Shown here in pieces: positions 1-64,000 of a stretch of 64,000 nucleotides of DNA. Location: NCBI RefSeq assembly GCF_011300875.1, contig NZ_CP049862.1:1798001-1862000 (forward strand), written 5' to 3'. The notes under the pieces are model-generated. The model ran no database searches and had not been told where the DNA came from. It saw only the letters and a program-made list of their open reading frames with translations. The translations under genes and the position numbers were made by a program. Each line of letters opens with the position of its first letter. The stretch's first letter is position 1. This DNA comes from Sanguibacter sp. HDW7. GTDB taxonomy: Bacteria > Actinomycetota > Actinomycetes > Actinomycetales > Cellulomonadaceae.

Positions 1-1417
1 TCCGGTCGCCCGACCACTCGGTGTGGAAGACGCCGCCCTTGTCGACACGCTGGTACGTGTGCGCTCCGAAGAAGTCGCGCTGCGCCTGGATGAGGTTCGC
101 GGGCAGACGCTCGGCACGCACGCCGTCGTAGTAGGCGAGCGACGACGAGAACGCGGGCGTCGGGACGCCGTTGAGCGCCGCCTGCGCGACGATCCTGCGC
201 CACGCGCCTACACCCTGGCCGACCTGCTCCGTGAAGTACGGGTCGGCGAGGAGCAGCGAGAGCTCCGGGTTGCGCTCGTAGGCCTCGGTGATGCGGTTGA
301 GGAAGCGGGCGCGGATGATGCAGCCGCCGCGCCAGATGCGCGCCATGGCGCCACGGTCGATGTTCCAGCCGAGCTCGGCCGACGCCGCGGCGATCTGGTC
401 GAAGCCCTGCGAGTACGCGACGACCTTCGACGCGAACAGCGCGAGGCGCACGTCCTCGATGAACGCGGCGCGGTCGGTGACGGCCCACGAGCCTGCCTCG
501 GCGGGCAGGACACGGCCGGCCTCGCGCTGCGGGACCGAGCCCGAGAGAGCGCGCGCGAACGTCGCCTCGGCGATGCCTGTGATCGGCACGCCCAGGTCGA
601 GGGCGTTCTGGACCGTCCAGCGGCCCGTGCCCTTCTGCTCGGCGCGGTCGAGCACGATGTCGACGAAAGCCTTGCCGGTCTCGGCGTCGACGTGCGCGAG
701 GACGTCGGCCGTGATCTCGATGAGGAACGACTCGAGGTCGCCCTTGTTCCACTCGGCGAAGATCTCGGCGATCTCGGCCGCCGAGGCACCCAGACCCTGC
801 TTGAGCAGGTCGTAGGCCTCGGCGATGAGCTGCATGTCGGCGTACTCGATGCCGTTGTGCACCATCTTGACGAAGTGGCCGGCGCCGTCCGGGCCGACGT
901 ACGTGCAGCACGGGACACCGTCGACCTTGGCCGAGATGTCCTCGAGGATCGGGCCGAGCCACTCGTAGGACTCGGGCGAGCCGCCGGGCATGATCGAGGG
1001 GCCGTTGAGTGCACCCTCCTCGCCGCCGGAGACGCCGGTGCCGACGAAGTGCAGGCCGTGGGCCTTGAGCTCGGCCTCGCGGCGACGCGTGTCGGGGAAG
1101 TGCGCGTTGCCCGCGTCGATGACGATGTCGCCCTCCTCGAGGAGGGGGACGAGCTCGGCGATGACGGCGTCCGTCGCGGCGCCCGCCTTCACCATGATGA
1201 CGACCTTGCGGGGCCGTGCGAGCGAGGCGACGAAGTCAGCCATCGACTCCGAGGCGACGAAGTCGCCGTCGTCACCGTGGTCGGCGACGAGCGAGGCCGT
1301 CTTGGCGTAGGAGCGGTTGTGCACCGCGACCGTGTAGCCGTGACGTGCGAAGTTGCGGGCAAGGTTGCGGCCCATCACCGCAAGCCCTGTGACGCCGATC
1401 TGGGCGCGTGCCGTCAT
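1..1417 (-). CDS. gnd: 6-phosphogluconate dehydrogenase, decarboxylating (last few codons outside window)
   Basis: Oxidative pentose phosphate enzyme that converts 6-phosphogluconate to ribulose-5-phosphate, CO2 and NADPH in the cytosol. The N-terminus carries the Rossmann motif GVTGLAVMGRNLA (residues 8-20), followed by NRSYAKT, whose Arg suggests NADP rather than NAD. The substrate-site motif FVKMVHNGIEY with the catalytic Lys is visible near residue 183. 472 codons lie in the window and the last ones read VFHTEWSGDR; the E. coli enzyme ends at HTEWLD, so only a few residues and the stop are missing. The ATG at 1417 is preceded by GGAGGGAG, a strong ribosome binding site. The length is that of the long bacterial Gnd class. 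The identification is secure. Confidence 0.95.
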   Translation of the reverse strand, partial: MTARAQIGVTGLAVMGRNLARNFARHGYTVAVHNRSYAKTASLVADHGDDGDFVASESMADFVASLARPRKVVIMVKAGAATDAVIAELVPLLEEGDIVIDAGNAHFPDTRRREAELKAHGLHFVGTGVSGGEEGALNGPSIMPGGSPESYEWLGPILEDISAKVDGVPCCTYVGPDGAGHFVKMVHNGIEYADMQLIAEAYDLLKQGLGASAAEIAEIFAEWNKGDLESFLIEITADVLAHVDAETGKAFVDIVLDRAEQKGTGRWTVQNALDLGVPITGIAEATFARALSGSVPQREAGRVLPAEAGSWAVTDRAAFIEDVRLALFASKVVAYSQGFDQIAAASAELGWNIDRGAMARIWRGGCIIRARFLNRITEAYERNPELSLLLADPYFTEQVGQGVGAWRRIVAQAALNGVPTPAFSSSLAYYDGVRAERLPANLIQAQRDFFGAHTYQRVDKGGVFHTEWSGDR

Positions 1418-1552
1418 CGTGTGAACTCTCCCTCCAGATGAACATGTTCCGCCTGCGAGGATATCGCGCGCCCCTCGCGGCCCGCCCCGGCGACCAGCAT
1501 GTGTCCGCCACCGTCCGCGGCGTGGCGCGCCCCGGGGCGCTTCGCCGATGCC

Positions 1553-1567
1553 TACAGTGACGCCATG
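1553..1567 (+). promoter_or_regulatory. -10 box for leaderless DUF3000 gene
   Basis: TACAGT at 1553-1558 lies 6 bases before the ATG at 1565. There is no ribosome binding site, so the mRNA probably starts at or next to the start codon. Confidence 0.55.
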
Positions 1568-2137
1568 GTCGCCACCGCGCTCACGCAGGTGCCCGCGCAG
1601 TTCGCGCAGGCGCTCACCTCGTTGCGTGCGGCCGCCCTCGACGCCGGGATCGAGGTGCGTGAGGTGCCCGCGCCGTCGCGCGCCGCCGCGTTCGCCGTGG
1701 CGCTCTCGGGCTCGCTCGCCCGCGCCGGCGCGCCCGATGACGAGGTCGCCGACGGCACCTTCGTCGTCCTCTACGACCCGCCCGTCACACCCGTCGACGA
1801 CGGCGTGTTCCGCGTCATCGTGCTCGTGCGCGCGGAGCTCGACGAGGAGATGTCGGGCGATCCCATGCTCCCCGAGGTCGCGTGGGACTGGATGCTCGAG
1901 GCCCTCGAGGCCTGCCCGGTCGAGGCGGTCGAGCCGGGCGGCTCGGTGACGCGGACCATCACGACGAGCCACGGCTCGGTCGCGGGCCGTCCCGAGGAGG
2001 TCGAGCTCGAGCTCCGTGCCTCATGGTCGTCGGTCGACCCCGCGGTCGGCGCGTTCCTCACGGCGTGGGCGCGCGTCCTGCGACTCTTCGCTGGCGTGCC
2101 GCCGCTCGGCGTGACGCTGCTCGACGACCGTCGCTGA
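1565..2137 (+). CDS. DUF3000 family protein
   Basis: A 190-residue acidic soluble protein that I recognise as the actinobacterial DUF3000 family; no function is established. It has no signal peptide or membrane segment. The family normally sits directly upstream of the RNase D/HRDC gene, as here, and in many actinobacteria this pair lies near hemE and dxs. An upstream in-frame ATG at 1499 would add 22 residues, but the -10 box at 1553-1558 lies inside that extension, so 1565 is preferred. The family call rests on sequence character and conserved position and is fairly firm. Confidence 0.75.
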   Translation: MVATALTQVPAQFAQALTSLRAAALDAGIEVREVPAPSRAAAFAVALSGSLARAGAPDDEVADGTFVVLYDPPVTPVDDGVFRVIVLVRAELDEEMSGDPMLPEVAWDWMLEALEACPVEAVEPGGSVTRTITTSHGSVAGRPEEVELELRASWSSVDPAVGAFLTAWARVLRLFAGVPPLGVTLLDDRR

Positions 2138-2208
2138 CGCTCTCGGTCCGTCCCGCACCGCCTGCTTCCCGCACCGCGTCGCTCCCGTGCCACGGAGCCG
2201 CGCGGGTC

Positions 2209-2224
2209 TAGCCTTGCCCCCATG
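2209..2224 (+). promoter_or_regulatory. -10 box for leaderless RNase D gene
   Basis: TAGCCT at 2209-2214 is followed by seven bases and the ATG at 2222. No Shine-Dalgarno sequence is present. Confidence 0.6.
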
Positions 2225-3463
2225 AGCCAGACCGCACCGTCCGCTTCCGCGGTCGAGGAACCCGACATCACCCCGCTCACAGCTCCTGCTGACGGCGTCC
2301 CCGACGTCCTCACGACCCCGGCGGGGCTCGCCCGCGCGGTCGAGGCGTTCGCGGGCGGCTCCGGCCCCGTCGCGGTCGATGCCGAGCGGGCCTCGGGCTA
2401 CCGGTACGGGCAGCAGAACTATCTCGTGCAGCTGCGTCGCGCGGGCGCGGGCACCGCGCTCGTCGACCCCGTCGCGCTCCCCGACCTCTCGGGTCTGAGC
2501 GACGCGCTCCACGGCGTCGAGTGGGTGTTCCACGCGGCGTCCCAGGACCTCCACGCGCTGAGCGAGCAGGGCCTCGTGCCGGACGCGATCTTCGACACGG
2601 AGCTCGCGGCGCGCCTCCTCGGTCTCGAGCGGGTGGGCCTCGGCGCGGTCGTCGCGGAGGTGCTCGGGCTCGGGCTCGCGAAGGAGCACTCGGCCGTCGA
2701 CTGGTCGACGCGCCCCCTGCCGGCCTCGTGGCTCACGTACGCGGCGCTCGACGTCGAGGTGCTCGTCGACCTGCGCGACGCGCTCGCCGAGAGGCTCGAG
2801 GCGCAGGGCAAGTCCGAGTGGGCCCGTCAGGAGTTCGAGGCCGTGCGGCTCGCGCCGCCGCCCGCTCCGCGCGTCGACCCGTGGCGTCGTGTGTCGGGCG
2901 TCCACTCGCTGCGATCGCGCCGCCAGCTCGGCGTCGTCCGGTCGCTGTGGGAGGCGCGCGAGGACAACGCGCGCCGGCGCGACATCTCGCCGGGCCGCGT
3001 CCTCCCCGACCGCGCGATCGTCGCGGCCGCGCAGGCGCTGCCCCGCAACGTCGGAGCGCTGACGGCGCTCCCGACGTTCGCGGGCCGCGGCACGTCGCGT
3101 CGCGCACCGATGTGGCAGTCGGCGATCGACGCGGGCCTGGCCCTGCCCGAGGCCGACCTGCCGCCGCTGCGCGGGCCCCGCACGGACGCCCCACCGCCGC
3201 CGCGCGCGTGGGCCGACCGCGAGCCCGAGGCCGCTGCGCGGCTCGACGCTGCGCGCGCGGTCGTCGTCGAGCTCTCCGAGCGCCTCGCGGTGCCCGTCGA
3301 GAACCTCCTGCAGCCGGACGCGCTGCGTCGGCTGTGCTGGACGCCGCCGCAGGTCGTCACGGAGGAGACCGTCACGGAGGCGCTCGCCGGTCGAGGTGCT
3401 CGCGCATGGCAGACCGAACTGCTCGCGGGGCCTCTCGCGGCCGCGATCGGCGCCGCCGGATAG
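2222..3463 (+). CDS. Ribonuclease D-like 3'-5' exonuclease with HRDC domain
   Basis: A 413-residue DEDDy exonuclease. The three exonuclease motifs are visible: VAVDAERASGYRYGQ near residue 55 (Exo I Asp and Glu), HAASQDLHAL near 103 (Exo II Asp), and YAALDVEVLVDL near 175 (Exo III Tyr and Asp). An HRDC nucleic-acid-binding region follows from about residue 215 to 295 (LRSLWEAREDNARRRDISPGRVLPD-type helices), with a second helical segment at the C-terminus. RNase D trims 3' ends of stable RNA precursors in E. coli; that role here is inferred. Its stop codon TAG forms part of the -10 box of the next gene. Confidence 0.88.
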   Translation: MSQTAPSASAVEEPDITPLTAPADGVPDVLTTPAGLARAVEAFAGGSGPVAVDAERASGYRYGQQNYLVQLRRAGAGTALVDPVALPDLSGLSDALHGVEWVFHAASQDLHALSEQGLVPDAIFDTELAARLLGLERVGLGAVVAEVLGLGLAKEHSAVDWSTRPLPASWLTYAALDVEVLVDLRDALAERLEAQGKSEWARQEFEAVRLAPPPAPRVDPWRRVSGVHSLRSRRQLGVVRSLWEAREDNARRRDISPGRVLPDRAIVAAAQALPRNVGALTALPTFAGRGTSRRAPMWQSAIDAGLALPEADLPPLRGPRTDAPPPPRAWADREPEAAARLDAARAVVVELSERLAVPVENLLQPDALRRLCWTPPQVVTEETVTEALAGRGARAWQTELLAGPLAAAIGAAG

Positions 3464-3475
3464 GGTTGTCGGGTG
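3461..3475 (+). promoter_or_regulatory. -10 box overlapping the RNase D stop codon
   Basis: TAGGGT at 3461-3466 lies 6 bases before the GTG at 3473. Its first three bases are the TAG stop of the RNase D gene, so promoter and stop codon share sequence. Confidence 0.6.
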
Positions 3476-4477
3476 CTGCACATCGAGACCGTCACCGACC
3501 CTGCCGAGTGGAACCGACTGGTGGACGCCGGGGGTGGTCATCCGCTCCAGCTGTGGGGCTGGGGCGAGGTCAAGGCCACGGGCGCGTGGCGTCCGCTGCG
3601 GCTGCGCGCGGTCGCCGAGGACGGGACGACGGTCGGCGGCGCGCAGGTGCTCGTGCGCCGGCTCCCGGCGCCCTTCCGCGCCTTCGCGCACGTGCCGCGC
3701 GGGCCGTTCGTCGGCTCCGACGGGGTCGGCACGGAGGCTGAGCGCTCCGCGGTCGCGCAGGCCGTCGTCGAGCACTGCCGCCGCGAGGTCAAGGGCATCG
3801 GCATCGCTCTCGAGCCCGACTGGGACGCCGGCACGAACGTCGACCTGCCCGGGTCACGCCCTGCCGCGCACACGATCCTCTACCCGAGCACGCTCGTCCT
3901 CGACCTCACGAAGACCGAGGACGAGTTGCTCGCGGCAGCCGGTCGTTCGACGCGCTACGACATCCGCAAGGCCGCACGGACGGGCCTCGACGTCCGGCGC
4001 GTCACGGACGAGGCCGAGGTGCGCGCGGTCATCGCGCTCTACCGGGTCTCGGCCGAGCACGCGGGCTTCGCGCTCCACGACGACGACTACTACCTCGCGA
4101 TCCACCGCGAGCTGGGCGAGGCCTCGCTGCTCGTCGCGGCGTTCGAGGACGGCCGACCGTGCTCGTTCGTCTGGGACGTGCTCTCGGGCTCGACGGCGTT
4201 CGAGCTCTACGGCGGCGTCGACGACGCGGGGCGCAGGCTGCGTGCCAACGCCCCCGTGAAGTGGCACGCGGTGCGGCTCGCGGCGGAGGCCGGGGCTCGT
4301 CGCTATGACATGAACGGCCTGCTCAACGACGGCATCAGCGAGTTCAAGAAGTCGTTCGCCCAGCACACGGACGAGCTCGTGGGCACGCTCGAGGTGCCGT
4401 TCGGGCCGATGTTCGACGTGTGGGACCGCGTGCTGCCGACCGCGAAGAAGGCCGTGCGCCGCCTGCGTCGCGGCTGA
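3473..4477 (+). CDS. FemA/FemB-like peptidoglycan bridge aminoacyltransferase
   Basis: A 334-residue protein of the FemABX family. These enzymes use aminoacyl-tRNA to add amino acids to the peptide stem or cross-bridge of lipid II at the inner membrane face. It shows two GNAT-like halves: an N-terminal part with HPLQLWGWGEVK near residue 23 and a C-terminal part with RSTRYDIRKAARTGL near 159 and APVKWHAVRLAAEAG near 262. The typical ending DGISEFKKSF near residue 290 is present. The C-terminus is Arg-rich. The GTG start follows a leaderless -10 box. Which residue is transferred cannot be read from the sequence. Confidence 0.82.
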   Translation: MLHIETVTDPAEWNRLVDAGGGHPLQLWGWGEVKATGAWRPLRLRAVAEDGTTVGGAQVLVRRLPAPFRAFAHVPRGPFVGSDGVGTEAERSAVAQAVVEHCRREVKGIGIALEPDWDAGTNVDLPGSRPAAHTILYPSTLVLDLTKTEDELLAAAGRSTRYDIRKAARTGLDVRRVTDEAEVRAVIALYRVSAEHAGFALHDDDYYLAIHRELGEASLLVAAFEDGRPCSFVWDVLSGSTAFELYGGVDDAGRRLRANAPVKWHAVRLAAEAGARRYDMNGLLNDGISEFKKSFAQHTDELVGTLEVPFGPMFDVWDRVLPTAKKAVRRLRRG

Positions 4478-4525
4478 TCCGAGGCCTGTCGCGGGACCTC
4501 GGTCCCTCCGCTTGCGCTTTTTACT

Positions 4526-4540
4526 GATACCCGCGGTATC
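4526..4540. promoter_or_regulatory. Palindromic operator candidate upstream of fadA
   Basis: GATACC-CGC-GGTATC is a perfect 6-bp inverted repeat with a 3-base spacer. It overlaps a plausible -10 (TATCGT, 4537-4542) that sits 19 bases after TTGCGC (4512-4517), so a bound repressor would block transcription. The size suits a TetR- or LacI-type regulator. No regulator gene lies next to it. Confidence 0.5.
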
Positions 4541-4595
4541 GTGTACCTGAACGAGCGAACAGCTCCGGACACCGTCGTCCAGATCAGGAGAAGCC

Positions 4596-5852
4596 ATGCC
4601 CGTGGCCCAGCCCGCACGTCGCGCACTGCGCGACGTCGTCTTCGTCGAGGGGGTGCGCTCCCCGTTCGGCAAGGCGCGTCCCGACGGCCTCTACGCCGAG
4701 ACCCGCGCCGACGACCTAGCCGTCGCCGTCCTGCGCGGCCTCCTCGACCGCGTCCCGAACCTCCCCCACGACCGCATCGACGAGGTCGCGATCGCCGCGA
4801 CGACCCAGCGCGGCGACCAGGGCCTCACCCTCGGCCGCTCCGTCGCCGTCCTCGCAGGACTGCTCCGCACCGTCCCCGGCTTCGCGATCGACCGCATGTG
4901 CGCAGGAGCCATGACCGCCGTGACGACGACCGCGTCGGCGATCGCCACGGGCATGCAGGACGTGACGATCGCCGGAGGCGTCGAGCACATGGGCCACCAC
5001 CCCATGGGCTTCGACGCCGACCCCAACCCTCGCTTCGTCGCCGACCGGCTCGTCGCGGGCGACGCGCTCGTCATGGGCGCGACCGCCGAGACGCTCCACG
5101 ACCGGCTCCCCCACCTCACGAAGGAGCGCGCCGACGCGTACGGCGCCGAGTCGCAGCGCCGCTACGCCGCCGCGCTCGCCGCAGGACGCGTCGAGCCCGA
5201 CCTCGTCCCGGTCGCGATCCGCTCCGCCGAGCTCGGCTGGGGCCTCGCGACCGCCGACGAGCTCCCGCGCCCCGGCACGACCGTCGAGGGCATGCGCGAC
5301 CTCAAGACCCCGTTCCGCCCCGGAGGCCGCGTCACCGCGGGCAACGCCTCGCCCCTCACCGACGGCTCGACGATGTGCCTGCTCGCGTCGGGCGAGACCG
5401 CCGCCGAGCTCGACCTGCCCGTCCGCATGCGCCTCGTGTCGTTCGCGTACGCGGGCGTCGACCCCGAGGTCATGGGGCTGGGCCCCATCCCCGCGACGGA
5501 GCGCGCCCTGCGCAGCGCCGGCCTGACGATCGACGACATCGGCCTCGTCGAGATCAACGAGGCGTTCGCGATCCAGGTCCTCGCGTTCACCGACCACTTC
5601 GGGCTCGCCGACGACGACGTGCGGGTCAACCCCGACGGCGGCGCGATCGCCGTCGGGCACCCGCTGGCGTCCTCGGGCGTACGCCTCATGACGCAGCTCG
5701 CCCGCCACTTCGAGTCGCACCCGGAGGTCCGCTACGGCCTCACGACGATGTGCGTCGGGCTCGGCATGGGCGGCACCGTGGTCTGGGAGAACCCGCACCA
5801 CGCCGACTACTCGGGCCACGTGCCCGCCGCGACCGAGGGGACCGACCGATGA
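4596..5852 (+). CDS. fadA: Acetyl-CoA C-acyltransferase (3-ketoacyl-CoA thiolase)
   Basis: A 418-residue thiolase that would cleave 3-ketoacyl-CoA to acetyl-CoA and a shortened acyl-CoA in the last step of beta-oxidation. The nucleophile lies in DRMCAGAM (C102). The downstream motifs are VEINEAFAIQV, GGAIAVGHPLASSG with the catalytic His, and the second catalytic Cys in TTMCVGLGMGGT. AGGAGA precedes the ATG at good spacing. It overlaps fadB by four bases (ATGA), so the two are co-translated as the alpha/beta parts of a fatty acid oxidation complex. The palindrome at 4526-4540 probably regulates both. Confidence 0.92.
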   Translation: MPVAQPARRALRDVVFVEGVRSPFGKARPDGLYAETRADDLAVAVLRGLLDRVPNLPHDRIDEVAIAATTQRGDQGLTLGRSVAVLAGLLRTVPGFAIDRMCAGAMTAVTTTASAIATGMQDVTIAGGVEHMGHHPMGFDADPNPRFVADRLVAGDALVMGATAETLHDRLPHLTKERADAYGAESQRRYAAALAAGRVEPDLVPVAIRSAELGWGLATADELPRPGTTVEGMRDLKTPFRPGGRVTAGNASPLTDGSTMCLLASGETAAELDLPVRMRLVSFAYAGVDPEVMGLGPIPATERALRSAGLTIDDIGLVEINEAFAIQVLAFTDHFGLADDDVRVNPDGGAIAVGHPLASSGVRLMTQLARHFESHPEVRYGLTTMCVGLGMGGTVVWENPHHADYSGHVPAATEGTDR

Positions 5853-7960
5853 CCACGACGACCGCACGCGCCGAGCGCGTCGCACGCTCCCTCGTCCGCG
5901 ACGTGACGATGGCCGGCGGCGCCGGGACGATGGCCCTGCTCACCCTCGACAACGGCCTCGACCACACCAGGCCGACGACGCTCGGGCCCGAAGGGCTCGC
6001 CGGGCTGCGCGCAGCGCTCGAGGGCATGCGCGACCGCGCGGCCGCCGGCGAGATCCAGGCCATCGGCATGACGGGCAAGCCGTACGTCCTCGCTGCGGGA
6101 GCCGACCTCACGCAGGCGGGCTCGCTCGCGACCCGCGACGAGGCGCGCGAGCTCGGACGCGCCGGCCACGCCGCGTACAGCCTCCTGCACGACGCGGGCG
6201 TGCCGACGTTCGCGTTCGTCAACGGCGTCGCGCTCGGCGGCGGCCTCGAGCTCGCGCTCGCGTGCGACTATCGCACCGTGTCGACCTCCGCCGGGGCGCT
6301 CGCGCTGCCCGAGACCTCGCTCGGGCTCGTGCCCGGCTGGGGGGGCGCGCACCTCGTGCCGCGCCTCGTCGGCATCGAGCGCGCGTGCGAGGTCATCCTC
6401 GTGCGCCCCGCGCAGAACAAGCCCTACAAGCCCGCCGAGGCAGTCGACATCGGGCTCGCGGACATCCTTCTCGACAGCGCCGACTTCCTCGCCCGCTCGA
6501 TCGCGTGGGCTGCGTCCGTCGTCCGCGGCGAGACTGTCGTCACACGCCCCGAGCCCGTCGAGGCCGACGAGTGGGCCGCCGTCGTCGCGCGCGCCCGCGC
6601 GCAGGTCGACATCGTCGTCGCGGGGGCCCGCCCCGCCCCGTACCGGGCGCTCGACCTGCTCGCCCTCGGCCCGGGCACGTCCCGCGAGGAGGGCTTCGCC
6701 GCCGAGGACGAGGCGCTCGCCGACCTCCTCATGACCGACGAGCTGCGCGCGAGCATCTACGCGTTCACGAACGTCTCGGGCGCGAAGAAGCCGCAGGGTG
6801 CCCCGCCCAAGGAGCTTGCGCGCCCCGTGACCCGGGTCGGCGTCGTCGGCGCGGGCCTCATGGCCGCGCAGCTCGCGCTCCTGCTCGCGCAGCGTCTCGG
6901 CGTGCCCGTCGTCATGCGGGACCTCGATGACGAGCGCGTCGCCAAGGGCCTCGCGCACGTCCGCGGGACCGTCGAGAAGCTCGTCGGCTCAGGTCGTATG
7001 TCGACCGACGCGGGCGCGCGCATCGTCGCGTCCGTCGACGGCACGACCGTCCTCGAGGACATGGCGGCGTGCGACCTCGTCATCGAGGCCGTCACCGAGG
7101 TGCTCTCCCTCAAGAAGCGGGTGCTCGCCGAGGTCGAGGGCATCGTCGGTCCCGAGACCGTGCTCGCGACGAACACCTCGGCGCTCTCCGTCAGCGAGAT
7201 GGCCGCGGACCTCGTGCATCCCGAGCGCGTCGTCGGTCTGCACTTCTTCAACCCGGTCGCGCAGATGCCTCTCGTCGAGGTCGTCCGCGCGGACGCGACC
7301 GACGAGGCGACCCTCGCGACCGCGTTCGCCGTCGCGGCCAAGCTGCGCAAGACGGCCGTCGGCGTCGCCGACCGGCCCGGCTTCGTCGTCAACCGTCTCC
7401 TCGTCCTGCTGCTCGGGGAGATCGTCCGCGCCGTCGAGGAGGGCACGCCAGTCGAGGTCGCCGACCGTGCGCTGCGGCCGCTAGGCCTGCCCATGGGACC
7501 GTACGCGCTCTTCGACCTCGTCGGGCCTGCGGTGGGCCTCCACGTCCTCACGTCGCTGCGCGAGGACCTCGGCGAGCGGTTCGCGCGGTCTCCCGGGCTC
7601 GAGCGCATCGTCGCGGAAGGCATCAAGGTCGTCCTGCCGCCGATCGCCAAGGGGCTTCCCGCGCGGGTCGACCCCGCGATCCAGGAGGTGTTCGGCGAGC
7701 CGGGCGGGCCGGGTGCGCTCGACGAGGCCGGGGTGCTCGAGCGCGTGCTCACGGCGCTCGCGGTCGAGATCGGGCACATGCTCGACGAGGGGGTCGTCGC
7801 CGACGTCAGCCAGATCGACGTCTGCATGATCCTCGGCGCCGGCTGGCACTTCGCGACGGGTGGCATCGCGCCGTACCTCGACCGCACGGGCACGTCCGAG
7901 CGGGTTCTGGGCCGTCGACTGCTCCCCGACGGCGTCGCCAACGTCCCCCACGCCTCCTGA
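5849..7960 (+). CDS. fadB: Enoyl-CoA hydratase / 3-hydroxyacyl-CoA dehydrogenase
   Basis: A 703-residue bifunctional beta-oxidation enzyme. The first about 290 residues form a crotonase domain with the oxyanion-hole stretch PYVLAAGADL and FVNGVALGGGLELALACDY. A Rossmann NAD domain begins near residue 325 (VGVVGAGLMAAQLA), and the dehydrogenase signature GLHFFNPVAQMPLVEVV lies near 465. The C-terminal helical dehydrogenase domain completes the fold. The ATG overlaps the fadA stop. A 49-base hairpin starts 12 bases after its stop. The length matches the FadB/FadJ class of roughly 700-730 residues. Confidence 0.93.
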   Translation: MTTTTARAERVARSLVRDVTMAGGAGTMALLTLDNGLDHTRPTTLGPEGLAGLRAALEGMRDRAAAGEIQAIGMTGKPYVLAAGADLTQAGSLATRDEARELGRAGHAAYSLLHDAGVPTFAFVNGVALGGGLELALACDYRTVSTSAGALALPETSLGLVPGWGGAHLVPRLVGIERACEVILVRPAQNKPYKPAEAVDIGLADILLDSADFLARSIAWAASVVRGETVVTRPEPVEADEWAAVVARARAQVDIVVAGARPAPYRALDLLALGPGTSREEGFAAEDEALADLLMTDELRASIYAFTNVSGAKKPQGAPPKELARPVTRVGVVGAGLMAAQLALLLAQRLGVPVVMRDLDDERVAKGLAHVRGTVEKLVGSGRMSTDAGARIVASVDGTTVLEDMAACDLVIEAVTEVLSLKKRVLAEVEGIVGPETVLATNTSALSVSEMAADLVHPERVVGLHFFNPVAQMPLVEVVRADATDEATLATAFAVAAKLRKTAVGVADRPGFVVNRLLVLLLGEIVRAVEEGTPVEVADRALRPLGLPMGPYALFDLVGPAVGLHVLTSLREDLGERFARSPGLERIVAEGIKVVLPPIAKGLPARVDPAIQEVFGEPGGPGALDEAGVLERVLTALAVEIGHMLDEGVVADVSQIDVCMILGAGWHFATGGIAPYLDRTGTSERVLGRRLLPDGVANVPHAS

Positions 7961-7972
7961 TCCCTCTCCCGC

Positions 7973-8021
7973 ACGGATTGGCGGCTTCCGACCATTCGAT
8001 GGTCGGAAGCCGTCAATCCGT
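7973..8021. repeat. Long hairpin, copy 1 of a covarying palindrome family
   Basis: The arms at 7973-7995 and 7999-8021 pair over 23 positions with a single mismatch around a TCG loop. The outer part (ACGGATTG...CAATCCGT) and the inner part (TTCCGnCC...GGnCGGAA) are shared with the element at 45203-45253. The four other variable positions differ in both arms together, so pairing is kept. There is no U tract. It may serve as a terminator of fadB or as a REP-like element. Confidence 0.8.
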
Positions 8022-8156
8022 CAGGTGGGGGCGGACAGCGCGTCCGGGATGTGAGACGTTCAGGCGAAGCCCTCGCATCCCGAGCAACGCGGTCTACTTT
8101 CTGGCTCAGAAGAGCGGACGCCCGGACGGGGCGCCCCCGGAACCAGGAGGATCCCC

Positions 8157-8996
8157 ATGGCACGCAGCGACGTCCTCGTCTCGGCCGACTGGGCCGAGGC
8201 CAACCTCGCCACCCCCGGCATCGTCTTCGTCGAGGTCGACGAGGACACGACGGCCTACGACGGCGCCCACATCCCGGGCGCGATCAAGCTCGACTGGAAG
8301 CTCGACCTCCAGGACGCCGTCCGCCGTGACTTCGTCGACCGCGCCGGCTTCGAGGCGCTGCTCTCCGCCCGCGGCGTCGCGAACGACGACACCGTCGTCC
8401 TCTACGGCGGCAACAACAACTGGTTCGCGGCGTACGCGTTCTGGTACTTCAAGCTCTACGGCCACCAGGACGTCCGCCTCGTCGACGGCGGCCGCAAGAA
8501 GTGGGAGCTCGACGGTCGCCCCCTCGACGCTGAGACCGTGGCCCGCCCCGCGACGCAGTACGTCGCGACCGAGCAGGACCTCACGCTCCGCGCGTTCCGC
8601 GACGAGGTCGTCGCGTCGATCGGCGGCAAGAACCTCGTCGACGTCCGCTCGCCCGAGGAGTTCACGGGCAAGATCCTCGGACCGGCCCACCTCCCCCAGG
8701 AGCACGCGCAGCGTGGCGGCCACGTCCCCGGTGCGATCAACGTCCCGTGGTCGAAGGCCGCGAACGACGACGGCACGTTCCGTTCCGACGCCGAGCTCGC
8801 CGAGCTCTACGGCGCTGCGGGCATCGACACGTCGCGCTCGACCATCGCCTACTGCCGGATCGGCGAGCGTTCGAGCCACACGTGGTTCGTCCTCTCCCAG
8901 CTCCTCGACCTTCCCGACGTCAAGAACTACGACGGCTCGTGGGTCGAGTACGGCTCCCTCGTCGGCGCGCCCATCGAGGTCCCCGTCCCGGCCTGA
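8157..8996 (+). CDS. sseA: Thiosulfate / 3-mercaptopyruvate sulfurtransferase (tandem rhodanese)
   Basis: A 279-residue cytosolic sulfurtransferase with two rhodanese domains (about residues 5-125 and 150-275). The active loop CRIGERS, with C233 as the persulfide-carrying cysteine, is in the second domain and is the form typical of actinobacterial SseA/CysA enzymes. The first domain lacks a catalytic Cys and keeps a structural role (YGGNNNWFAAY). AGGAGG lies before the ATG. The next gene is the DUF1416/SseC partner 29 bases downstream, the usual actinobacterial pairing, which points to sulfur transfer or thiosulfate handling. Confidence 0.9.
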   Translation: MARSDVLVSADWAEANLATPGIVFVEVDEDTTAYDGAHIPGAIKLDWKLDLQDAVRRDFVDRAGFEALLSARGVANDDTVVLYGGNNNWFAAYAFWYFKLYGHQDVRLVDGGRKKWELDGRPLDAETVARPATQYVATEQDLTLRAFRDEVVASIGGKNLVDVRSPEEFTGKILGPAHLPQEHAQRGGHVPGAINVPWSKAANDDGTFRSDAELAELYGAAGIDTSRSTIAYCRIGERSSHTWFVLSQLLDLPDVKNYDGSWVEYGSLVGAPIEVPVPA

Positions 8997-9025
8997 GCCG
9001 GACGGACGAACCCAGGAGGATCGAC

Positions 9026-9316
9026 ATGACCGGCTGCGGAGCACCCGTCCAGGACGGCCCCGTCGCGCTCGCGCCGGGCGCAACCGTCGTCGACGGCACC
9101 GTGACGCTCACGGGCGAGCCCGTCCCGGGCGCCTACGTGAGGCTGCACGACGCGAGCGGTGAGTTCACCGCCGAGGTCGTCACGGGCCCGACGGGTACGT
9201 TCACGTTCTACGCGCGGCCCGCTGCGTGGGAGCTGCGCGTCCTGTCGCGTGCCGGAAACACCTCGGTGGACGTCGACGCCGCCGAGGGTCGCACGACGGT
9301 CGCCGTCCCCCTCTAG
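9026..9316 (+). CDS. sseC: DUF1416 / SseC family protein
   Basis: A 96-residue protein with a predicted beta-sandwich, CNA-B-like pattern (GTVTLTGEPVPGAYVRLHD, then GTFTFYARP). It begins MTGCGAP, with one Cys close to the N-terminus. DUF1416 proteins (SseC1/SseC2 in mycobacteria) are encoded next to rhodanese sulfurtransferases, as here, but their biochemical role is not established. AGGAGG is well placed before the ATG. It is probably co-transcribed with sseA and may act as a carrier or accessory of the sulfurtransferase; that is inference from position. Confidence 0.8.
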   Translation: MTGCGAPVQDGPVALAPGATVVDGTVTLTGEPVPGAYVRLHDASGEFTAEVVTGPTGTFTFYARPAAWELRVLSRAGNTSVDVDAAEGRTTVAVPL

Positions 9317-9319
9317 TCC

Positions 9320-9339
9320 GACGGGCGTCGTCGCCCGTC
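9320..9339 (+). terminator. Short hairpin after sseC
   Basis: GACGGGCG-TCGT-CGCCCGTC starts 4 bases after the sseC stop. The 8-bp GC stem has no U tract, so termination is plausible but weakly supported. Confidence 0.4.
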
Positions 9340-9489
9340 CGGCCGGCAGCCACCGGGCGGACGGGAGGCGCGTCCGCCGGGTCACGTCGGGCGGTTCTCC
9401 TGATCCCGGCCGTGGCGACCCGGCGACGACCGTCGTCCGCACCCGACGACCCCTCGCGGTCGCGGGCGCGGGACGTCCGTCCGCACCAC

Positions 9490-9522
9490 GAGAGCCCCGC
9501 ACCTGGACGGTGCGGGGCTCTC
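9490..9522. terminator. Hairpin between convergent sseC and pflA
   Basis: Arms of 14 bp (GAGAGCCCCGCACC and its complement) surround a 5-base loop, 39 bases beyond the pflA stop. It can fold from either strand and probably ends both transcripts. Confidence 0.65.
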
Positions 9523-9561
9523 TGCGCGTGTCGGCGTCGACACGCAGGACAGATCGAGTGC

Positions 9562-10446
9562 TCAGTAGACGGTGAGGCCCTTGGCGCGGAACTGCTCGCG
9601 CACGCGGTCGACCTCGGCGTTCGACGGCGGCTGGGTGTCGCCGAGCTCATAGGGCATGCCGAGGCTGTCCCACTTGTCCTTGCCCATCTGGTGGAAGGGC
9701 AGGACCTCGACGCGCGTGACCGTCGGGAGCGTCGCGGCGTACTCGGCGACCTTCTCGACGTTCTCCGGGTCGTCCGTGAGGCCGGGGACGAGGACGAAAC
9801 GCAGCCAGACCTCCGTGCCGGACTCGGCGAGCCGGCGACCGAACTTCAGCGTCGGCTCGAGCGCGCGACCCGTGACCTTCTTGTACGTCTCCGGGTCGCC
9901 CGACTTCACGTCGAGGAGCACGAGGTCGACGTCCGCGAGCATCTCGTCGGTGCACGCAGCACCGAGGTAGCCCGAGGTGTCGATGGCGGTGTGGATGCCC
10001 ATCTCCTTGGCGCCCCGCAGGAGCGTCGCCGCGAAGGCGGGCTGCATGAGCACCTCGCCGCCCGAGAGCGTGATGCCACCCCCGGAGTTCGCGAAGATGC
10101 GACGGTAGCGCTTGATGCGACGCAGCAGCTCGGTGGCCTCGACGGGCTCGCCGTTGCGCATCGCCATCGTGTCGGGGTTGTGGCAGTACAGGCAGCGCAG
10201 CGGGCAGCCCGAGAGGAAGATCGTCATGCGGGTGCCCGGGCCGTCGACGGCCGTGACGAGCTCCCAGGAGTGGACCGAGCCGAGGAGTCCGGAGCGCATC
10301 TGCGCGAACTTCTCCGAGCGGTCCGCGTCGCTCAGCTCGAGGCCGACGAGGCCCGCTCCCGCGGCGCGGCCGACGGGCGCCTCGAAGCCCTGGTCGCCGC
10401 TCGCGCCGTCAGCCACCGCCGCCTGGGGCGTCTCCAGGATCGTCAT
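9562..10446 (-). CDS. pflA: Pyruvate formate-lyase activating enzyme (radical SAM)
   Basis: A 294-residue radical SAM enzyme that installs the glycyl radical on pyruvate formate-lyase under anaerobic conditions. The [4Fe-4S] motif CPLRCLYC (C81, C85, C88) is followed by HNPDT, then by GGGITLSGGEVLMQP (SAM-binding GGE) and TSGYLG. Compared with the 246-residue E. coli enzyme it has about 50 extra N-terminal residues rich in Gly and Ala before the conserved GSVHSWELVTAVDGPGTR. It is third in the operon after the split lyase genes. Its target is most likely the 82-residue glycyl-radical subunit, which is unusual because that subunit is a free protein. Confidence 0.93.
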   Translation of the reverse strand: MTILETPQAAVADGASGDQGFEAPVGRAAGAGLVGLELSDADRSEKFAQMRSGLLGSVHSWELVTAVDGPGTRMTIFLSGCPLRCLYCHNPDTMAMRNGEPVEATELLRRIKRYRRIFANSGGGITLSGGEVLMQPAFAATLLRGAKEMGIHTAIDTSGYLGAACTDEMLADVDLVLLDVKSGDPETYKKVTGRALEPTLKFGRRLAESGTEVWLRFVLVPGLTDDPENVEKVAEYAATLPTVTRVEVLPFHQMGKDKWDSLGMPYELGDTQPPSNAEVDRVREQFRAKGLTVY

Positions 10447-10539
10447 GTCGTCGGTCCTTCCTCGTGGTGCGCTGCCGGGTGCGGGTGATGCGTGCTGAGC
10501 GGGGCGGGGACCCGGTCCGGGCCCCCGCCCCCTAGTGTC

Positions 10540-10788
10540 TCAGGCGCTGTGGTGGAACGTGCGCGAGAGGACGTCGAGCTGCTGCTCGCGGGTGAGCTTG
10601 ACGAAGTTCACCGCGTAGCCCGAGACGCGGACCGTGAGCTGCGGGTACTTCTCGGGGTGCTCCATCGCGTCCTCGAGCGTCTCCTTGTTGAGGACGTTGA
10701 TGTTCGCGTGGTAGAGCCCCTTGACCCCACCGTTGGCGTCACGGGCGGCCTTCATGTCAGCGAGGCGCTCGTCGTAGGTCTTGGCCAT
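10540..10788 (-). CDS. Free-standing glycyl-radical subunit of pyruvate formate-lyase (GrcA-like)
   Basis: An 82-residue protein equal to the C-terminal glycyl-radical domain of PflB. The stretch [15 protein letters not shown] is followed by the radical loop RVSGYAVNF with G57 as the radical glycine and by the usual ending [15 protein letters not shown]. The first about 23 residues ([13 protein letters not shown]...) do not resemble PFL and form a charged leader. It has its own ATG and ribosome binding site (GGAAAGGGA). It resembles E. coli GrcA/YfiD, which repairs oxygen-cut PFL. Here the neighbouring pflB lacks this domain altogether, so this protein is probably an obligate subunit rather than a spare part. 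Confidence 0.88.
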
Positions 10789-10822
10789 GATGATTCCCTT
10801 TCCTGCGTATCCGTTGGTGGGG

Positions 10823-12928
10823 TCAGTCCTGCGGGACGAAGCCCGAGTCGAGGATGCCGACGAGGTTGCCGACCTGCTCCTCCTTGGTGCGACCGAGGCC
10901 GGCCGGGGTGATCGTGTTCGTCAGCGAGATGCCGTCGAGCGCGTCGTTGTAGTCGAGCTTGCCGACGGACATCATCGAGGCGACCATGCCGTGCGTGTCG
11001 GCGCCGTTCTCCGGGTTCGCGCCCGGCGCGAACGGCGTGCCGGCCTCGTGGCCCGAGGGGAACGAGCCGGTGGCCTTGCCGTAGACGACGTTCGACGTGA
11101 TCGTGAGGACCGACTGCGTCGGGATCGCGTCGCGGTACATCGGCATGGCCTTGATCTTCGCCATGACCGTGTGGACGATCGTCGCCGCGATGTCGTCGGC
11201 CTTGTCGTCGTCGTTGCCGTACGTCGGGAAGTCACCCTCGGTGACGTAGTCGACGATGAGGCCGGTCTCGTCGCGGACGGGCGTGACCTTGGCGAACTTG
11301 ATGGCTGCGAGCGAGTCCGCGACGATCGAGAGGCCGGCGATGCCGCAGCCCATCGTCCGCACGATGTCCGAGTCGTGCAGGGCCATCTCCATGGCCTCGT
11401 ACGCGTACTTGTCGTGGCTGTAGTGGATGATGTTGAGCGCCTCGACGTACGTCCCGACGACCCAGTCGAGCATGGCCTCGTAGCGGTTCCAGACGTCGTC
11501 GAACTCGAGCGGGCCGTCACCCTGGACGGGCTCGTAGCCGGCGACGATCTGCTTGCCGGAGACCTCGTCGCGACCACCGTTCATCGCGTAGAGGAGCGCC
11601 TTGGCGGCGTTGACGCGCGCTCCGAAGAACTGCATCTGCTTGCCGACCTGCATCGGGGAGACGCAGCACGCGATGGCCGCGTCGTCGCCCCAGCGCTCAC
11701 GGATCTGCTCGTCGGACTCGTACTGGATCGCGCTCGTCTCGATCGAGATCGCGGCGCAGAACTCCTTGTACCCGTCGGGCAGGGTCTCGTCCCAGAAGAT
11801 CGTGATGTTCGGCTCGGGGGCCGGGCCGAGGTTCCGCAGCGTCTGCAGCAGGCGGAACGACGTCTTCGTCACGAGGGTGCGGCCGTCCTCGCCGAGGCCG
11901 CCGTCGGACCACGTGGCCCAGTAGGGGTCGCCCGAGAAGATCTGGTCGTAGTCGATCGTGCGGAGGAAGCGCACGATGCGGAGCTTGATGACGAGGGCGT
12001 CGATCATCTCCTGCGCGTCGGACTCGGTGATCGTGCCCTCGGCGAGGTCACGCTCGACGTACGCGTCGAAGAAGCCGGAGAGGCGACCGATCGACATCGC
12101 GGCGCCGTCCTGCGACTTCACCGAGGCGAGGTAGCCGAAGTACGTCCACTGGACGGCCTCGAGCGCGGTGGCGGCGGGGCGACCGAGGTCGAAGCCGTAC
12201 TGCGTGCCGAGGTTCTTGAGCTTCTTGAGCGCCTTGACCTGCTCGGAGTGCTCCTCGCGGTAGCGCGCCCAGTGCTCGGAGAACGGCTGGTCGGTGACCG
12301 CGTCCTTGTCCTTGAGCTTCTCCGCGATGAGGAAGTCGACGCCGTAGAGCGCGACGCGGCGGTAGTCGCCGATGATGCGGCCGCGGCCGTAGGCGTCGGG
12401 CAGGCCCGTGATGATGTGCGACGAGCGCGCGGCGCGGATGCGGGGGGTGTAGATGTCGAAGACCCCGTCGTTGTGGGTCTTGCGGTACTTCGTGAAGATC
12501 TCCTTGACGGCGAGGTTCGGCTCCTTGCCGGCCTCACGGATCGCGGTCTCGACCATGCGCCAGCCGCCCGAGGGCATCATCGCGCGCTTGAGCGGCGTGT
12601 CGGTCTGCAGGCCCACGATGACGTCGTCGTCGGAGCTGATGTAGCCCGCGGGGAACGCATCGATGTCCGCGGGGGTGTCGGTGTCGACGTCGTAGACCCG
12701 GCGCTCGCGCTCGACGGAGAGGAACTCCTTCTCGAGCGTCTCCCAGACGCGCAGGGTCTTGGCCGTGGGGCCTGCGAGGAAGGACGCGTCGCCCTCGAAG
12801 GGCGTGTAGTTCCGCAGGATGAAGTCACGCAGGTCGACGGACTCGGTCCACGGACCGGTCTCGAACCCGCGCCAGGGGTCAGGGGTCGCCGCACCGTCGA
12901 TGGTGGGGCTGGTCTCCGTCGTCGTCAT
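10823..12928 (-). CDS. pflB: Pyruvate formate-lyase large subunit lacking the glycyl-radical domain
   Basis: A 701-residue formate C-acetyltransferase that converts pyruvate and CoA to acetyl-CoA and formate in anaerobic fermentation. The catalytic cysteine pair is in AIACCVSPM (C421-C422, matching E. coli C418-C419), and the pyruvate-pocket regions are intact. The protein stops at [14 protein letters not shown], just where the E. coli 760-residue enzyme continues into its glycyl-radical domain. That domain is encoded by the next gene after a 34-base spacer, in a different frame. The ATG at 12928 is preceded by CTGGAGA; an upstream in-frame start at 13030 would run through the promoter region. 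It leads the operon pflB-grcA-like-pflA. Confidence 0.92.
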
Positions 12929-12964
12929 CGCCGTCTCCAGTAGTTCGCTCGATCGTCGTGTGAT

Positions 12965-12976
12965 CTTGGAACCAAG
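12965..12976. promoter_or_regulatory. Palindrome upstream of the pfl operon
   Basis: CTTGGAACCAAG is a perfect 12-bp palindrome 37 bases upstream of pflB, in an A/T-richer patch (12960-13010) that probably holds the promoter. It could be an operator for a redox or oxygen regulator. It does not match the FNR or Rex consensus that I know. Confidence 0.4.
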
Positions 12977-13153
12977 GTACTGAGAAATACGTAGGATGAC
13001 TTGGGACCTTCGGCCGTCCCGAGGCCCCATCCCCTGAGTCGTGCGTCACACGTCTTCTCGCTGGTCCCGCAAGGGTTTCGGCACTCGCCGGGCGCCCATC
13101 GTCCCAGCCTGCCAGCGCACGCTCCCCCGCGGTCCTGGGACACGCTGACAAGA

Positions 13154-13180
13154 CGCCCGGACTGGCGTCGACGCCGGGCG
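13154..13180 (-). terminator. Possible dxs terminator hairpin
   Basis: CGCCCGG and CCGGGCG flank a 13-base loop that overlaps a second palindrome, GGCGTCGACGCC. It lies just beyond the dxs stop. Apart from this and the pfl promoter, I see nothing definite in the gene-free stretch 12929-13197. Confidence 0.3.
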
Positions 13181-13197
13181 CCGGCCCGGCCCGCAGC

Positions 13198-15069
13198 TCA
13201 GCGGCCGAGAGCCCTCACGACGTCCGCGACGACGTCGCCCGCCGACATCCGGTTCGCCTCGACGACCTGGTCGCGAGACGCGTGGTCGAGGAACGCCGTC
13301 GGCAGCCCGACGGTCCGCACGGGAGTCCGCACACCGTCGCGCGCGCACGTCTCCGCGATCGCCGCACCGATGCCGCCCGACGCGAGGCCGTCCTCGAGCG
13401 TCACGACGAGGTCGTGCTCGCCGGCCGCCTTGACGACGCCCGACGGCACGGGCAGCACCCACGTCGGCGCGAGGACGGTCGACGGGATGCCCAGCGCCGC
13501 GAGCTCTGCGGCCGCAGCGAGCGCCGTCGGCGCCATCGAGCCGATGCCGACGAGCAGGACGCGCACGCCCTCTCCCGGGTGCTCCGCAAGGACGTCGACG
13601 TCGTCGAGCGTGCCGACCGCGCGCAGCGGGTCGCCGAGCGCGCCCTTGGGGTAGCGCAGGACCGTCGGCGCGTCGTCGACAGCGACCGCGTCGCGCAGCG
13701 CCGCACGCATCGTGGGCTCGTCGCGCGGGGTCGCGAGACGCAGCCCCGGGACGATCCGCAGCATCGCGAGGTCCCACATGCCGTTGTGGCTCGCGCCGTC
13801 GTCACCCGTGATGCCGGCGCGGTCGAGCACGAAGGTCACGCCCGCGCGGTGGAGCGCGACGTCCATGAGCACCTGGTCGAACGCCCGGTTGAGGAACGTC
13901 GCGTAGAGCGCGACGACCGGGTGGAGCCCCGCGAACGCCATGCCCGCGGCCGCCGTCACGGCGTGCTGCTCCGCGATTCCGACGTCGAAGGTCCGGTCCG
14001 GGAACTGCTCGGCGAACGGTGCGAGGCCGACCGGTGCGAGCATCGCGGCCGTGATCCCGACGACGTCAGGGCGCGAGCGGCCGATCTGCACGATCTCGTC
14101 GGCGAACACGCTCGTCCAGCCGAAGCGCGACGGCGCCACGGGCAGGCCCGTCTCCGGGTGGATCTGGCCCACCGCGTGGAAGCGGTCGGCGATGTCCTGC
14201 TCGGCCGGCGTGTAGCCACGGCCCTTCTCCGTCATGACGTGGACGAGCACCGGGCCGCCGTAGGCCTTCGCCGAGGCGAGCGCGCGCTCGAGAGCCTCCG
14301 TGTCGTGCCCGTCGACGGGCCCGACGTACTTGAGGCCGAGGTCCTCGAAGAGGCCCTGCGGCGCGAGCGCGTCCTTGACGCCCTTCTTGAGCGCGTGCAG
14401 CGCGTCGTACGCCATGCGGCCCGGGATGCCCGAGCGCGTGAGCGTGCGCTTGCCCCATCGCAGGAAGTCCTCGTACCCGCGCGTCGTGCGCAGCGTGTCG
14501 AGGTGGTGGGCCAGGCCGCCGATCGTCGGCGCGTAGCTGCGCCCGTTGTCGTTGACGACGACGACGAGCCGCTCGGTCTCCGAGGCGGCGATGTTGTTGA
14601 GGGCCTCCCAGGCCATGCCGCCCGTGAGCGCCCCGTCGCCGATGACGGCGACGACGTGACGGTCGGTACGGCCCGCGAGGACGTTGGCCTTCGCGATGCC
14701 GTCGGCCCACGACAGCGACGTCGACGCGTGCGAGTTCTCGACGACGTCGTGCGCCGACTCGGCGCGGCTCGGGTAGCCCGAGAGCCCCTCCCGACGGCGC
14801 AGCGCGGAGAAGTCCTTGCGTCCGGTGAGCAGCTTGTGGACGTAGGCCTGGTGGCCCGTGTCGAAGACCAACGTGTCGCGCGGGGACTCGAAGACGCGGT
14901 GCATCGCGAGCGTCAGCTCGACGACCCCGAGGTTCGGGCCGAGGTGGCCTCCCGTACGAGAGACGGACGCCACGAGGAACGCGCGGATCTCCGACGCGAG
15001 CACACGGCACTCCTCGGCGCTGAGACCCCGGAGGTCCTCAGGTCCCTCGACGTGCTCGAGCAGGCTCAT
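13198..15069 (-). CDS. dxs: 1-deoxy-D-xylulose-5-phosphate synthase
   Basis: A 623-residue thiamine-diphosphate enzyme that condenses pyruvate and glyceraldehyde-3-phosphate, the first step of the MEP isoprenoid pathway. The ThDP motif [16 protein letters not shown] starts near residue 140, the early active-site region [17 protein letters not shown] lies near 37, and the transketolase motif [15 protein letters not shown] lies near 420. The C-terminal transketolase domain is complete ([13 protein letters not shown]). A GTG at 15129 would add 20 residues, but it overlaps the -10 box TAGAGT; the ATG at 15069 follows GGGGACGG. The length equals the family norm of about 620-640. Confidence 0.95.
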
Positions 15070-15127
15070 GCCGTCCCCGTTCCCGGTCGCGCCCCGGGCC
15101 ACCGGGACGTACGTGTGCTGACCGTCC

Positions 15128-15133
15128 ACTCTA
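15128..15133 (-). promoter_or_regulatory. -10 box of dxs
   Basis: TAGAGT on the minus strand gives a predicted leader of about 50 bases ahead of the dxs ATG. It decides against the upstream GTG at 15129. Confidence 0.45.
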
Positions 15134-15154
15134 CGTCGGGACGGCTCCCGGACG

Positions 15155-15192
15155 CGCCACGGGACGTGCCGCGTGCGGCACGTCCCGTGGCG
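15155..15192 (-). terminator. Hairpin after the Pit operon
   Basis: Perfect 18-bp arms with a GT loop lie 34 bases beyond the stop of the small Pit-partner gene and upstream of dxs. This is the likely end of the phosphate transport transcript. Confidence 0.7.
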
Positions 15193-15225
15193 GAGCGGTG
15201 CAGATCCGCGGATCCGCGTGATGGA

Positions 15226-15465
15226 TCAGTGGCCGCCGGAGACGATCCAGACGATCCCGACGACGACCGCGAGGGTGACGATCCCGAAGGTCACGCCGGC
15301 AAGGGCGCGGCCGCCGGCCGTCACCGCGAGCGTTCCGTCGGGACGCACCTCCGTGCGGGCGAGGCCCTTGAGGCCGAGCGCGAAGAGCGCGGGCAGGCCG
15401 GCTCCGAGCGTGAGGCCCACGAGGAGGACCTTGACGAGCGAGACACCGATGTCGGCGAAGATCAT
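15226..15465 (-). CDS. Small membrane protein accompanying Pit phosphate transporter
   Basis: A 79-residue protein with two hydrophobic segments (about residues 8-32, VSLVKVLLVGLTLGAGL, and 55-76, VTFGIVTLAVVVGIVWIV) separated by a charged loop. It starts 11 bases after the Pit stop and has a GAGAGGA ribosome binding site, so it is co-transcribed with the transporter. Small proteins of this kind follow Pit genes in many actinobacteria; the function is unknown. A role in assembly or regulation of the transporter is inference from position only. Confidence 0.7.
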   Translation of the reverse strand: MIFADIGVSLVKVLLVGLTLGAGLPALFALGLKGLARTEVRPDGTLAVTAGGRALAGVTFGIVTLAVVVGIVWIVSGGH

Positions 15466-15476
15466 GGACGGTCCTC

Positions 15477-16757
15477 TCAGGCGGGGGTCGCGATGCGACG
15501 GTGGGCGGCCTCGTCGGCCGTGCCGGACACGAGGTCGGCAGGCAGCGGGACCTCGGGGGCCTCGTCGAGCACGGTGACGGTCGCGAGCTTCTCGGCCGGG
15601 GCGGCGGGCTCGAGGCCCTCCTCCCAGTCCGCGTTGACGTTGTCCGGGTTGACCGGGGCCTTGCGCGAGCGGAGCCACATGACGAAGCAGCCCGCGACGA
15701 GGATCGCGAAGACGACGAGCATGCCCGTGGCGCCACCGACGGAGCTGGCGATGAGCCACGCGACGGCGCCCATGACGGCGGCGGCGGGGAGGGTGACGAG
15801 CCACGCGACACCCATGCGACCGGCGACGCCCCAGCGCACCTGGGCACCCGGACGACCGACGCCCGAGCCGAGGATCGAGCCGGTCGCGACGTGCGTCGTC
15901 GACAGCGGCAGACCGAGGCTCGAGGACGTGAGGATGATCGCGGCCGACGAGGTCTCCGCGGCCATGCCCTGCGCAGGCGAGATCTCGACGAGCCCCTTGC
16001 CGAGCGTGCGGATGACGCGCCAGCCGCCGAGGTACGTGCCGAGGCCGATCGCGACGGCGCACGCCGCGATGACCCAGAACGGGATCGTGTCGTCGGCGGT
16101 CACGGAGCCGTGCGCGACGAGGGCGAGGAAGATGACGCCCATCGTCTTCTGCGCGTCGTTCGTGCCGTGCGCGAGGGAGACGAGCGACGCGGAGCCGACC
16201 TGGCCCCAGCGGAAGCCCTTCTCCTGCGTCTTCTCGGGGACCGTCGCGACGATGCGGTGGACGACCCACGAGCCGATGCCGGCGACGAGGCCGGCGACGA
16301 CGGGGGCGAGCAGCGCCGGGAAGACGATCTTCGCGACGACGCCGCTCCACAGGACGCCCGACGTGCCGAGGCCGATGAGGGCCGCGCCGATGAGGCCGCC
16401 GAAGAGGGCGTGCGAGGAGCTCGACGGGATGCCGAGCAGCCAAGTGAGGACGTTCCACAGGATCGCGCCGACGAGGCCGGCGAGGACGATGCGGAGCAGG
16501 TCCTGCCCGCCGACGCCCTCGAGGTTGACGATGCCCTTGGCGACCGTCGCAGCGACGGCGACGGAGAGGAACGCACCGACGAGGTTGAGGACTGCGGACA
16601 GCCCCACGGCAACCTTGGGCTTGAGCGCACCGGTCGCGATGGACGTCGCCATCGCGTTGCCCGTGTCGTGGAAGCCGTTCGTGAAGTCGAAGGCAAGAGC
16701 GGTGATGATCACCAGCAGGAGGATGAGGGTCTCGGCCACGTGTCCATTGAGGGTCAC
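15477..16757 (-). CDS. pit: Pit-family inorganic phosphate transporter
   Basis: An approximately 426-residue integral membrane phosphate:cation symporter (PiT family). The N-terminal repeat carries the signature AFDFTNGFHDTGNAMAT and the C-terminal repeat SLGLPLSTTHVATGSILG, the two inverted halves of the family. About ten hydrophobic segments are visible, and the C-terminus is a cytoplasmic acidic tail. The GTG at 16757 has GAGGCG close upstream; a GTG at 16775 is also possible. PHO-box-like 11-base repeats lie at 16822-16870. A small membrane protein gene follows. PiT carriers are usually low-affinity, so phosphate control would be of interest. Confidence 0.9.
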   Translation of the reverse strand: MTLNGHVAETLILLLVIITALAFDFTNGFHDTGNAMATSIATGALKPKVAVGLSAVLNLVGAFLSVAVAATVAKGIVNLEGVGGQDLLRIVLAGLVGAILWNVLTWLLGIPSSSSHALFGGLIGAALIGLGTSGVLWSGVVAKIVFPALLAPVVAGLVAGIGSWVVHRIVATVPEKTQEKGFRWGQVGSASLVSLAHGTNDAQKTMGVIFLALVAHGSVTADDTIPFWVIAACAVAIGLGTYLGGWRVIRTLGKGLVEISPAQGMAAETSSAAIILTSSSLGLPLSTTHVATGSILGSGVGRPGAQVRWGVAGRMGVAWLVTLPAAAVMGAVAWLIASSVGGATGMLVVFAILVAGCFVMWLRSRKAPVNPDNVNADWEEGLEPAAPAEKLATVTVLDEAPEVPLPADLVSGTADEAAHRRIATPA

Positions 16758-16821
16758 GGGACGCCTCGTGTCCACCCGCTCGACACGCTGCGGCGCCAGA
16801 TCACGTCGAACACGAACGACC

Positions 16822-16870
16822 TTTCATGCCTCGTTCATCTTGCGTTCACCTTGAGGCCCTCGCGTTCACC
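16822..16870. promoter_or_regulatory. PHO-box-like direct repeats upstream of pit
   Basis: TTTCATG, GTTCATC and GTTCACC follow each other with exact 11-base periodicity (16822, 16833, 16844), and another GTTCACC lies at 16864. GTTCAYC-N4 repeats are the recognition unit of Streptomyces PhoP and mycobacterial RegX3-type phosphate regulators. The array lies 50-115 bases upstream of pit and also upstream of divergent guaB1; pit is the likely target. Confidence 0.6.
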
Positions 16871-16972
16871 TGGGAGGGGTTCGGCGGGCACGTCCATGCA
16901 CGTAGGACCGAGGTCCCGGCCCTCTCCCGCTCCGCCTGGCGCGGGAGAGCACCGCGCACCGGGCCACGGTCG

Positions 16973-18433
<1,461 letters not shown>

Positions 18434-18440
18434 ACGGGCA

Positions 18441-18469
18441 GTCGCCCGGCGTCAGCGACGCCGGGCGAC
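18441..18469. terminator. Hairpin between convergent guaB1 and methyltransferase
   Basis: Perfect 13-bp arms (GTCGCCCGGCGTC and its complement) enclose an AGC loop. The stop codon of the minus-strand methyltransferase lies inside it. Confidence 0.65.
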
Positions 18470-19186
18470 GAACGCGTCCGTGACGTACGGCAGGTCGAGG
18501 CGCGGGTCCGTGGCGCTCCGCGGCACGACCGTGGTCGCGAGCCGCCGCACCGCGGCGGCGACGTGCGCCCCTCGCTCCGCACCCGCCTCGACGACGTAGG
18601 AGCGGGTCGCGGCGAGATCGACGAGGTCGTCGACCGTCATCGGCAGCGTCCACGTCTCCGCGTGGTGCTCGGGTGCTGTGAAGTCGTCACCGAGGTCCGG
18701 CGCCGCGACGCGCGTGGGAGGTGCTACGCCGTCGCCGAGCACCAGGCCCAGCTCACGTACCCAGGTCACCGACTCGTCGCGCCTGTTCCAGACGACCCCG
18801 AGCGTCCCTCCCGGGCGGAGGACGCGCGCGACCTCGCGGGCCGCGGGCACCGGATCGACCCAGTGCCACGCCTGCCCGACGACGACAGCGTCGACGGAGG
18901 CGTCGGGCAACGGGATCGCCTCGGCCGTGCCGACGTACCGTTCGACGTCGAGGCGCTCACTGAGGACGTCGAGCATCCTCGCGTCGGGGTCGACAGCGAC
19001 GACCTCGCGGCCGAGAGCCGCGACGGCGCGAGCAAGCTTGCCCGTGCCGGCTCCGAGATCGAGCACACGGCGGGCGTCCCCCACGAGCAGCGCGACCGTC
19101 GCCGCCGGGTAGCCGGGCCTCACCGCGTCGTAGAGCGTGGCAACCTCCCCGAAGCGACGCGACCCGGTGCCGTGAGGCACGCTCAC
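18452..19186 (-). CDS. SAM-dependent class I methyltransferase
   Basis: A 244-residue protein with the class I SAM-binding motif RVLDLGAGTGKLARA near residue 40, the acidic motif II region VVAVDPDARML, and AIPLPDASVDAVVVGQAWHWVD near 100, as in the Methyltransf_11 group of small-molecule methylases. The substrate cannot be read from the sequence. The GTG start overlaps the stop of the upstream small gene (GTGA), so the two are translationally coupled. A longer ATG form starting at 19261 would add 25 Arg-rich residues overlapping the upstream gene and is rejected. Confidence 0.78.
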   Translation of the reverse strand: MSVPHGTGSRRFGEVATLYDAVRPGYPAATVALLVGDARRVLDLGAGTGKLARAVAALGREVVAVDPDARMLDVLSERLDVERYVGTAEAIPLPDASVDAVVVGQAWHWVDPVPAAREVARVLRPGGTLGVVWNRRDESVTWVRELGLVLGDGVAPPTRVAAPDLGDDFTAPEHHAETWTLPMTVDDLVDLAATRSYVVEAGAERGAHVAAAVRRLATTVVPRSATDPRLDLPYVTDAFVARRR

Positions 19187-19515
19187 CGACGCACGGCGCG
19201 CACGACGAGCGCAGCGCCGATGCCCGTCGCGAGCACGAGCGGAGTGGCGACGACGCCCCACAGGACGGGGTTGCCCCGGAAGCGGACACCTGAGGCGTCC
19301 GCGACGTACGCGCCCACGGGCCAGACGAACGCCGACCCGCCCGCTCCGCCCGCGCCGTCCTCGTCGCCGTCGCCCTGGTCGCCCCCGCCGCCGAACGCGT
19401 GCGCGACGATCGCGACGGGCACGAGCGTCCCGCCTCCAAGGTCGACCGGCTCCCCCACAGCCCTCGTGACGCCCACAGCGAGGACCTGACCAGCGACGCG
19501 CGTGATGATGTTCAT
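19183..19515 (-). CDS. Small hypothetical membrane protein
   Basis: A 110-residue protein that I do not recognise. The first half (MNIITRVAGQVLAVGV... LVPVAIVAHAFGGGG) is mildly hydrophobic, then a Gly/Asp-rich linker of about 20 residues follows, and one clear membrane segment lies near residues 83-105 (LWGVVATPLVLATGIGAAL) before a short Arg-rich tail. TAGCGT at 19522-19527 is 6 bases before the ATG, so the gene is probably leaderless. It is coupled to the downstream methyltransferase by a GTGA overlap. Confidence 0.6.
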   Translation of the reverse strand: MNIITRVAGQVLAVGVTRAVGEPVDLGGGTLVPVAIVAHAFGGGGDQGDGDEDGAGGAGGSAFVWPVGAYVADASGVRFRGNPVLWGVVATPLVLATGIGAALVVRAVRR

Positions 19516-19527
19516 GGCCAGACGCTA
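19513..19527 (-). promoter_or_regulatory. -10 box for leaderless small membrane gene
   Basis: TAGCGT (minus strand, 19522-19527) lies 6 bases from the ATG at 19515. It is back to back with the -10 of the divergent Nudix gene. Confidence 0.55.
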
Positions 19528-19561
19528 GCGCGCACCCTCTTCACCCCACCACCACCCGACG

Positions 19562-19576
19562 TAGGGTCGAGGCGTG
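19562..19576 (+). promoter_or_regulatory. -10 box for leaderless Nudix gene
   Basis: TAGGGT at 19562-19567 lies 6 bases before the GTG at 19574. Confidence 0.6.
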
Positions 19577-20251
19577 ACGACGACCAACGACGCCCTCTCC
19601 CAGCTGCGAGCCCTCGCACGCAAGGGCGTGGACTGGGGCGCACGCACCGGGGCCGTCGTCCGGACCGGCGACGGGCACCGGCCGGCGTCCGTCCTCGTCC
19701 TCCTCGGACGCCTCGACGGCGTGCCCGCGCAGCACGACACGCCGCTCGTCCCGGCCGACCTCGACGTGCTCCTCGTGCGGCGCGCCGCAACCCTGCGCCA
19801 GCACGCGGGCCAGGTCGCGTTCCCCGGCGGGCGCCAGGACCCCGAGGACTCCGGACCTGTCGCAGCAGCGCTGCGCGAGGCCGAGGAGGAGACGGGACTG
19901 GACCCGTCGGGCGTCGAGGTGCTCGGGACGCTCGGGCCGCTGCCGTTGCCCGTGAGCGACCATCTCGTCACGCCCGTGCTCGCGTGGTGGGCACGCCCGA
20001 CCCCCGTCGCCGTCGTCGATCACGGCGAGTCCGCGCAGGTCTTCCGCGCGCCCGTCGCCGACCTCGTCGACCCCGCGCACCGCCGCACCGCGACGCTCAC
20101 GCGTGGGCGGCGCACGTACCGGGGGCCCGCGTTCCTCGTCGGCGACAACCTCGTGTGGGGCTTCACGGCGCTCGTCCTCACCGAGCTGCTCGGAGCGCTC
20201 GGCTGGGACGAGCCGTGGGACCAGGCGCAGCTCGTCGAGGTCGACGCGTGA
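19574..20251 (+). CDS. Nudix hydrolase, CoA diphosphatase type
   Basis: A 225-residue Nudix enzyme. The Nudix box runs from GGRQDPEDSG through REAEEETGL near residues 78-101, with the metal-binding REAEEE. The preceding LRQHAGQVAFPGG matches the NudL/CoA-pyrophosphatase signature, so hydrolysis of CoA or related diphosphates in the cytosol is likely. The start is a leaderless GTG. The stop overlaps the start of the next gene (GTGA), pairing it with a phosphotransferase. Confidence 0.83.
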   Translation: MTTTNDALSQLRALARKGVDWGARTGAVVRTGDGHRPASVLVLLGRLDGVPAQHDTPLVPADLDVLLVRRAATLRQHAGQVAFPGGRQDPEDSGPVAAALREAEEETGLDPSGVEVLGTLGPLPLPVSDHLVTPVLAWWARPTPVAVVDHGESAQVFRAPVADLVDPAHRRTATLTRGRRTYRGPAFLVGDNLVWGFTALVLTELLGALGWDEPWDQAQLVEVDA

Positions 20252-21249
20252 CGCAGGCTCCCCCGGCCGACGTCGACGTCACCGCCGAGCTCGTCCGCGC
20301 GCTGCTCTCCGAGCAGCACCCGGATCTTGCCGACCTCCCGCTCGTCGTCGTCGCCCACGGCTGGGACAATGTCGTGCTGCGCCTCGGTGACGCGCTCGCG
20401 GTGCGCGTCCCGCGACGCACCGAGGCTGCGGGGCTCGTCGCGCACGAGCTGCGCGCGCTCCCCGCGATCGCCGCGCAGCTGCCCGCTACGGTGCCTGCGG
20501 CCGTGCGCGCGGGGGGCCCTTCGGCCGCGCTCGGATACCCGTGGGTGTGGGCCGTCGTGCCGTGGACCGAGGGCGTCGTCGTCGCCGACCTCGCCCGCCC
20601 GGCACGCGCGCAGCTTGCGGAGCCGCTTGCCGACGTGCTCGTCGCCCTCCACGTCCCCGCGCCGGCGGACGCGCCGCACAACCCTGTGCGCGGGGTCCCG
20701 CTCGCGACGCGCACCGGCGCCGTGCGCGAGCGCCTCACCCGTCTCGCAGCACCGGGCGGCTACCTCGCGACGTCGGGGCTCGTGCCCACTGCGCCCACGG
20801 ACGACCGGCGTGCCGAGGTCGCAGCGCTCCTCGCGCGGCTCGAGCGGATGTGGGACGACGGCCTCGCAGCACCGGTCCACGCGGGCCCGCCGCTGTGGGT
20901 GCACGGCGACCTCCACGCCGCGAACCTCGTCGCGACGCCTGACTCGCCCCACACGCTAGCTGCGGTCGTCGACTGGGGCGACGTCACCGCAGGCGACCCG
21001 GCGACCGACCTGGCGATCGCGTGGCTCGTCCTCGACGCACACGCACGCCGCCGGTTCTGGGACAGGCTCCGAGCCGGAGGCCACCCGGCCGCCGACGACT
21101 GCGATGCGCGCGCCCGCGCCCGTGCGTGGGCGCTCAGCATGGCGACGGCGATGGCCGAGCACGCCGCGCCCGGCACGGGCCACCACGCGCTCGCGACGGG
21201 CGCGCTCGCCGAGCTGCTCGGGCTGCCCGCGCCCGTCGGCTCGCGCTGA
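20248..21249 (+). CDS. Aminoglycoside/choline phosphotransferase-family kinase
   Basis: A 333-residue protein with the APH fold. The catalytic loop LWVHGDLHAANL lies near residue 220 and the metal-binding Asp is in AVVDWGDVTAGDPATDLA near 243. The N-terminal lobe contains VVVAHGWDNVVLRLGDALAVRVPRR-type ATP-site strands. The family phosphorylates small hydroxylated substrates; the actual substrate is unknown, and antibiotic resistance should not be assumed. It is co-translated with the Nudix gene through a 4-base overlap. Confidence 0.82.
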   Translation: MTQAPPADVDVTAELVRALLSEQHPDLADLPLVVVAHGWDNVVLRLGDALAVRVPRRTEAAGLVAHELRALPAIAAQLPATVPAAVRAGGPSAALGYPWVWAVVPWTEGVVVADLARPARAQLAEPLADVLVALHVPAPADAPHNPVRGVPLATRTGAVRERLTRLAAPGGYLATSGLVPTAPTDDRRAEVAALLARLERMWDDGLAAPVHAGPPLWVHGDLHAANLVATPDSPHTLAAVVDWGDVTAGDPATDLAIAWLVLDAHARRRFWDRLRAGGHPAADDCDARARARAWALSMATAMAEHAAPGTGHHALATGALAELLGLPAPVGSR

Positions 21250-21316
21250 ACCGCCTGGCGGCCGCAGCGACGAGCCCTGGGCGCTGCGCGCTCGACGATC
21301 GCGTGAGGCTGCGCGG

Positions 21317-21751
21317 TCAGCCCTCCGCGCGGTGGTCCATGACCCCGGACGTCACGGTCGCGTAGGAGGCCCGCAGGATCTCCTCGAGGACGTCCGCGTC
21401 GACCTTGTCGAAGTTCGTCACGTACACGCACGCCGTCGTGGCGCGGTGCGGGCCGAGCCTGGCGAGTCGATCCGCGTGCGGCCCCGTGCCCTCGGCGAGG
21501 TAGATCGTCGTCGCGGCCTTGCGCGGCGAGAAGCCCGCGGCAGGCGCCTCACCCGTGCGCCCCGAGTCGTACGCGTAGGCGTAGCGGCCGAAGCCGACGA
21601 TCGTCGGTCCCCACATGACGGCTTCCTCCCCCGTCACCCGGACGAGGAGGTCGTGCAGCCGCCACCCGTCACGGCGGCGGACAGGGTGCTCGACCGCGTC
21701 GAGGAACGCGCCGACGGACGCGACGGTCGGCTGGGTGAGGTTCTCGGCCAT
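21317..21751 (-). CDS. DUF1801 domain protein
   Basis: A 144-residue cytosolic protein of the DUF1801 (YdhG-like) family. Typical features are RRRDGWRLHDLLVRVTGEEAVMWG, GFGRYAYAYDSGR and the end pattern FDKVDADVLEEILRASY. No enzymatic function is established for the family. It starts 57 bases beyond the end of the convergently read serpin-side spacer and has no obvious operon partner. Confidence 0.8.
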   Translation of the reverse strand: MAENLTQPTVASVGAFLDAVEHPVRRRDGWRLHDLLVRVTGEEAVMWGPTIVGFGRYAYAYDSGRTGEAPAAGFSPRKAATTIYLAEGTGPHADRLARLGPHRATTACVYVTNFDKVDADVLEEILRASYATVTSGVMDHRAEG

Positions 21752-21807
21752 GCCACGAGTCTGCCGTGCCGCGAGCGTCCCGCGCGAGAGTGCCAGCGAC
21801 GGTGCGG

Positions 21808-23151
21808 TCAGCGCGGGTCGTCGACCGCCGCGAGGAACACGGGCCAACCCGTCGTCGAGTCGGCGACGGTGACGAGGAACGGGCGGTCGACGTGCAGCTC
21901 CACGGGCGGGACGACGGGCGCGCTCGCCACGCGCACTCCGATCTCGGTGACCGCTGCGGCTCGCGTCCCGTCCTCGTCGAGCCGCAGGACTGCCTGCTGG
22001 ACCGCCTGGCCGACGAACCCTGGGTCCGCCTGCTCCGCGAGGATCTGGTCGATGCCTGAGCGTTCCGGGGACATGAGGTGGCCGAGCCCCGCGGCCTCGA
22101 AGGCGCCCACGAGGTCGACCTTGCTCGTGAGGTCCACCCGCGGCAGCCACAGCTCGACGGCCGGGGGTGCGGCCGCGTCGAGCGCAGCCGTGAGCCGGCC
22201 GAGCACGCCGCGGTCGGGGCGACGCACATCCGTGCCTGCAGGCGGGACGACGACGTCGGTGTGCAGGCCCGGCCCGTCCGTCGTCGCGTAGCGCAGGCGC
22301 ACCGCCTGCCAGCCGTCGACCGTCGCGTGAGCGGCCTCGCGCTCCCCGCGCATCGTCGGGACCTGCACGACCGTGCCGTCGGCCAGGTGGAACGGCGCGT
22401 CCGACGTCAGCCGCGCGTCGAAGGGCCGCTGCCAGCGGGCGGCGAGCGCCACGGCGTCCTGGAGGACCATGACGAGGTCCCGGTCCGGGGTCATGGCCGA
22501 GCGTTCGACGAGTCCGCCCGTGTGCTCCGCCACCCAGGCGTGCAGGGGGTCGAGCCCGGCCGACGTCGCGAGGTCGGTGCGGAGCACCCCCGCGCCGTAG
22601 ACCTGCCACAGCGTGTCGAGGTACGGCTCCGCGGCGACCTCTCCGTCGTCGACGACGACCTGGCTCGCCTGGTGCACGACCGCGCGGTCCGGCAACTCGT
22701 CCGCGCCGACGAGCGCCGGGTCGCCGTCGTACGCGCCGAGCGACGCGCGCAGCGCGACGACCGCGTCCCGTCGCGCGCTACCGCGCGCACCCAGGGCGTC
22801 CTCCGTGCGTGCGAGGCCGGCGCCGCTCGACCCGTCGGCGAGCATCGAGAGCGCGACGTAGAGGCTCGACGGCGACACGGCGGCACCCTTGCCCGGGTCG
22901 GCCCCGGCGAGGGCAGCGAGCCCGAGGGTCCACGTCGCGTCGACCGCGGGACCGACGTCGACGCCCGCGCGCGCGTCGAGCCGGACGCCCTGGCCGACGT
23001 GCACGCCGACGGCCGTCCTGTCGCCGTCCGGGCCGATCGTGGCGACCTTGCCGGGGCCGCAGGCACCGAGCGCGAGGGCCGCCACCACGGCGAGGGTCGT
23101 GCACGTCGCGGTACGCCGCGCCGACCTGCCCTTGCTGCGCATGTCCGTCAT
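21808..23151 (-). CDS. Lipoprotein serpin (serine protease inhibitor)
   Basis: A 447-residue serpin anchored outside the cell. A lipobox LGAC gives a lipidated C31 after a 30-residue signal peptide. The serpin core starts near residue 70 (AVSPSSLYVALSMLADG). The hinge EDGTRAAAVTEIG fits the inhibitory consensus (P17 Glu, P15 Gly, small residues P12-P9), so it is probably an active suicide inhibitor. By counting from the hinge the scissile bond would be near VA-SAP, a small P1 residue that suggests elastase- or subtilisin-like targets. The family signature HVDRPFLVTV follows. The target protease is unknown. An upstream 23-residue extension is possible but lacks a ribosome binding site. Confidence 0.88.
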   Translation of the reverse strand: MTDMRSKGRSARRTATCTTLAVVAALALGACGPGKVATIGPDGDRTAVGVHVGQGVRLDARAGVDVGPAVDATWTLGLAALAGADPGKGAAVSPSSLYVALSMLADGSSGAGLARTEDALGARGSARRDAVVALRASLGAYDGDPALVGADELPDRAVVHQASQVVVDDGEVAAEPYLDTLWQVYGAGVLRTDLATSAGLDPLHAWVAEHTGGLVERSAMTPDRDLVMVLQDAVALAARWQRPFDARLTSDAPFHLADGTVVQVPTMRGEREAAHATVDGWQAVRLRYATTDGPGLHTDVVVPPAGTDVRRPDRGVLGRLTAALDAAAPPAVELWLPRVDLTSKVDLVGAFEAAGLGHLMSPERSGIDQILAEQADPGFVGQAVQQAVLRLDEDGTRAAAVTEIGVRVASAPVVPPVELHVDRPFLVTVADSTTGWPVFLAAVDDPR

Positions 23152-23207
23152 ACCCGTCCTGTGTCTCGTCACCCGCGCGGCTTGCACGTGTGCCGTGACG
23201 AACGAGG

Positions 23208-23239
23208 ACGGGGCGCCCACCGTGCGGTGGACGCCCCGT
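23208..23239 (-). terminator. acnA terminator hairpin
   Basis: Arms of 14 bp with one mismatch and a GTGC loop lie about 47 bases beyond the acnA stop and upstream of the serpin gene. Confidence 0.55.
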
Positions 23240-23285
23240 CGGGGTCGTGCGTGCCGGGCCCAGCGTTCAGCGGGGCCCGCGTGCG

Positions 23286-26042
<2,757 letters not shown>

Positions 26043-26179
26043 GATGACTCCTCACTCCTCACGATCGTCCGTGGCGAGCGAGTGCTCCGCTCACGGGTCT
26101 GGGCTGCGAGGCTGGGCCCCGCGTCGACCGTGGGCACGCGTCGGCCTCGGCGGTGTCCACGGTCGCTCCACACTACCAT

Positions 26180-26199
26180 TTATCTTGACGTCAAGATAA
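26180..26199. promoter_or_regulatory. 20-bp perfect palindrome in the acnA promoter
   Basis: TTATCTTGACGTCAAGATAA is symmetric over all 20 bases and lies 138 bases upstream of the acnA GTG. TAGTGT about 14 bases downstream on the minus strand may be the -10. Palindromes of this length with a TTGAC/GTCAA core fit MarR-family dimers. The rest of the spacer (26043-26279) holds only the acnA leader and the tail of the next transcript. Confidence 0.65.
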
Positions 26200-26279
26200 G
26201 TCACGCCGTGCTGACGTTATTCCTCATCGTCCCAGCCACCGGACCTCCCGTCACGGGCTGTCGCCCGCTCCCCGGCCGG

Positions 26280-27629
26280 TCAGGCGCGGTCGAGCACCGC
26301 GACGCACTCGACGTGGTGCGTCATGGGGAAGAGGTCGAAGGCGCGCAGGCCCGAGAGCTCGTAGCCGGCCTCGGCGAGCAGGCCGACGTCCCGCGCGAGC
26401 GCCGCGGGGTCGCACGCGACGTAGACGACGCGCCGGGGAGCAAGCCCCGCGATCGCGTCGACCACCCCGCGCCCGGCGCCGGCGCGCGGCGGGTCGAGCA
26501 CGACGACGTCAGCACCCCCTGCGGCGCCGTGCTCGCCCGAGGCGAGCACGCGTGCGACGTCCCCGACGTGGAGCTCGACGTTCGGTGCGTCGTGGAGCGT
26601 CCGGCGCGCGTCGCGCACGGCACGCTCGTCACCCTCGACAGTGACGACCTGGCCCGCGGTCCCGACCGCGTCCGCAAGGGGCGCGGAGAAGAGGCCGGCG
26701 CCCGAGAAGAGGTCGACGACACGCCCGCCGTCGACGTCGCCGACAGCGTCGAGCACGGCCGCCGCGAGCAGCCCGGGCGCCTCGCGGTGCACCTGCCAGA
26801 AGCCGTCGGCCGCGACGCGGTAGGAATACTCGCGTCCGCCGACCTCGACCGTCTCCACGACAGAGCGCCGCGCGTTGGGACGCTGGTCGGGCGTGCCGAG
26901 GTGGCCCGGTACGCCGTCGACGAGCAGGAGCCCCGGTGCGCCCCCCGCGGGGGCGACGACCTCGAGCCGTGAGCCCGGACGCCACCGGCGCGAGAACACA
27001 CCCTCGGCGCGCGCGAGCGCCGCGACCTCCGCGGTCGCGAGCGGCATCGAACGCAGGGGGTGCACGTCGTGCGAGCGGTGCCCGAGCATGCCCGCGTGCC
27101 CCTCGTCGTCGGCCACGAGGTCGATGCGCGTTCGCCAGCCGAGGCCGCCACGCTCGTCGTCGCCCGGCGCGGCCTCGACCGTCACGTCGCGGTCGAGCCG
27201 CGCGAGGCGCGCGAGCTGCTCAGCGACGACGGTCGCCTTCCACGCACGCTGCGCGGGCAGCGCGACGTGCGAGAGCTCGCCGCCGCCGACGCCGCCCGGG
27301 CCGGCCTCGGGCCACGCGGACGCGACCCGGTCCGGGCTCGCCTCGAGCACCTCGACCGCGTCGCCGCGCCAGAAGCGGTCCTTCTCCCCCGCCTGGACGA
27401 GCCGCACGCGTACGCGCTCACCGGGCAGGGCGTGCCGCACGAAGATCACGCGACCCTCGTGCCGCGCGACGCAGTGACCGCCGTGCGCGACCGGCCCGAC
27501 CTCGACCTCGACGAGCGGGAGGTCGGCGGGGGCGGCGGGACGCGGCGGCCGTACGCCCCGGCGGGCGCCGGGGCGCGCCGGGGACGAGGGGGTGCGGTCG
27601 GAGTCGCGGGACGGACGTGCGGGGGTCAT
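26280..27629 (-). CDS. TRAM-domain RNA (uracil-5-)-methyltransferase
   Basis: A 449-residue class I SAM-dependent RNA methyltransferase of the RumA/TrmA family, which makes 5-methyluridine in rRNA or tRNA. A TRAM RNA-binding region lies near residues 38-95 (VEVGPVAHGGHCVARHEGRVIFVRHALPGE style). The SAM site is VVDLFSGAGLFS near 300, and the catalytic region reads VVLDPPRAGAG and VYVACDPAALARD. The usual nucleophile Cys is the one in VACDP. Four extra Fe-S cysteines seen in RumA are not evident. The ATG overlaps the stop of the upstream permease (ATGA). The same pair order occurs in mycobacteria (Rv2690c-Rv2689c, from memory). Confidence 0.87.
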   Translation of the reverse strand: MTPARPSRDSDRTPSSPARPGARRGVRPPRPAAPADLPLVEVEVGPVAHGGHCVARHEGRVIFVRHALPGERVRVRLVQAGEKDRFWRGDAVEVLEASPDRVASAWPEAGPGGVGGGELSHVALPAQRAWKATVVAEQLARLARLDRDVTVEAAPGDDERGGLGWRTRIDLVADDEGHAGMLGHRSHDVHPLRSMPLATAEVAALARAEGVFSRRWRPGSRLEVVAPAGGAPGLLLVDGVPGHLGTPDQRPNARRSVVETVEVGGREYSYRVAADGFWQVHREAPGLLAAAVLDAVGDVDGGRVVDLFSGAGLFSAPLADAVGTAGQVVTVEGDERAVRDARRTLHDAPNVELHVGDVARVLASGEHGAAGGADVVVLDPPRAGAGRGVVDAIAGLAPRRVVYVACDPAALARDVGLLAEAGYELSGLRAFDLFPMTHHVECVAVLDRA

Positions 27630-29626
27630 CGAGAAGGGCCCTTCGGGGGGTAGAGCTGCGCGTCGGGAGCCGCGCTCGCGACCGAGGACGCGAGGCGCCA
27701 CGGCACGGAGGCGACGACGACGCCGGGGGTGAACAGGAGACGCCCCTTGAGCCGCAGCGCCGACTGGTTGTGGAGCAGCTGCTCCCACCAGTGACCGACG
27801 ACGTACTCGGGGATGTAGACGACGACGAGGTCGCGCGGGCTCTCGCGCCGCACCGAGCGCACGTACGAGAGGACGGGCCGCGTGATCTCGCGGAACGGCG
27901 AGTCGAGCACGCGGAGCGTCACGGGCAGACCGAGGGTCTCCCAGCGCTCGACGAGCGCCGCCGAGTCCGCCTGGTCGACGGCGACCGTCACGGCCTCGAG
28001 AGTCGAGGGACGCGTCGCGCGGGCGTACGCGACGGCACGCATGACGGGCTTGTGGATCTTTGAGACGAGGACGATCGCGTGGACGCGGCTCGGCAGCGCG
28101 CGCTCGGTGTCGACGTCCTCGTCGAGCTCGAGCTCGGCCGCGACGGAGTCGTAGTGGCGCCGGATCTTGCGCATGACGACGAACGCGACGGCCATCGCGA
28201 GGATCGCGATCCACGCGCCGTGGAGGAACTTCGTGAGGAGCACGACGACGAGCACCGTCGCCGTGAGCGAGAACCCGACGATGTTCACGGCGCGTGAGCG
28301 CTTCATGCGGGAGCGCACAGCCGGGTCGTACGCGAGGCGCAGCGCGGTGGTCCAGTGCCGCACCATGCCGAGCTGCGACAGCGTGAAGCTCACGAAGACG
28401 CCGACGATGTAGAGCTGGATGAGCCGGGTGACCTGGGCGTCGAACGCGACGATGAGGACGATCGCGCCGATCGCGAGCGAGATGATGCCGTTCGAGAACG
28501 CGAGCCGGTCGCCACGCGTGTGGAGCTGGCGCGGCAGGTAGCCGTCCTTGGCGAGGATCGACCCCAGGACGGGGAAGCCGTTGAACGCGGTGTTCGCCGC
28601 GAGGACGAGGATGATCCCCGTGACGGCCGAGAGCAGGTAGAACATCGGCGGGAAGTCGGCGAACACCGTGTGCGCGAGCTGCGAGAGGACGGGCACCTGG
28701 ACGTAGCCGACGGGCGCATGGCCGTCGATGAGCAGGTCTCGCGCGGGGTCCTCGACGTACGTCGCGCCCGTCTGGATCGCGAGCAGGAGGATCGAGCCGA
28801 GCATGAACGCCGAGATCGCGCCGAGCATCGCGAGCGTCGTCGCGGCGTTGCGCGACTTCGGCGTGCGGAACGCGGGCACACCGTTCGAGATCGCCTCGAC
28901 GCCCGTGAGGGCCGCGCAGCCGGACGCGAAGGCGCGCGCCACGAGGAAGGCACCCGCGACGCCGACGAGGCCCTGCTCGTACGCCGCGTGGGGGACGACC
29001 TCGAACCGCGCCGACTCGGCCTGGCCGAGCGTGCCTGTGACGAACTGAACGAAGCCGACGACGGCCGTCGCGCCGACCGCGATCATGAAGAGGTAGACGG
29101 GTACGGCGAAGAGCCTGCCCGACTCCTTGACGCCCCGGAGGTTCATGAGCGTGAGGACGACGACGAGCCCGACGGCGATGAGCGTCTCGTGCCCGCGCAG
29201 CGCCGGGATCGCGGTCGCGGCGTACTGGGCGCCCGACGAGATCGACACCGCGACCGTGAGGACGTAGTCGACGAGCAGCGCGCTCGCGACAGTGAGGCCC
29301 GACGTCTTGCCGAGGTTCTCCGTCGCGATCTCGTAGTCGCCGCCGCCCGAGGGGTAGGCGTGGACGTTCTGCCGGTAGGACAGCACGACCGTGACGAGAA
29401 CGAGGATCACGCCGAGGCCCACCCACGGCGAGATCGTCGTCGCCGCGATACCCGCCAGAGCGAGGGTCAGGAGGATCTCGTCCGGGGCGTACGCCACCGA
29501 CGAGAGCGCGTCCGACGCGAAGATCGGCAGGGCGATGCGCTTGGGCAGCAACGTGTGGCCGAGGCCGTCGCTGCGCATGGGCCGCCCGAGGAGGAGACGC
29601 TTACCAGCGTCCACGATGTCCGACAC
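27626..29626 (-). CDS. APC-superfamily amino acid/polyamine-type permease
   Basis: A 666-residue membrane protein with about 12 transmembrane segments in the first 470 residues and a cytosolic C-terminal domain of about 180 residues. The first helix has ALPIFASDALSSVAYAPDEI, and SYRQNVHAYPSGGGDYEIA follows, a pattern shared by the large actinobacterial APC permeases encoded beside TrkA genes. The substrate is unknown. Proximity to the potassium regulators suggests an ion- or osmolyte-related role, which is inference. The GTG at 29626 lies 8 bases after TAGCAT; longer forms would run through the divergent promoter. Confidence 0.85.
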   Translation of the reverse strand: MSDIVDAGKRLLLGRPMRSDGLGHTLLPKRIALPIFASDALSSVAYAPDEILLTLALAGIAATTISPWVGLGVILVLVTVVLSYRQNVHAYPSGGGDYEIATENLGKTSGLTVASALLVDYVLTVAVSISSGAQYAATAIPALRGHETLIAVGLVVVLTLMNLRGVKESGRLFAVPVYLFMIAVGATAVVGFVQFVTGTLGQAESARFEVVPHAAYEQGLVGVAGAFLVARAFASGCAALTGVEAISNGVPAFRTPKSRNAATTLAMLGAISAFMLGSILLLAIQTGATYVEDPARDLLIDGHAPVGYVQVPVLSQLAHTVFADFPPMFYLLSAVTGIILVLAANTAFNGFPVLGSILAKDGYLPRQLHTRGDRLAFSNGIISLAIGAIVLIVAFDAQVTRLIQLYIVGVFVSFTLSQLGMVRHWTTALRLAYDPAVRSRMKRSRAVNIVGFSLTATVLVVVLLTKFLHGAWIAILAMAVAFVVMRKIRRHYDSVAAELELDEDVDTERALPSRVHAIVLVSKIHKPVMRAVAYARATRPSTLEAVTVAVDQADSAALVERWETLGLPVTLRVLDSPFREITRPVLSYVRSVRRESPRDLVVVYIPEYVVGHWWEQLLHNQSALRLKGRLLFTPGVVVASVPWRLASSVASAAPDAQLYPPKGPSR

Positions 29627-29640
29627 AAGGACCCATGCTA
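29624..29640 (-). promoter_or_regulatory. -10 box of the APC permease gene
   Basis: TAGCAT (minus strand, 29635-29640) lies 8 bases from the GTG at 29626, giving a leaderless or nearly leaderless mRNA. Confidence 0.5.
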
Positions 29641-29726
29641 GGCCCGCGCGGCCACTCATGGAGCATGTGCACCGCGAGCGTCCCGACACGGGACGGTCGA
29701 CAGGGACGCACGACCCCCGTGGGGCA

Positions 29727-29741
29727 TACGCTCGTCCCGTG
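29727..29741 (+). promoter_or_regulatory. -10 box for leaderless trkA pair
   Basis: TACGCT at 29727-29732 lies 6 bases before the GTG at 29739. Confidence 0.55.
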
Positions 29742-30404
29742 CACTTCGTCATCATGGGCTGCGGCCGGGTCGGGGCGACGCTCGCCCAGTCGCTCGAGCG
29801 CAACGGCCACTCCGTCGCCATCATCGACCAGAACCCCGAGGCGTTCCGGCGCCTGCCGGCGACGTTCTCCGGCAAGAAGGTCACGGGTGTCGGCTTCGAC
29901 CGTGACACCCTCTCGCAGGCCGGGATCGACGAGGCCTACGCGTTCGCCGCGGTGTCCGACGGCGACAACTCGAACATCGTCGCAGCACGCGTCGTGCGCG
30001 AGACCTTCGGCGTCGACAACGTCGTCGCCCGCATCTACGACTCCCACCGCGCCGAGGTCTACGAACGGCTCGGCATCCCCACGGTCGCGACCGTGCGCTG
30101 GACGTCTGACCAGGTGCTGCGGCGCATGCTGCCCCTGGGGACGAGCGACGAGTACCGCGACCCGACGGGCTCGGTGCGTCTGTGCCAGGTCGACCACCAC
30201 CCCGGGTGGGTGGGCCGCCGTCTCTCCGCCCTCGAGCGTGCGACGGGCGCTCGCATCGCGTTCGTCACGCGCTTCGGCACCGCCGAGCTGCCCGCGCCCG
30301 AGTCGGTGCTCCAGGACGGCGACCTCGTCCACGTCCTGGCCCGCACGCTCGACCTCGTCGAGGTCGAGCGCATCCTCACCCACGCCCCCGAGCAGGAGGA
30401 CTGA
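29739..30404 (+). CDS. trkA: TrkA-type potassium uptake regulatory protein (first of pair)
   Basis: A 221-residue cytosolic RCK protein. The N-terminal NAD/ligand-binding Rossmann motif is MGCGRVGATLAQSL, and the C-terminal TrkA_C domain begins near residue 140 (LCQVDHHPGWVGRRLSALE). Such proteins gate Trk/Ktr potassium channels in response to nucleotides. It corresponds in position to CeoB/TrkB in mycobacteria. The GTG start is leaderless. The stop overlaps the next start by one base (TGATG), so the two RCK proteins are probably made together as heteromeric partners. No Trk membrane subunit is in the window. Confidence 0.88.
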   Translation: MHFVIMGCGRVGATLAQSLERNGHSVAIIDQNPEAFRRLPATFSGKKVTGVGFDRDTLSQAGIDEAYAFAAVSDGDNSNIVAARVVRETFGVDNVVARIYDSHRAEVYERLGIPTVATVRWTSDQVLRRMLPLGTSDEYRDPTGSVRLCQVDHHPGWVGRRLSALERATGARIAFVTRFGTAELPAPESVLQDGDLVHVLARTLDLVEVERILTHAPEQED

Positions 30405-31084
30405 TGCGCGTCGTCATCGCCGGAGCCGGATCCGTCGGCCGGTCGATCGCCCGCGAGCTCCTCGGGCGTGACCACGAGGTCACGCTCATCGACCGCTCCC
30501 CCACGGCCATGCGCGTTGCGCAGGTCGCCGACGCGGACTGGCTGCTCGCCGACGCGTGCGAGATCTCGACGCTCTCCGAGGCGAAGGTCGACGGGTGCGA
30601 CGTCATCGTCGCAGCGACGGGCGACGACAAGGCGAACCTCGTCATCTCCCTGCTCGCGAAGACCGAGTTCGGCGTGCCGCGCACGGTCGCTCGCGTCAAC
30701 AACCCGAAGAACGAGTGGATGTTCGACGAGTCGTGGGGCGTCGACGTCGCGGTGTCGACGCCGCGCATCATGACGGCGATGGTCGAGGAGGCCGTCGCGG
30801 TCGGCGACCTCGTGCGGATCTTCACGTTCCACCAGTCCGGCGCGGACATCCACGAGATCACGCTGCCGCACGACTCCCACCTCGTCGGCGCGCGGGTCGG
30901 CGCGGTCGAGTGGCCGGCGGACTGCGTGCTCGCGGCCGTCGTGCGGGACACGACGCCGATCGCGCCGGCGCCCGACGACACGCTCGAGGCCGGCGACGAG
31001 CTCCTGCTCGTCACGGGGCAGGGCGCGGACCTTGCGACGCTCCAGTCGCTGCTCGCGGGCACGCAGGGCGCTGCGGCGTCCTGA
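30404..31084 (+). CDS. trkA: TrkA-type potassium uptake regulatory protein (second of pair)
   Basis: A 226-residue RCK protein with the glycine-rich motif VVIAGAGSVGRSIAREL at residues 3-19, the ligand region VIVAATGDDKANLVISLLAK near 70, and a TrkA_C domain from about 140 (ITLPHDSHLVGARVGAVEWP). It is the CeoC-like partner of the upstream gene. Downstream lies a 36-base palindrome that separates it from convergent DUF3159. Its role as the ligand-sensing half of a potassium uptake system is known for the family; the channel it controls must be encoded elsewhere. Confidence 0.88.
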   Translation: MRVVIAGAGSVGRSIARELLGRDHEVTLIDRSPTAMRVAQVADADWLLADACEISTLSEAKVDGCDVIVAATGDDKANLVISLLAKTEFGVPRTVARVNNPKNEWMFDESWGVDVAVSTPRIMTAMVEEAVAVGDLVRIFTFHQSGADIHEITLPHDSHLVGARVGAVEWPADCVLAAVVRDTTPIAPAPDDTLEAGDELLLVTGQGADLATLQSLLAGTQGAAAS

Positions 31085-31097
31085 TCCTCGCGCACGC

Positions 31098-31133
31098 GGT
31101 CTGAGGGCGTCCCGCGCGGGACGCCCTCAGACC
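31098..31133. terminator. 36-base palindrome between convergent trkA and DUF3159
   Basis: Perfect 18-bp arms have no spacer (GGTCTGAGGGCGTCCCGC and its complement), starting 14 bases after the trkA stop. The right arm overlaps a tandem duplication of the DUF3159 3' end. Confidence 0.65.
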
Positions 31134-31157
31134 TGCTGGGACGCTCTCAGACCTGCT
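31118..31157. repeat. 20-bp tandem duplication of the DUF3159 3' end
   Basis: GGGACGCCCTCAGACCTGCT (31118-31137) is directly followed by GGGACGCTCTCAGACCTGCT (31138-31157), one mismatch in 20. The second copy contains the last codons and stop of DUF3159; the first supplies the right arm of the trkA palindrome. Confidence 0.8.
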
Positions 31158-31938
31158 CGGGCGTCGTCCGCCGCAGGACGGGGTGCACGACGACCCACGT
31201 CCCCCACAGGGTGAGCGCCCACAGCGGCACGCCCATGACGAGGTGCGCGATGCCGAGCCACTCGGTCGTCGCGTCAAGGTAGAGCGGCGTCTTCACGGCG
31301 AGCCGTACGCCGAAGAGCGCGACCCAGAACCACGTGGCGATCGCGTAGCGACGCATCGCGACCGCATCGGTGCGCCACGCCGTCCAGCCGCCGAAGACGT
31401 CGCGGAACGACGGCTCGGGCGCATCCTCGGCCTTCGTCCCCTCACGCGTCGTGGCGAGTCCTGAGCGCATGAGCTCGACGACGACGCCGACGCCGGGCCA
31501 GCGCACGAGGATGCTCACGAGGCACACGAGCAGGTAGGCGGCGTTCGTGAGGAGCGAGAAGAGGAAGTAGTCCTCGACGTCGCCCGAGCGCCAGGCCCAG
31601 AGGACGCCGATCGCTACGCCGAGCACCCCGGAGAACGCCTGGGTGACGGGCGTGCGCTGGACGAGCCGCACGACGACGGCGAGCAGTGCCACGCCGAGAG
31701 CCGAGAGGATCGTCGGCATGAGCTCGCGCGTCGCGATGAAGACGACGACGAAGACGACGCCCGGCAGGAGAGTCTCGACGACGCCGCGGACGCCGCCGAC
31801 GGACTCGGTGAGCGAGAACTCCTGGGCCGTGAGCTGACGCATGCCGCGCGCGGGAGCGTCGGGAGCGGGCCCGTCCGGCTGCGCGTCTGCGGCGTCGGGC
31901 GCCGTCGGCGCGTCGGGCTCGGGAGGTGTCGTGGTCAC
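31147..31938 (-). CDS. DUF3159 family membrane protein
   Basis: A 263-residue membrane protein. A Pro/Ala/Asp-rich N-terminal tail of about 45 residues precedes LTAQEFSLTESVGGVRGVVETLLPG and then five to six hydrophobic segments; the pattern is the actinobacterial DUF3159 family (Rv2693c-like), of unknown function. The GTG at 31938 has GGAAGGACC upstream. Neighbours (OB-fold, DUF3710, dut) are in the order conserved in actinobacteria and are probably co-transcribed. Possible roles in membrane transport are speculation. Confidence 0.8.
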   Translation of the reverse strand: MTTTPPEPDAPTAPDAADAQPDGPAPDAPARGMRQLTAQEFSLTESVGGVRGVVETLLPGVVFVVVFIATRELMPTILSALGVALLAVVVRLVQRTPVTQAFSGVLGVAIGVLWAWRSGDVEDYFLFSLLTNAAYLLVCLVSILVRWPGVGVVVELMRSGLATTREGTKAEDAPEPSFRDVFGGWTAWRTDAVAMRRYAIATWFWVALFGVRLAVKTPLYLDATTEWLGIAHLVMGVPLWALTLWGTWVVVHPVLRRTTPEQV

Positions 31939-31996
31939 GCGGGGGTCCTTCCGGTGGCGGCGTGCGCCGGGTCGACGACGTCGCAGGGCGTCGGTC

Positions 31997-32368
31997 TCAG
32001 AGCTGGGCGTCTGCGGCGGCCACGAGCTCGTAGCGCGGGTTGTAGATGACCCGGCGGCCGTCGACGACGGAGACAAGGCCACGTACACGGACACGACGTC
32101 CCGGGTCGATGCCGGGGATGCGGCGGCGACCCAACCAGCGCAGCTCGACCGAACCGGAACCGTCGTAGAGCTCTGCCTCGACGACCTGGACCCTCTCGGA
32201 GGGTCGCAGGATGACCGAGCGCAGGACGCCCGAGACGACAGCGGTCTCGCGCGTCGGGACGTCGGCGACCGCCGTCGTCCCGACGCGCGCTGCGCGCAGG
32301 CGCTCCTCGTCGGCCTCGACCTCGTCGCGGCCGGCGACGAGCGACCTCAGCGCGCTGCGGAGGGACAC
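31997..32368 (-). CDS. OB-fold nucleic-acid-binding protein
   Basis: A 123-residue cytosolic protein with an OB-fold beta-barrel pattern (VVSGVLRSVILRP, VQVVEAELYDGSGSVELRWLG, RVRVRGLVSVVDGRRVIYNP), like the RecG wedge or DNA polymerase III alpha OB domains. The motif DGSGSVELRWLGRR is typical of this actinobacterial family (Rv2694c-like). Binding of nucleic acid is expected from the fold; the cellular role is unknown. The GTG start lies one base after the DUF3710 stop, a clear operon arrangement. Confidence 0.8.
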   Translation of the reverse strand: MSLRSALRSLVAGRDEVEADEERLRAARVGTTAVADVPTRETAVVSGVLRSVILRPSERVQVVEAELYDGSGSVELRWLGRRRIPGIDPGRRVRVRGLVSVVDGRRVIYNPRYELVAAADAQL

Positions 32369-32369
32369 G

Positions 32370-33101
32370 TCAGCCGATCTGCGTGATCTCGGGTCCGCGC
32401 TCGGGCGGGGTGAGCGGTGCCGGCTTCTCGGCCTCTTCCTCGACCTTGAGGACGCCACCGCCACCGCCACCGGCGCCGATGCGCGGCTCGTGCAGCTCGA
32501 GGAGCTCGCGCGGCGCACGGGCGGAGTCGTCGCGCACGACGACGGTCTCGCGGAAGATCGCCTCGACCGCGGCGGCGCCGTCGGTCGCGATCTCGGCGGG
32601 CCCGTTGATGACGCCGCGGAGGAACCAGCGAGGGCCGTCGACCCCGAGGAAGCGGATGACGCGGAGCGTCCGCGACCCGTCCTCCTCGCGGAACGAGGCA
32701 CGGGCGAGGAGCTCGCGGCCGAAGGGACCGACGATGTCGTCGACCTTGGCGCCCTGCTCGGCGAGCGACGCGCCGATCTCCTCGCGGATCTCGTCCCAGA
32801 TGCCCTGGGTGCGCGGGGCGGCGAACGCCTGCACCTGGAGGCTCACGCCGTCGACGTGGATCGAGACGCCGGCGGTCTGACCCGTCGCCTTGTCGACCTC
32901 CATGCGCATCTGCATGCCCGGGACACCCGGGAGCCACACCGCACCGAGGTCGATGCGGCCTTCGTCGTCCGCGACTTCGGCGCGGTCCCACGGACCGTGC
33001 TCACGCGCCTCGGCGACCTCGTCGCGCACCTCGACGACCGTCTCCTCGACGGGCGCCTCCTCGCGCTTCGCGTTCGTTCCTCGTCGACCGAAAAGACCCA
33101 C
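32370..33101 (-). CDS. DUF3710 family protein
   Basis: A 243-residue cytosolic protein that I recognise as DUF3710 (Rv2696c-like), always found between dut and the OB-fold gene in actinobacteria. It contains IDLGAVWLPGVPGMQMRMEVD near residue 50 and RTLRVIRFLGVDGPRWFLRGVI near 145. A Gly-rich stretch (GAGGGGGGVLK) and an acidic end follow. No function is known. GTG at 33101 is preferred because GGAG lies 9 bases upstream; a TTG at 33110 directly abuts that site. Confidence 0.8.
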   Translation of the reverse strand: MGLFGRRGTNAKREEAPVEETVVEVRDEVAEAREHGPWDRAEVADDEGRIDLGAVWLPGVPGMQMRMEVDKATGQTAGVSIHVDGVSLQVQAFAAPRTQGIWDEIREEIGASLAEQGAKVDDIVGPFGRELLARASFREEDGSRTLRVIRFLGVDGPRWFLRGVINGPAEIATDGAAAVEAIFRETVVVRDDSARAPRELLELHEPRIGAGGGGGGVLKVEEEAEKPAPLTPPERGPEITQIG

Positions 33102-33191
33102 TCGTCCCAACTCCGTCCGTCCGGGCGCCCGTGAGGCGCACCGCTCAAGCCTATGCGTTCGGGAGGGGCCGTGTCCCCACCCGCTCCGGGG

Positions 33192-33668
33192 TCAGGCCCC
33201 GGCCCACCCGCCCGACGAGCCGAAGCCGCCCTCGCCACGGTGGGACCCAGGAAGCCGCTCGGCACGCACGAAGCGTGCCCGCTCGACCTTCTGGACGACG
33301 AGCTGTGCGATCCGGTCGCCACGCCTGAGCGTCACCGGCACCGCCGGGTCGGTGTTGTGGAGCGTCACCGCGATCTCGCCGCGGTAGCCCGCGTCGACGG
33401 TGCCCGGGGCGTTGACGATCGTCACGCCGTGACGCGCCGCAAGACCCGAGCGCGGGTGCACGAACGCCGCGTAGCCGTCCGGCAGCGCGATCGAGACGCC
33501 CGTCGGGACCGTCGCCCGCGCCCCGGGCGCGAGCTCGACGTCGACCCGCGCCACGAGATCCGCGCCCGCGTCGCCCGGGTGGGCGTACGACGGCTCGGGA
33601 AGCTCGGGGTCGAGCATGACGAGAAGGATCTCGAGGTCGCCCCCACCGGGGCCCGTTGCGTGCGTCAC
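33192..33668 (-). CDS. dut: Deoxyuridine 5'-triphosphate nucleotidohydrolase
   Basis: A 158-residue trimeric dUTPase that hydrolyses dUTP to dUMP and diphosphate, limiting uracil in DNA. All five family motifs are visible: [35 protein letters not shown] with the catalytic Asp, [10 protein letters not shown], and the C-terminal P-loop-like [10 protein letters not shown]. The GTG at 33668 lies 7 bases after a TACGAT -10 box and starts a leaderless mRNA, probably reading on into DUF3710. The length is normal for the family. Confidence 0.95.
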
Positions 33669-33681
33669 GCCCGGCATCGTA
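33666..33681 (-). promoter_or_regulatory. -10 box for leaderless dut
   Basis: TACGAT (minus strand, 33676-33681) lies 7 bases from the GTG at 33668. Confidence 0.5.
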
Positions 33682-33729
33682 GCCCGGCACGCGGCCCGGA
33701 CGCGCATGCGGGGCTGGCATGCTTGGGGC

Positions 33730-34203
33730 ATGAGCAGCACGCGCATCCCCACGACAGCGCCCGCCACGTACCGCGAACGGCTGCTGCCCGGGCCGGCGGG
33801 CATCGGCGCGGCCGTCCTCTTCGCCGTCATGTGCGGCGTCGTCGTCCTCGTCTCGAGCGCCGTCGCGGCGATCGCGACGACCGTCGTCGTCCTCGTCGCC
33901 GGGATCGTGCTCGTCATGGTGACCTCCCCCGTCGTCGAGGTCCGCGGCGGCGAGCTCCGCGCGGGCCACGCCCACATCCCCGTCGCCCTGCTCGGCGACG
34001 TCACCGAGCTCGACGCAGCGGGTGTGCGTTCCGCGCTCGGCCCCGGCTTTGACCCGCGCACCTACGCGTGCCTGCGCACCTGGACGAAGGGCGCGGTCAC
34101 CGCACCCGTCGTCGACCCGGCCGACCCGACGCCCTCGTGGCTAGTCTCGACCCGTCGACCCTCGGCCCTGCGCGCCGCGATCGAGGCGGCACGCACCGCC
34201 TGA
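33730..34203 (+). CDS. DUF3093 family membrane protein
   Basis: A 157-residue protein with two adjacent membrane segments (about residues 19-62) followed by a soluble domain ([40 protein letters not shown]). This is the DUF3093 family (Rv2698-like) that lies divergent from dut across actinobacteria; its function is unknown. CATGCT lies 6 bases before the ATG, a weaker form of the leaderless -10 pattern. A 52-base hairpin follows the stop. Confidence 0.78.
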
Positions 34204-34234
34204 GCACCACCACGTCCGGAGCCTGGGCGCTGCC

Positions 34235-34286
34235 CACCGACGACGAGAGCCGCGGACCCGAAGGTCCGCGGCTCTCGTCGTCGGTG
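34235..34286. terminator. 24-bp-arm hairpin between convergent DUF3093 and DUF4193
   Basis: The perfect 24-bp arms at 34235-34258 and 34263-34286 enclose a CGAA loop. It lies 10 bases beyond the DUF4193 stop on one strand and 32 bases beyond DUF3093 on the other, so it probably ends both. No U tract. Confidence 0.75.
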
Positions 34287-34295
34287 CGCGCCCGC

Positions 34296-34595
34296 TCAGG
34301 CAGCGCACTCCGTGCAGACCTGCTGGCCGTTCTTCTCGTAGGCGAGCTGGCTGCGGTGATGCACGAGGAAGCAGCTCGAGCAGGTGAACTCGTCGGCCTG
34401 CCGCGGCAGGACACGGACCGAGAGCTCCTCGCCCGAGAGGTCTGCGCCGGGGAGCTCGAAGCCCTCGGCCGCCTCGGTCTCGTCCTCGTCGACGACGCCC
34501 GAGGACTTGTCGGACCGCCGCGCCTTGAGCTCCTCGAGCGAGTCCTCCGAGAGGTCTTCCTCGGTCTTGCGCGGTGCGTCGTAGTCGGTTGCCAT
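34296..34595 (-). CDS. DUF4193 zinc-ribbon protein
   Basis: A 99-residue acidic protein. The N-terminal two thirds are charged (EEDLSEDSLEELKARRSD), and the C-terminus has a zinc-ribbon pair, CSSC and CTEC, separated by 18 residues. This is the actinobacterial DUF4193 family (Rv2699c-like), of unknown function. Its size and zinc ribbon recall RNA-polymerase-binding proteins, but it is not RbpA. The ATG has no strong ribosome binding site. The approximately 295-base spacer upstream (34596-34890) shows no convincing gene; it probably holds only the DUF4193 promoter. Confidence 0.82.
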   Translation of the reverse strand: MATDYDAPRKTEEDLSEDSLEELKARRSDKSSGVVDEDETEAAEGFELPGADLSGEELSVRVLPRQADEFTCSSCFLVHHRSQLAYEKNGQQVCTECAA

Positions 34596-34890
34596 CTGTC
34601 GCTGTGCTCCAGTCGTCGTTCGTCCGGGACCGTGTTCGGCGGTCCCGCCTTGGTGCTGCACGGTCCGACGGCCCCGCAGGGCGACGATCCGATTCCCCCA
34701 CCGCAGCGCGTGCAGCGGCGAAGGGGATTGTGCACCATTCGGCGCGCCGATGCACGTGTGCCCCGACCCAGAGTGTCGGTGACGGGGGTGCGTGGCGCAC
34801 GCACGGTCCCGTTCCCGGGGTCCGTCGCCCGCCCAACGCGCGGCCGCGCGCCGTTGTTCCCGAGCCGGTCCCGCCCTCGGGTGCGGTCGG

Positions 34891-35754
34891 TCACACCCCC
34901 GCGCGGAACCCCGGGGTGATCCCGGGGCGACGACCCACCTCGAGACGGGCGAGCAGGGGCTCGAGCACGTCGAGCGTGCCCGCCGGACCCGCGACGACGA
35001 GGCCGCGGTCCGGCGCTCCCCCGTCCGTCCCACGGACCACGCCGCCGGCCTCCTCGACGACGAGCGCGCCCGCCGCGTGGTCCCACGGGGAGAGGCCCTC
35101 CTCGTAGAACGCATCGACACGACCATCGGCCACACGGCACAGGTCGAGGGCCGCCGAGCCGAAACGACGCACGTCGCGCACGTGCGCGAGCAGCTCGCCC
35201 ACGCTGCGGCCCTGGCCGGCCCGCAGCGCGTCGTCGTAGTGGAAGCCCGTCGCGACGAGCGCGTGCCGCAGGTCCGTCGCCTCCCGGACGCGGACGGGCG
35301 CCCCGTCGCGCGTCGCGCCACGTCCGCGCGCGGCCGACCACGTCGTGCCCGTCGGGATCTCGCACACGGCCGACGCGAGCAGCCGCCACGTCGCCGGGTC
35401 CGGCTCGCCGAGGACGACGGCGACCGACACCGAGCACGAGCCGAGCCCGTAGAGGTAGTTGACCGTCCCGTCGATCGGGTCGACGACCCACGTGAGGCCG
35501 CTCGTCCCGTCGGTCGCGCCGCCCTCCTCCCCGAGGATCGCGTCGTCCGGGCGCCACCGCGCGATCTCCGACCGCAGGTGCTCCTCGGCCGCGCGGTCCG
35601 CGCGCGTGACGACGTCGAGGTCGTTCGACTTCGTCGCGGCGACCTCGACCGTCGCGGGCGTCTGCGCGCGCACACGCTCCGCCGTCGTCGTCGCGAGGTG
35701 CTCGCACAGGGTCCGCAGTCCCGTGAGCGTCGTGTCGCGCGGAATCGTCGTCAT
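34891..35754 (-). CDS. suhB: Inositol monophosphatase family protein
   Basis: A 287-residue Mg-dependent phosphatase. The metal-site motifs are GEEGG near residue 77, DPIDGTVNYLYG near 94, and WDHAAGALVVEEAGG near 224. It would hydrolyse inositol-1-phosphate or a related sugar phosphate; in actinobacteria these enzymes supply inositol for phosphatidylinositol and mycothiol. Mycobacterial SuhB (Rv2701c) holds the same position relative to DUF4193. The ATG overlaps the stop of the upstream channel gene (ATGA), so the two are co-translated. Confidence 0.9.
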   Translation of the reverse strand: MTTIPRDTTLTGLRTLCEHLATTTAERVRAQTPATVEVAATKSNDLDVVTRADRAAEEHLRSEIARWRPDDAILGEEGGATDGTSGLTWVVDPIDGTVNYLYGLGSCSVSVAVVLGEPDPATWRLLASAVCEIPTGTTWSAARGRGATRDGAPVRVREATDLRHALVATGFHYDDALRAGQGRSVGELLAHVRDVRRFGSAALDLCRVADGRVDAFYEEGLSPWDHAAGALVVEEAGGVVRGTDGGAPDRGLVVAGPAGTLDVLEPLLARLEVGRRPGITPGFRAGV

Positions 35755-36515
35755 GAGGTGCTTCCCGTCCCGGCCTGGCCGTCGTCGGCAGTCCGTGCGT
35801 CGCGTCGGCCGCGGGAGGGCGACCCCCCTCCGAGCCGACGCAGTCGGCGCGGAGGCCGCCGTGGCAGCCCGAAGCCCTTCCACGGCCCCGGAGCCCGCCA
35901 CCGCATGCGCAGCGAGACGAGCCGGAACCCGAAGATCGCGAGGCAGATGAGCCCGCCCGTGAGGTAGTTGAGATGACCGGTCATGCCGACCCACGCCGCG
36001 AGGATCGCGCCGACCGTCGCGGGGATCGCGTAGAGCTCGCGGTCGCGCAGGACGATGGGGGCCTCGTCGACCAGCAGGTCGCGGACGAGGCCGCCACCGA
36101 TGCCCGTGAGCATGCCGACGAACACCGCCGCGAGCGGCCCCACCCCGTACTCGAGGCCCTTGTGCGTGCCGATGACGACGAACATCGCGAGCGCGCCTGC
36201 GTCGAAGACGATGATCGCGCGACGCAGCCGGTCGAGCCGGACGTGGAAGAGGTGGACGAGCGCGCCCGCGAGGAGCGCTGCCGTGACGTACTTCCAGCTC
36301 GTGATGCCCACCGGGGGCACGGCCCCGATGAGGACGTCGCGCAGCAGACCGCCGCCCAGACCCGTCACCCACGCGAGCAGCAGGACGGAGAAGATGTCGA
36401 AGTTCTTGCGGACGGCGGCGAGGGCGCCCGAGACGCCCGCGAAGAAGATCGCGGCAAGCTCGAGCCACACGTAGGCGTCGTCGAGCAGCGCGGTCCCGTT
36501 GATCTCGAGGTGCAC
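35751..36515 (-). CDS. TRIC-type cation channel / UPF0126 family membrane protein
   Basis: A 254-residue membrane protein of the UPF0126 (YadS/TRIC) family. Two repeats each carry the glycine-rich helix-breaking motif, GLGGGLLRDVLIG near residue 50 and GIGGGLVRDLLV near 137, in a seven-helix layout. The C-terminal 50 residues are Arg/Gly-rich and cytosolic. Prokaryotic TRIC channels conduct monovalent cations, while some YadS relatives are linked to glycine uptake, so transport specificity is open. The GTG at 36515 lies 5 bases after AGAATA. It is co-translated with suhB. Confidence 0.82.
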   Translation of the reverse strand: MHLEINGTALLDDAYVWLELAAIFFAGVSGALAAVRKNFDIFSVLLLAWVTGLGGGLLRDVLIGAVPPVGITSWKYVTAALLAGALVHLFHVRLDRLRRAIIVFDAGALAMFVVIGTHKGLEYGVGPLAAVFVGMLTGIGGGLVRDLLVDEAPIVLRDRELYAIPATVGAILAAWVGMTGHLNYLTGGLICLAIFGFRLVSLRMRWRAPGPWKGFGLPRRPPRRLRRLGGGSPSRGRRDARTADDGQAGTGSTS

Positions 36516-36630
36516 GCGCCTATTCTGGCAGGCGCTCGCACCCTGCTCGTGCGCGGCGCACCGACCCGCCTCCGCGCTCCGCGGCCCCGCGGATGGCACC
36601 GTAGGGGTGAGAGAACCTCGGAGGGACCCC

Positions 36631-37782
36631 ATGGCTGAGCTTGAGCTCATCGGACTTGCCGACGACGGTGAGCACCTCGTGCTCACGTCGCCGGACGGCA
36701 CGCGCTTCACGCTGCGCATCGACGAGCCGCTGCGCGCCGCGGTACGGCGCAACCGGCCCCAGCTCGAGCAGCTGCGCGCCGCCGACGCCGGCACGATGCC
36801 GCCGCGAGAGATCCAGTCGCACGTACGCGCCGGAATGTCCGCCGAGGAGGTCGCCGAGCTCGGCGGCGTCACCGTCGCGCAGGTCCGCCGCTACGAGGGT
36901 CCCGTCCTCGCCGAGCGCGAGTTCGTCGCGACGCAGGCCCGGGGCACGCGCGTCGGGCGCGACGGGGACTCCCCCTCGCTCGGCGACCTCGTCACCGACC
37001 GGCTCGCGTCGCGCCACGTCGACACGACCGAGCTCGTGTGGGATGCGTGGCGTCCCGTGGGCGAGCCCTGGCACGTCACGGTGTCGTACGAGGTCGGCAC
37101 GGACTCGCGCCGCGCGACCTGGACGTTCGACCAGCAGTCGCGCACGCTCACCGCGGTCGACGACGAGGGCCGCTGGTTCTCCGAGACGCGGATCGTCGAC
37201 GAGCCCGTGCGCCGACACCTCGAGCCCGTGCGCTCACGCGTCTTCGACGCCGTGCCGTACGACCAGGAGTCCGACCCGCGCGGAGCCGCGACCGGCTCGG
37301 GCGAGCAGACCCGCGAGCCGCAGCCCGACCCGACCGCGGCGCTCCTCGACGACCTCAGCGCGCGCCGCGGCGTGCGTCAGGAGATCGACCTCGAGGTCGA
37401 GGAGGAGGAGATCGACGAGGAGGCCGCCGGCCCGGTCGTCGCGACCACTCCCGACGAGCCCGTCGACGAGGACGCCGCCGGGAGCGGCGCTCGCCTCTAC
37501 TCCCTCGCCGACCGCGCACGGACGACGCCTGGTACGAGCGGAACTGCCACGAGCCCTGCGACGGCCGCCGGCATCGACGCGTCCGACGAGGCCGCGCCAG
37601 GACTCTCGGTCGTGCCGACGGACGGGCAGCCCGGTGCGACGGAGGACGAGGGCACGCTCGACATCCCCGTCGACGACGCCACGCCTCCCCCGCTCGAGCG
37701 CTCGAAGTCGCGCGGCGGCAAGGGCCGCCCCAAGGTGCCGAGCTGGGACGAGATCGTCTTCGGGGCGCGCACCGACGAGTAG
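36631..37782 (+). CDS. sepH: Septation protein SepH
   Basis: A 383-residue actinobacterial cell-division protein (DUF3071). The conserved N-terminal region runs from MAELELIGLADDGEHL through a helix-turn-helix-like segment near residue 50-95 (PREIQSHVRAGMSAEEVAEL, VAQVRRYE) and on to DTTELVWDAWRPVGEPWHVTV near 132. The C-terminal half is acidic and disordered and ends in a basic KSRGGKGRPKVPSWDEIVFG motif. SepH binds FtsZ and promotes filament assembly in Streptomyces and mycobacteria. GGAGGG precedes the ATG; a -10-like TAGGGG is at 36602. The last codons are tandemly duplicated downstream. Confidence 0.88.
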   Translation: MAELELIGLADDGEHLVLTSPDGTRFTLRIDEPLRAAVRRNRPQLEQLRAADAGTMPPREIQSHVRAGMSAEEVAELGGVTVAQVRRYEGPVLAEREFVATQARGTRVGRDGDSPSLGDLVTDRLASRHVDTTELVWDAWRPVGEPWHVTVSYEVGTDSRRATWTFDQQSRTLTAVDDEGRWFSETRIVDEPVRRHLEPVRSRVFDAVPYDQESDPRGAATGSGEQTREPQPDPTAALLDDLSARRGVRQEIDLEVEEEEIDEEAAGPVVATTPDEPVDEDAAGSGARLYSLADRARTTPGTSGTATSPATAAGIDASDEAAPGLSVVPTDGQPGATEDEGTLDIPVDDATPPPLERSKSRGGKGRPKVPSWDEIVFGARTDE

Positions 37783-37859
37783 TCGCCTCACGCACCGACG
37801 AGTAGTCGCCTCACGCACCGACGAGTCGTTGCCTCACGCACCGACGAGTGGTCGCCGCC
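37768..37859. repeat. Four 23-bp tandem repeats copying the sepH 3' end
   Basis: The unit CGCACCGACGAGTAGTCGCC plus TCA occurs at 37768-37790 and 37791-37813 (identical), and with changes at 37814-37836 and 37837-37859. The first copy holds the last codons and the TAG stop of sepH, so the following copies are out-of-frame echoes of the gene end. The repeats fill most of the sepH/phosphodiesterase convergent gap, where no hairpin is seen. Confidence 0.9.
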
Positions 37860-37889
37860 CGACGACGGCGTGGGTCGCCGTGCGGTGAC

Positions 37890-39086
37890 CTACACCGTGA
37901 GCGCGATGAACGGGACGTCGGTCTCCGCATGCGTGAGGGAGCCGTGGACGCCACGCAGCTCGAGCGACGCGGCGCTCTGCGAGCGTGGGTCGACGACGGT
38001 CGCCCGCCCGGTCGCGAGGACGAGCACGTCGCCGATCGTCGGCTCCACGTGGGGCGCGACCGCGCCGAGGAGGCCCGCACCGACGGCCTCGCTGCGAGTG
38101 AGCACGACCGCGTCGTCGCCGAGCGTGTCCTGCCAGCGGTCCGCGACCGCCTCCGGGGACACGCCGTCCGCCACGTGGAGGTGCGTCATGCGAGGCTCCC
38201 CCGCGACGAGCGCCACCCCGTCCGTGAGGTGCGGCGCGGCCGAGACGTCGTGCCGGTGCGCGGGGTCGACGTCGACCATGCCGTGGTCCGCCGTGACGAG
38301 GACGAGGGTCCCGCGCGGCACGACGCGCAGCAGGCGGCCGAGCGCGCGGTCGACGTCGGCGAGCGCGTCACCCCACGCGTCCGACGTCCAGCCCTCGTGG
38401 TGACCGACCTTGTCGACCTCGCCGAAGTAGAGGTAGACGAGCCCTGGCTTGCGCAACGCGCGGGCCGCCGCGTCGGCGCGCGCGCCGAGGTCGTCGACGC
38501 CGACGTGCCGCGCACCACGCAGCACGGCGCGGGTAAGGCCCGAGCCGTCGAAGCGACGCAGGCCGACGGACGTCACGGGAAGCCCGGTAGCCGCGGCCTG
38601 CTCGAGAACGGTCGGCTCGCGCTGCACGTCAGCGGGGTCGCCGAGCCCGGTCCATGACACGAGGTTGCCGAGGCGTCCGTCCGTGGCGCGCGCGGTATAG
38701 CCGACCATGCCCGTGAGCCCGGGGGCGCAGCCCGTCCCGAGAAGACCGAGCGAGGACGCCGTCGTCGATGGGAACGCCGAGCACAGCGCGCGGGCGCCGT
38801 CGAGGAACGGTCGGAGCGTCGGGGCGTGCCCGCGACGCTCGCTCACCTGCGCGAGCCCGAGCCCGTCGACGAGCACGACGACGACCCGCTCTGCGCGCGG
38901 CAGCCGCAGGAGCGCGCGCGCGTCGGCGCCCGTCCGGCGGCCGCCGTCGAGGGTCGTCCGCGCACCGACGTCCGCGCCGGCCGCGTCGGCGGCGGCGAGG
39001 AGCACGGCGCCGAGCGAGAGCTCGTGATCGGGGGCCCGCAGGCCCGCGTGCGCGAGCCTGTCGAGGACCGGTGCCGCCGGGGGCAC
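37890..39086 (-). CDS. Alkaline phosphatase-superfamily nucleotide pyrophosphatase/phosphodiesterase
   Basis: A 398-residue protein of the type I phosphodiesterase/nucleotide pyrophosphatase family. The first metal and nucleophile region reads VVVVLVDGLGLAQ followed by SAFPSTTASSLG near residue 105 (Thr/Ser nucleophile in PSTTA), and the later metal ligands are in FGEVDKVGHHEG near 220 and VTADHGMVD near 270. No signal peptide is visible, so it may act in the cytosol. The substrate is unknown. The GTG lies 2 bases after the DUF5998 stop; both genes form a short operon. Confidence 0.83.
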   Translation of the reverse strand: MPPAAPVLDRLAHAGLRAPDHELSLGAVLLAAADAAGADVGARTTLDGGRRTGADARALLRLPRAERVVVVLVDGLGLAQVSERRGHAPTLRPFLDGARALCSAFPSTTASSLGLLGTGCAPGLTGMVGYTARATDGRLGNLVSWTGLGDPADVQREPTVLEQAAATGLPVTSVGLRRFDGSGLTRAVLRGARHVGVDDLGARADAAARALRKPGLVYLYFGEVDKVGHHEGWTSDAWGDALADVDRALGRLLRVVPRGTLVLVTADHGMVDVDPAHRHDVSAAPHLTDGVALVAGEPRMTHLHVADGVSPEAVADRWQDTLGDDAVVLTRSEAVGAGLLGAVAPHVEPTIGDVLVLATGRATVVDPRSQSAASLELRGVHGSLTHAETDVPFIALTV

Positions 39087-39088
39087 GG

Positions 39089-39676
39089 TCAGCCGCGCTG
39101 CCCGGTCGCGGCCGCGAGGGCGCGCGAGAACGCGAGCGCCTCACGCACCGCCGCGACGCCCTCGGCCTGCGCGCTCACGCGGAGGACGACGTCGTCGGGA
39201 GACATGGTGCCCGTGAGGCCGTGATCGGCGTCGCAGCCCGGGTCGCCGCAGCCGGCGGGCTCGAGCTCGACGCGGTTGACGGCGCCCCAGCCGACGGCGA
39301 GCGTCACCTCGGCGGGCGGGGCCCCGGGGACGTGCTCGGCGGGCGCGACGACGACGTGCGTCGTGACGACGGACCGCACCGCGGACAGCGGCAGGACCTC
39401 GCTCGTCGCGATCGCGCTCGCGACCGCGTGCTCGGAGTCGGCCGGCTGGTCGTCGACGTGGACCGTCACGAGGCGCGTCGGGGTGAGCGTGAGGACCGTG
39501 ACGTGACGATGCACCTCGTCCGCGGCGAACGTCGTCTCGACGTGGACGAGGGACTCGCTGATCGCCTCCCCCACGACGGCGCCCTCGACGATGTCGAGCA
39601 CGAGCTCCGGGTAGTAGCCGGCCCGCTGGAGGCGGGTGCGGAGCGCGTCACGGTTGTCGGTCGTCGAGGAGGTCAC
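39089..39676 (-). CDS. DUF5998 family protein
   Basis: A 195-residue soluble protein recognised as DUF5998 from its start (RTRLQRAGYYPELVLDIVEGAV) and the VHVETTFAADEVHRHVTVLTLTPTRLV segment. A Cys-containing motif PAGCGDPGCDADHG near residue 145 could bind metal. It is common in actinobacteria, usually upstream of the phosphodiesterase gene as here, and has no known function. GATGAT lies 6 bases before the GTG and may be a weak leaderless -10. Confidence 0.78.
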   Translation of the reverse strand: MTSSTTDNRDALRTRLQRAGYYPELVLDIVEGAVVGEAISESLVHVETTFAADEVHRHVTVLTLTPTRLVTVHVDDQPADSEHAVASAIATSEVLPLSAVRSVVTTHVVVAPAEHVPGAPPAEVTLAVGWGAVNRVELEPAGCGDPGCDADHGLTGTMSPDDVVLRVSAQAEGVAAVREALAFSRALAAATGQRG

Positions 39677-39781
39677 GCATCCATCATCCCAGACGGCGGC
39701 GGGGGCGCGTCAGCCGCGTCCGTCGCCGGTGAGGCTCGACCCGTTGGTGCGCGCTGTGGTCAGGGTCTGGTGCGCGGCGCG

Positions 39782-42598
39782 TCATCGCGGCGGCGCGGGC
39801 ATCGCGCGACGTGACTCGTCGGGCCGCAGCGTGCGGCCGAGCGTCGCTCGCGCCTGCAGCACCCGCGCACCCGTATGACCGACGACGACCGGGTAGAGCT
39901 CGAGCGAGCGCAGCACAGGCAGATCGTCGGCGAGCCGCGACGCCCGCGCGAGGACGTCCTCGACCGCAGCCGTGTCCATGGGCGCGAGGCCCTGATAGCC
40001 GAAGAGCTTGGGGGCGGCCTTGACCGACCTCACCATCTCGTCGACGTCGACGTCCGTGAGCGGCGGGATGCCATAGCTGACGTCACCGAGCAGGTCGATC
40101 GCGTCGCCCGCGAGCCCGAACGCGACGACCGGGCCGAAGAGCGGGTCCTCGACGGTCCGGACGACGCAGGCAACGCCCGCGGGCACCATCGCCTGGGCCT
40201 CGAGCCGCACCTCGGCCCCGAGCCGCTCGCGGCCCTCGGCGCGCATCGCGGCGAACGCCTCGCGGAGGTCGTCGGCGTCCTGCAGCCCGAGCCGCACGCC
40301 GCCGAGGTCCTGCCGGTGCCGCAGCGCGGCGTCCATGTTCTTGAGCGCGACCGGCCAGCCGAGCCGCTCCGCAGCGGCGATGCCCTCCTCGGCGTCGCGC
40401 ACCTCGACCGACGGCTCGACCGCGATGCCGTAGCAGCCGAGCAGCTCGGCGACCTGTGCCGCGTCGAGCCGCACCTCCTCGTCAGCGTGAGTCCAGCTCT
40501 CGGCGAGCGCGAGCGCGCGCGCCTGGTTCGCCTCGGGGCGCAGGTACTCGCCGTGGTCCCGTTCACGCCACGTCGCGTAGCGGGCCACGGACGCGAGCGC
40601 GAGCACCGCGTCCTCGGGAGTCGCGTACGCCGGCACCTGGACGCGCCGGCCGTCGTCGGCCGTGTGCGCGAGCTCGGGGACGAGCCCGTGGCGACCCAGC
40701 ACCGACGCGACCGTCGTACGACCCGTGCGTGCCGCAGCACGCGCGACCGCGCGCGTGAACGCGCCGTCCCCGAGCCCGAGCACGGGGATGTCGACGGCGA
40801 CGAGCGCGTCGACGTCCCCGTCGGCGACCTCAGCGACGATCGCGGCCGCGGTCTCGTCGTCCGCGGACTCCCCGACGATCCCCACGTGCCCCGTGACGAC
40901 GAGGCCCGCCGAGCTCGCGGCCTCGGCGACGAGCGAGGCGAGCGCGGCCGACGACGTGACGATGCCGACGCGCCTCCCCGTGGGCAGCGGCTGCGTGTCG
41001 AGCAGCTGCGCGACGTCCGCCATCTGGTGGGTGTTCTCGACACGGATGACGCCCGACTGCCGCAGCATCTCCTCGAGCGTGCGCCGCGGCGCGGACGACG
41101 CGCGCACAGCGTGCCCGGGCGGCACGACCTGCCCCGAGCGTCCCGCCGTGACGACGACGACCGGCTTGACCGTCGCCAGGCGGCGCGCGATGCGGGAGAA
41201 CTTGCGCGGGTTGCCGATCGACTCGAGGTAGAGGCACACGACGTCCGTCTCGGGGTCCTCGTGCCAGAACTGCATGAGGTCGTTGCCCGAGACGTCGGCG
41301 CGGTTCCCCGCCGAGAGGAACGTCGAGAGCCCCAGCCCGCGCCGCGCGAACGTCGCGAGCAGCGTCACCGCGGTCGGCGACGACTGGCAGAACAGACCGA
41401 TGCGCCCGGGTGCAGGCGCTGAGGCGGCGATCGTCGCCGCGACGGGTACTTCGCCCGTGAGCCGGGCGAGCCCGTACGAGCCCGGGCCGACGATGCGCAT
41501 GCCCGCGGTGCGGGCCGCGTGGAGCAGGTCGCGCTGGAGCGCGAGGCCGTCGCTCCCGGTCTCCGCGAAACCCTCGTCGAGGACGACGACGCCCCGCGTG
41601 CCGAGGTGCGCAAGATCCCGCACCGACTCGACCGTCGCGGCCGCGTCGAGCGCGACGACCGCGAGGTCGACCGTGCGTCCCGTCGCGCGCAGCTCGTCGA
41701 GCGACGCGTGGTACGTCACCTCGTCGCGGTTCCACAGACGGCTCGCGCCGCCGAGCCCGACGACGTCGATCCGCAGCCCGTCGTCCTGCCCGTCGTCCTC
41801 CGCGGCGGCGGCGCCCCGGGCGACGAGCCGCGTCGTCGCGACGAGCGACTCGACCGCGCGCTCCGCGAGCAGCGCGACGGGAGAGCCCGCCGGCGCCTGC
41901 GGGTCCGTGACGACGACGACCGACGACACCTCGAGCAGCCCTTGCACCGACCGCGCCTCGGCACGCCGCTCACGCTCCGCCATGACGGTGCGCGAGCGCT
42001 CCGTCTGGTCGAGGTCGAAGGACACTGCGACGATGCCGTCCTCGACGCGCTGCGAGACCTCGTAGCCGGCCTCGCGGAACACCGCGAGCATGCGCGTGTT
42101 CTGCGGCAGGACCTCCGCCGTGAAGCGACGGACCCCGCGCTCGCGGGCAGCCGCCGCGACGTGCTCGAGGAGCACCGAGCCGAGGCCCCGACCCTGCACC
42201 GAGTCGGCGATGTTGAACGCGACCTCGGCCTCGTCGGGCGTGATGCGGTCGAAGCGCGCCACGCCGAGGATCCGCTCGTCGGGCGCCGGCGTGCCGTCGG
42301 TGAGCGCGAGCGGCGCCGCCGCGGTCGTCGTCGGCGAGGCGACAGCGATGAGTGCGACCCGGTCTGTGTGGTCGACGTGCGTGAAGCGGTCGAGGTCCCG
42401 TTCCGAGAGCCGCTTGAGGGGAGCGAAGAAGCGCAGGTAGATCGAACGCTCGGACTGCGCGACGTGGAACGCCTGGAGCGCGTCCGCGTCCTGAGGGGTG
42501 ATGGGCCGCAGGTGCGTCGTCGACCCGTCGCGCAGGATGACGTCCGCCTCCCACTCCACGGGGTAGCGGTCGGCGCCTGAGGGCGTCGTCGATGTCAC
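39782..42598 (-). CDS. GNAT acetyltransferase fused to NDP-forming acyl-CoA synthetase
   Basis: A 938-residue fusion. Residues about 20-200 form a GNAT domain (LRPITPQDADALQAFH, VQGRGLGSVLLEHVAAAAR acetyl-CoA loop). The rest follows the NDP-forming acetyl-CoA synthetase plan: a CoA-binding domain to about 350, two succinyl-CoA-ligase-like domains (IGLFCQSSPTAVTLLATFARRGLG onward), and an ATP-grasp region after about 700 (GWPVALKNMDAALRHR). Such fusions are protein lysine acetyltransferases of the Pat type that control acyl-CoA synthetases; whether the synthetase part is active is unclear. GNAT is N-terminal here, while E. coli PatZ has it at the C-terminus. The GTG start is leaderless. Confidence 0.87.
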   Translation of the reverse strand: MTSTTPSGADRYPVEWEADVILRDGSTTHLRPITPQDADALQAFHVAQSERSIYLRFFAPLKRLSERDLDRFTHVDHTDRVALIAVASPTTTAAAPLALTDGTPAPDERILGVARFDRITPDEAEVAFNIADSVQGRGLGSVLLEHVAAAARERGVRRFTAEVLPQNTRMLAVFREAGYEVSQRVEDGIVAVSFDLDQTERSRTVMAERERRAEARSVQGLLEVSSVVVVTDPQAPAGSPVALLAERAVESLVATTRLVARGAAAAEDDGQDDGLRIDVVGLGGASRLWNRDEVTYHASLDELRATGRTVDLAVVALDAAATVESVRDLAHLGTRGVVVLDEGFAETGSDGLALQRDLLHAARTAGMRIVGPGSYGLARLTGEVPVAATIAASAPAPGRIGLFCQSSPTAVTLLATFARRGLGLSTFLSAGNRADVSGNDLMQFWHEDPETDVVCLYLESIGNPRKFSRIARRLATVKPVVVVTAGRSGQVVPPGHAVRASSAPRRTLEEMLRQSGVIRVENTHQMADVAQLLDTQPLPTGRRVGIVTSSAALASLVAEAASSAGLVVTGHVGIVGESADDETAAAIVAEVADGDVDALVAVDIPVLGLGDGAFTRAVARAAARTGRTTVASVLGRHGLVPELAHTADDGRRVQVPAYATPEDAVLALASVARYATWRERDHGEYLRPEANQARALALAESWTHADEEVRLDAAQVAELLGCYGIAVEPSVEVRDAEEGIAAAERLGWPVALKNMDAALRHRQDLGGVRLGLQDADDLREAFAAMRAEGRERLGAEVRLEAQAMVPAGVACVVRTVEDPLFGPVVAFGLAGDAIDLLGDVSYGIPPLTDVDVDEMVRSVKAAPKLFGYQGLAPMDTAAVEDVLARASRLADDLPVLRSLELYPVVVGHTGARVLQARATLGRTLRPDESRRAMPAPPR

Positions 42599-42610
42599 AG
42601 GCTCAGGCTA
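42596..42610 (-). promoter_or_regulatory. -10 box for leaderless GNAT/acyl-CoA synthetase gene
   Basis: TAGCCT (minus strand, 42605-42610) lies 6 bases from the GTG at 42598. Confidence 0.6.
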
Positions 42611-42725
42611 GCCTGACGCGGCGCGCCCGAGCCGGTGGTGTCCGGCGCGGCGCGCCGTTCGCCCCGCGTCACTCCGGGCGGCGACAATGGCGGCTGATCG
42701 TCGAGCGTGAGGAGCGCACCCACCC

Positions 42726-45182
42726 ATGGCCCGCAGGACCTCGAAGACCGTCGACCCCGGCGAGGACTACGTCGAGAAGATCGTCGACATCGACGTCGGC
42801 GAGGAGATGCGCGGGTCGTTCCTCGAGTACGCGTACTCGGTCATCTACGCGCGCGCCCTGCCCGACGCCCGCGACGGGCTCAAGCCCGTGCAGCGGCGCA
42901 TCCTCTTCCAGATGTCCGACATGGGCCTGCGCCCCGACCGCCCCTACGTGAAGTCCGCGCGCGTCACGGGCGAGGTCATGGGCAAGCTCCACCCGCACGG
43001 GGACGTCGCGATCTACGACGCGCTCGTGCGGCTCGCGCAGGACTTCTCGCTGCGCCTGCCCCTCGTCGACGGCCACGGCAACTTCGGCTCGCTCGACGAC
43101 GGGCCCGCAGCTCCCCGCTACACCGAGGCCCGGCTCGCGTCGGCCGCCATGTCGATGACCGCCGACCTCGGCGAGGACGTCGTCGACTTCGTGCCGAACT
43201 ACGACAACAAGCTCACGCAGCCCGAGGTCCTGCCCGCCGCGATCCCCAACCTCCTCGTCAACGGCACGACCGGCATCGCCGTCGGCATGGCGACGAACAT
43301 GGCGCCGCACAACCTCGTCGAGGTCGTCGCGGCCGCCCGCCACCTCCTCGAGAACCCGGACGCCGACCTCGAGGAGCTCATGCGCTTCGTGCCCGGCCCC
43401 GACCTCCCGGGCGGCGGCAAGATCGTCGGCCTCGAGGGCGTCCGCGACGCCTACCGCACGGGCCGCGGCTCGTTCCGCACGCGCGCGACCGCGCGCATCG
43501 AGAACGTCACCGCGAAGCGCAAGGGCATCGTCATCACCGAGCTCCCCTACCAGGTGGGGCCCGAGAAGGTCATCGAGAAGATCGCCGACGGCGTCAAGAG
43601 CAAGAAGATCTCCGGGATCTCCGCCGCGACCGACCTCACCGACCGCGAGCACGGCCTGCGCATCGTCATCGAGGTGAAGACCGGCTTCAACCCCGACGCC
43701 GTGCTCGAGCAGCTCTACCGGCTCACGCCGCTCGAGGACTCGTTCGGCATGAACAACGTCGCGCTCGTCGACGGCCAGCCGCGCACCCTCGGGCTGCGCG
43801 AGCTGCTCCAGGTGTGGGTCGACCACCGCCTCGAGGTGGTGCGACGCCGCTGCACGTACCGCCTCGAACGCCGGCGCGAGCGCCTCCACCTCGTCGACGG
43901 CCTCCTCGTCGCGATCCTCGACATCGACGAGGTCATCGAGGTCATCCGCACCTCCGACGACGCCGAGTCGGCACGCAGCCGCCTCATGCAGGTCTTCGAC
44001 CTCTCGACCCTCCAGGCCGACTACATCCTCGAGCTGCGCCTGCGGCGCCTCACGAAGTTCTCGCGCATCGAGCTCGAGGACGAGCAGGCCCGCCTGCGCG
44101 CCGAGATCGCCGAGCTCGAGGCGATCCTCGCCTCCGAGCCGCGCCTGCGCGCGCTAGTCTCCGAAGAGATGGCCGAGGTCGCGCGCGTGCACGGCACGCC
44201 GCGCCGCACGATCCTCCTCGAGTCCTCCGGCGGCGAGACCCCCGCAGCCCGCAAGGCCTCAGCGACGCCGCTCGAGGTCGCCGACTCCCCCTGCTGGGTG
44301 CTCCTGTCCGCGACGGGCCTCCTCGCCCGCACGACCGACGGCGACGAGCCCGCCCGCAGCGAGGAGCGCTCCTCGCACGACGCGCTCGCGGCCCACGTCG
44401 CCGCGACCGCACGCGGTCAGGTCGGTGCCGTGACGAACCTCGGCCGCATCCTGCGCGTCGACGTCCTCGAGCTGCCGGCGCTGCCCCCGACCGGTGGCGC
44501 ACCGTCGCTCGGCGGCGGGGCCCCCGTCGGCGAGATCGTCGCGCTCGAGCCCGGCGAGCGCGTCCTCACGCTCGTCTCGCTCGACTCGTTCGCCCCGACC
44601 GTCGTGCTCGGCACGCGCCAGGGCGTCGTCAAGCGCGTCGCCCAGGACGACGTGCCCGGCAAGGACGCGTGGGAGGTCATCTCGCTCAAGGACGGCGACG
44701 AGGTCGTCGGCGCGGGCGCGTGCACGGACGACGACGACCTCGTGCTCGTCGCGACGGACGCGTCCCTCCTGCACTTCTCGGCGTCACAGGTGCGGCCCCA
44801 GGGGCGTGCCGCAGGCGGCATGGCCGGCGTGCGGCTCGCCGACGGCGAGCAGGTGCGCTTCTTCGGCGTCGTGCCTGCAGGCCTCGGTCCGCAGTCGGTC
44901 GTCGTCACCGTGTCCGGCTCGACGACGGCACTGCCGGGCACCGAGGTCGGTGCCGCGAAGGTCACGCCGTACACCGCCTACCCCTCGAAGGGTCGGGCGA
45001 CGGGAGGCGTGCGCGCGCACCGCTTCCTCAAGGGCGAGGACACTCTGCTGCACGCGTGGGTCGGGCCGGCGCCCGCGCACGGCGTCGGGTCGGGCGGCCA
45101 GGCGGTCGCGCTGCCGGAGGTCGACGAGCGTCGCGACGGTTCCGGCACGGCCCTCAAGGTCCCGCTCCACGCGATCGGCTGA
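42726..45182 (+). CDS. parC: DNA topoisomerase IV subunit A
   Basis: An 818-residue type IIA topoisomerase A subunit. The breakage-reunion domain holds the catalytic Tyr132 in PRYTEARL. The quinolone-determining region reads [20 protein letters not shown], with Val94 where E. coli GyrA has Ser83 and Asp98 at the Asp87 position. A coiled-coil region follows ([20 protein letters not shown]). The C-terminal beta-pinwheel is present, but I find no GyrA box (QRRGGKG-type), which supports ParC over GyrA. GAGGAG precedes the ATG and GACAAT at 42683 may be the -10. It ends at the covarying hairpin. The ParE partner is outside the window. Confidence 0.9.
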
Positions 45183-45202
45183 CCGCTCCGGCGCTGTTCA
45201 CG

Positions 45203-45253
45203 ACGGATTGACGCGTTCCGCCCGTCGAACGGGCGGAACGCGTCAATCCGTCG
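45203..45253. repeat. Long hairpin, copy 2 of a covarying palindrome family
   Basis: Perfect 24-bp arms at 45203-45226 and 45230-45253 enclose a CGA loop, 20 bases after the parC stop and 14 bases beyond the stop of convergent DUF488. It shares the outer and inner stem blocks of the element at 7973-8021, with paired changes elsewhere. Read on the minus strand, its loop matches copy 1 (TCG). Confidence 0.85.
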
Positions 45254-45267
45254 GGGCACGGGGGCGG

Positions 45268-45627
45268 TCAGCGCGTGAGGAAATCGGCGAGGGCCGCCGC
45301 GTGGGAGATGTCGAGGGCCTTGCTCGCCGTGAGGAGGACGACGTCGTTCGTCGCGGCGAGCTCCTGAAGCTCCGCGAACGGGTCGACGTGGTCGTCGTCC
45401 GCGAGCTCGGCCTCGTACCGTCGCACGAACTCGTCGTGCTTCGCCGGGTCGTGGCCGTACCAGGTGCGCAGCTCCGTCGTCGGCGCGACCTCCTTGCACC
45501 ACAGGTGCAGTGCCGCCTTCTCCTTGGCGAGCCCGCGTGGCCACAGCCGGTCAACGAGCACACGCAGGCCCTCGTCCGGCACGGGCTCGCCATAGACCCG
45601 TCGGACATGCACCTGGTGCGTCACCAT
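45268..45627 (-). CDS. DUF488 family protein
   Basis: A 119-residue protein of the DUF488 (YeaO-like) family. The signature VDRLWPRGLAKEKA lies near residue 25, WCKEVAPTTELRTWYGHD near 43, and VVLLTASKALDISHA near 96. The C-terminal part conserves hydrophobic strand and helix elements. Members are widespread small cytosolic proteins of unknown biochemical function. TACCGT lies 5 bases before the ATG, again close to the leaderless pattern, and no ribosome binding site is visible. Confidence 0.85.
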   Translation of the reverse strand: MVTHQVHVRRVYGEPVPDEGLRVLVDRLWPRGLAKEKAALHLWCKEVAPTTELRTWYGHDPAKHDEFVRRYEAELADDDHVDPFAELQELAATNDVVLLTASKALDISHAAALADFLTR

Positions 45628-45701
45628 GGTTCACGGTATCCCCGGCACCGCCCGGGACGACCGACCTGCGGGCAGCCGCTCCCGTACGGGCGGCGCCTCC
45701 C

Positions 45702-45716
45702 TAGACTCGGACCATG
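45702..45716 (+). promoter_or_regulatory. -10 box for leaderless metH
   Basis: TAGACT at 45702-45707 lies 6 bases before the ATG at 45714. A leaderless start leaves no room for a cobalamin riboswitch. Confidence 0.6.
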
Positions 45717-48700
45717 CTCACAGCACGCGCCGCATCGTTCAAGGAAGCACTCGCCACGAGGGTCGTCGTCGCCGACGGCGCGATGGGCACGATGCTCCAG
45801 GAGGCCGACCTCACGCTGGCCGACTTCCTCGACCTCGAGGGCTGCAACGAGATCCTCAACGTCACCCGGCCCGACGTCGTCGAGTCCGTGCACGACCGCT
45901 ACTTCGACGTCGGCGTCGACTGCGTCGAGACGAACACCTTCGGCGCCAACTGGTCGAACCTCTCCGACTACGGCATCGACGACCGCATCACCGAGCTTGC
46001 CGAGGCCGGGGCGGCGATCGCGCGCCGCAGCGCGGACAAGCACACGGCCGTCGACGGCCGCGAGCGGTGGGTGCTCGGCTCGATGGGCCCGGGCACGAAG
46101 CTCCCGAGCCTCGGCCACACGACGTACGTGCACCTCAAGGAGACGTTCTCGCTCCAGGCCGAGGGACTCGTGCGCGGCGGCGCGGACGCGATCCTCGTCG
46201 AGACGAGCCAGGACCTCCTCCAGACGAAGGCCGCCGTCAACGGCTCGCACGAGGCGATGGAACGGCTCGGCCAGCACGTGCCGATCATCGCCCAGGTGAC
46301 CGTCGAGACCACGGGCACGATGCTCATGGGCTCCGAGATCGGCGCCGCCCTCACGACGCTGCGCGTCCTCGGTGTCGACGCGATCGGCCTCAACTGCGCG
46401 ACCGGTCCTGCCGAGATGAGCGAGCACCTGCGCCACCTCGCCAAGCACTCCCCCGTGCCCGTGTCGTGCATGCCCAACGCGGGGCTTCCCGAGATCGGCG
46501 CGCACGGCGCCGTCTACCGGCTCTCCCCGGCCGAGCTCGCAGCAGCCCACACGCAGTTCGTCGGCGAGTTCGGCCTCGCGCTCGTCGGCGGCTGCTGCGG
46601 CACGACGCCCGAGCACCTGCGCGCCGTCGTCGAGGCCGTCGGCGGGGCGCCGATCGCGCCCCGCACGCCGGTCGTCGAGCAGGGCGTCGCGAGCCTGTAC
46701 ACGCACGTCGACTTCGACCAGGACGCGAGCTTCCTCGCGATCGGCGAGCGCACCAACGCCAACGGTTCCAAGGCGTTCCGCGAGGCGATGCTCGCGGGCG
46801 AGTGGGACGAGTGCGTGCGCATCGCGCGCGACCAGACGCGCGACGGCGCCCACCTGCTCGACGTGTGCGTCGACTACGTGGGCCGCGACGGCGTCGCCGA
46901 CGTGCGCGAGGTCGTCTCACGCCTCGCGAGCGCCTCGACCCTTCCCCTCGTCCTCGACTCCACCGAGCCCGAGGTGCTGCGGGCGGGCCTCGAGCTCGTC
47001 GGCGGGCGCGCCGTCGTCAACTCCGTGAACTTCGAGGACGGCGACGGCCCGACGTCGCGCTACCAGCGGATCATGCCGCTCGTGCGCGAGCACGGGGCCG
47101 CCGTCGTCGCCCTGACGATCGACGAGGAGGGCCAGGCGCGCACGGCCGACCACAAGGTCGCGATCGCCTCACGCCTCATCGACGACCTCGTCGGCTCGTG
47201 GGGCATGGCCGTCGAGGACATCGTCGTCGACACCCTCACCTTCCCCATCGCGACCGGGCAGGAGGAGACGCGACGCGACGCGATCGAGACGATCGACGCG
47301 ATCCGCGAGCTCAAGCGCCGCTACCCGGGCGTCCACACGACGCTCGGTGTCTCCAACGTGTCCTTCGGCCTCAACCCCGCAGCGCGCACCGTGCTCAACT
47401 CGGTGTTCCTCCACGAGGCCGTCAAGGCCGGCCTCGACTCGGCGATCGTCCACGCGGCGAAGATCCTCCCCCTGGCGAAGATCCCCGACGAGCAGCGCGA
47501 GGCCGCGCTCGACCTCGTGTGGGACCGTCGCCGGTACGACGAGGACGGCACGCTCGCCCACGACCCGCTCGCGCACCTGCTCGACCTCTTCGCGGGCGTC
47601 GACTCCGCCTCGCTCAAGGACCAGCGCGCCGCCGAGCTCGCAGCGCTCCCCCTCGGCGAGCGCCTCTCCCGGCGCATCGTCGACGGCGAGGCCAAGGGCA
47701 TGACCGACGACCTCGACGAGGCCCTCGCCTCGGGCGTCAAGGCCCTCGACATCGTCAACGACCACCTGCTCGAGGGCATGAAGACCGTCGGAGAGCTCTT
47801 CGGCAAGGGCGAGATGCAGCTGCCGTTCGTGCTGCAGTCCGCCGAGACGATGAAGCAGGCCGTCGCTCACCTCGAACCGCACATGGAGAAGGTCGAGGGC
47901 ACGGGCTCCAAGGGCACGATCGTCCTCGCGACCGTGCGCGGCGACGTCCACGACATCGGCAAGAACCTCGTCGACATCATCCTCACGAACAACGGCTACA
48001 CCGTCATCAACATCGGCATCAAGCAGTCGATCGGCGCGATGATCGACGCGGCCGAGGAGCACGGCGCCGACGTCATCGGCATGTCCGGCCTGCTCGTGAA
48101 GTCGACGCTCGTCATGCGGGAGAACCTCGAGGAGCTCAACTCTCGCGAGCTCGCCGGCAAGTACCCGGTGATCCTCGGCGGCGCCGCCCTCACCCGCACC
48201 TACGTCGAGGACGACCTCGCATCGATCTACGACGGCGAGGTGCGCTACGCGCGCGACGCCTTCGAGGGGCTGCGGCTCATGGAACCGCTCGTGCGCGTCG
48301 CGCGCGGCGAGGCACGCGACGCCGTCGGGCTGCCCCCGCTGAAGAAGCGCCGCCACGCGGTCGTCACCCCGACCCTCACCGCACCCGAGAACCTGCCCGC
48401 GCGCTCGGACGTCGCGCTCGACAACCCCGTCCCGACGCCGCCGTTCTGGGGCACGCGCATCGTCAAGGGTGTGCGCCTCGCCGACTACGCGGCGTTCCTC
48501 GACGAGCGTGCGACCTTCATGGGCCAGTGGGGCCTCAAGCCGTCCCGCAACGACGGGCCGGGCTACGAGGAGCTCGTCGAGACCGAGGGCCGGCCGCGGC
48601 TGCGCGCCTGGCTCGACCGGATCGTCGCCGAGGAGATGTTCGAGCCGACCGTCGTCTACGGGTACTTCCCGGCGGTGTCCGAGGGAGACGACATGGTGAT

Positions 48701-49247
48701 CCTCCACCACGACGGGCCCGACGGCGGCTCCGGCGGCGAGGCCGGCACCGAGCGCCTGCGGTTCGCGTTCCCCCGTCAGCACCGTGACCGGCACCTGTGC
48801 CTCGCCGACTTCGTGCGGCCGCGAGAGTCGGGCGAGGTCGACGTCGTCGCCGTGCAGCTCGTCACCGTCGGTGCGAGCGTCGACCGCTTCACCAAGGTGC
48901 TCTTCGAGGAGAACCGGTACCGCGAGTACATGGAGCTCCACGGGCTCTCGGTGCAGCTCACCGAGGCGCTCGCGGAGTTCTGGCACGCGCGCGTGCGGTC
49001 CGAGCTCGGGTTCGGCGCCGAGGACCCGGCGGACGTCGCGGGGATGTTCGACCTCCAGTACCGCGGTGCCCGCTTCTCGCTCGGCTACCCGGCCTGCCCC
49101 GACATGGAGGACCGCCGCAAGGTCGTGGAGCTGCTCCGCCCCGAGCGCGTCGGCATCGTGCTGTCCGAGGAGCTCCAGCTGCACCCCGAGCAGTCGACGG
49201 ACGCGTTCGTGTTCCACCACCCGGAGGCGAAGTACTTCTCCGTGTGA
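45714..49247 (+). CDS. metH: Cobalamin-dependent methionine synthase
   Basis: A 1177-residue modular enzyme that moves a methyl group from methyltetrahydrofolate to homocysteine through cobalamin. Domain order: homocysteine-binding (zinc ligands C228, C294 and C295 in GLNCATGP and GGCCGTTPEH), pterin-binding (about 335-600), cap and B12 domains with the cobalt-ligand motif DVHDIGKN (H746), and a SAM-binding reactivation domain near the end (GARFSLGYPACPDMEDRRK). All modules are complete; the E. coli enzyme has 1227 residues. It is monocistronic, leaderless, and ends at a 21-bp-arm hairpin. Confidence 0.96.
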   Translation: MLTARAASFKEALATRVVVADGAMGTMLQEADLTLADFLDLEGCNEILNVTRPDVVESVHDRYFDVGVDCVETNTFGANWSNLSDYGIDDRITELAEAGAAIARRSADKHTAVDGRERWVLGSMGPGTKLPSLGHTTYVHLKETFSLQAEGLVRGGADAILVETSQDLLQTKAAVNGSHEAMERLGQHVPIIAQVTVETTGTMLMGSEIGAALTTLRVLGVDAIGLNCATGPAEMSEHLRHLAKHSPVPVSCMPNAGLPEIGAHGAVYRLSPAELAAAHTQFVGEFGLALVGGCCGTTPEHLRAVVEAVGGAPIAPRTPVVEQGVASLYTHVDFDQDASFLAIGERTNANGSKAFREAMLAGEWDECVRIARDQTRDGAHLLDVCVDYVGRDGVADVREVVSRLASASTLPLVLDSTEPEVLRAGLELVGGRAVVNSVNFEDGDGPTSRYQRIMPLVREHGAAVVALTIDEEGQARTADHKVAIASRLIDDLVGSWGMAVEDIVVDTLTFPIATGQEETRRDAIETIDAIRELKRRYPGVHTTLGVSNVSFGLNPAARTVLNSVFLHEAVKAGLDSAIVHAAKILPLAKIPDEQREAALDLVWDRRRYDEDGTLAHDPLAHLLDLFAGVDSASLKDQRAAELAALPLGERLSRRIVDGEAKGMTDDLDEALASGVKALDIVNDHLLEGMKTVGELFGKGEMQLPFVLQSAETMKQAVAHLEPHMEKVEGTGSKGTIVLATVRGDVHDIGKNLVDIILTNNGYTVINIGIKQSIGAMIDAAEEHGADVIGMSGLLVKSTLVMRENLEELNSRELAGKYPVILGGAALTRTYVEDDLASIYDGEVRYARDAFEGLRLMEPLVRVARGEARDAVGLPPLKKRRHAVVTPTLTAPENLPARSDVALDNPVPTPPFWGTRIVKGVRLADYAAFLDERATFMGQWGLKPSRNDGPGYEELVETEGRPRLRAWLDRIVAEEMFEPTVVYGYFPAVSEGDDMVILHHDGPDGGSGGEAGTERLRFAFPRQHRDRHLCLADFVRPRESGEVDVVAVQLVTVGASVDRFTKVLFEENRYREYMELHGLSVQLTEALAEFWHARVRSELGFGAEDPADVAGMFDLQYRGARFSLGYPACPDMEDRRKVVELLRPERVGIVLSEELQLHPEQSTDAFVFHHPEAKYFSV

Positions 49248-49252
49248 CGGCT

Positions 49253-49297
49253 CGTGCGTGGGGCCCGACGCCATCGTGGCGTCGGGCCCCACGCACG
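49253..49297. terminator. 21-bp-arm hairpin between convergent metH and PKD gene
   Basis: The perfect 21-bp arms at 49253-49273 and 49277-49297 enclose a TCG loop, 5 bases after the metH stop and 7 bases beyond the PKD gene stop. No U tract. Confidence 0.75.
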
Positions 49298-49304
49298 TCT
49301 GCGC

Positions 49305-50219
49305 TCAGGACAGGACCGAGCGGATCTCCCGCACCTCGACCGGCGCGGCCGCATGCCGCGTCCTGGCCCGCCCGTCGACCTCGCGCCAGGAGTCCTCGCC
49401 GACGACGCGGAACCGCCCGCGCCACTCTGTCGTCAGCTCCACCGTCCTGCTCCCCTTCTTCGTGAAGGTGTGCGTCAGCGTCTGGTCCGGGTAGGGCGCG
49501 CCACGCTCCGTCGTCACCAGGGGCGCCGACCCGTCCCCGAAGTCCCACGAGAACACCTCCGGCACCACCTCGATCTGCACCCGTGACCCGACGAGGCTCA
49601 CCTCGAAACGCTGCGTCGCGGCCCGGGTGTAGACGGTGAGCGGAGTCTGCACCGCGAACCACTCCGTGACCGGGGCGATCAACGCCGGAGCGGCGTCCAC
49701 CTTGAGCCGCGCCATCTCCCGCTCGACCGCATCCTTGAGCTCGTCGTCCTGCGCGGGACCATCGCCCGGGCACGGAACCGTGTTGAGCCGCCAGGGACCC
49801 CACGGTTGCCCGGGCGGGTCGAGCGGACGCGTGCGGATCTTGTCAGGGGTGCGCGCCGGCGAACCGTCGTTACACACGTACTCCGGCGCGCCCTCGGCCC
49901 ACGACTCCCGCGACGCGCACCATGACGCCGCGGAGACGTGTGTGAGCGGGACCGACGCGCAGTCGCCGTCGACCCAGACGCCGAACTCGACTTCGGTAGT
50001 AGTTGGCGGCGCCTCGCGCTCGCCCTGACACTCGTTCCTCTCTCCAGTAACAGACACCACTTCGTCATTCGCTGCGTTGGCATCAAGGGACGATTCGCGC
50101 TCTTGAGGATGGCAGCGTCCCTCAGCAGCGACTGTCGGGGCGGATGTGACGCCCATGGTTCCGATTAGCAAGGCCGCGGCGAACACCGCTGGAACACACG
50201 CGCCTCGATCACTTCTCAC
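49305..50219 (-). CDS. Secreted protein with PKD-like domain
   Basis: A 304-residue exported protein. The N-terminus has a Sec-type signal (CVPAVFAAALLIGTMGV... TVAAEG). A Cys-containing region of about 130 residues with no family that I recognise follows, then a PKD-like segment near residue 240 (FSWDFGDGSAP, then TLTHTFTKKGSRTVEL). The GTG at 50219 has GGGAGC 9 bases upstream; an ATG at 50246 would add nine residues. It overlaps the end of the DUF6318 lipoprotein gene by 11 bases, so the two are coupled and may act together at the cell surface. Codon use is less GC-biased than in the neighbours (for example, around 49990-50110), which hints at a more recent or less constrained gene. Confidence 0.68.
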   Translation of the reverse strand: MRSDRGACVPAVFAAALLIGTMGVTSAPTVAAEGRCHPQERESSLDANAANDEVVSVTGERNECQGEREAPPTTTEVEFGVWVDGDCASVPLTHVSAASWCASRESWAEGAPEYVCNDGSPARTPDKIRTRPLDPPGQPWGPWRLNTVPCPGDGPAQDDELKDAVEREMARLKVDAAPALIAPVTEWFAVQTPLTVYTRAATQRFEVSLVGSRVQIEVVPEVFSWDFGDGSAPLVTTERGAPYPDQTLTHTFTKKGSRTVELTTEWRGRFRVVGEDSWREVDGRARTRHAAAPVEVREIRSVLS

Positions 50220-50808
50220 TGATCGTTGCTCCCGTAGCCATGCCATCAATCCACCACCGACGCCCGTCGTGCTGAAGCGTGACATACACAATGAACCTGT
50301 CGGCGCCCCATGAGGCAGTCACCGCTCCCGAGCGGTCAACTTCGTCACCCTGGTTAACGCTGTAGTCGATCTCCCAGTGCAGAACGCTCGGGTCTTCCGA
50401 CTCCTTGGACGCGTACGGAATGGCAGAGGTGGTCACCGTCGGCCATCGCCTCCCCTCGACGGCGAGGTCCTCGAGTTCAGCGGCCGCGGCTGCACACTTC
50501 CCACAGTTCCGCGACGAAAGCCCGGCAACCGGCTCCGGACTCCCGGTCCGCAGTCCTTCTTCGTACGCCTCGAAGTAGTCGATGATGAACTGCTTCGCGG
50601 TCTCGCGGTTGCGCTCGACGGTGGGCGTCGGTTCGGGCTCCGGGGTCGTCGGTGCCGGCGTCGGGGTGGCGGAGGCCGAGAGGGTCACGGCCGGCGTTCG
50701 GGGCGGCGTCGGCGAGGCAACCTGCTCCGTGGCCGTGCACCCGGCGACGAACATCATCCCTGCGACGGCGATCAGTCCAGCCAGATGGCTCCGGTGGTTC
50801 CGGCGCAT
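50209..50808 (-). CDS. DUF6318-like lipoprotein
   Basis: A 199-residue lipoprotein: VAGC lipobox with lipidated C24, a Thr/Pro-rich stalk to about residue 63 (TPTPAPTTPEPEPTP), then a folded domain (ETAKQFIIDYFEAYEEGLRTG, LSSRNCGKCAAAAAELEDL, a long beta-rich part). The sequence matches what I know of the actinobacterial DUF6318 family, with its CxxC-like NCGKC. The function is unknown. GGGAG precedes the ATG. The gene is coupled to the downstream PKD protein, and both sit in a less GC-biased patch. Confidence 0.68.
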   Translation of the reverse strand: MRRNHRSHLAGLIAVAGMMFVAGCTATEQVASPTPPRTPAVTLSASATPTPAPTTPEPEPTPTVERNRETAKQFIIDYFEAYEEGLRTGSPEPVAGLSSRNCGKCAAAAAELEDLAVEGRRWPTVTTSAIPYASKESEDPSVLHWEIDYSVNQGDEVDRSGAVTASWGADRFIVYVTLQHDGRRWWIDGMATGATISEK

Positions 50809-50984
50809 GCATCACTCCCTCTGTTCAGCGGCAATGCGCCCGAAAGTACCGGACTGCTCGAATGTCCGCGCGGTAAGCGGGCACCCGTTCCGTTCCCCCT
50901 GGGCTGACCTGCGACAACGCCTGCGGGGCTGTGGACAGCGAGCGGAGGGAGCCACGGACGGACAGGCATGGCAGGATGCCAGCC

Positions 50985-51923
50985 ATGACCGGACCGGGCA
51001 GCACTGCGGGCACGCCCCACTACCGCACATCGTTCCGCCCGACCTGGGACGACGTCTCCGCCGCCTCGCGCGCGGCGGTCGAGCATCGACTCGGGAGCGA
51101 GGTCGTCGCGGCACGGTCAGCGACCGCTGGGTTCACCCCCGGGCTCGCAAGCGTCCTTACGCTCGCCGACGGACGCCAGGTCTTCGTCAAGGGCGCGGGC
51201 CCGTCGGCCGAGACCTGGATGGTCACGGTCTACGAGCGCGAGGCCGCAACCGTTGCACTGCTCCCGCAGCATGCGAGCGTCGTGCCGCTCCTGTGGTCCC
51301 TCCACGCCGACGGCTGGTTCCTCGCCGCCTACGAGGCGGTCGACGCGGTCCACCCGCCTCGCCCGTGGCGGACGGACGACGCGACCCGCGTTCTCGACAC
51401 GCTGCTCGACCTGGCCGACGCACTCACGCCCCCACCGTCCGGCCTCGAACCGGCGTCGTGGGCGGACGAGCTCGCGAGCTGTATCGGCCCACTCGCAGCC
51501 CTTGCGCCGCAGCTCGGCGTCGAGCGCACCGCCGAGATCCAGGAGCTGGCCCGCCGCGTCCTCGCGGAGGCGCCAGCGACGACGTTGAGCAACGACGACG
51601 TGCGCGACGACAACCTGCTCCTCACCCCGGACGGCGGCGTACGCCTCGTCGACTGGAGCTCGGGGATCCTCACGCCGCCCTGGTTCATGGCCGTCGTCGC
51701 GATGATCGCGCCCGCGGCGGACGGGGTCGACGTGCGCGCGCTCCTCGCCACGCACCCCGCAACACGTGACGTCCCGGCCACGTACGTCGACGGCGTCATG
51801 GCGCTGCACCTCGGGTACTTCCTCAGCGTCGCCGACGGTGACGAGGTCGAGTCCTCACCGTGGCTCCGCACGCACCAGCGCTGGTACCGCGACGCGACGC
51901 TGCGGTGGTTCGACGCAGCCTGA
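50985..51923 (+). CDS. APH-fold kinase-like protein with altered catalytic loop
   Basis: A 312-residue protein of the aminoglycoside phosphotransferase/kinase fold. The ATP-site Lys is in GRQVFVKGAGPSAETW near residue 70. The catalytic loop reads TLSNDDVRDDNLLL, keeping the Asp and Asn but with Ser-Asn in place of the usual His-Gly, and the metal-binding motif is LVDWSSG rather than DWxD/E. Catalysis may therefore be weakened or changed. The substrate is unknown. The ATG at 50985 lies 7 bases after CAGGAT, a poor -10. The spacer upstream (50809-50984) shows nothing definite. Confidence 0.72.
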   Translation: MTGPGSTAGTPHYRTSFRPTWDDVSAASRAAVEHRLGSEVVAARSATAGFTPGLASVLTLADGRQVFVKGAGPSAETWMVTVYEREAATVALLPQHASVVPLLWSLHADGWFLAAYEAVDAVHPPRPWRTDDATRVLDTLLDLADALTPPPSGLEPASWADELASCIGPLAALAPQLGVERTAEIQELARRVLAEAPATTLSNDDVRDDNLLLTPDGGVRLVDWSSGILTPPWFMAVVAMIAPAADGVDVRALLATHPATRDVPATYVDGVMALHLGYFLSVADGDEVESSPWLRTHQRWYRDATLRWFDAA

Positions 51924-51997
51924 CCGCAGCTCGGTCTGACCGCGGAGACCGAGCGCGGAAGAGTGCCTGGGACCTGTCCGTGGGGGGGACGCCGGCG

Positions 51998-52025
51998 GGG
52001 CGGCCGCACCCGGGTGCGGCCGCCC
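51998..52025. terminator. 28-base palindrome between convergent kinase and siderophore operon
   Basis: GGGCGGCCGCACCC is followed at once by its complement, 8 bases beyond the stop of the siderophore-binding protein gene. It probably ends that operon and the convergent kinase transcript. Confidence 0.65.
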
Positions 52026-52032
52026 GTGCCTG

Positions 52033-53082
52033 CTACTTCGGGAAGGACTCGACGAGGGAGTCGACGAGCATCGTCGCGGAGTAGTAGTCGAGGCGGAACG
52101 TCTCGCCGGGCGTGTACCAGACCTTGCCCTCGCTGACGGCGGGCGCCGTGCTGAACGCCTTGTTGCCGGCGACCGTCTCGCGCGCGAGATCGTCCGCGGA
52201 GACGACGACCCAGCTCGTGCCCGTGAGACCCTTCTGGATGTTCTCGAGCGAGAGGTTGACCATGTCCTGCCGGTCGGCGCCCATCGAGGTGTCCCCCTTC
52301 ACCGAGTCGGGGATCGTGGCCATGGTGAAGCCGAGCGAGGTCATGACCTGCACCTGCGGGGCCTTGTCGGTGAGCGCGGCAGCGCCGGAGCCGTCGCCGA
52401 AGACGATGAACGCGCTCGTCTCGCCCTCCGGGGGCTTGATCGCTGCCTTGGCCTCGGCGAGGTGGGTCTCGAAGCTGGCGATGACCTCCTCGGCCTTGGC
52501 CTCACGTCCGGTGGCCTCGGCGACCTTGCGGGTGACGGCCTCCCACGAGGCGCCGGAGTAGTCGATGACGAGGACCGGGGCGATCGTGCGGAGCTGGGCG
52601 ACCTGGTCCATGACGGAGTCACCGCTGTTCTTCGCGACGAGGATGAGGTCGGGCTCGTGCTCGAGGGCTGCCTCGATGTCGGGCGAGGAGTTCTCGTAGA
52701 GCTTGGCCACGCCGGCGCTCTTGGCCTGCGCGGACCACTGGCTGAAGAACCCCTGCGCGTCGCTCAGGCCCGAGATGTTCGGTGTCGTCGCGGCGCTCGC
52801 GACGACGGGCGCCTCGATCGCGAGGAGCGACCCGTTGAGCGTCGTCGACGTCGAGACGATCCGCTGCGGCTGCGCGTCGAGCGTGAGCGTGCCGTCGTCG
52901 GTCTGGATCGTGCGCGGCCATCCTGCGCTCGTGGGCTGCTCGGCGCCCGGGGTCGTGGCGTCCTGCGTCGCAGGTGCTGCGGCGCATCCGCCGAGCACGG
53001 TCGCGGCGAGGGCCGTCGCGGCCACCAGTGTGCGCAGGCGGCGGGCGCGCGTCGGACGTGGGGCGTGGGGGCGTGCGGACAT
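52033..53082 (-). CDS. Iron-siderophore ABC transporter substrate-binding lipoprotein
   Basis: A 349-residue class III periplasmic-binding-type protein tethered by lipidated C33 (LGGC lipobox). The mature protein starts its TroA/FepB-like fold with QRIVSTSTTLNGSLLAIEAPVV and contains EHEPDLILVAKNSGDSV near residue 138. It resembles FepB-type catecholate siderophore receptors more than FhuD. It is the last gene of the permease-permease-ATPase-receptor operon, 41 bases after the ATPase stop. The two DtxR/IdeR-like boxes at 56147 and 56177 should give iron repression of the operon. Confidence 0.88.
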   Translation of the reverse strand: MSARPHAPRPTRARRLRTLVAATALAATVLGGCAAAPATQDATTPGAEQPTSAGWPRTIQTDDGTLTLDAQPQRIVSTSTTLNGSLLAIEAPVVASAATTPNISGLSDAQGFFSQWSAQAKSAGVAKLYENSSPDIEAALEHEPDLILVAKNSGDSVMDQVAQLRTIAPVLVIDYSGASWEAVTRKVAEATGREAKAEEVIASFETHLAEAKAAIKPPEGETSAFIVFGDGSGAAALTDKAPQVQVMTSLGFTMATIPDSVKGDTSMGADRQDMVNLSLENIQKGLTGTSWVVVSADDLARETVAGNKAFSTAPAVSEGKVWYTPGETFRLDYYSATMLVDSLVESFPK

Positions 53083-53123
53083 GAGGGGTGGTGTCTCTTC
53101 TCTCGAGGGGCTGATGGTGCGGA

Positions 53124-53990
53124 TCAGGACGCGGAGTGCGTCGCTGACGGGTAGGGCACAACCATGGGCGTGCCGGTGAGGGGGTCGGGGACAACGATGG
53201 CTCGCAGCCCGAAGACGTCGGCCACGAGCTCCGCGGTGAGGATCTCTGCGGGCGGGCCCTCGGCGCGGATCTCACCGTCGCGCAGGGCGACGAGGTGGGT
53301 CGCGAAGCGTGCGGCCTGGTTGAGGTCGTGCAGGACGGCGACGACGGTGCGACCCTCGTCGGCGTGCAGGCGGCGGCAGAGCTCGAGGATCTCGAGCTGG
53401 TGTGCGAGGTCGAGGAACGTCGTGGGCTCGTCGAGGAGGACGGTCCCGGCCTCCTGCGCGAGCACGAGCGCGAGCCAGACCCGCTGCCGCTGACCTCCGG
53501 AGAGCTCGTCGACGCGACGGTCAGCAAGGTCGGTGGTCGCGGTCGTCGCGAGAGCCCGCTCGACGGCGTCGTGATCGGCTGCGCTCCACTGGCGCAGAAG
53601 GCTCTGGTGCGGGGAGCGGCCGCGCGCGACGAGGTCGCGGACGCGCATGCCCTCGGGTGCGACGGCGGACTGCGGGAGGAGCCCGACGCGGCGCGCGACC
53701 TCGCGGGTGCGCAGCCGGTGGATGTCGGTGCCGTCGAGCAGGACGGCGCCCTGCTGCGGGGCCTGGAGCCGTGCGAGGGCGCGCAGGAGCGTCGACTTGC
53801 CGCACGCGTTGGGCCCGACGATGGCGGTGAGCTCGCCGGCCGGGACGCTCAGGTCGAGGTTGTCGGACACGACGCGGCCGTCGTAGCCGAGGCGGACGGC
53901 TGCGGTGGTGAACCGCGCCGCGGGCGGAGCGGCCGGGCCGGTCGCCGCGGGACGGTGCTGGATCGTGGTCGATGTCGTGGCCGGTGTCAT
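53124..53990 (-). CDS. Iron-siderophore ABC transporter ATP-binding protein
   Basis: A 288-residue ATPase of the FepC/FhuC class. Walker A is GPNACGKST (residues 59-67), the Q-loop VGLLPQSAVAPEGM, the signature LSGGQRQR, and Walker B TVLLDEPTTFLD followed by HDLNQAARFA. A Thr/Ala-rich N-terminal extension of about 28 residues precedes the domain. The ATG overlaps the stop of the upstream permease (ATGA). It drives import through the two adjacent permeases. Confidence 0.93.
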   Translation of the reverse strand: MTPATTSTTIQHRPAATGPAAPPAARFTTAAVRLGYDGRVVSDNLDLSVPAGELTAIVGPNACGKSTLLRALARLQAPQQGAVLLDGTDIHRLRTREVARRVGLLPQSAVAPEGMRVRDLVARGRSPHQSLLRQWSAADHDAVERALATTATTDLADRRVDELSGGQRQRVWLALVLAQEAGTVLLDEPTTFLDLAHQLEILELCRRLHADEGRTVVAVLHDLNQAARFATHLVALRDGEIRAEGPPAEILTAELVADVFGLRAIVVPDPLTGTPMVVPYPSATHSAS

Positions 53991-55078
53991 GGCGCGGTCC
54001 TCGTGCGGGAGTCGGAGACGAGTAGGAGGAGGAGGTAGAGCCCGCCGGTGCTCGCGGTGACGACGCCGACGGGCAGACCGTCGAGGAGGGTCTGGGCGGT
54101 GACGTCTGCGGCGAGCAGCATGAGGGCACCGGTCGTCCCGGAGACGAGCAGGGGCGCCGAGGGCGCGCGGGTCATGAGGCGTGCCGCGTGCGGTGCGGCG
54201 AGCGCGACGAAGGCGATCGGCCCTGCGGCCGTCGTGGCGATCGCGACGAGCGCGGCGCCGAGGAGGACCAGCGTGCCGCGGGCGCGGCGCAGGGAGGTAC
54301 CGAGCGCGGTCGCGAGGTCGTGGCCGAGGTCGAGCGAGCGCAGGTCGCGGGAGTGCAGGAGGGTGAGGGCCCCGACGATGCAGGTCGCGAGGACGGCCCA
54401 CGTCGCGACGCGGGCGTCGGCTGCGGCGAGCGATCCCGTGACGGCCTTGGCCGCGCCGTAGGCCGAGGCAGCGTCCGTGCGCAGGAGGAGCCACCTGTTG
54501 AAGGAGCCCAGCATCGCTGTGACGGCGATGCCGATGAGGACGAGGTGGAGCCCGCCGAACCCGCCGCGTGCGGCGAGCGTGTGGACGAGCAGGGCGACGG
54601 TCGCGCCGCCGACGAGCGCGGCGGGACCGACGGAGAGGGCACCGCCACCGAGGAGGACGGTGACGAGGATGCCGGTCTGGGCGCCGGTCGTGAATCCGAT
54701 GAGGTCGGGGCTGCCGAGGGGGTTGCGGGTGAGTTCCTGGAAGATCGCGCCCGAGACGCCGAGGGCCGCGCCGACGGTGAGCGCGAGGACGGTGCGCGGC
54801 AGGCGCCACCCGAGGACGACCAGCCGGTCGACACGGCTACCACCTCCGCGCAGGACCTCGAGGACGTCGGCGTAGGACTGGCTCGAGGAGCCGACGCCGA
54901 GCGCGACAGCGGCGAGGAGGACGCAGGCGACGGTGAGGACGGCGCCGACGGCCGCGGCTCGACGTGGCACGAGGACCGTCAGCGATCGCCCGGCCTGGAG
55001 CCGATAGGTGCCGGGCGGCGCGGGGACGGAGGCCGCGGCGCGCGTGAGGCTCGCGGTGGGTGCGACGTCGGGGGTCAT
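53987..55078 (-). CDS. Iron-siderophore ABC transporter permease (second)
   Basis: A 363-residue FecCD-family permease with nine to ten hydrophobic segments. Family motifs include RLPRTVLALTVGAALGVSGAIFQ near residue 92, with NPLGSPDLIGFTTGAQTG following, and GPIAFVALAAPHAARLM near 293, the contact site for the ATPase. It begins inside the stop of the first permease and ends inside the start of the ATPase, both by ATGA overlaps. Together with the first permease it forms the heterodimeric channel, as FepD and FepG do in E. coli. Confidence 0.93.
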   Translation of the reverse strand: MTPDVAPTASLTRAAASVPAPPGTYRLQAGRSLTVLVPRRAAAVGAVLTVACVLLAAVALGVGSSSQSYADVLEVLRGGGSRVDRLVVLGWRLPRTVLALTVGAALGVSGAIFQELTRNPLGSPDLIGFTTGAQTGILVTVLLGGGALSVGPAALVGGATVALLVHTLAARGGFGGLHLVLIGIAVTAMLGSFNRWLLLRTDAASAYGAAKAVTGSLAAADARVATWAVLATCIVGALTLLHSRDLRSLDLGHDLATALGTSLRRARGTLVLLGAALVAIATTAAGPIAFVALAAPHAARLMTRAPSAPLLVSGTTGALMLLAADVTAQTLLDGLPVGVVTASTGGLYLLLLLVSDSRTRTAP

Positions 55079-56118
55079 CCGCGCTCCGCCCGGTTGCGCA
55101 GCACGACGGCGAGGAGCACGGGAGCGCCTACGAACGCGGTGAGGAGACCGACCGGCATCTCAGCGGGCCTGGCGAGGACGCGGCCGAGGACGTCGGCGCT
55201 GAGGACGAGCAGCGCGCCAAAGGGTGCGCTGAGCGTGAGGATCCAGCCGCGGGCCGGTCCGAGGATGCGACCCGCGACGACGGGGGCCATGAGCCCGACG
55301 AAGGCGATCGGTCCCGCGGTCGCGGTGGCGGCTGCGCACATGAGGGTGAGCGCGATGAGCGAGCCGACCCTCACGAGGACGACGTTCGTGCCGAGCGCGG
55401 CGGCGACGTCGTCGCCGAGCGCGACGTCAGCGAGCCCACGACGCAGCAGGACGACGAGGCCGAGCCCGACGGCGACGGGTACGGCGCAGGTCCACAACGG
55501 GAGGTCGGTACGGGTGAGCGCGCCGACGTCCCAGTACCGGAACGCGTCGAACGCGCGGGGGTTGGCGAGCAGGAGGCCCTGGATCACGCCTCCGCACGCG
55601 GCGGAGAAGGCGACACCGGTGAGGACGAGACGGATGGGTGATGCTCCCCCGCGCGTCCCGACGGCGAGGACGACGCCCGACGCGACGAGCGCGCCCGTCG
55701 CGGCGAGCGTGAGCTGCGCGGCCGGGGTCGCGACGACGCCCGCGGCGGCTCCGGCGACGACGGCGAGGGAGGCTCCCGAGGTGACACCGAGCAGCCCGGG
55801 ATCGGCGAGCGGATTGCGGGTAAGGGTTTGCATGACGGCGCCCGACACTCCGAGCGCGATGCCGACGAGAAGGCCGATGATCGTGCGGGGGACGCGCAGG
55901 CCGTGGACGATGTAGCTGTCGTTCGAGCCGTCGGGAGCGAGAAGAAGCTCCCGGACGCGGGCTGCGGGGATGGTCGAGGACCCGAGGGTGAGCGAGGCGA
56001 CGACGCACAGGGCGAGGAGGGCCACGGTCCCGAGGAGCACGCCCCAGCGGACGAGCAGCACGCGGTCCGGGCGGTCCGCCGGGCGTGCGGCGGTCCGTGA
56101 CATCTCGAGCTGCGGCAT
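55075..56118 (-). CDS. Iron-siderophore ABC transporter permease (first)
   Basis: A 347-residue FecCD-family permease. It contains RVPRTIIGLLVGIALGVSGAVMQ near residue 75, NPLADPGLLGVTSGASLAVV near 103, and GPIAFVGLMAPVVAGRIL near 270. It is the first gene of the operon; GAGGG lies 5-9 bases before the ATG. Its promoter region holds two DtxR/IdeR-like boxes about 30 bases apart. The transported compound is most likely a ferric catecholate because an enterochelin-esterase-like gene is divergent. Confidence 0.93.
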   Translation of the reverse strand: MPQLEMSRTAARPADRPDRVLLVRWGVLLGTVALLALCVVASLTLGSSTIPAARVRELLLAPDGSNDSYIVHGLRVPRTIIGLLVGIALGVSGAVMQTLTRNPLADPGLLGVTSGASLAVVAGAAAGVVATPAAQLTLAATGALVASGVVLAVGTRGGASPIRLVLTGVAFSAACGGVIQGLLLANPRAFDAFRYWDVGALTRTDLPLWTCAVPVAVGLGLVVLLRRGLADVALGDDVAAALGTNVVLVRVGSLIALTLMCAAATATAGPIAFVGLMAPVVAGRILGPARGWILTLSAPFGALLVLSADVLGRVLARPAEMPVGLLTAFVGAPVLLAVVLRNRAERG

Positions 56119-56146
56119 CCGTCCCTCTTCATGATCGTTTGTCGAC

Positions 56147-56165
56147 GAAGGTATGGCTAAACTAG
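56147..56165. promoter_or_regulatory. DtxR/IdeR-like iron box 1
   Basis: GAAGGTATGGCTAAACTAG matches the 19-bp consensus TWAGGTTAGSCTAACCTWA at about 13-14 positions. It lies 29 bases upstream of the first permease gene, in the only markedly A/T-rich spot of the region. Confidence 0.5.
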
Positions 56166-56176
56166 CTTCATGAAAC

Positions 56177-56195
56177 TAAGGATTGGCTATCCTAA
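56177..56195. promoter_or_regulatory. DtxR/IdeR-like iron box 2
   Basis: TAAGGATTGGCTATCCTAA matches the DtxR/IdeR consensus at 16 of 19 positions and is nearly palindromic. Its centre is 30 bases from box 1. The remainder of the 287-base divergent spacer (56119-56405) may hold a small reading frame coupled to the esterase gene. Confidence 0.7.
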
Positions 56196-56247
56196 ACCAG
56201 ATGCTGAGACGGGGGCGCGGCCTTCCCCCACCGGACGCAGCCGTCTC

Positions 56248-56409
56248 GCGATGGCCGATCTCGCCCCAGACCGCCACGACAGCGCCCGAGCAGACGAGAT
56301 CCGCGTCCTCGACGACGCCTGCGCTGACGTGCGGGCCCAGCTCGTCCCGGACCTCCACCGGACCGCTGTCGGCAGGACGAGCCTCGCCACGCTGCGAGGC
56401 ACCCGGTGA
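56248..56409 (+). CDS. Possible small ORF coupled to the esterase gene
   Basis: This frame is open from 56170 and ends in a TGA that overlaps the GTG of the esterase gene (GTGA). From about 56250 its third codon positions are strongly G/C, like real genes here. The ATG at 56248 would give 53 residues (MADLAPDRHDSARADEIRV...); the ATG at 56170 lies inside the iron boxes and is unlikely. I recognise no family. It could be a small coupled protein or a leader peptide, or a decayed gene end. Confidence 0.3.
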   Translation, partial: AMADLAPDRHDSARADEIRVLDDACADVRAQLVPDLHRTAVGRTSLATLRGTR

Positions 56410-57698
56410 CACCTGGGTCCTCGGCGCCGCGGGCGACCTTCGTGCCCGCGCTGCCGCCACGTGTGTCTCCGACCGCGGCAGTCGCCTCACTCGCGGGTCA
56501 CTCCGGCGACGTCGAGGCGTTCTTCGCCGAGCTCGCCGCCCGTGGCGGAGCGTTCGTCAGCGACGACCCACCCTCCGGCACCGCGACGGTGTGCGTCGCC
56601 CACCCCGTCATGCCTGCGGGCACGGAGGTCTTCGCGCTCGTCGACACTCTCACCCACGTGCACCGGGACCGGCTTGAGCACTTCCGGCTCGAGCCGCTGG
56701 CGGCGCACGGCGCCGAGGTGCTCGCCATCGCCCTCGTCCTGCCCCGTGCGCTGCGAGCGACGGTGAGCCTGCTCGTCGAGACGGGCCGCACTCCGTCGCT
56801 CGTCACGGACCGGAGCGCATGGCGCGCCGCCTACGAGCGCACCCGCGCGCTCGCAGGCACCACCGAGGTCGTCCGGGACGGCGCCGGCCGCGCCAACGTG
56901 CATGCGCTGCCTGGGGCTCCGCCGACCCCATGGCCCGCGCGCGAGGTCACCGGTGCGGTCCTCTCCCCCACCCGGGCGACCCGTCGCCCACGGGCGCCCG
57001 GCGTCCACGAGCACCGGTTCTTCTCGGAGGTGCTCGGCCTGCAGATGCGTGTCCGGGCCGTGGTCCCGCATCCCACGTTCGGCGAGGCGACGGCCGTCGT
57101 CGTCGTGCTCGACGGAGAGCGGTGGACCCTCGACTACCCCATCCTCGACGGGCTCGCGCACCTCCACGAGGACGGTGCGTGCGGGCCGACGCTCGCGCTG
57201 CACGTCGCTCCCGAGGACCCTGGCCGCCGCGCGGAGCTCCTCGGGATGAACGCTGGCCTGCCGAGGTTCCTCGTCGACGAGCTGCTTCCCTGGGGCGCCT
57301 CCCTCACGACAACTCCCACGGACCCGGCACGGCGCGCGATCGCGGGCGTCTCGCTCGGCGGGCTCGCCGCAGCGGACGTCGTGCGCCGCGCCCCCGACGC
57401 CTTCGGCAACGCGATCGTCCAGTCGGGGTCGTTCTGGTGGCCCGGGGCCGACGGCACCGAGGGCGAGCAGCTGCGTCTGTGGCACGCGGAGGGTCCGGCG
57501 CTCGCTGGACGCGTCCGGATCTTCCACGAGGTCGGTGCCCTCGAGGGACTCCTTCTCGCCGACAATCTGGCCTTCCGCGACGTCGCGGCGGCATCCGGCG
57601 TCCAGATCGTCTCGCGGGAGGTGACCGGTGGCCACGACCACGCAATCTGGCGCGTCGGTCTGCTCGACGGCATAGCGCACCTCTTCCCGTCCGTCTGA
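56406..57698 (+). CDS. Enterochelin esterase-like iron-siderophore hydrolase
   Basis: A 430-residue Fes-type alpha/beta hydrolase. An N-terminal domain of about 170 residues resembles the enterochelin-esterase N-domain (FRLEPLAAHGAEVLAIALVLPRAL). The catalytic part starts near residue 200 (HEHRFFSEVLGLQMRVRAVVPH). The nucleophile elbow is AGVSLGGLAAA near residue 320 and the catalytic His is in VTGGHDHAIWRVG near 408. It would cleave an imported catecholate trilactone to release iron in the cytosol. It is divergent from the uptake operon and shares its iron boxes. Confidence 0.87.
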   Translation: MTPGSSAPRATFVPALPPRVSPTAAVASLAGHSGDVEAFFAELAARGGAFVSDDPPSGTATVCVAHPVMPAGTEVFALVDTLTHVHRDRLEHFRLEPLAAHGAEVLAIALVLPRALRATVSLLVETGRTPSLVTDRSAWRAAYERTRALAGTTEVVRDGAGRANVHALPGAPPTPWPAREVTGAVLSPTRATRRPRAPGVHEHRFFSEVLGLQMRVRAVVPHPTFGEATAVVVVLDGERWTLDYPILDGLAHLHEDGACGPTLALHVAPEDPGRRAELLGMNAGLPRFLVDELLPWGASLTTTPTDPARRAIAGVSLGGLAAADVVRRAPDAFGNAIVQSGSFWWPGADGTEGEQLRLWHAEGPALAGRVRIFHEVGALEGLLLADNLAFRDVAAASGVQIVSREVTGGHDHAIWRVGLLDGIAHLFPSV

Positions 57699-57780
57699 CC
57701 TGCCGCCAACCGGCGTCCCGAGGAGTCCTGATCTGAGCCAGCCATCGTGGATCACGCTGAGGCGACGACGCCTCGACACC

Positions 57781-58311
57781 TCATGCCGACGGTCGCCGCA
57801 CCCGGTAGCGGCCGCACATGAAGTCGCCGTTGCGCGCGACGTCGATGAGCTGGAGGTCGAGCCAACCCGTGAAAAGCGGATGGCCGGCCCCGATCATCAC
57901 GGGCGCAAACTGGACCCAGATCTCGTCGAGCAGCCCGGCCTCGGCGAACTGGTGCGCCACCCCTCCGCCGCCCATGACCCACAGCGTCCTGCCGTCAGCG
58001 GCCGCGGTCATCTCAGCGTGCACGTCGCGCACGTCGGCCTGCGTGAGACGGATGTCGGCGCCGTCCGGGATCGGCAGGTCCCGGTGCGTGAGCACCCACG
58101 CAGGCTGCTCGTACGGCCAGGGCTCGCCGCGATCCAGCATCCACTCGTAGGTCGAGGCGCCCATGACGAGCGCCCCGACACCGTCGGCGAACGTCGCGTG
58201 CGGCATGGGCGCTGCCCAGTCGAAGTCGCAGGCGAACAACCAGTCGAGCGAGTGCTCCGGCGTCGCGAGGAAGCCGTCGAGCGTCGCGGCGGTGTAGTAG
58301 CAGGTGGTCAT
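57781..58311 (-). CDS. Dihydrofolate reductase-like (RibD C-terminal) protein
   Basis: A 176-residue protein of the RibD_C/DHFR-like family. It starts CYYTAATLDGFLATPEHSLDWL, has a central VGALVMGASTYEWMLDRG near residue 45, and a NADPH-type loop TLWVMGGGGVAHQFAEAGLLDE near 110. The C-terminus PVMIGAGHPLFTG is typical. Homologues are small stand-alone reductases of unknown substrate, often annotated as dihydrofolate reductase family; a role in folate synthesis is not implied. It converges on the esterase gene with no clear terminator between them. Confidence 0.85.
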   Translation of the reverse strand: MTTCYYTAATLDGFLATPEHSLDWLFACDFDWAAPMPHATFADGVGALVMGASTYEWMLDRGEPWPYEQPAWVLTHRDLPIPDGADIRLTQADVRDVHAEMTAAADGRTLWVMGGGGVAHQFAEAGLLDEIWVQFAPVMIGAGHPLFTGWLDLQLIDVARNGDFMCGRYRVRRPSA

Positions 58312-58396
58312 CGGGGCTCCTCACGCACGGGTGCGGCCACGGGGTCGTGGGTCCAGGACACCCAGATTCTCACGCTGGCACTGGCCGGGCCGTGGC

Positions 58397-59059
58397 TCAG
58401 GCGCCGGCGCGCCCCGCGGACGACGCGAAGCCGAGCCACGTGTGCCGGTTCCCCCACCAGCACCAGCCGACCTTCGGCGCACCCTTGCGCTCCCGTCCGT
58501 CGCGCCCCGTGCCGGACGAGATCCACAGTGCTGGCGTGCGCGCGTCCGGCGTCCCGTTCGGCTTGATCTTGCGCGAGCCGATCGTCATGAAGCAGGCGTT
58601 CGCCTCGACGACCCCCGGCGCCTGGAGCGCCCAGTGGATCCCTTCGACGAGCGTCAGGGGCGTCCGACTCGCCGCGACGAGGGCCGGCAGTGCCTCCTCG
58701 GGCGACCAGTTCCGCATCTCGTCGCCCCGTTCGGGCGCGAGGACGGCGTAGACGTCGGCATCCGGCAGCTCAGCCTGGGCGGTGGGACTGAACTCGTCGA
58801 CGTCGGTCATGTCGACGACGACGAAGCCCTCGCGCGTCTCCCCCGCCACCCCCGCCCGGCCGGGCGCGGGCAGGTGCAGGCGCGGGGCGAGAGCCGATGC
58901 GGGGAGGACTCGCTCGTGCAGGACGAGGAGCGAGCCGGCCGGCGCGGTGAGCTCGAGCTGCGCCGCGCGCGCCCGGAGACTGTCCGCATCTGCGACGAGA
59001 CTGAGGTCGACGAGCCGTTCGGCCTGGGCCGTGAGGGACGGAAGAGCGGACTGGTGCAC
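58397..59059 (-). CDS. DUF5701 family protein
   Basis: A 220-residue cytosolic protein that I recognise as DUF5701. Typical segments are GFVVVDMTDVDEFSPTAQAELPDADVY near residue 90, EALPALVAASRTPLTLVEGIHWALQ near 135, and the Trp-rich ending KVGWCWWGNRHTWLGFASS. No function is known. The GTG at 59059 is chosen because AGGAGG lies four bases upstream; an ATG at 59128 would overlap the neighbouring helicase gene end. It lies 65 bases after that gene, on the same strand. Confidence 0.78.
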   Translation of the reverse strand: MHQSALPSLTAQAERLVDLSLVADADSLRARAAQLELTAPAGSLLVLHERVLPASALAPRLHLPAPGRAGVAGETREGFVVVDMTDVDEFSPTAQAELPDADVYAVLAPERGDEMRNWSPEEALPALVAASRTPLTLVEGIHWALQAPGVVEANACFMTIGSRKIKPNGTPDARTPALWISSGTGRDGRERKGAPKVGWCWWGNRHTWLGFASSAGRAGA

Positions 59060-59124
59060 GGGGCCTCCTGGTTGGCGTCGGCCCCGTGCAACGTCGGGCA
59101 CCGGCGCCGCATTCCCGCCGGGCG

Positions 59125-61029
59125 TCACCCGCGCGGATTGACCATCCCCCGCAACATCTCCCGAGTCTCCCGGTCGGCCGAGTACAGGAGCGTGCCCTCC
59201 ATGCCGCGCGTGAGCAGCACCTTGTAGACGTTGCGCACGAGCCGATCGAACTCCTCGTCGGGCACGCGGGCCCGGGAGCGGAAGTCAGGGTCGCGGTTCT
59301 GCTCGCGCCGCGCGACGAAGCGGTCGGTGCGCCAGACGAGGTCGGGGCCGAGGATCACGCCGTTCCACGCGTACTCGAAACCCTGCGCGGTGTAGACGCA
59401 GCCGACCTGCTCGAAGCCGCCGTCGACCGTCGCCCACAGCGCCGAGGGCGGCGCGTCACCGACCGCACGGTCGCCCTTGACGTTCCAGGGGCGCGCCCAG
59501 TCGTCGATCTCGACGTCGGGTACGAGCCCGACGCCGTCGACGGGGTTGCTCCACGGCCAGCAGTAGCCGGCCGTCATGCGCGCGCCCTTCCCGAGGGCGA
59601 GCTGCGCGCGCAGTCGGTGCTCCATCTCGCGGGGCGAGTCGACGACGTCGACGCGGAAGGTGGCCTCGTCGCGCCACGGCACGGGCCCGCCGGGGGCGAG
59701 CCCGAGCAGCCGTCGCACCCACTGGATGTACGCCTCGGAGCCGCCGGCACGGAACTCCGCGTCGAGGTCGACCTGCGCGACGTCGAACCCGCGCCGCGCG
59801 GCAGCAGCACGGATGTCCGCGACGGCACCCTGCTCCCCGGGCCGCACCACCTGGTGCTCGTCGAGCAGGAACACGGGCACCCGCGCGGCGTCGAGCAGCT
59901 CGTCGACCTGCAGCCGCGCGTCGTGCCGGATCGCCTTCGACGTGTAGCGGTTGACCGACGTCTCACGGATGCGGTGCGCCTCGTCGCAGACGAGCACGTC
60001 GAGGCCGTTGCGGTCGGCCTCCATGAAGCTGTTGAAGTACTTGAACAGCGTCTGGACGCGCGGCGAGCGATGCCCCGCGACCTTGCGGAGCGTCTGCGTG
60101 AACGAGCGTGAACCCGTCGCGTGGACGACGGACCGTCCCTGCCGCGCGAGCTCGCCGAGCAGGGCGAGCGCGATGACGGACTTGCCCGAGCCGGGCCCAC
60201 CCGTGATGACGACGGCCGACTTGGTGTCGCCGCGACGGGACCGCTCGACGGCGCGCAGCACGAGGTCGAACGCGACGCGCTGCTCGTCGAGCAGGACGAA
60301 CTGCTCGCGCTCGCGCACCTCGTCGGCGGCGAGGGCGAGCAGCTGCTTCGACGGCGCGACGGGCGACCGCGCGAACAGGTCCGCGGCGCCGATCCCCGGC
60401 TCGGGTGCGAAGAGGGCGCGCAGGTGCGCGACGAGGTCGCCGCGCGCGTCTCCAGTGAAGAGCGGATGCGTCCGCGTGCTCGTGTGGGAGAGCAGCGTGT
60501 GGACGGACGACGCCGTCGCGTTGTGCAGGTACGCGAGGCCGCCGATGCTCGCACCCGCCGAATTCGTCTCGCCGAGGACGGCGACGAAGTCCTTGAGGTA
60601 GTCGACGTAGCCGGCGACCTGCACCGACGGATGCAGCGACTGCCGGTACGCGGTCCCGGGGACCGCGACGAGGTTCTCCGCATCGTCGAGCTGCTCGGCG
60701 GCACCCCACTGCTTGAGCTCGACGACGAGATAGCGCGGGTTGCCCGTCCGAGCGTCGACGCCCGCGAGCACGACGTCGGCCCGCTTGGAGGTGAGCGGAA
60801 GCCGCTGCTCGACGAGCATCTCGATCCCGCCGAGTCCCGCGTCACCCAGGTCCCGCGCGAGCTGCGGGAGCGAGTTCCGCCACGACCGCGCCTCGCCGAC
60901 GCTTCCCGCGCCGATGCCCTGGGATCGGAGGTACTCGGACAGGACCCGCTCCAGCTCGGAGGTGCCGGACGACGACATCTCGATGATCTGGGACGCCGTC
61001 AGACGGACGGACGACAACGACATGGACAC
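59125..61029 (-). CDS. Nuclease-helicase fusion of the DUF2075 type
   Basis: A 634-residue protein. The N-terminal about 200 residues have a restriction-endonuclease-like core: [27 protein letters not shown] near residue 85 carries the D-x(n)-ExK pattern. A superfamily 1-like ATPase follows from about 275: Walker A GGPGSGKSVIA, Walker B VLVCDEAHRIRE, FLLDEHQVVRPGEQG (motif III-like), and YTAQGFEYAWNGVI plus RNVYKVLLTRGMEGTLLY as the later helicase motifs. This is the DUF2075/Schlafen-like helicase group. Some nuclease-helicase proteins of this type defend against phage (Nhi in staphylococci), so defence is possible but not shown. Start is GTG 61029 or ATG 61023. Confidence 0.8.
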   Translation of the reverse strand: MSMSLSSVRLTASQIIEMSSSGTSELERVLSEYLRSQGIGAGSVGEARSWRNSLPQLARDLGDAGLGGIEMLVEQRLPLTSKRADVVLAGVDARTGNPRYLVVELKQWGAAEQLDDAENLVAVPGTAYRQSLHPSVQVAGYVDYLKDFVAVLGETNSAGASIGGLAYLHNATASSVHTLLSHTSTRTHPLFTGDARGDLVAHLRALFAPEPGIGAADLFARSPVAPSKQLLALAADEVREREQFVLLDEQRVAFDLVLRAVERSRRGDTKSAVVITGGPGSGKSVIALALLGELARQGRSVVHATGSRSFTQTLRKVAGHRSPRVQTLFKYFNSFMEADRNGLDVLVCDEAHRIRETSVNRYTSKAIRHDARLQVDELLDAARVPVFLLDEHQVVRPGEQGAVADIRAAAARRGFDVAQVDLDAEFRAGGSEAYIQWVRRLLGLAPGGPVPWRDEATFRVDVVDSPREMEHRLRAQLALGKGARMTAGYCWPWSNPVDGVGLVPDVEIDDWARPWNVKGDRAVGDAPPSALWATVDGGFEQVGCVYTAQGFEYAWNGVILGPDLVWRTDRFVARREQNRDPDFRSRARVPDEEFDRLVRNVYKVLLTRGMEGTLLYSADRETREMLRGMVNPRG

Positions 61030-61240
61030 ACCCCGGGCAGCACGAAGTCTCGTGCGGTGGGGACATGTCCCGGGGGAAGTCCGTCGGTACCGCTGGTACG
61101 CCCGTCACGGTAGCAATCCGGACGGCCGTGACGAGGGACGACACGGCGCGGTCGCTTGCCGGGACGACACCTGGCGGGCCTACCTCAGAAGTCATCGACC
61201 ACGTTGACCTGGGTCGATATCTCCTGCCACCGTCTCGCCC

Positions 61241-61753
61241 ATGGTGCTGGAGTTCTTCCTCACGACCGAGGACCACGTCGCGTTCAACGAGCACGTCGCG
61301 CGGACGTCGCCTGTGCTCCGGAAGCAGCGGGCGACCGCCCGCATCGTCGGCGCTGTCCTCTGCGGCGCCACGAGCCTCGGCATCGCCTGGGCGTTCGAGC
61401 GGTCGTTGCCCGTCGCTCTCGTCACTGGCCTTCTCACGGCCGTCGTGATGTGGTTCCTGCTCCCGCGGATCCTCTGGCGCTCCTTGCTCCGCAGCATCCG
61501 CAAGATGGTCGCCAAGGGCCTCGTCGGTCCGGTCGGTGAAGTCCGTGTGACGCTCGCCGAGGACGGGCTGACCGTGCAGATCAGCGGCATGACGTCGTCA
61601 CTCCCGTGGGCCAGCATCGAAGGTGTGGCGGAGACCGAGGACCACTACTTCGTCTTCGCCTCGCCCGTGGCGGCGATCGTCGTCCCCCGACGGGTCCCGG
61701 GCGCGGCCGAGCTCATCGACGCGGTGCGTGCGGCATCGGTCCGTCTGCGGTGA
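61241..61753 (+). CDS. YcxB-like membrane protein
   Basis: A 170-residue protein with a short N-terminal soluble part (LEFFLTTEDHVAFNEHV), two adjacent membrane helices (about residues 34-52 and 58-78), and a C-terminal beta-rich domain (VRVTLAEDGLTVQISGMTSSLPWASIEGV, HYFVFASPVAAIVVPRR). The plan matches the YcxB family, of unknown function. Its last 41 bases overlap the 3' end of the convergent ECF transporter gene. The 211-base spacer upstream (61030-61240) shows no gene; GATATC near 61215 may be part of a promoter. Confidence 0.75.
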   Translation: MVLEFFLTTEDHVAFNEHVARTSPVLRKQRATARIVGAVLCGATSLGIAWAFERSLPVALVTGLLTAVVMWFLLPRILWRSLLRSIRKMVAKGLVGPVGEVRVTLAEDGLTVQISGMTSSLPWASIEGVAETEDHYFVFASPVAAIVVPRRVPGAAELIDAVRAASVRLR

Positions 61754-62522
61754 GCGCGGCCCCGACCCGCGCCCGCCCCAGCACCCCGAGCACGGCCCGT
61801 CCGAGCACGAGCACCCCGGCCGCGGTGACGACGGCGCGCACGGTGTCGACGGTGAGCGTCGACGTCGCGAGCGTGTAGGCGAGGAAGCGCGGCACGTTTT
61901 CGCCGAGCCCGCCGCCGGGCACGTAGGAGAGCTGTGTGCCGTCGCCGAGCGCGAACGGCCAGAACCAGAGGTTGGTGACGAGCCCGTAGAGGTACGCGGC
62001 GACGACGCCGTAGGCGGCGAGGACGACGACGGCGCGCCGGCCCGGCCGCGCCTCGTCGCGTGGCAGGACGACGCGTCCGACGAGTCCAGCCCCCGCCCCG
62101 ACCCAGGCCGCGGCGAACGCCTGGAACGGCAGCCACGGTCCGACGCCTGCGGTGAGCAGCGCGGAGACGAGCATGGCGAGCGCGCCGAGCGTGAAGCCGA
62201 GGCGCGGTCCGAGGGCGGCACCGGCGAGGACGAGCAGGAAGAACATGGGCTCGATACCGCCGACGCCCGTGCCGAGCAGGCGCAGCGCGGCGACGAGCGC
62301 GGCGAGCACGCCGACGAGCGCGAGCGCGCGCGGGTCGGGCCTCTCGCGGGTCACGGCGACGAGCGCGGTCGCGAGGACGAGCGGCAGCAGGATGACGAGC
62401 AGCCATGGCGCGGACTGCCCGTCGGCGCGCGGCGAGACGGACGCGACGAGCGGCCAGCCGAGCATCGCTACCCCGAGCAGGCTCGTCAGGGCGACGAGCA
62501 CGCGCGACGCGACGGTGCTCAT
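61713..62522 (-). CDS. ECF transporter S component
   Basis: A 269-residue membrane protein with six to seven hydrophobic segments. ALRLLGTGVGGIEPMFFLLVLAGAALGPRLGF near residues 78-110 and LTAGVGPWLPFQAFAAAWVGAGAGLVG are typical of S components of energy-coupling-factor vitamin transporters in actinobacteria. The substrate cannot be assigned; a metal or B vitamin is expected from the class. The ATG overlaps the stop of the ATPase gene (ATGA), so the two are made together. Confidence 0.82.
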   Translation of the reverse strand: MSTVASRVLVALTSLLGVAMLGWPLVASVSPRADGQSAPWLLVILLPLVLATALVAVTRERPDPRALALVGVLAALVAALRLLGTGVGGIEPMFFLLVLAGAALGPRLGFTLGALAMLVSALLTAGVGPWLPFQAFAAAWVGAGAGLVGRVVLPRDEARPGRRAVVVLAAYGVVAAYLYGLVTNLWFWPFALGDGTQLSYVPGGGLGENVPRFLAYTLATSTLTVDTVRAVVTAAGVLVLGRAVLGVLGRARVGAALTADGPMPHAPRR

Positions 62523-64000
62523 CGGGGCGGTCCGTCGGAGGCGCCCGGGCCGGGAGCGACGACGGCTGGCACGTCCGGGGTGTCCGGTCCGACGGGTACA
62601 GAACCCGGCGTACAGGCGGGCCCGCGCACGAGGTCGGCGACGGTGAGCGCGGCGAGCGGCCGCACGACGCGCGCAACCTGCGGCGCGGCTCCGACGGACC
62701 CCGTGAGCACCGCGCGCGCGGCCCCGTCGGTGACGACCTCGCCGTCGGCGAGGACGATCACCCTGTCGGCGGCCTCGGCGGCGGTCTCGACGTCGTGCGT
62801 CGCGAGGACGACGGTCGCGCCTGCGGCGGCGCGCTCGCGGAGCGCGGCGACGAGCGCGTGGCGCGCGGGCGTGTCGAGGCCGCGTGTGGGCTCGTCGAGC
62901 AGGACGACGCCCGCCCCGGCGGCGAGCTGGATCGCGAGGACGAGCGCGAGCCGCTCCCCCTCGGACAGGTCGCGCGGGTGGGTCGCGCCGTCGATGCCGG
63001 GGACGAGCCCGTCGAGCAGCGCGCGCGTCGTGCCGGGGGCCGCGTCGGCGTCGGCGTCGCCTCCCTCGCACTCGGAGGCGACGGTCGGCGCGAAGAGCAG
63101 CGCCCCGACCTCCTGGGGCACGAGCGCGACGACGCGTCGGGCGTCGGGCGCGGCGAGCTTTGCGGGATCGACGCCCGCGACGTCGAGGCGAGCGCGGTGC
63201 GGCAGCGCACCGGCGAGCGCGCGCAGCAGCGACGACTTGCCCGCGCCGTTGCGTCCCATGAGGACGGTGACCTCGCCCGCGTGGAGCTCGAGGTCGAGCC
63301 CGTGGACGACGGTGCGGGTGCCTCGTCGCACCTCGAGGCCGCGCGTGCGGACGCGCGCCTCGGTGGGCGCTGGATCCGCGGCGTTCCCGTGGCCGCTGGG
63401 AGCGTCGACCCGCAGCCCGACGACGCCCGGCGCTGCGACGTACCTCCGCCGCGCCTCCCGCACGTCCCGAGGTACGTCGTCCCAGCCGACAAGGTCGGCG
63501 AGCCGTACGAGCGGCGGCGCCTGCGGCGTCGCCCGCAGCACGTCGTTCCCGCCGGCGCGCAGGCTCCCGTCGCCGGGCAGGTGCCACACGCGGTCGACCA
63601 CGCCCGTGAGGCGTTCGAGCCGGTGCTCGGCGACGACGACGGTGAGGCCGACGTCGTGCGCGAGGCGGCGCAGCGCGCCGACGACGTCGTCGGCTGCGAC
63701 CGGGTCGAGCGCGGACGTCGGCTCGTCGAGCAGGAGCACGGAGGGCTCCGAGACGAGGACCGCACCGAGGGCGACGCGCTGCGCCTGCCCGAGCGAGAGC
63801 GTGTCGAGGCGGCGCTCGCGCAGCTCGGCGATGCCGAGGAGGTCGAGCGTGTCCTCGACGCGCCGCCTCATCGCCGCCGGGGCGACGCCCTGCTGCTCGA
63901 GGCCGAACGCGAGCTCGGTCTCGACGTGGGCGGTGACGAAGCCACGGGTCGGGTCCTGCCCGACGTATCCGGTGAGGTGCGCGCGGTCGCGCGCGGGCAC
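62519..64000 (-). CDS. ECF transporter ATPase with two fused ABC domains (5' end outside window)
   Basis: At least 493 residues, continuing past the right edge. The first ABC domain lacks its Walker A here because it is cut off, but shows the Q-loop GYVGQDP, the signature LSLGQAQR (Leu where LSGGQ has Gly) and Walker B VLLLDEPTSALD. The second domain is complete: Walker A GRNGAGKSSLL, signature LSEGERLAL, Walker B VVLLDEPTRGLD. It is a fusion of the two EcfA ATPases that power vitamin uptake at the inner membrane. An EcfT gene is expected beyond the window or elsewhere. Confidence 0.87.
   Translation of the reverse strand: MPARDRAHLTGYVGQDPTRGFVTAHVETELAFGLEQQGVAPAAMRRRVEDTLDLLGIAELRERRLDTLSLGQAQRVALGAVLVSEPSVLLLDEPTSALDPVAADDVVGALRRLAHDVGLTVVVAEHRLERLTGVVDRVWHLPGDGSLRAGGNDVLRATPQAPPLVRLADLVGWDDVPRDVREARRRYVAAPGVVGLRVDAPSGHGNAADPAPTEARVRTRGLEVRRGTRTVVHGLDLELHAGEVTVLMGRNGAGKSSLLRALAGALPHRARLDVAGVDPAKLAAPDARRVVALVPQEVGALLFAPTVASECEGGDADADAAPGTTRALLDGLVPGIDGATHPRDLSEGERLALVLAIQLAAGAGVVLLDEPTRGLDTPARHALVAALRERAAAGATVVLATHDVETAAEAADRVIVLADGEVVTDGAARAVLTGSVGAAPQVARVVRPLAALTVADLVRGPACTPGSVPVGPDTPDVPAVVAPGPGASDGPPR

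What the first reader, a model, noticed from the sequence alone, without database searches (positions are those of the whole stretch)
9562..12928. Naturally split pyruvate formate-lyase with an obligate free glycyl-radical subunit
Seen: pflB stops at 701 residues with its C421-C422 pair intact but no glycyl-radical domain. After a 34-base spacer with its own ribosome binding site, an 82-residue protein carries RVSGYAVNF (G57) and the PFL C-terminal helices, and pflA follows. Known: E. coli PflB carries both parts on one chain, and GrcA/YfiD only repairs chains cut by oxygen. Inference: here the radical domain is always a replaceable subunit, so oxygen damage could be repaired by swapping an 82-residue piece. 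That would suit an organism moving between air and anoxia. I know no description of such a lyase as the sole form, though it may be widespread in Micrococcales annotations.
Basis: partly seen in the sequence, partly recalled or inferred. Interest (0 to 1): 0.88.

Follow-up and report, generated by a model that had tools for sequence, protein, structure and literature searches.

The report
Natural two-chain pyruvate formate-lyase
In this bacterium, and in relatives such as Actinomyces and Corynebacterium, a key fermentation enzyme is encoded as two separate proteins, with its oxygen-sensitive radical site on the small one, which public databases label as an autonomous cofactor.

Summary
pflB stops before the glycyl-radical motif; a separate 82-residue gene with its own Shine-Dalgarno-like site carries it; pflA follows. 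It is no sequencing error: 69 of 70 loci read show two chains cut at the same seam, in Schaalia, Trueperella, Actinomyces, Rothia, Corynebacterium, Dermabacter, Brachybacterium and others; one locus has them fused in frame. It is the only pyruvate formate-lyase in this complete genome. Apart from that fused case, no genome over the GrcA2 cut-off in four surveys also gave a full-length-PFL match. Within one genus the same locus is split in one species and full-length in two.

The seam falls at E. coli residues 693-697. Andorfer 2021 cut there artificially (after 695): the enzyme turned over normally but was activated poorly. The natural small chain adds a conserved N-terminal element that I read as a docking helix. 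A second split, one helix earlier, occurs in a Bacillota-phylum genome.

NCBI already names the small proteins GrcA2 and GrcA3. The data make them obligate subunits; repair by swapping is plausible, untested. I found no printed description; two PDB chains look related.

The parts
10823..12928 (-). pflB core: large chain, 701 aa plus stop, catalytic C421-C422, no glycyl-radical motif; last residues ..[14 protein letters not shown]
   Evidence: TIGR01255 976 bits over profile positions 2-680 of 744
10789..10822 (-). 34-base spacer with Shine-Dalgarno-like AGGAAAGGGA
   Evidence: spacer frame is unconstrained over 67 loci
10540..10788 (-). radical subunit (GrcA2-type), 82 aa plus stop, RVSGYAVNF with G57
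   Evidence: NF008341 168 bits, cut-off 145
10726..10788 (-). N-terminal element of the small chain (residues 1-21, [21 protein letters not shown]), not seen in the full-length PFLs printed; proposed docking helix
   Evidence: helix and docking role are inference
9562..10446 (-). pflA, radical-SAM activating enzyme, 294 aa plus stop
   Evidence: TIGR02493 309 bits, cut-off 232
9491..9521 (.). hairpin with 13-base arms and 5-base loop beyond pflA, no T tract; possible end of the operon
   Evidence: read by eye; not reported by the terminator scan

Best explanation
This operon encodes an obligate two-chain pyruvate formate-lyase, probably alpha2beta2. The large chain holds the barrel except its last strand, and the catalytic cysteine pair. 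The small chain supplies that last strand, the radical loop and the C-terminal helix. It docks from birth through an added N-terminal helix, PflA puts the radical on its G57 while it is bound, and the radical passes to C422 for each turnover. The layout (two chains, sole form, conserved seam) is shown by sequence. Assembly, activation and catalysis are inferred from E. coli work on the same cut. Repair by exchanging the small chain after oxygen cleavage is a further inference.
For: Two chains in 69 of 70 loci read, with no 300-base probe of the second set found in the first set or in another locus of the second. A loose SD pattern precedes the small gene in all 30 loci of the first set. Purifying selection on the small gene. 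Sole PFL here. In 27 further split genomes Gly_radical finds only the two split parts in 21; G417, G453, G478, G397 and G405 have a third match but a single PF02901 match each; G472 has a second free GrcA. Genomes over the GrcA2 cut-off show no separate full-length-PFL match. The large chain keeps the residues aligned to E. coli C418, C419, R176, W333, F432 and R435, invariant in 43 aligned rows (roles of the last four recalled); the small chain keeps the glycine (20 of 20). E. coli tPFL(1-695):truncYfiD, the same cut, works: apparent kcat 204 per s, radical 2.7 uM against 15.9 uM for cPFL:YfiD. A. naeslundii, a split-PFL species (L099), was reported to secrete formate (that strain's genome was not checked).
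Against: No biochemistry on any split PFL was found. In E. coli, YfiD binding to tPFL was not detectable and truncYfiD binding to cPFL too weak to measure, and tPFL:truncYfiD was activated about 6-fold less than cPFL:YfiD, so an evolved docking solution must exist and is not shown. The duplicated-helix reading is only suggestive: the expected place ties for best of 684 windows. One of 70 loci (L207) has the chains in one frame. L095 and L109 have a large ORF broken upstream of the seam. In L182 the SD pattern abuts the start codon. The formate reported for A. naeslundii was low.
Confidence: 0.83

Rival explanations
1. Sequencing error or decaying pseudogene: the gene is really, or was recently, full length.
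For: Single stop and frame change near the 3' end; most PFLs of the family appear full length.
Against: Same seam in 69 of 70 loci from many genera; a conserved new N-terminus and SD pattern on the small gene; no nonsynonymous change in the small gene against G417; spacer frames 25/24/18 of 67, so no single lost frame.
Confidence: 0.01
2. Programmed frameshift or stop read-through makes a full-length chain in the cell, and the small gene is an extra.
For: One locus (L207) has the two parts in one open frame with the spacer as linker.
Against: Spacers run from -4 to 219 bases in all three frames over 67 loci; a loose SD pattern precedes the small gene in all 30 loci of the first set, and in L207 AAAGGA is kept.
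Confidence: 0.03
3. Two independent functions: the truncated PflB is inactive or altered, and GrcA2 serves another glycyl radical enzyme such as NrdD or acts in stress.
For: NrdD is present in the genome; NCBI calls the small protein an autonomous cofactor.
Against: An activase ORF on the same strand next to the pair in all 40 loci of the second set; active-site residues kept in both chains; 21 of 27 further split genomes show no Gly_radical match other than the split parts, so no other such enzyme was found for it to serve.
Confidence: 0.05
4. Two-chain PFL in which splitting is neutral drift (constructive neutral evolution) with no repair benefit. This is a rival to the repair reading, not to the two-chain enzyme.
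For: Split and full-length forms occupy the same locus within genera; the trees need 3 and 5 changes.
Against: Retention: all 66 matching genomes of the Corynebacterium-type genus pass the GrcA2 cut-off (20 loci read, one of them fused), and 96 genomes of the A. naeslundii family (20 read); a second case in another phylum.
Confidence: 0.35

Closest known systems
Full-length PflB (TIGR01255), E. coli PFL
   Same: Same active-site residues, same order of parts
   Different: One chain; here the large chain aligns only to E. coli 693 and scores 976 bits against a cut-off of 994
GrcA/YfiD of E. coli (TIGR04365, PDB 6owr) with oxygen-cleaved PFL
   Same: Free radical domain acting in trans on C419, activated by PflA when bound
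   Different: YfiD is a spare for an enzyme that has its own domain, and has a longer, different N-terminus; here nothing else carries the PFL radical (91 bits, cut-off 170)
Artificial tPFL:truncYfiD (Andorfer 2021)
   Same: Cut at residue 695, inside the natural seam 693-697; active once activated
   Different: Poorly activated; no counterpart of the natural small chain's N-terminal element
NCBIfam GrcA2 (NF008341) and GrcA3 (NF038360)
   Same: The small proteins of the window and of the G1081 split PFL pass these cut-offs
   Different: Named autonomous cofactors; the genomes show them as the only radical-bearing part of the PFL
PDB 38la and 38lb, 'Formate acetyltransferase'
   Same: Best PDB matches of the G1081 large chain; not among the matches of either small chain, so no radical domain detected
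   Different: Origin, date and purpose not shown by the tool; no paper found

Membership tests
Pyruvate formate-lyase (TIGR01255) | Cys-Cys pair and pyruvate-site residues | tested here: met
   C421-C422, R184, W337, F435, R438 align to E. coli 418-419, 176, 333, 432, 435; roles of the last four recalled
Pyruvate formate-lyase (TIGR01255) | Curated score of a complete single chain | tested here: not met
   976.1 bits against 994.2 for the large chain; the missing part matches the small chain
Pyruvate formate-lyase (TIGR01255) | Activity: pyruvate + CoA to acetyl-CoA + formate | not testable with these tools
   needs purified chains and PflA
GrcA2 (NF008341) | Curated score | tested here: met
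   168 bits, cut-off 145
GrcA (TIGR04365, YfiD type) | Curated score | tested here: not met
   91 bits, cut-off 170
Autonomous (spare-part) cofactor | Coexists with a PFL that has its own radical domain | tested here: not met
   no such PFL in this genome nor as a separate match in the over-cut-off genomes; in G680 the two parts themselves are fused
Autonomous (spare-part) cofactor | Glycyl radical installed in trans on the small protein | not testable with these tools
   needs EPR

The most novel reading that the evidence does not exclude
GrcA2 and GrcA3 are not spare parts but the obligate radical subunits of PFLs that were split at least twice (Actinomycetota and a Bacillota-phylum genome) at nearly the same seam, each time giving the small chain a helix that docks it; oxygen damage is then cleared by exchanging an ~80-residue subunit while the 700-residue core is kept.
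Probability: 0.35. Interest if true: 0.75.

Novelty: new variant of a known kind. Interest (0 to 1): 0.62.

Why it matters
PFL is a central enzyme of fermentation, and its loss to oxygen is a textbook weakness. If these bacteria keep the vulnerable radical on a cheap separate subunit, then a protein annotated as accessory in Corynebacterium, Actinomyces, Schaalia and Rothia is half of their PFL, and metabolic models that count pflB alone are incomplete. It also offers a natural answer to the open point of the E. coli work: what makes a radical domain dock well when it is not covalently attached.

Tried and rejected
Frameshift or pseudogene: rejected by comparison. Hidden full-length PFL elsewhere: none found. 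Known redox operators upstream of pflB in 28 loci: no Rex or FNR site; two GlxR-like sites with one mismatch (L113, L179) against 0.2 expected from shuffles, not followed. Promoter and terminator scan: nothing. Group-specific residues: split rows differ from the full-length rows compared at S520, A582, T583, H586, I602 and at the junction F697; not every row agrees (L179 and L182 depart at 520 and 602, L175, L180 and L181 at others), and the clustering at 582-602 is a lead for the docking face, not tested for significance. Number of splits: undecided. needs 3 changes, needs 5, and one clade of split rows is not rejected (AU p 0.161). The shared N-terminal element argues for one origin of the small gene, so the nested full-length enzymes may be re-fusions. 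Duplicate-helix idea: 1 of 2000 column shuffles reached the score, but position 155 of the large chain ties with the expected 680 among 684 windows, so it stays suggestive. Literature: searches gave no description of a natural split PFL; the library holds open-licence papers only.

Rows dropped: L095, L105, L109, L144, L154 (partial or broken large part) before the alignment for the trees, leaving 121 rows, of which I chose 77 for; L095 and L109 before the spacer count, and L207 as fused. Of the over-cut-off hits (66; 96) I fetched 20 each, picked by eye down the lists. The notebook gives 234 bases for the G1081 gap; recounted to the ATG it is 243. The tools' 'open_frame_aa' seemed to read through stops between neighbouring matches in one frame (G1081: 851 against a 688-aa ORF), so I relied on my own ORF calls where loci were read.

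Full report
Observation. On the minus strand the window holds pflB (12928..10823, 701 aa), a 34-base spacer, an 82-aa gene (10788..10540) and pflA (10446..9562). The large chain matches PF02901 and, of PF01228, only positions 1-65 of 106; the small chain carries the rest. C421-C422 and G57 align to C418-C419 and G734 of E. coli PFL. The large chain aligns up to E. coli F693 and the small chain from E. coli 697 on, so the break falls between them.

Sole form. The genome is a single contig, 99.99% complete. It has one PFL-like match and three Gly_radical matches: the two split parts and one that is NrdD (NF006732, 1078 bits). In 27 further split genomes, Gly_radical finds only the two split parts in 21, a third match in G417, G453, G478, G397 and G405 (whose single PF02901 match is the split large chain; I did not identify the third match by a separate search), and a second free GrcA in G472.

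Distribution. PF02901 is in 46 of 394 sampled genomes of the class; 3 of these 46 pass the GrcA2 cut-off. In the window's family 118 of 150 have PF02901 and 8 of 150 pass GrcA2. In the genus of G376, which falls among Corynebacterium in the tree, 66 of 151 match and all 66 pass. In the family of the A. naeslundii genome 134 of 151 match and 96 pass. Second matches in passing genomes are G472's free GrcA and seven weak ones of 42-51 bits in frames of 847-926 aa; none is of the full-length-PFL type, which gave about 104-137 bits (one partial, G336, 54). One passing genome, G680, has its two parts fused in frame. So the full-length form is the rule in the window's own family and the split form in those two groups. 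I read 40 of the 162 loci behind.

Anatomy over loci. Thirty loci in a first set (window, L094-L113, L174-L182) and 39 of 40 in a second show a large ORF ending just after NLVG.LDAGF or its like plus a short, often acidic tail, then a small gene, mostly M..KT[YF].ERLA.MKA.R.....GLYHANINV. All 40 of the second set have an activase ORF next on the same strand. Exceptions: L095 and L109 have a large ORF broken upstream, though the seam itself is there; L105 is cut by the contig end; L207 has both parts in one frame with the spacer as linker. The two sets share no 300-base probe. Spacers run from -4 to 219 bases in all three frames (25/24/18 of 67). A loose SD pattern precedes the small gene in all 30 loci of the first set, although in L182 it abuts the start codon. 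Against G417 the small gene has 7 synonymous and 0 nonsynonymous differences. R8 and M12 of the small N-terminus are invariant in 20 of 20 aligned sequences. The nested full-length relatives read straight through (for example ..[20 protein letters not shown]..) without this element.

Evolution. The 27 split rows that entered the tree fall with 9 full-length rows (Micropruina, a Propionibacteriaceae genome, Cellulomonas citrea, Sanguibacter and relatives, G421 and G438) in a group supported at 96, next to Bifidobacteriaceae; the deeper order is unresolved. A single clade of split rows is not rejected (p 0.161). In genus g142 (G421 shares contig length and small-gene sequence with the Rarobacter faecitabidus locus L162, so I take it as Rarobacter) the same locus, with matching genes on both sides, is split in G397 and full-length in G421 and G438. 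In the window's own genus, G437 has at the same locus, next to dxs, a full-length PFL of another clade, 65% identical. Silvimonas (L165) shows a possible intermediate: full-length pflB, then a free radical domain of about 60 residues, then pflA.

A second split. In 299 genomes of the phylum of L172 (Bacillota), 91 have TIGR01255 matches at 1e-100 or better (93 in all). Ninety run to position 740 or beyond without a stop. G886 and G1057 are incomplete and were not followed. G1081 ends at 668: its large ORF ends ..GALGKEDQVFAGDLEVDLSK, a separate gene begins MASTQQIDNLVGMLDGYVEKGGYHLNVNV 243 bases after the stop, and pflA follows. Its small protein passes the GrcA3 cut-off (160.8 against 158). 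Here the helix before the radical strand lies on the small chain; in the actinobacterial form the large chain keeps it and the small chain has a helix-like element of similar pattern. Both small chains therefore begin with a probable helix. PDB chains 38lb and 38la are the nearest to the G1081 large chain and are not among the matches of the G1081 or the window small chain, so no radical domain is detected in them; 38la ends at ..LGKED.

Mechanism. Andorfer et al. 2021 (PMC8683613; outline, passages and section 5 seen) cut E. coli PFL at 695 and paired it with YfiD 61-127. The pair turned over at about 204 per s but was activated to 2.7 uM radical against 15.9 uM for cPFL:YfiD; YfiD binding to the truncated PFL was not detectable. 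So a two-chain enzyme with this seam can work, and what it lacks is affinity. I infer that the added small-chain element supplies it, possibly with the large-chain residues that separate split from full-length rows (A582, T583, H586, I602). PflA would then act on the bound small chain as in E. coli. Actinomyces naeslundii, a split-PFL species (L099; its genome has no other Gly_radical match), was reported to secrete formate, at low level, which the authors took as confirming the PFL route (PMC6493303, passages). Swapping the small chain after oxygen damage would follow naturally, but no result here bears on it directly.

What is known and new. NCBI names the small proteins GrcA2 and GrcA3. My ten paper searches found no description of a naturally split PFL as sole form. 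Of the papers listed I saw passages only of PMC6493303, PMC12338860, PMC12288474, PMC6325248, PMC13252398 and PMC11528403, and more only of PMC8683613. The library is open-licence only, and the two PDB chains suggest that others may be at work on it. I rate it a new variant of a known kind.

Noticed in passing
L207 (G680), Corynebacterium-type locus: The large-chain stop is a sense codon and the spacer is open, so both chains lie in one 827-aa frame, with the SD-like AAAGGA kept: a natural fusion with the small N-terminus inside.
   Followed up: partly
L234 (G1081), 575-3993: Second split PFL in a Bacillota-phylum genome, one helix earlier, with a GrcA3-type small chain and pflA.
   Followed up: partly
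L165 (Silvimonas terrae), 2787-5445: Full-length pflB followed directly by a short free radical domain (about 60 residues) and pflA: a possible intermediate before loss of the domain from pflB.
   Followed up: partly
L190 (G472) and L191, L192 (G421, G438): Extra free GrcA-like genes with other N-termini away from the pfl operon; G472 has one beside a split PFL, G421 and G438 beside full-length PFLs. L193 (G454) has one in a genome with no PF02901 match found (81% complete).
   Followed up: no
PDB 38la, 38lb: PFL chains without a detected radical domain; 38lb goes on with a stretch that aligns to the tail of the G1081 large chain.
   Followed up: partly
window 9491-9521: Perfect 13-base hairpin with 5-base loop between pflA and the convergent gene, without T tract.
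   Followed up: no
window 10823-12928 against L188 (G437): Within the genus, split and full-length PFLs of different clades occupy the same locus beside dxs, a case of gene displacement in place.
   Followed up: partly
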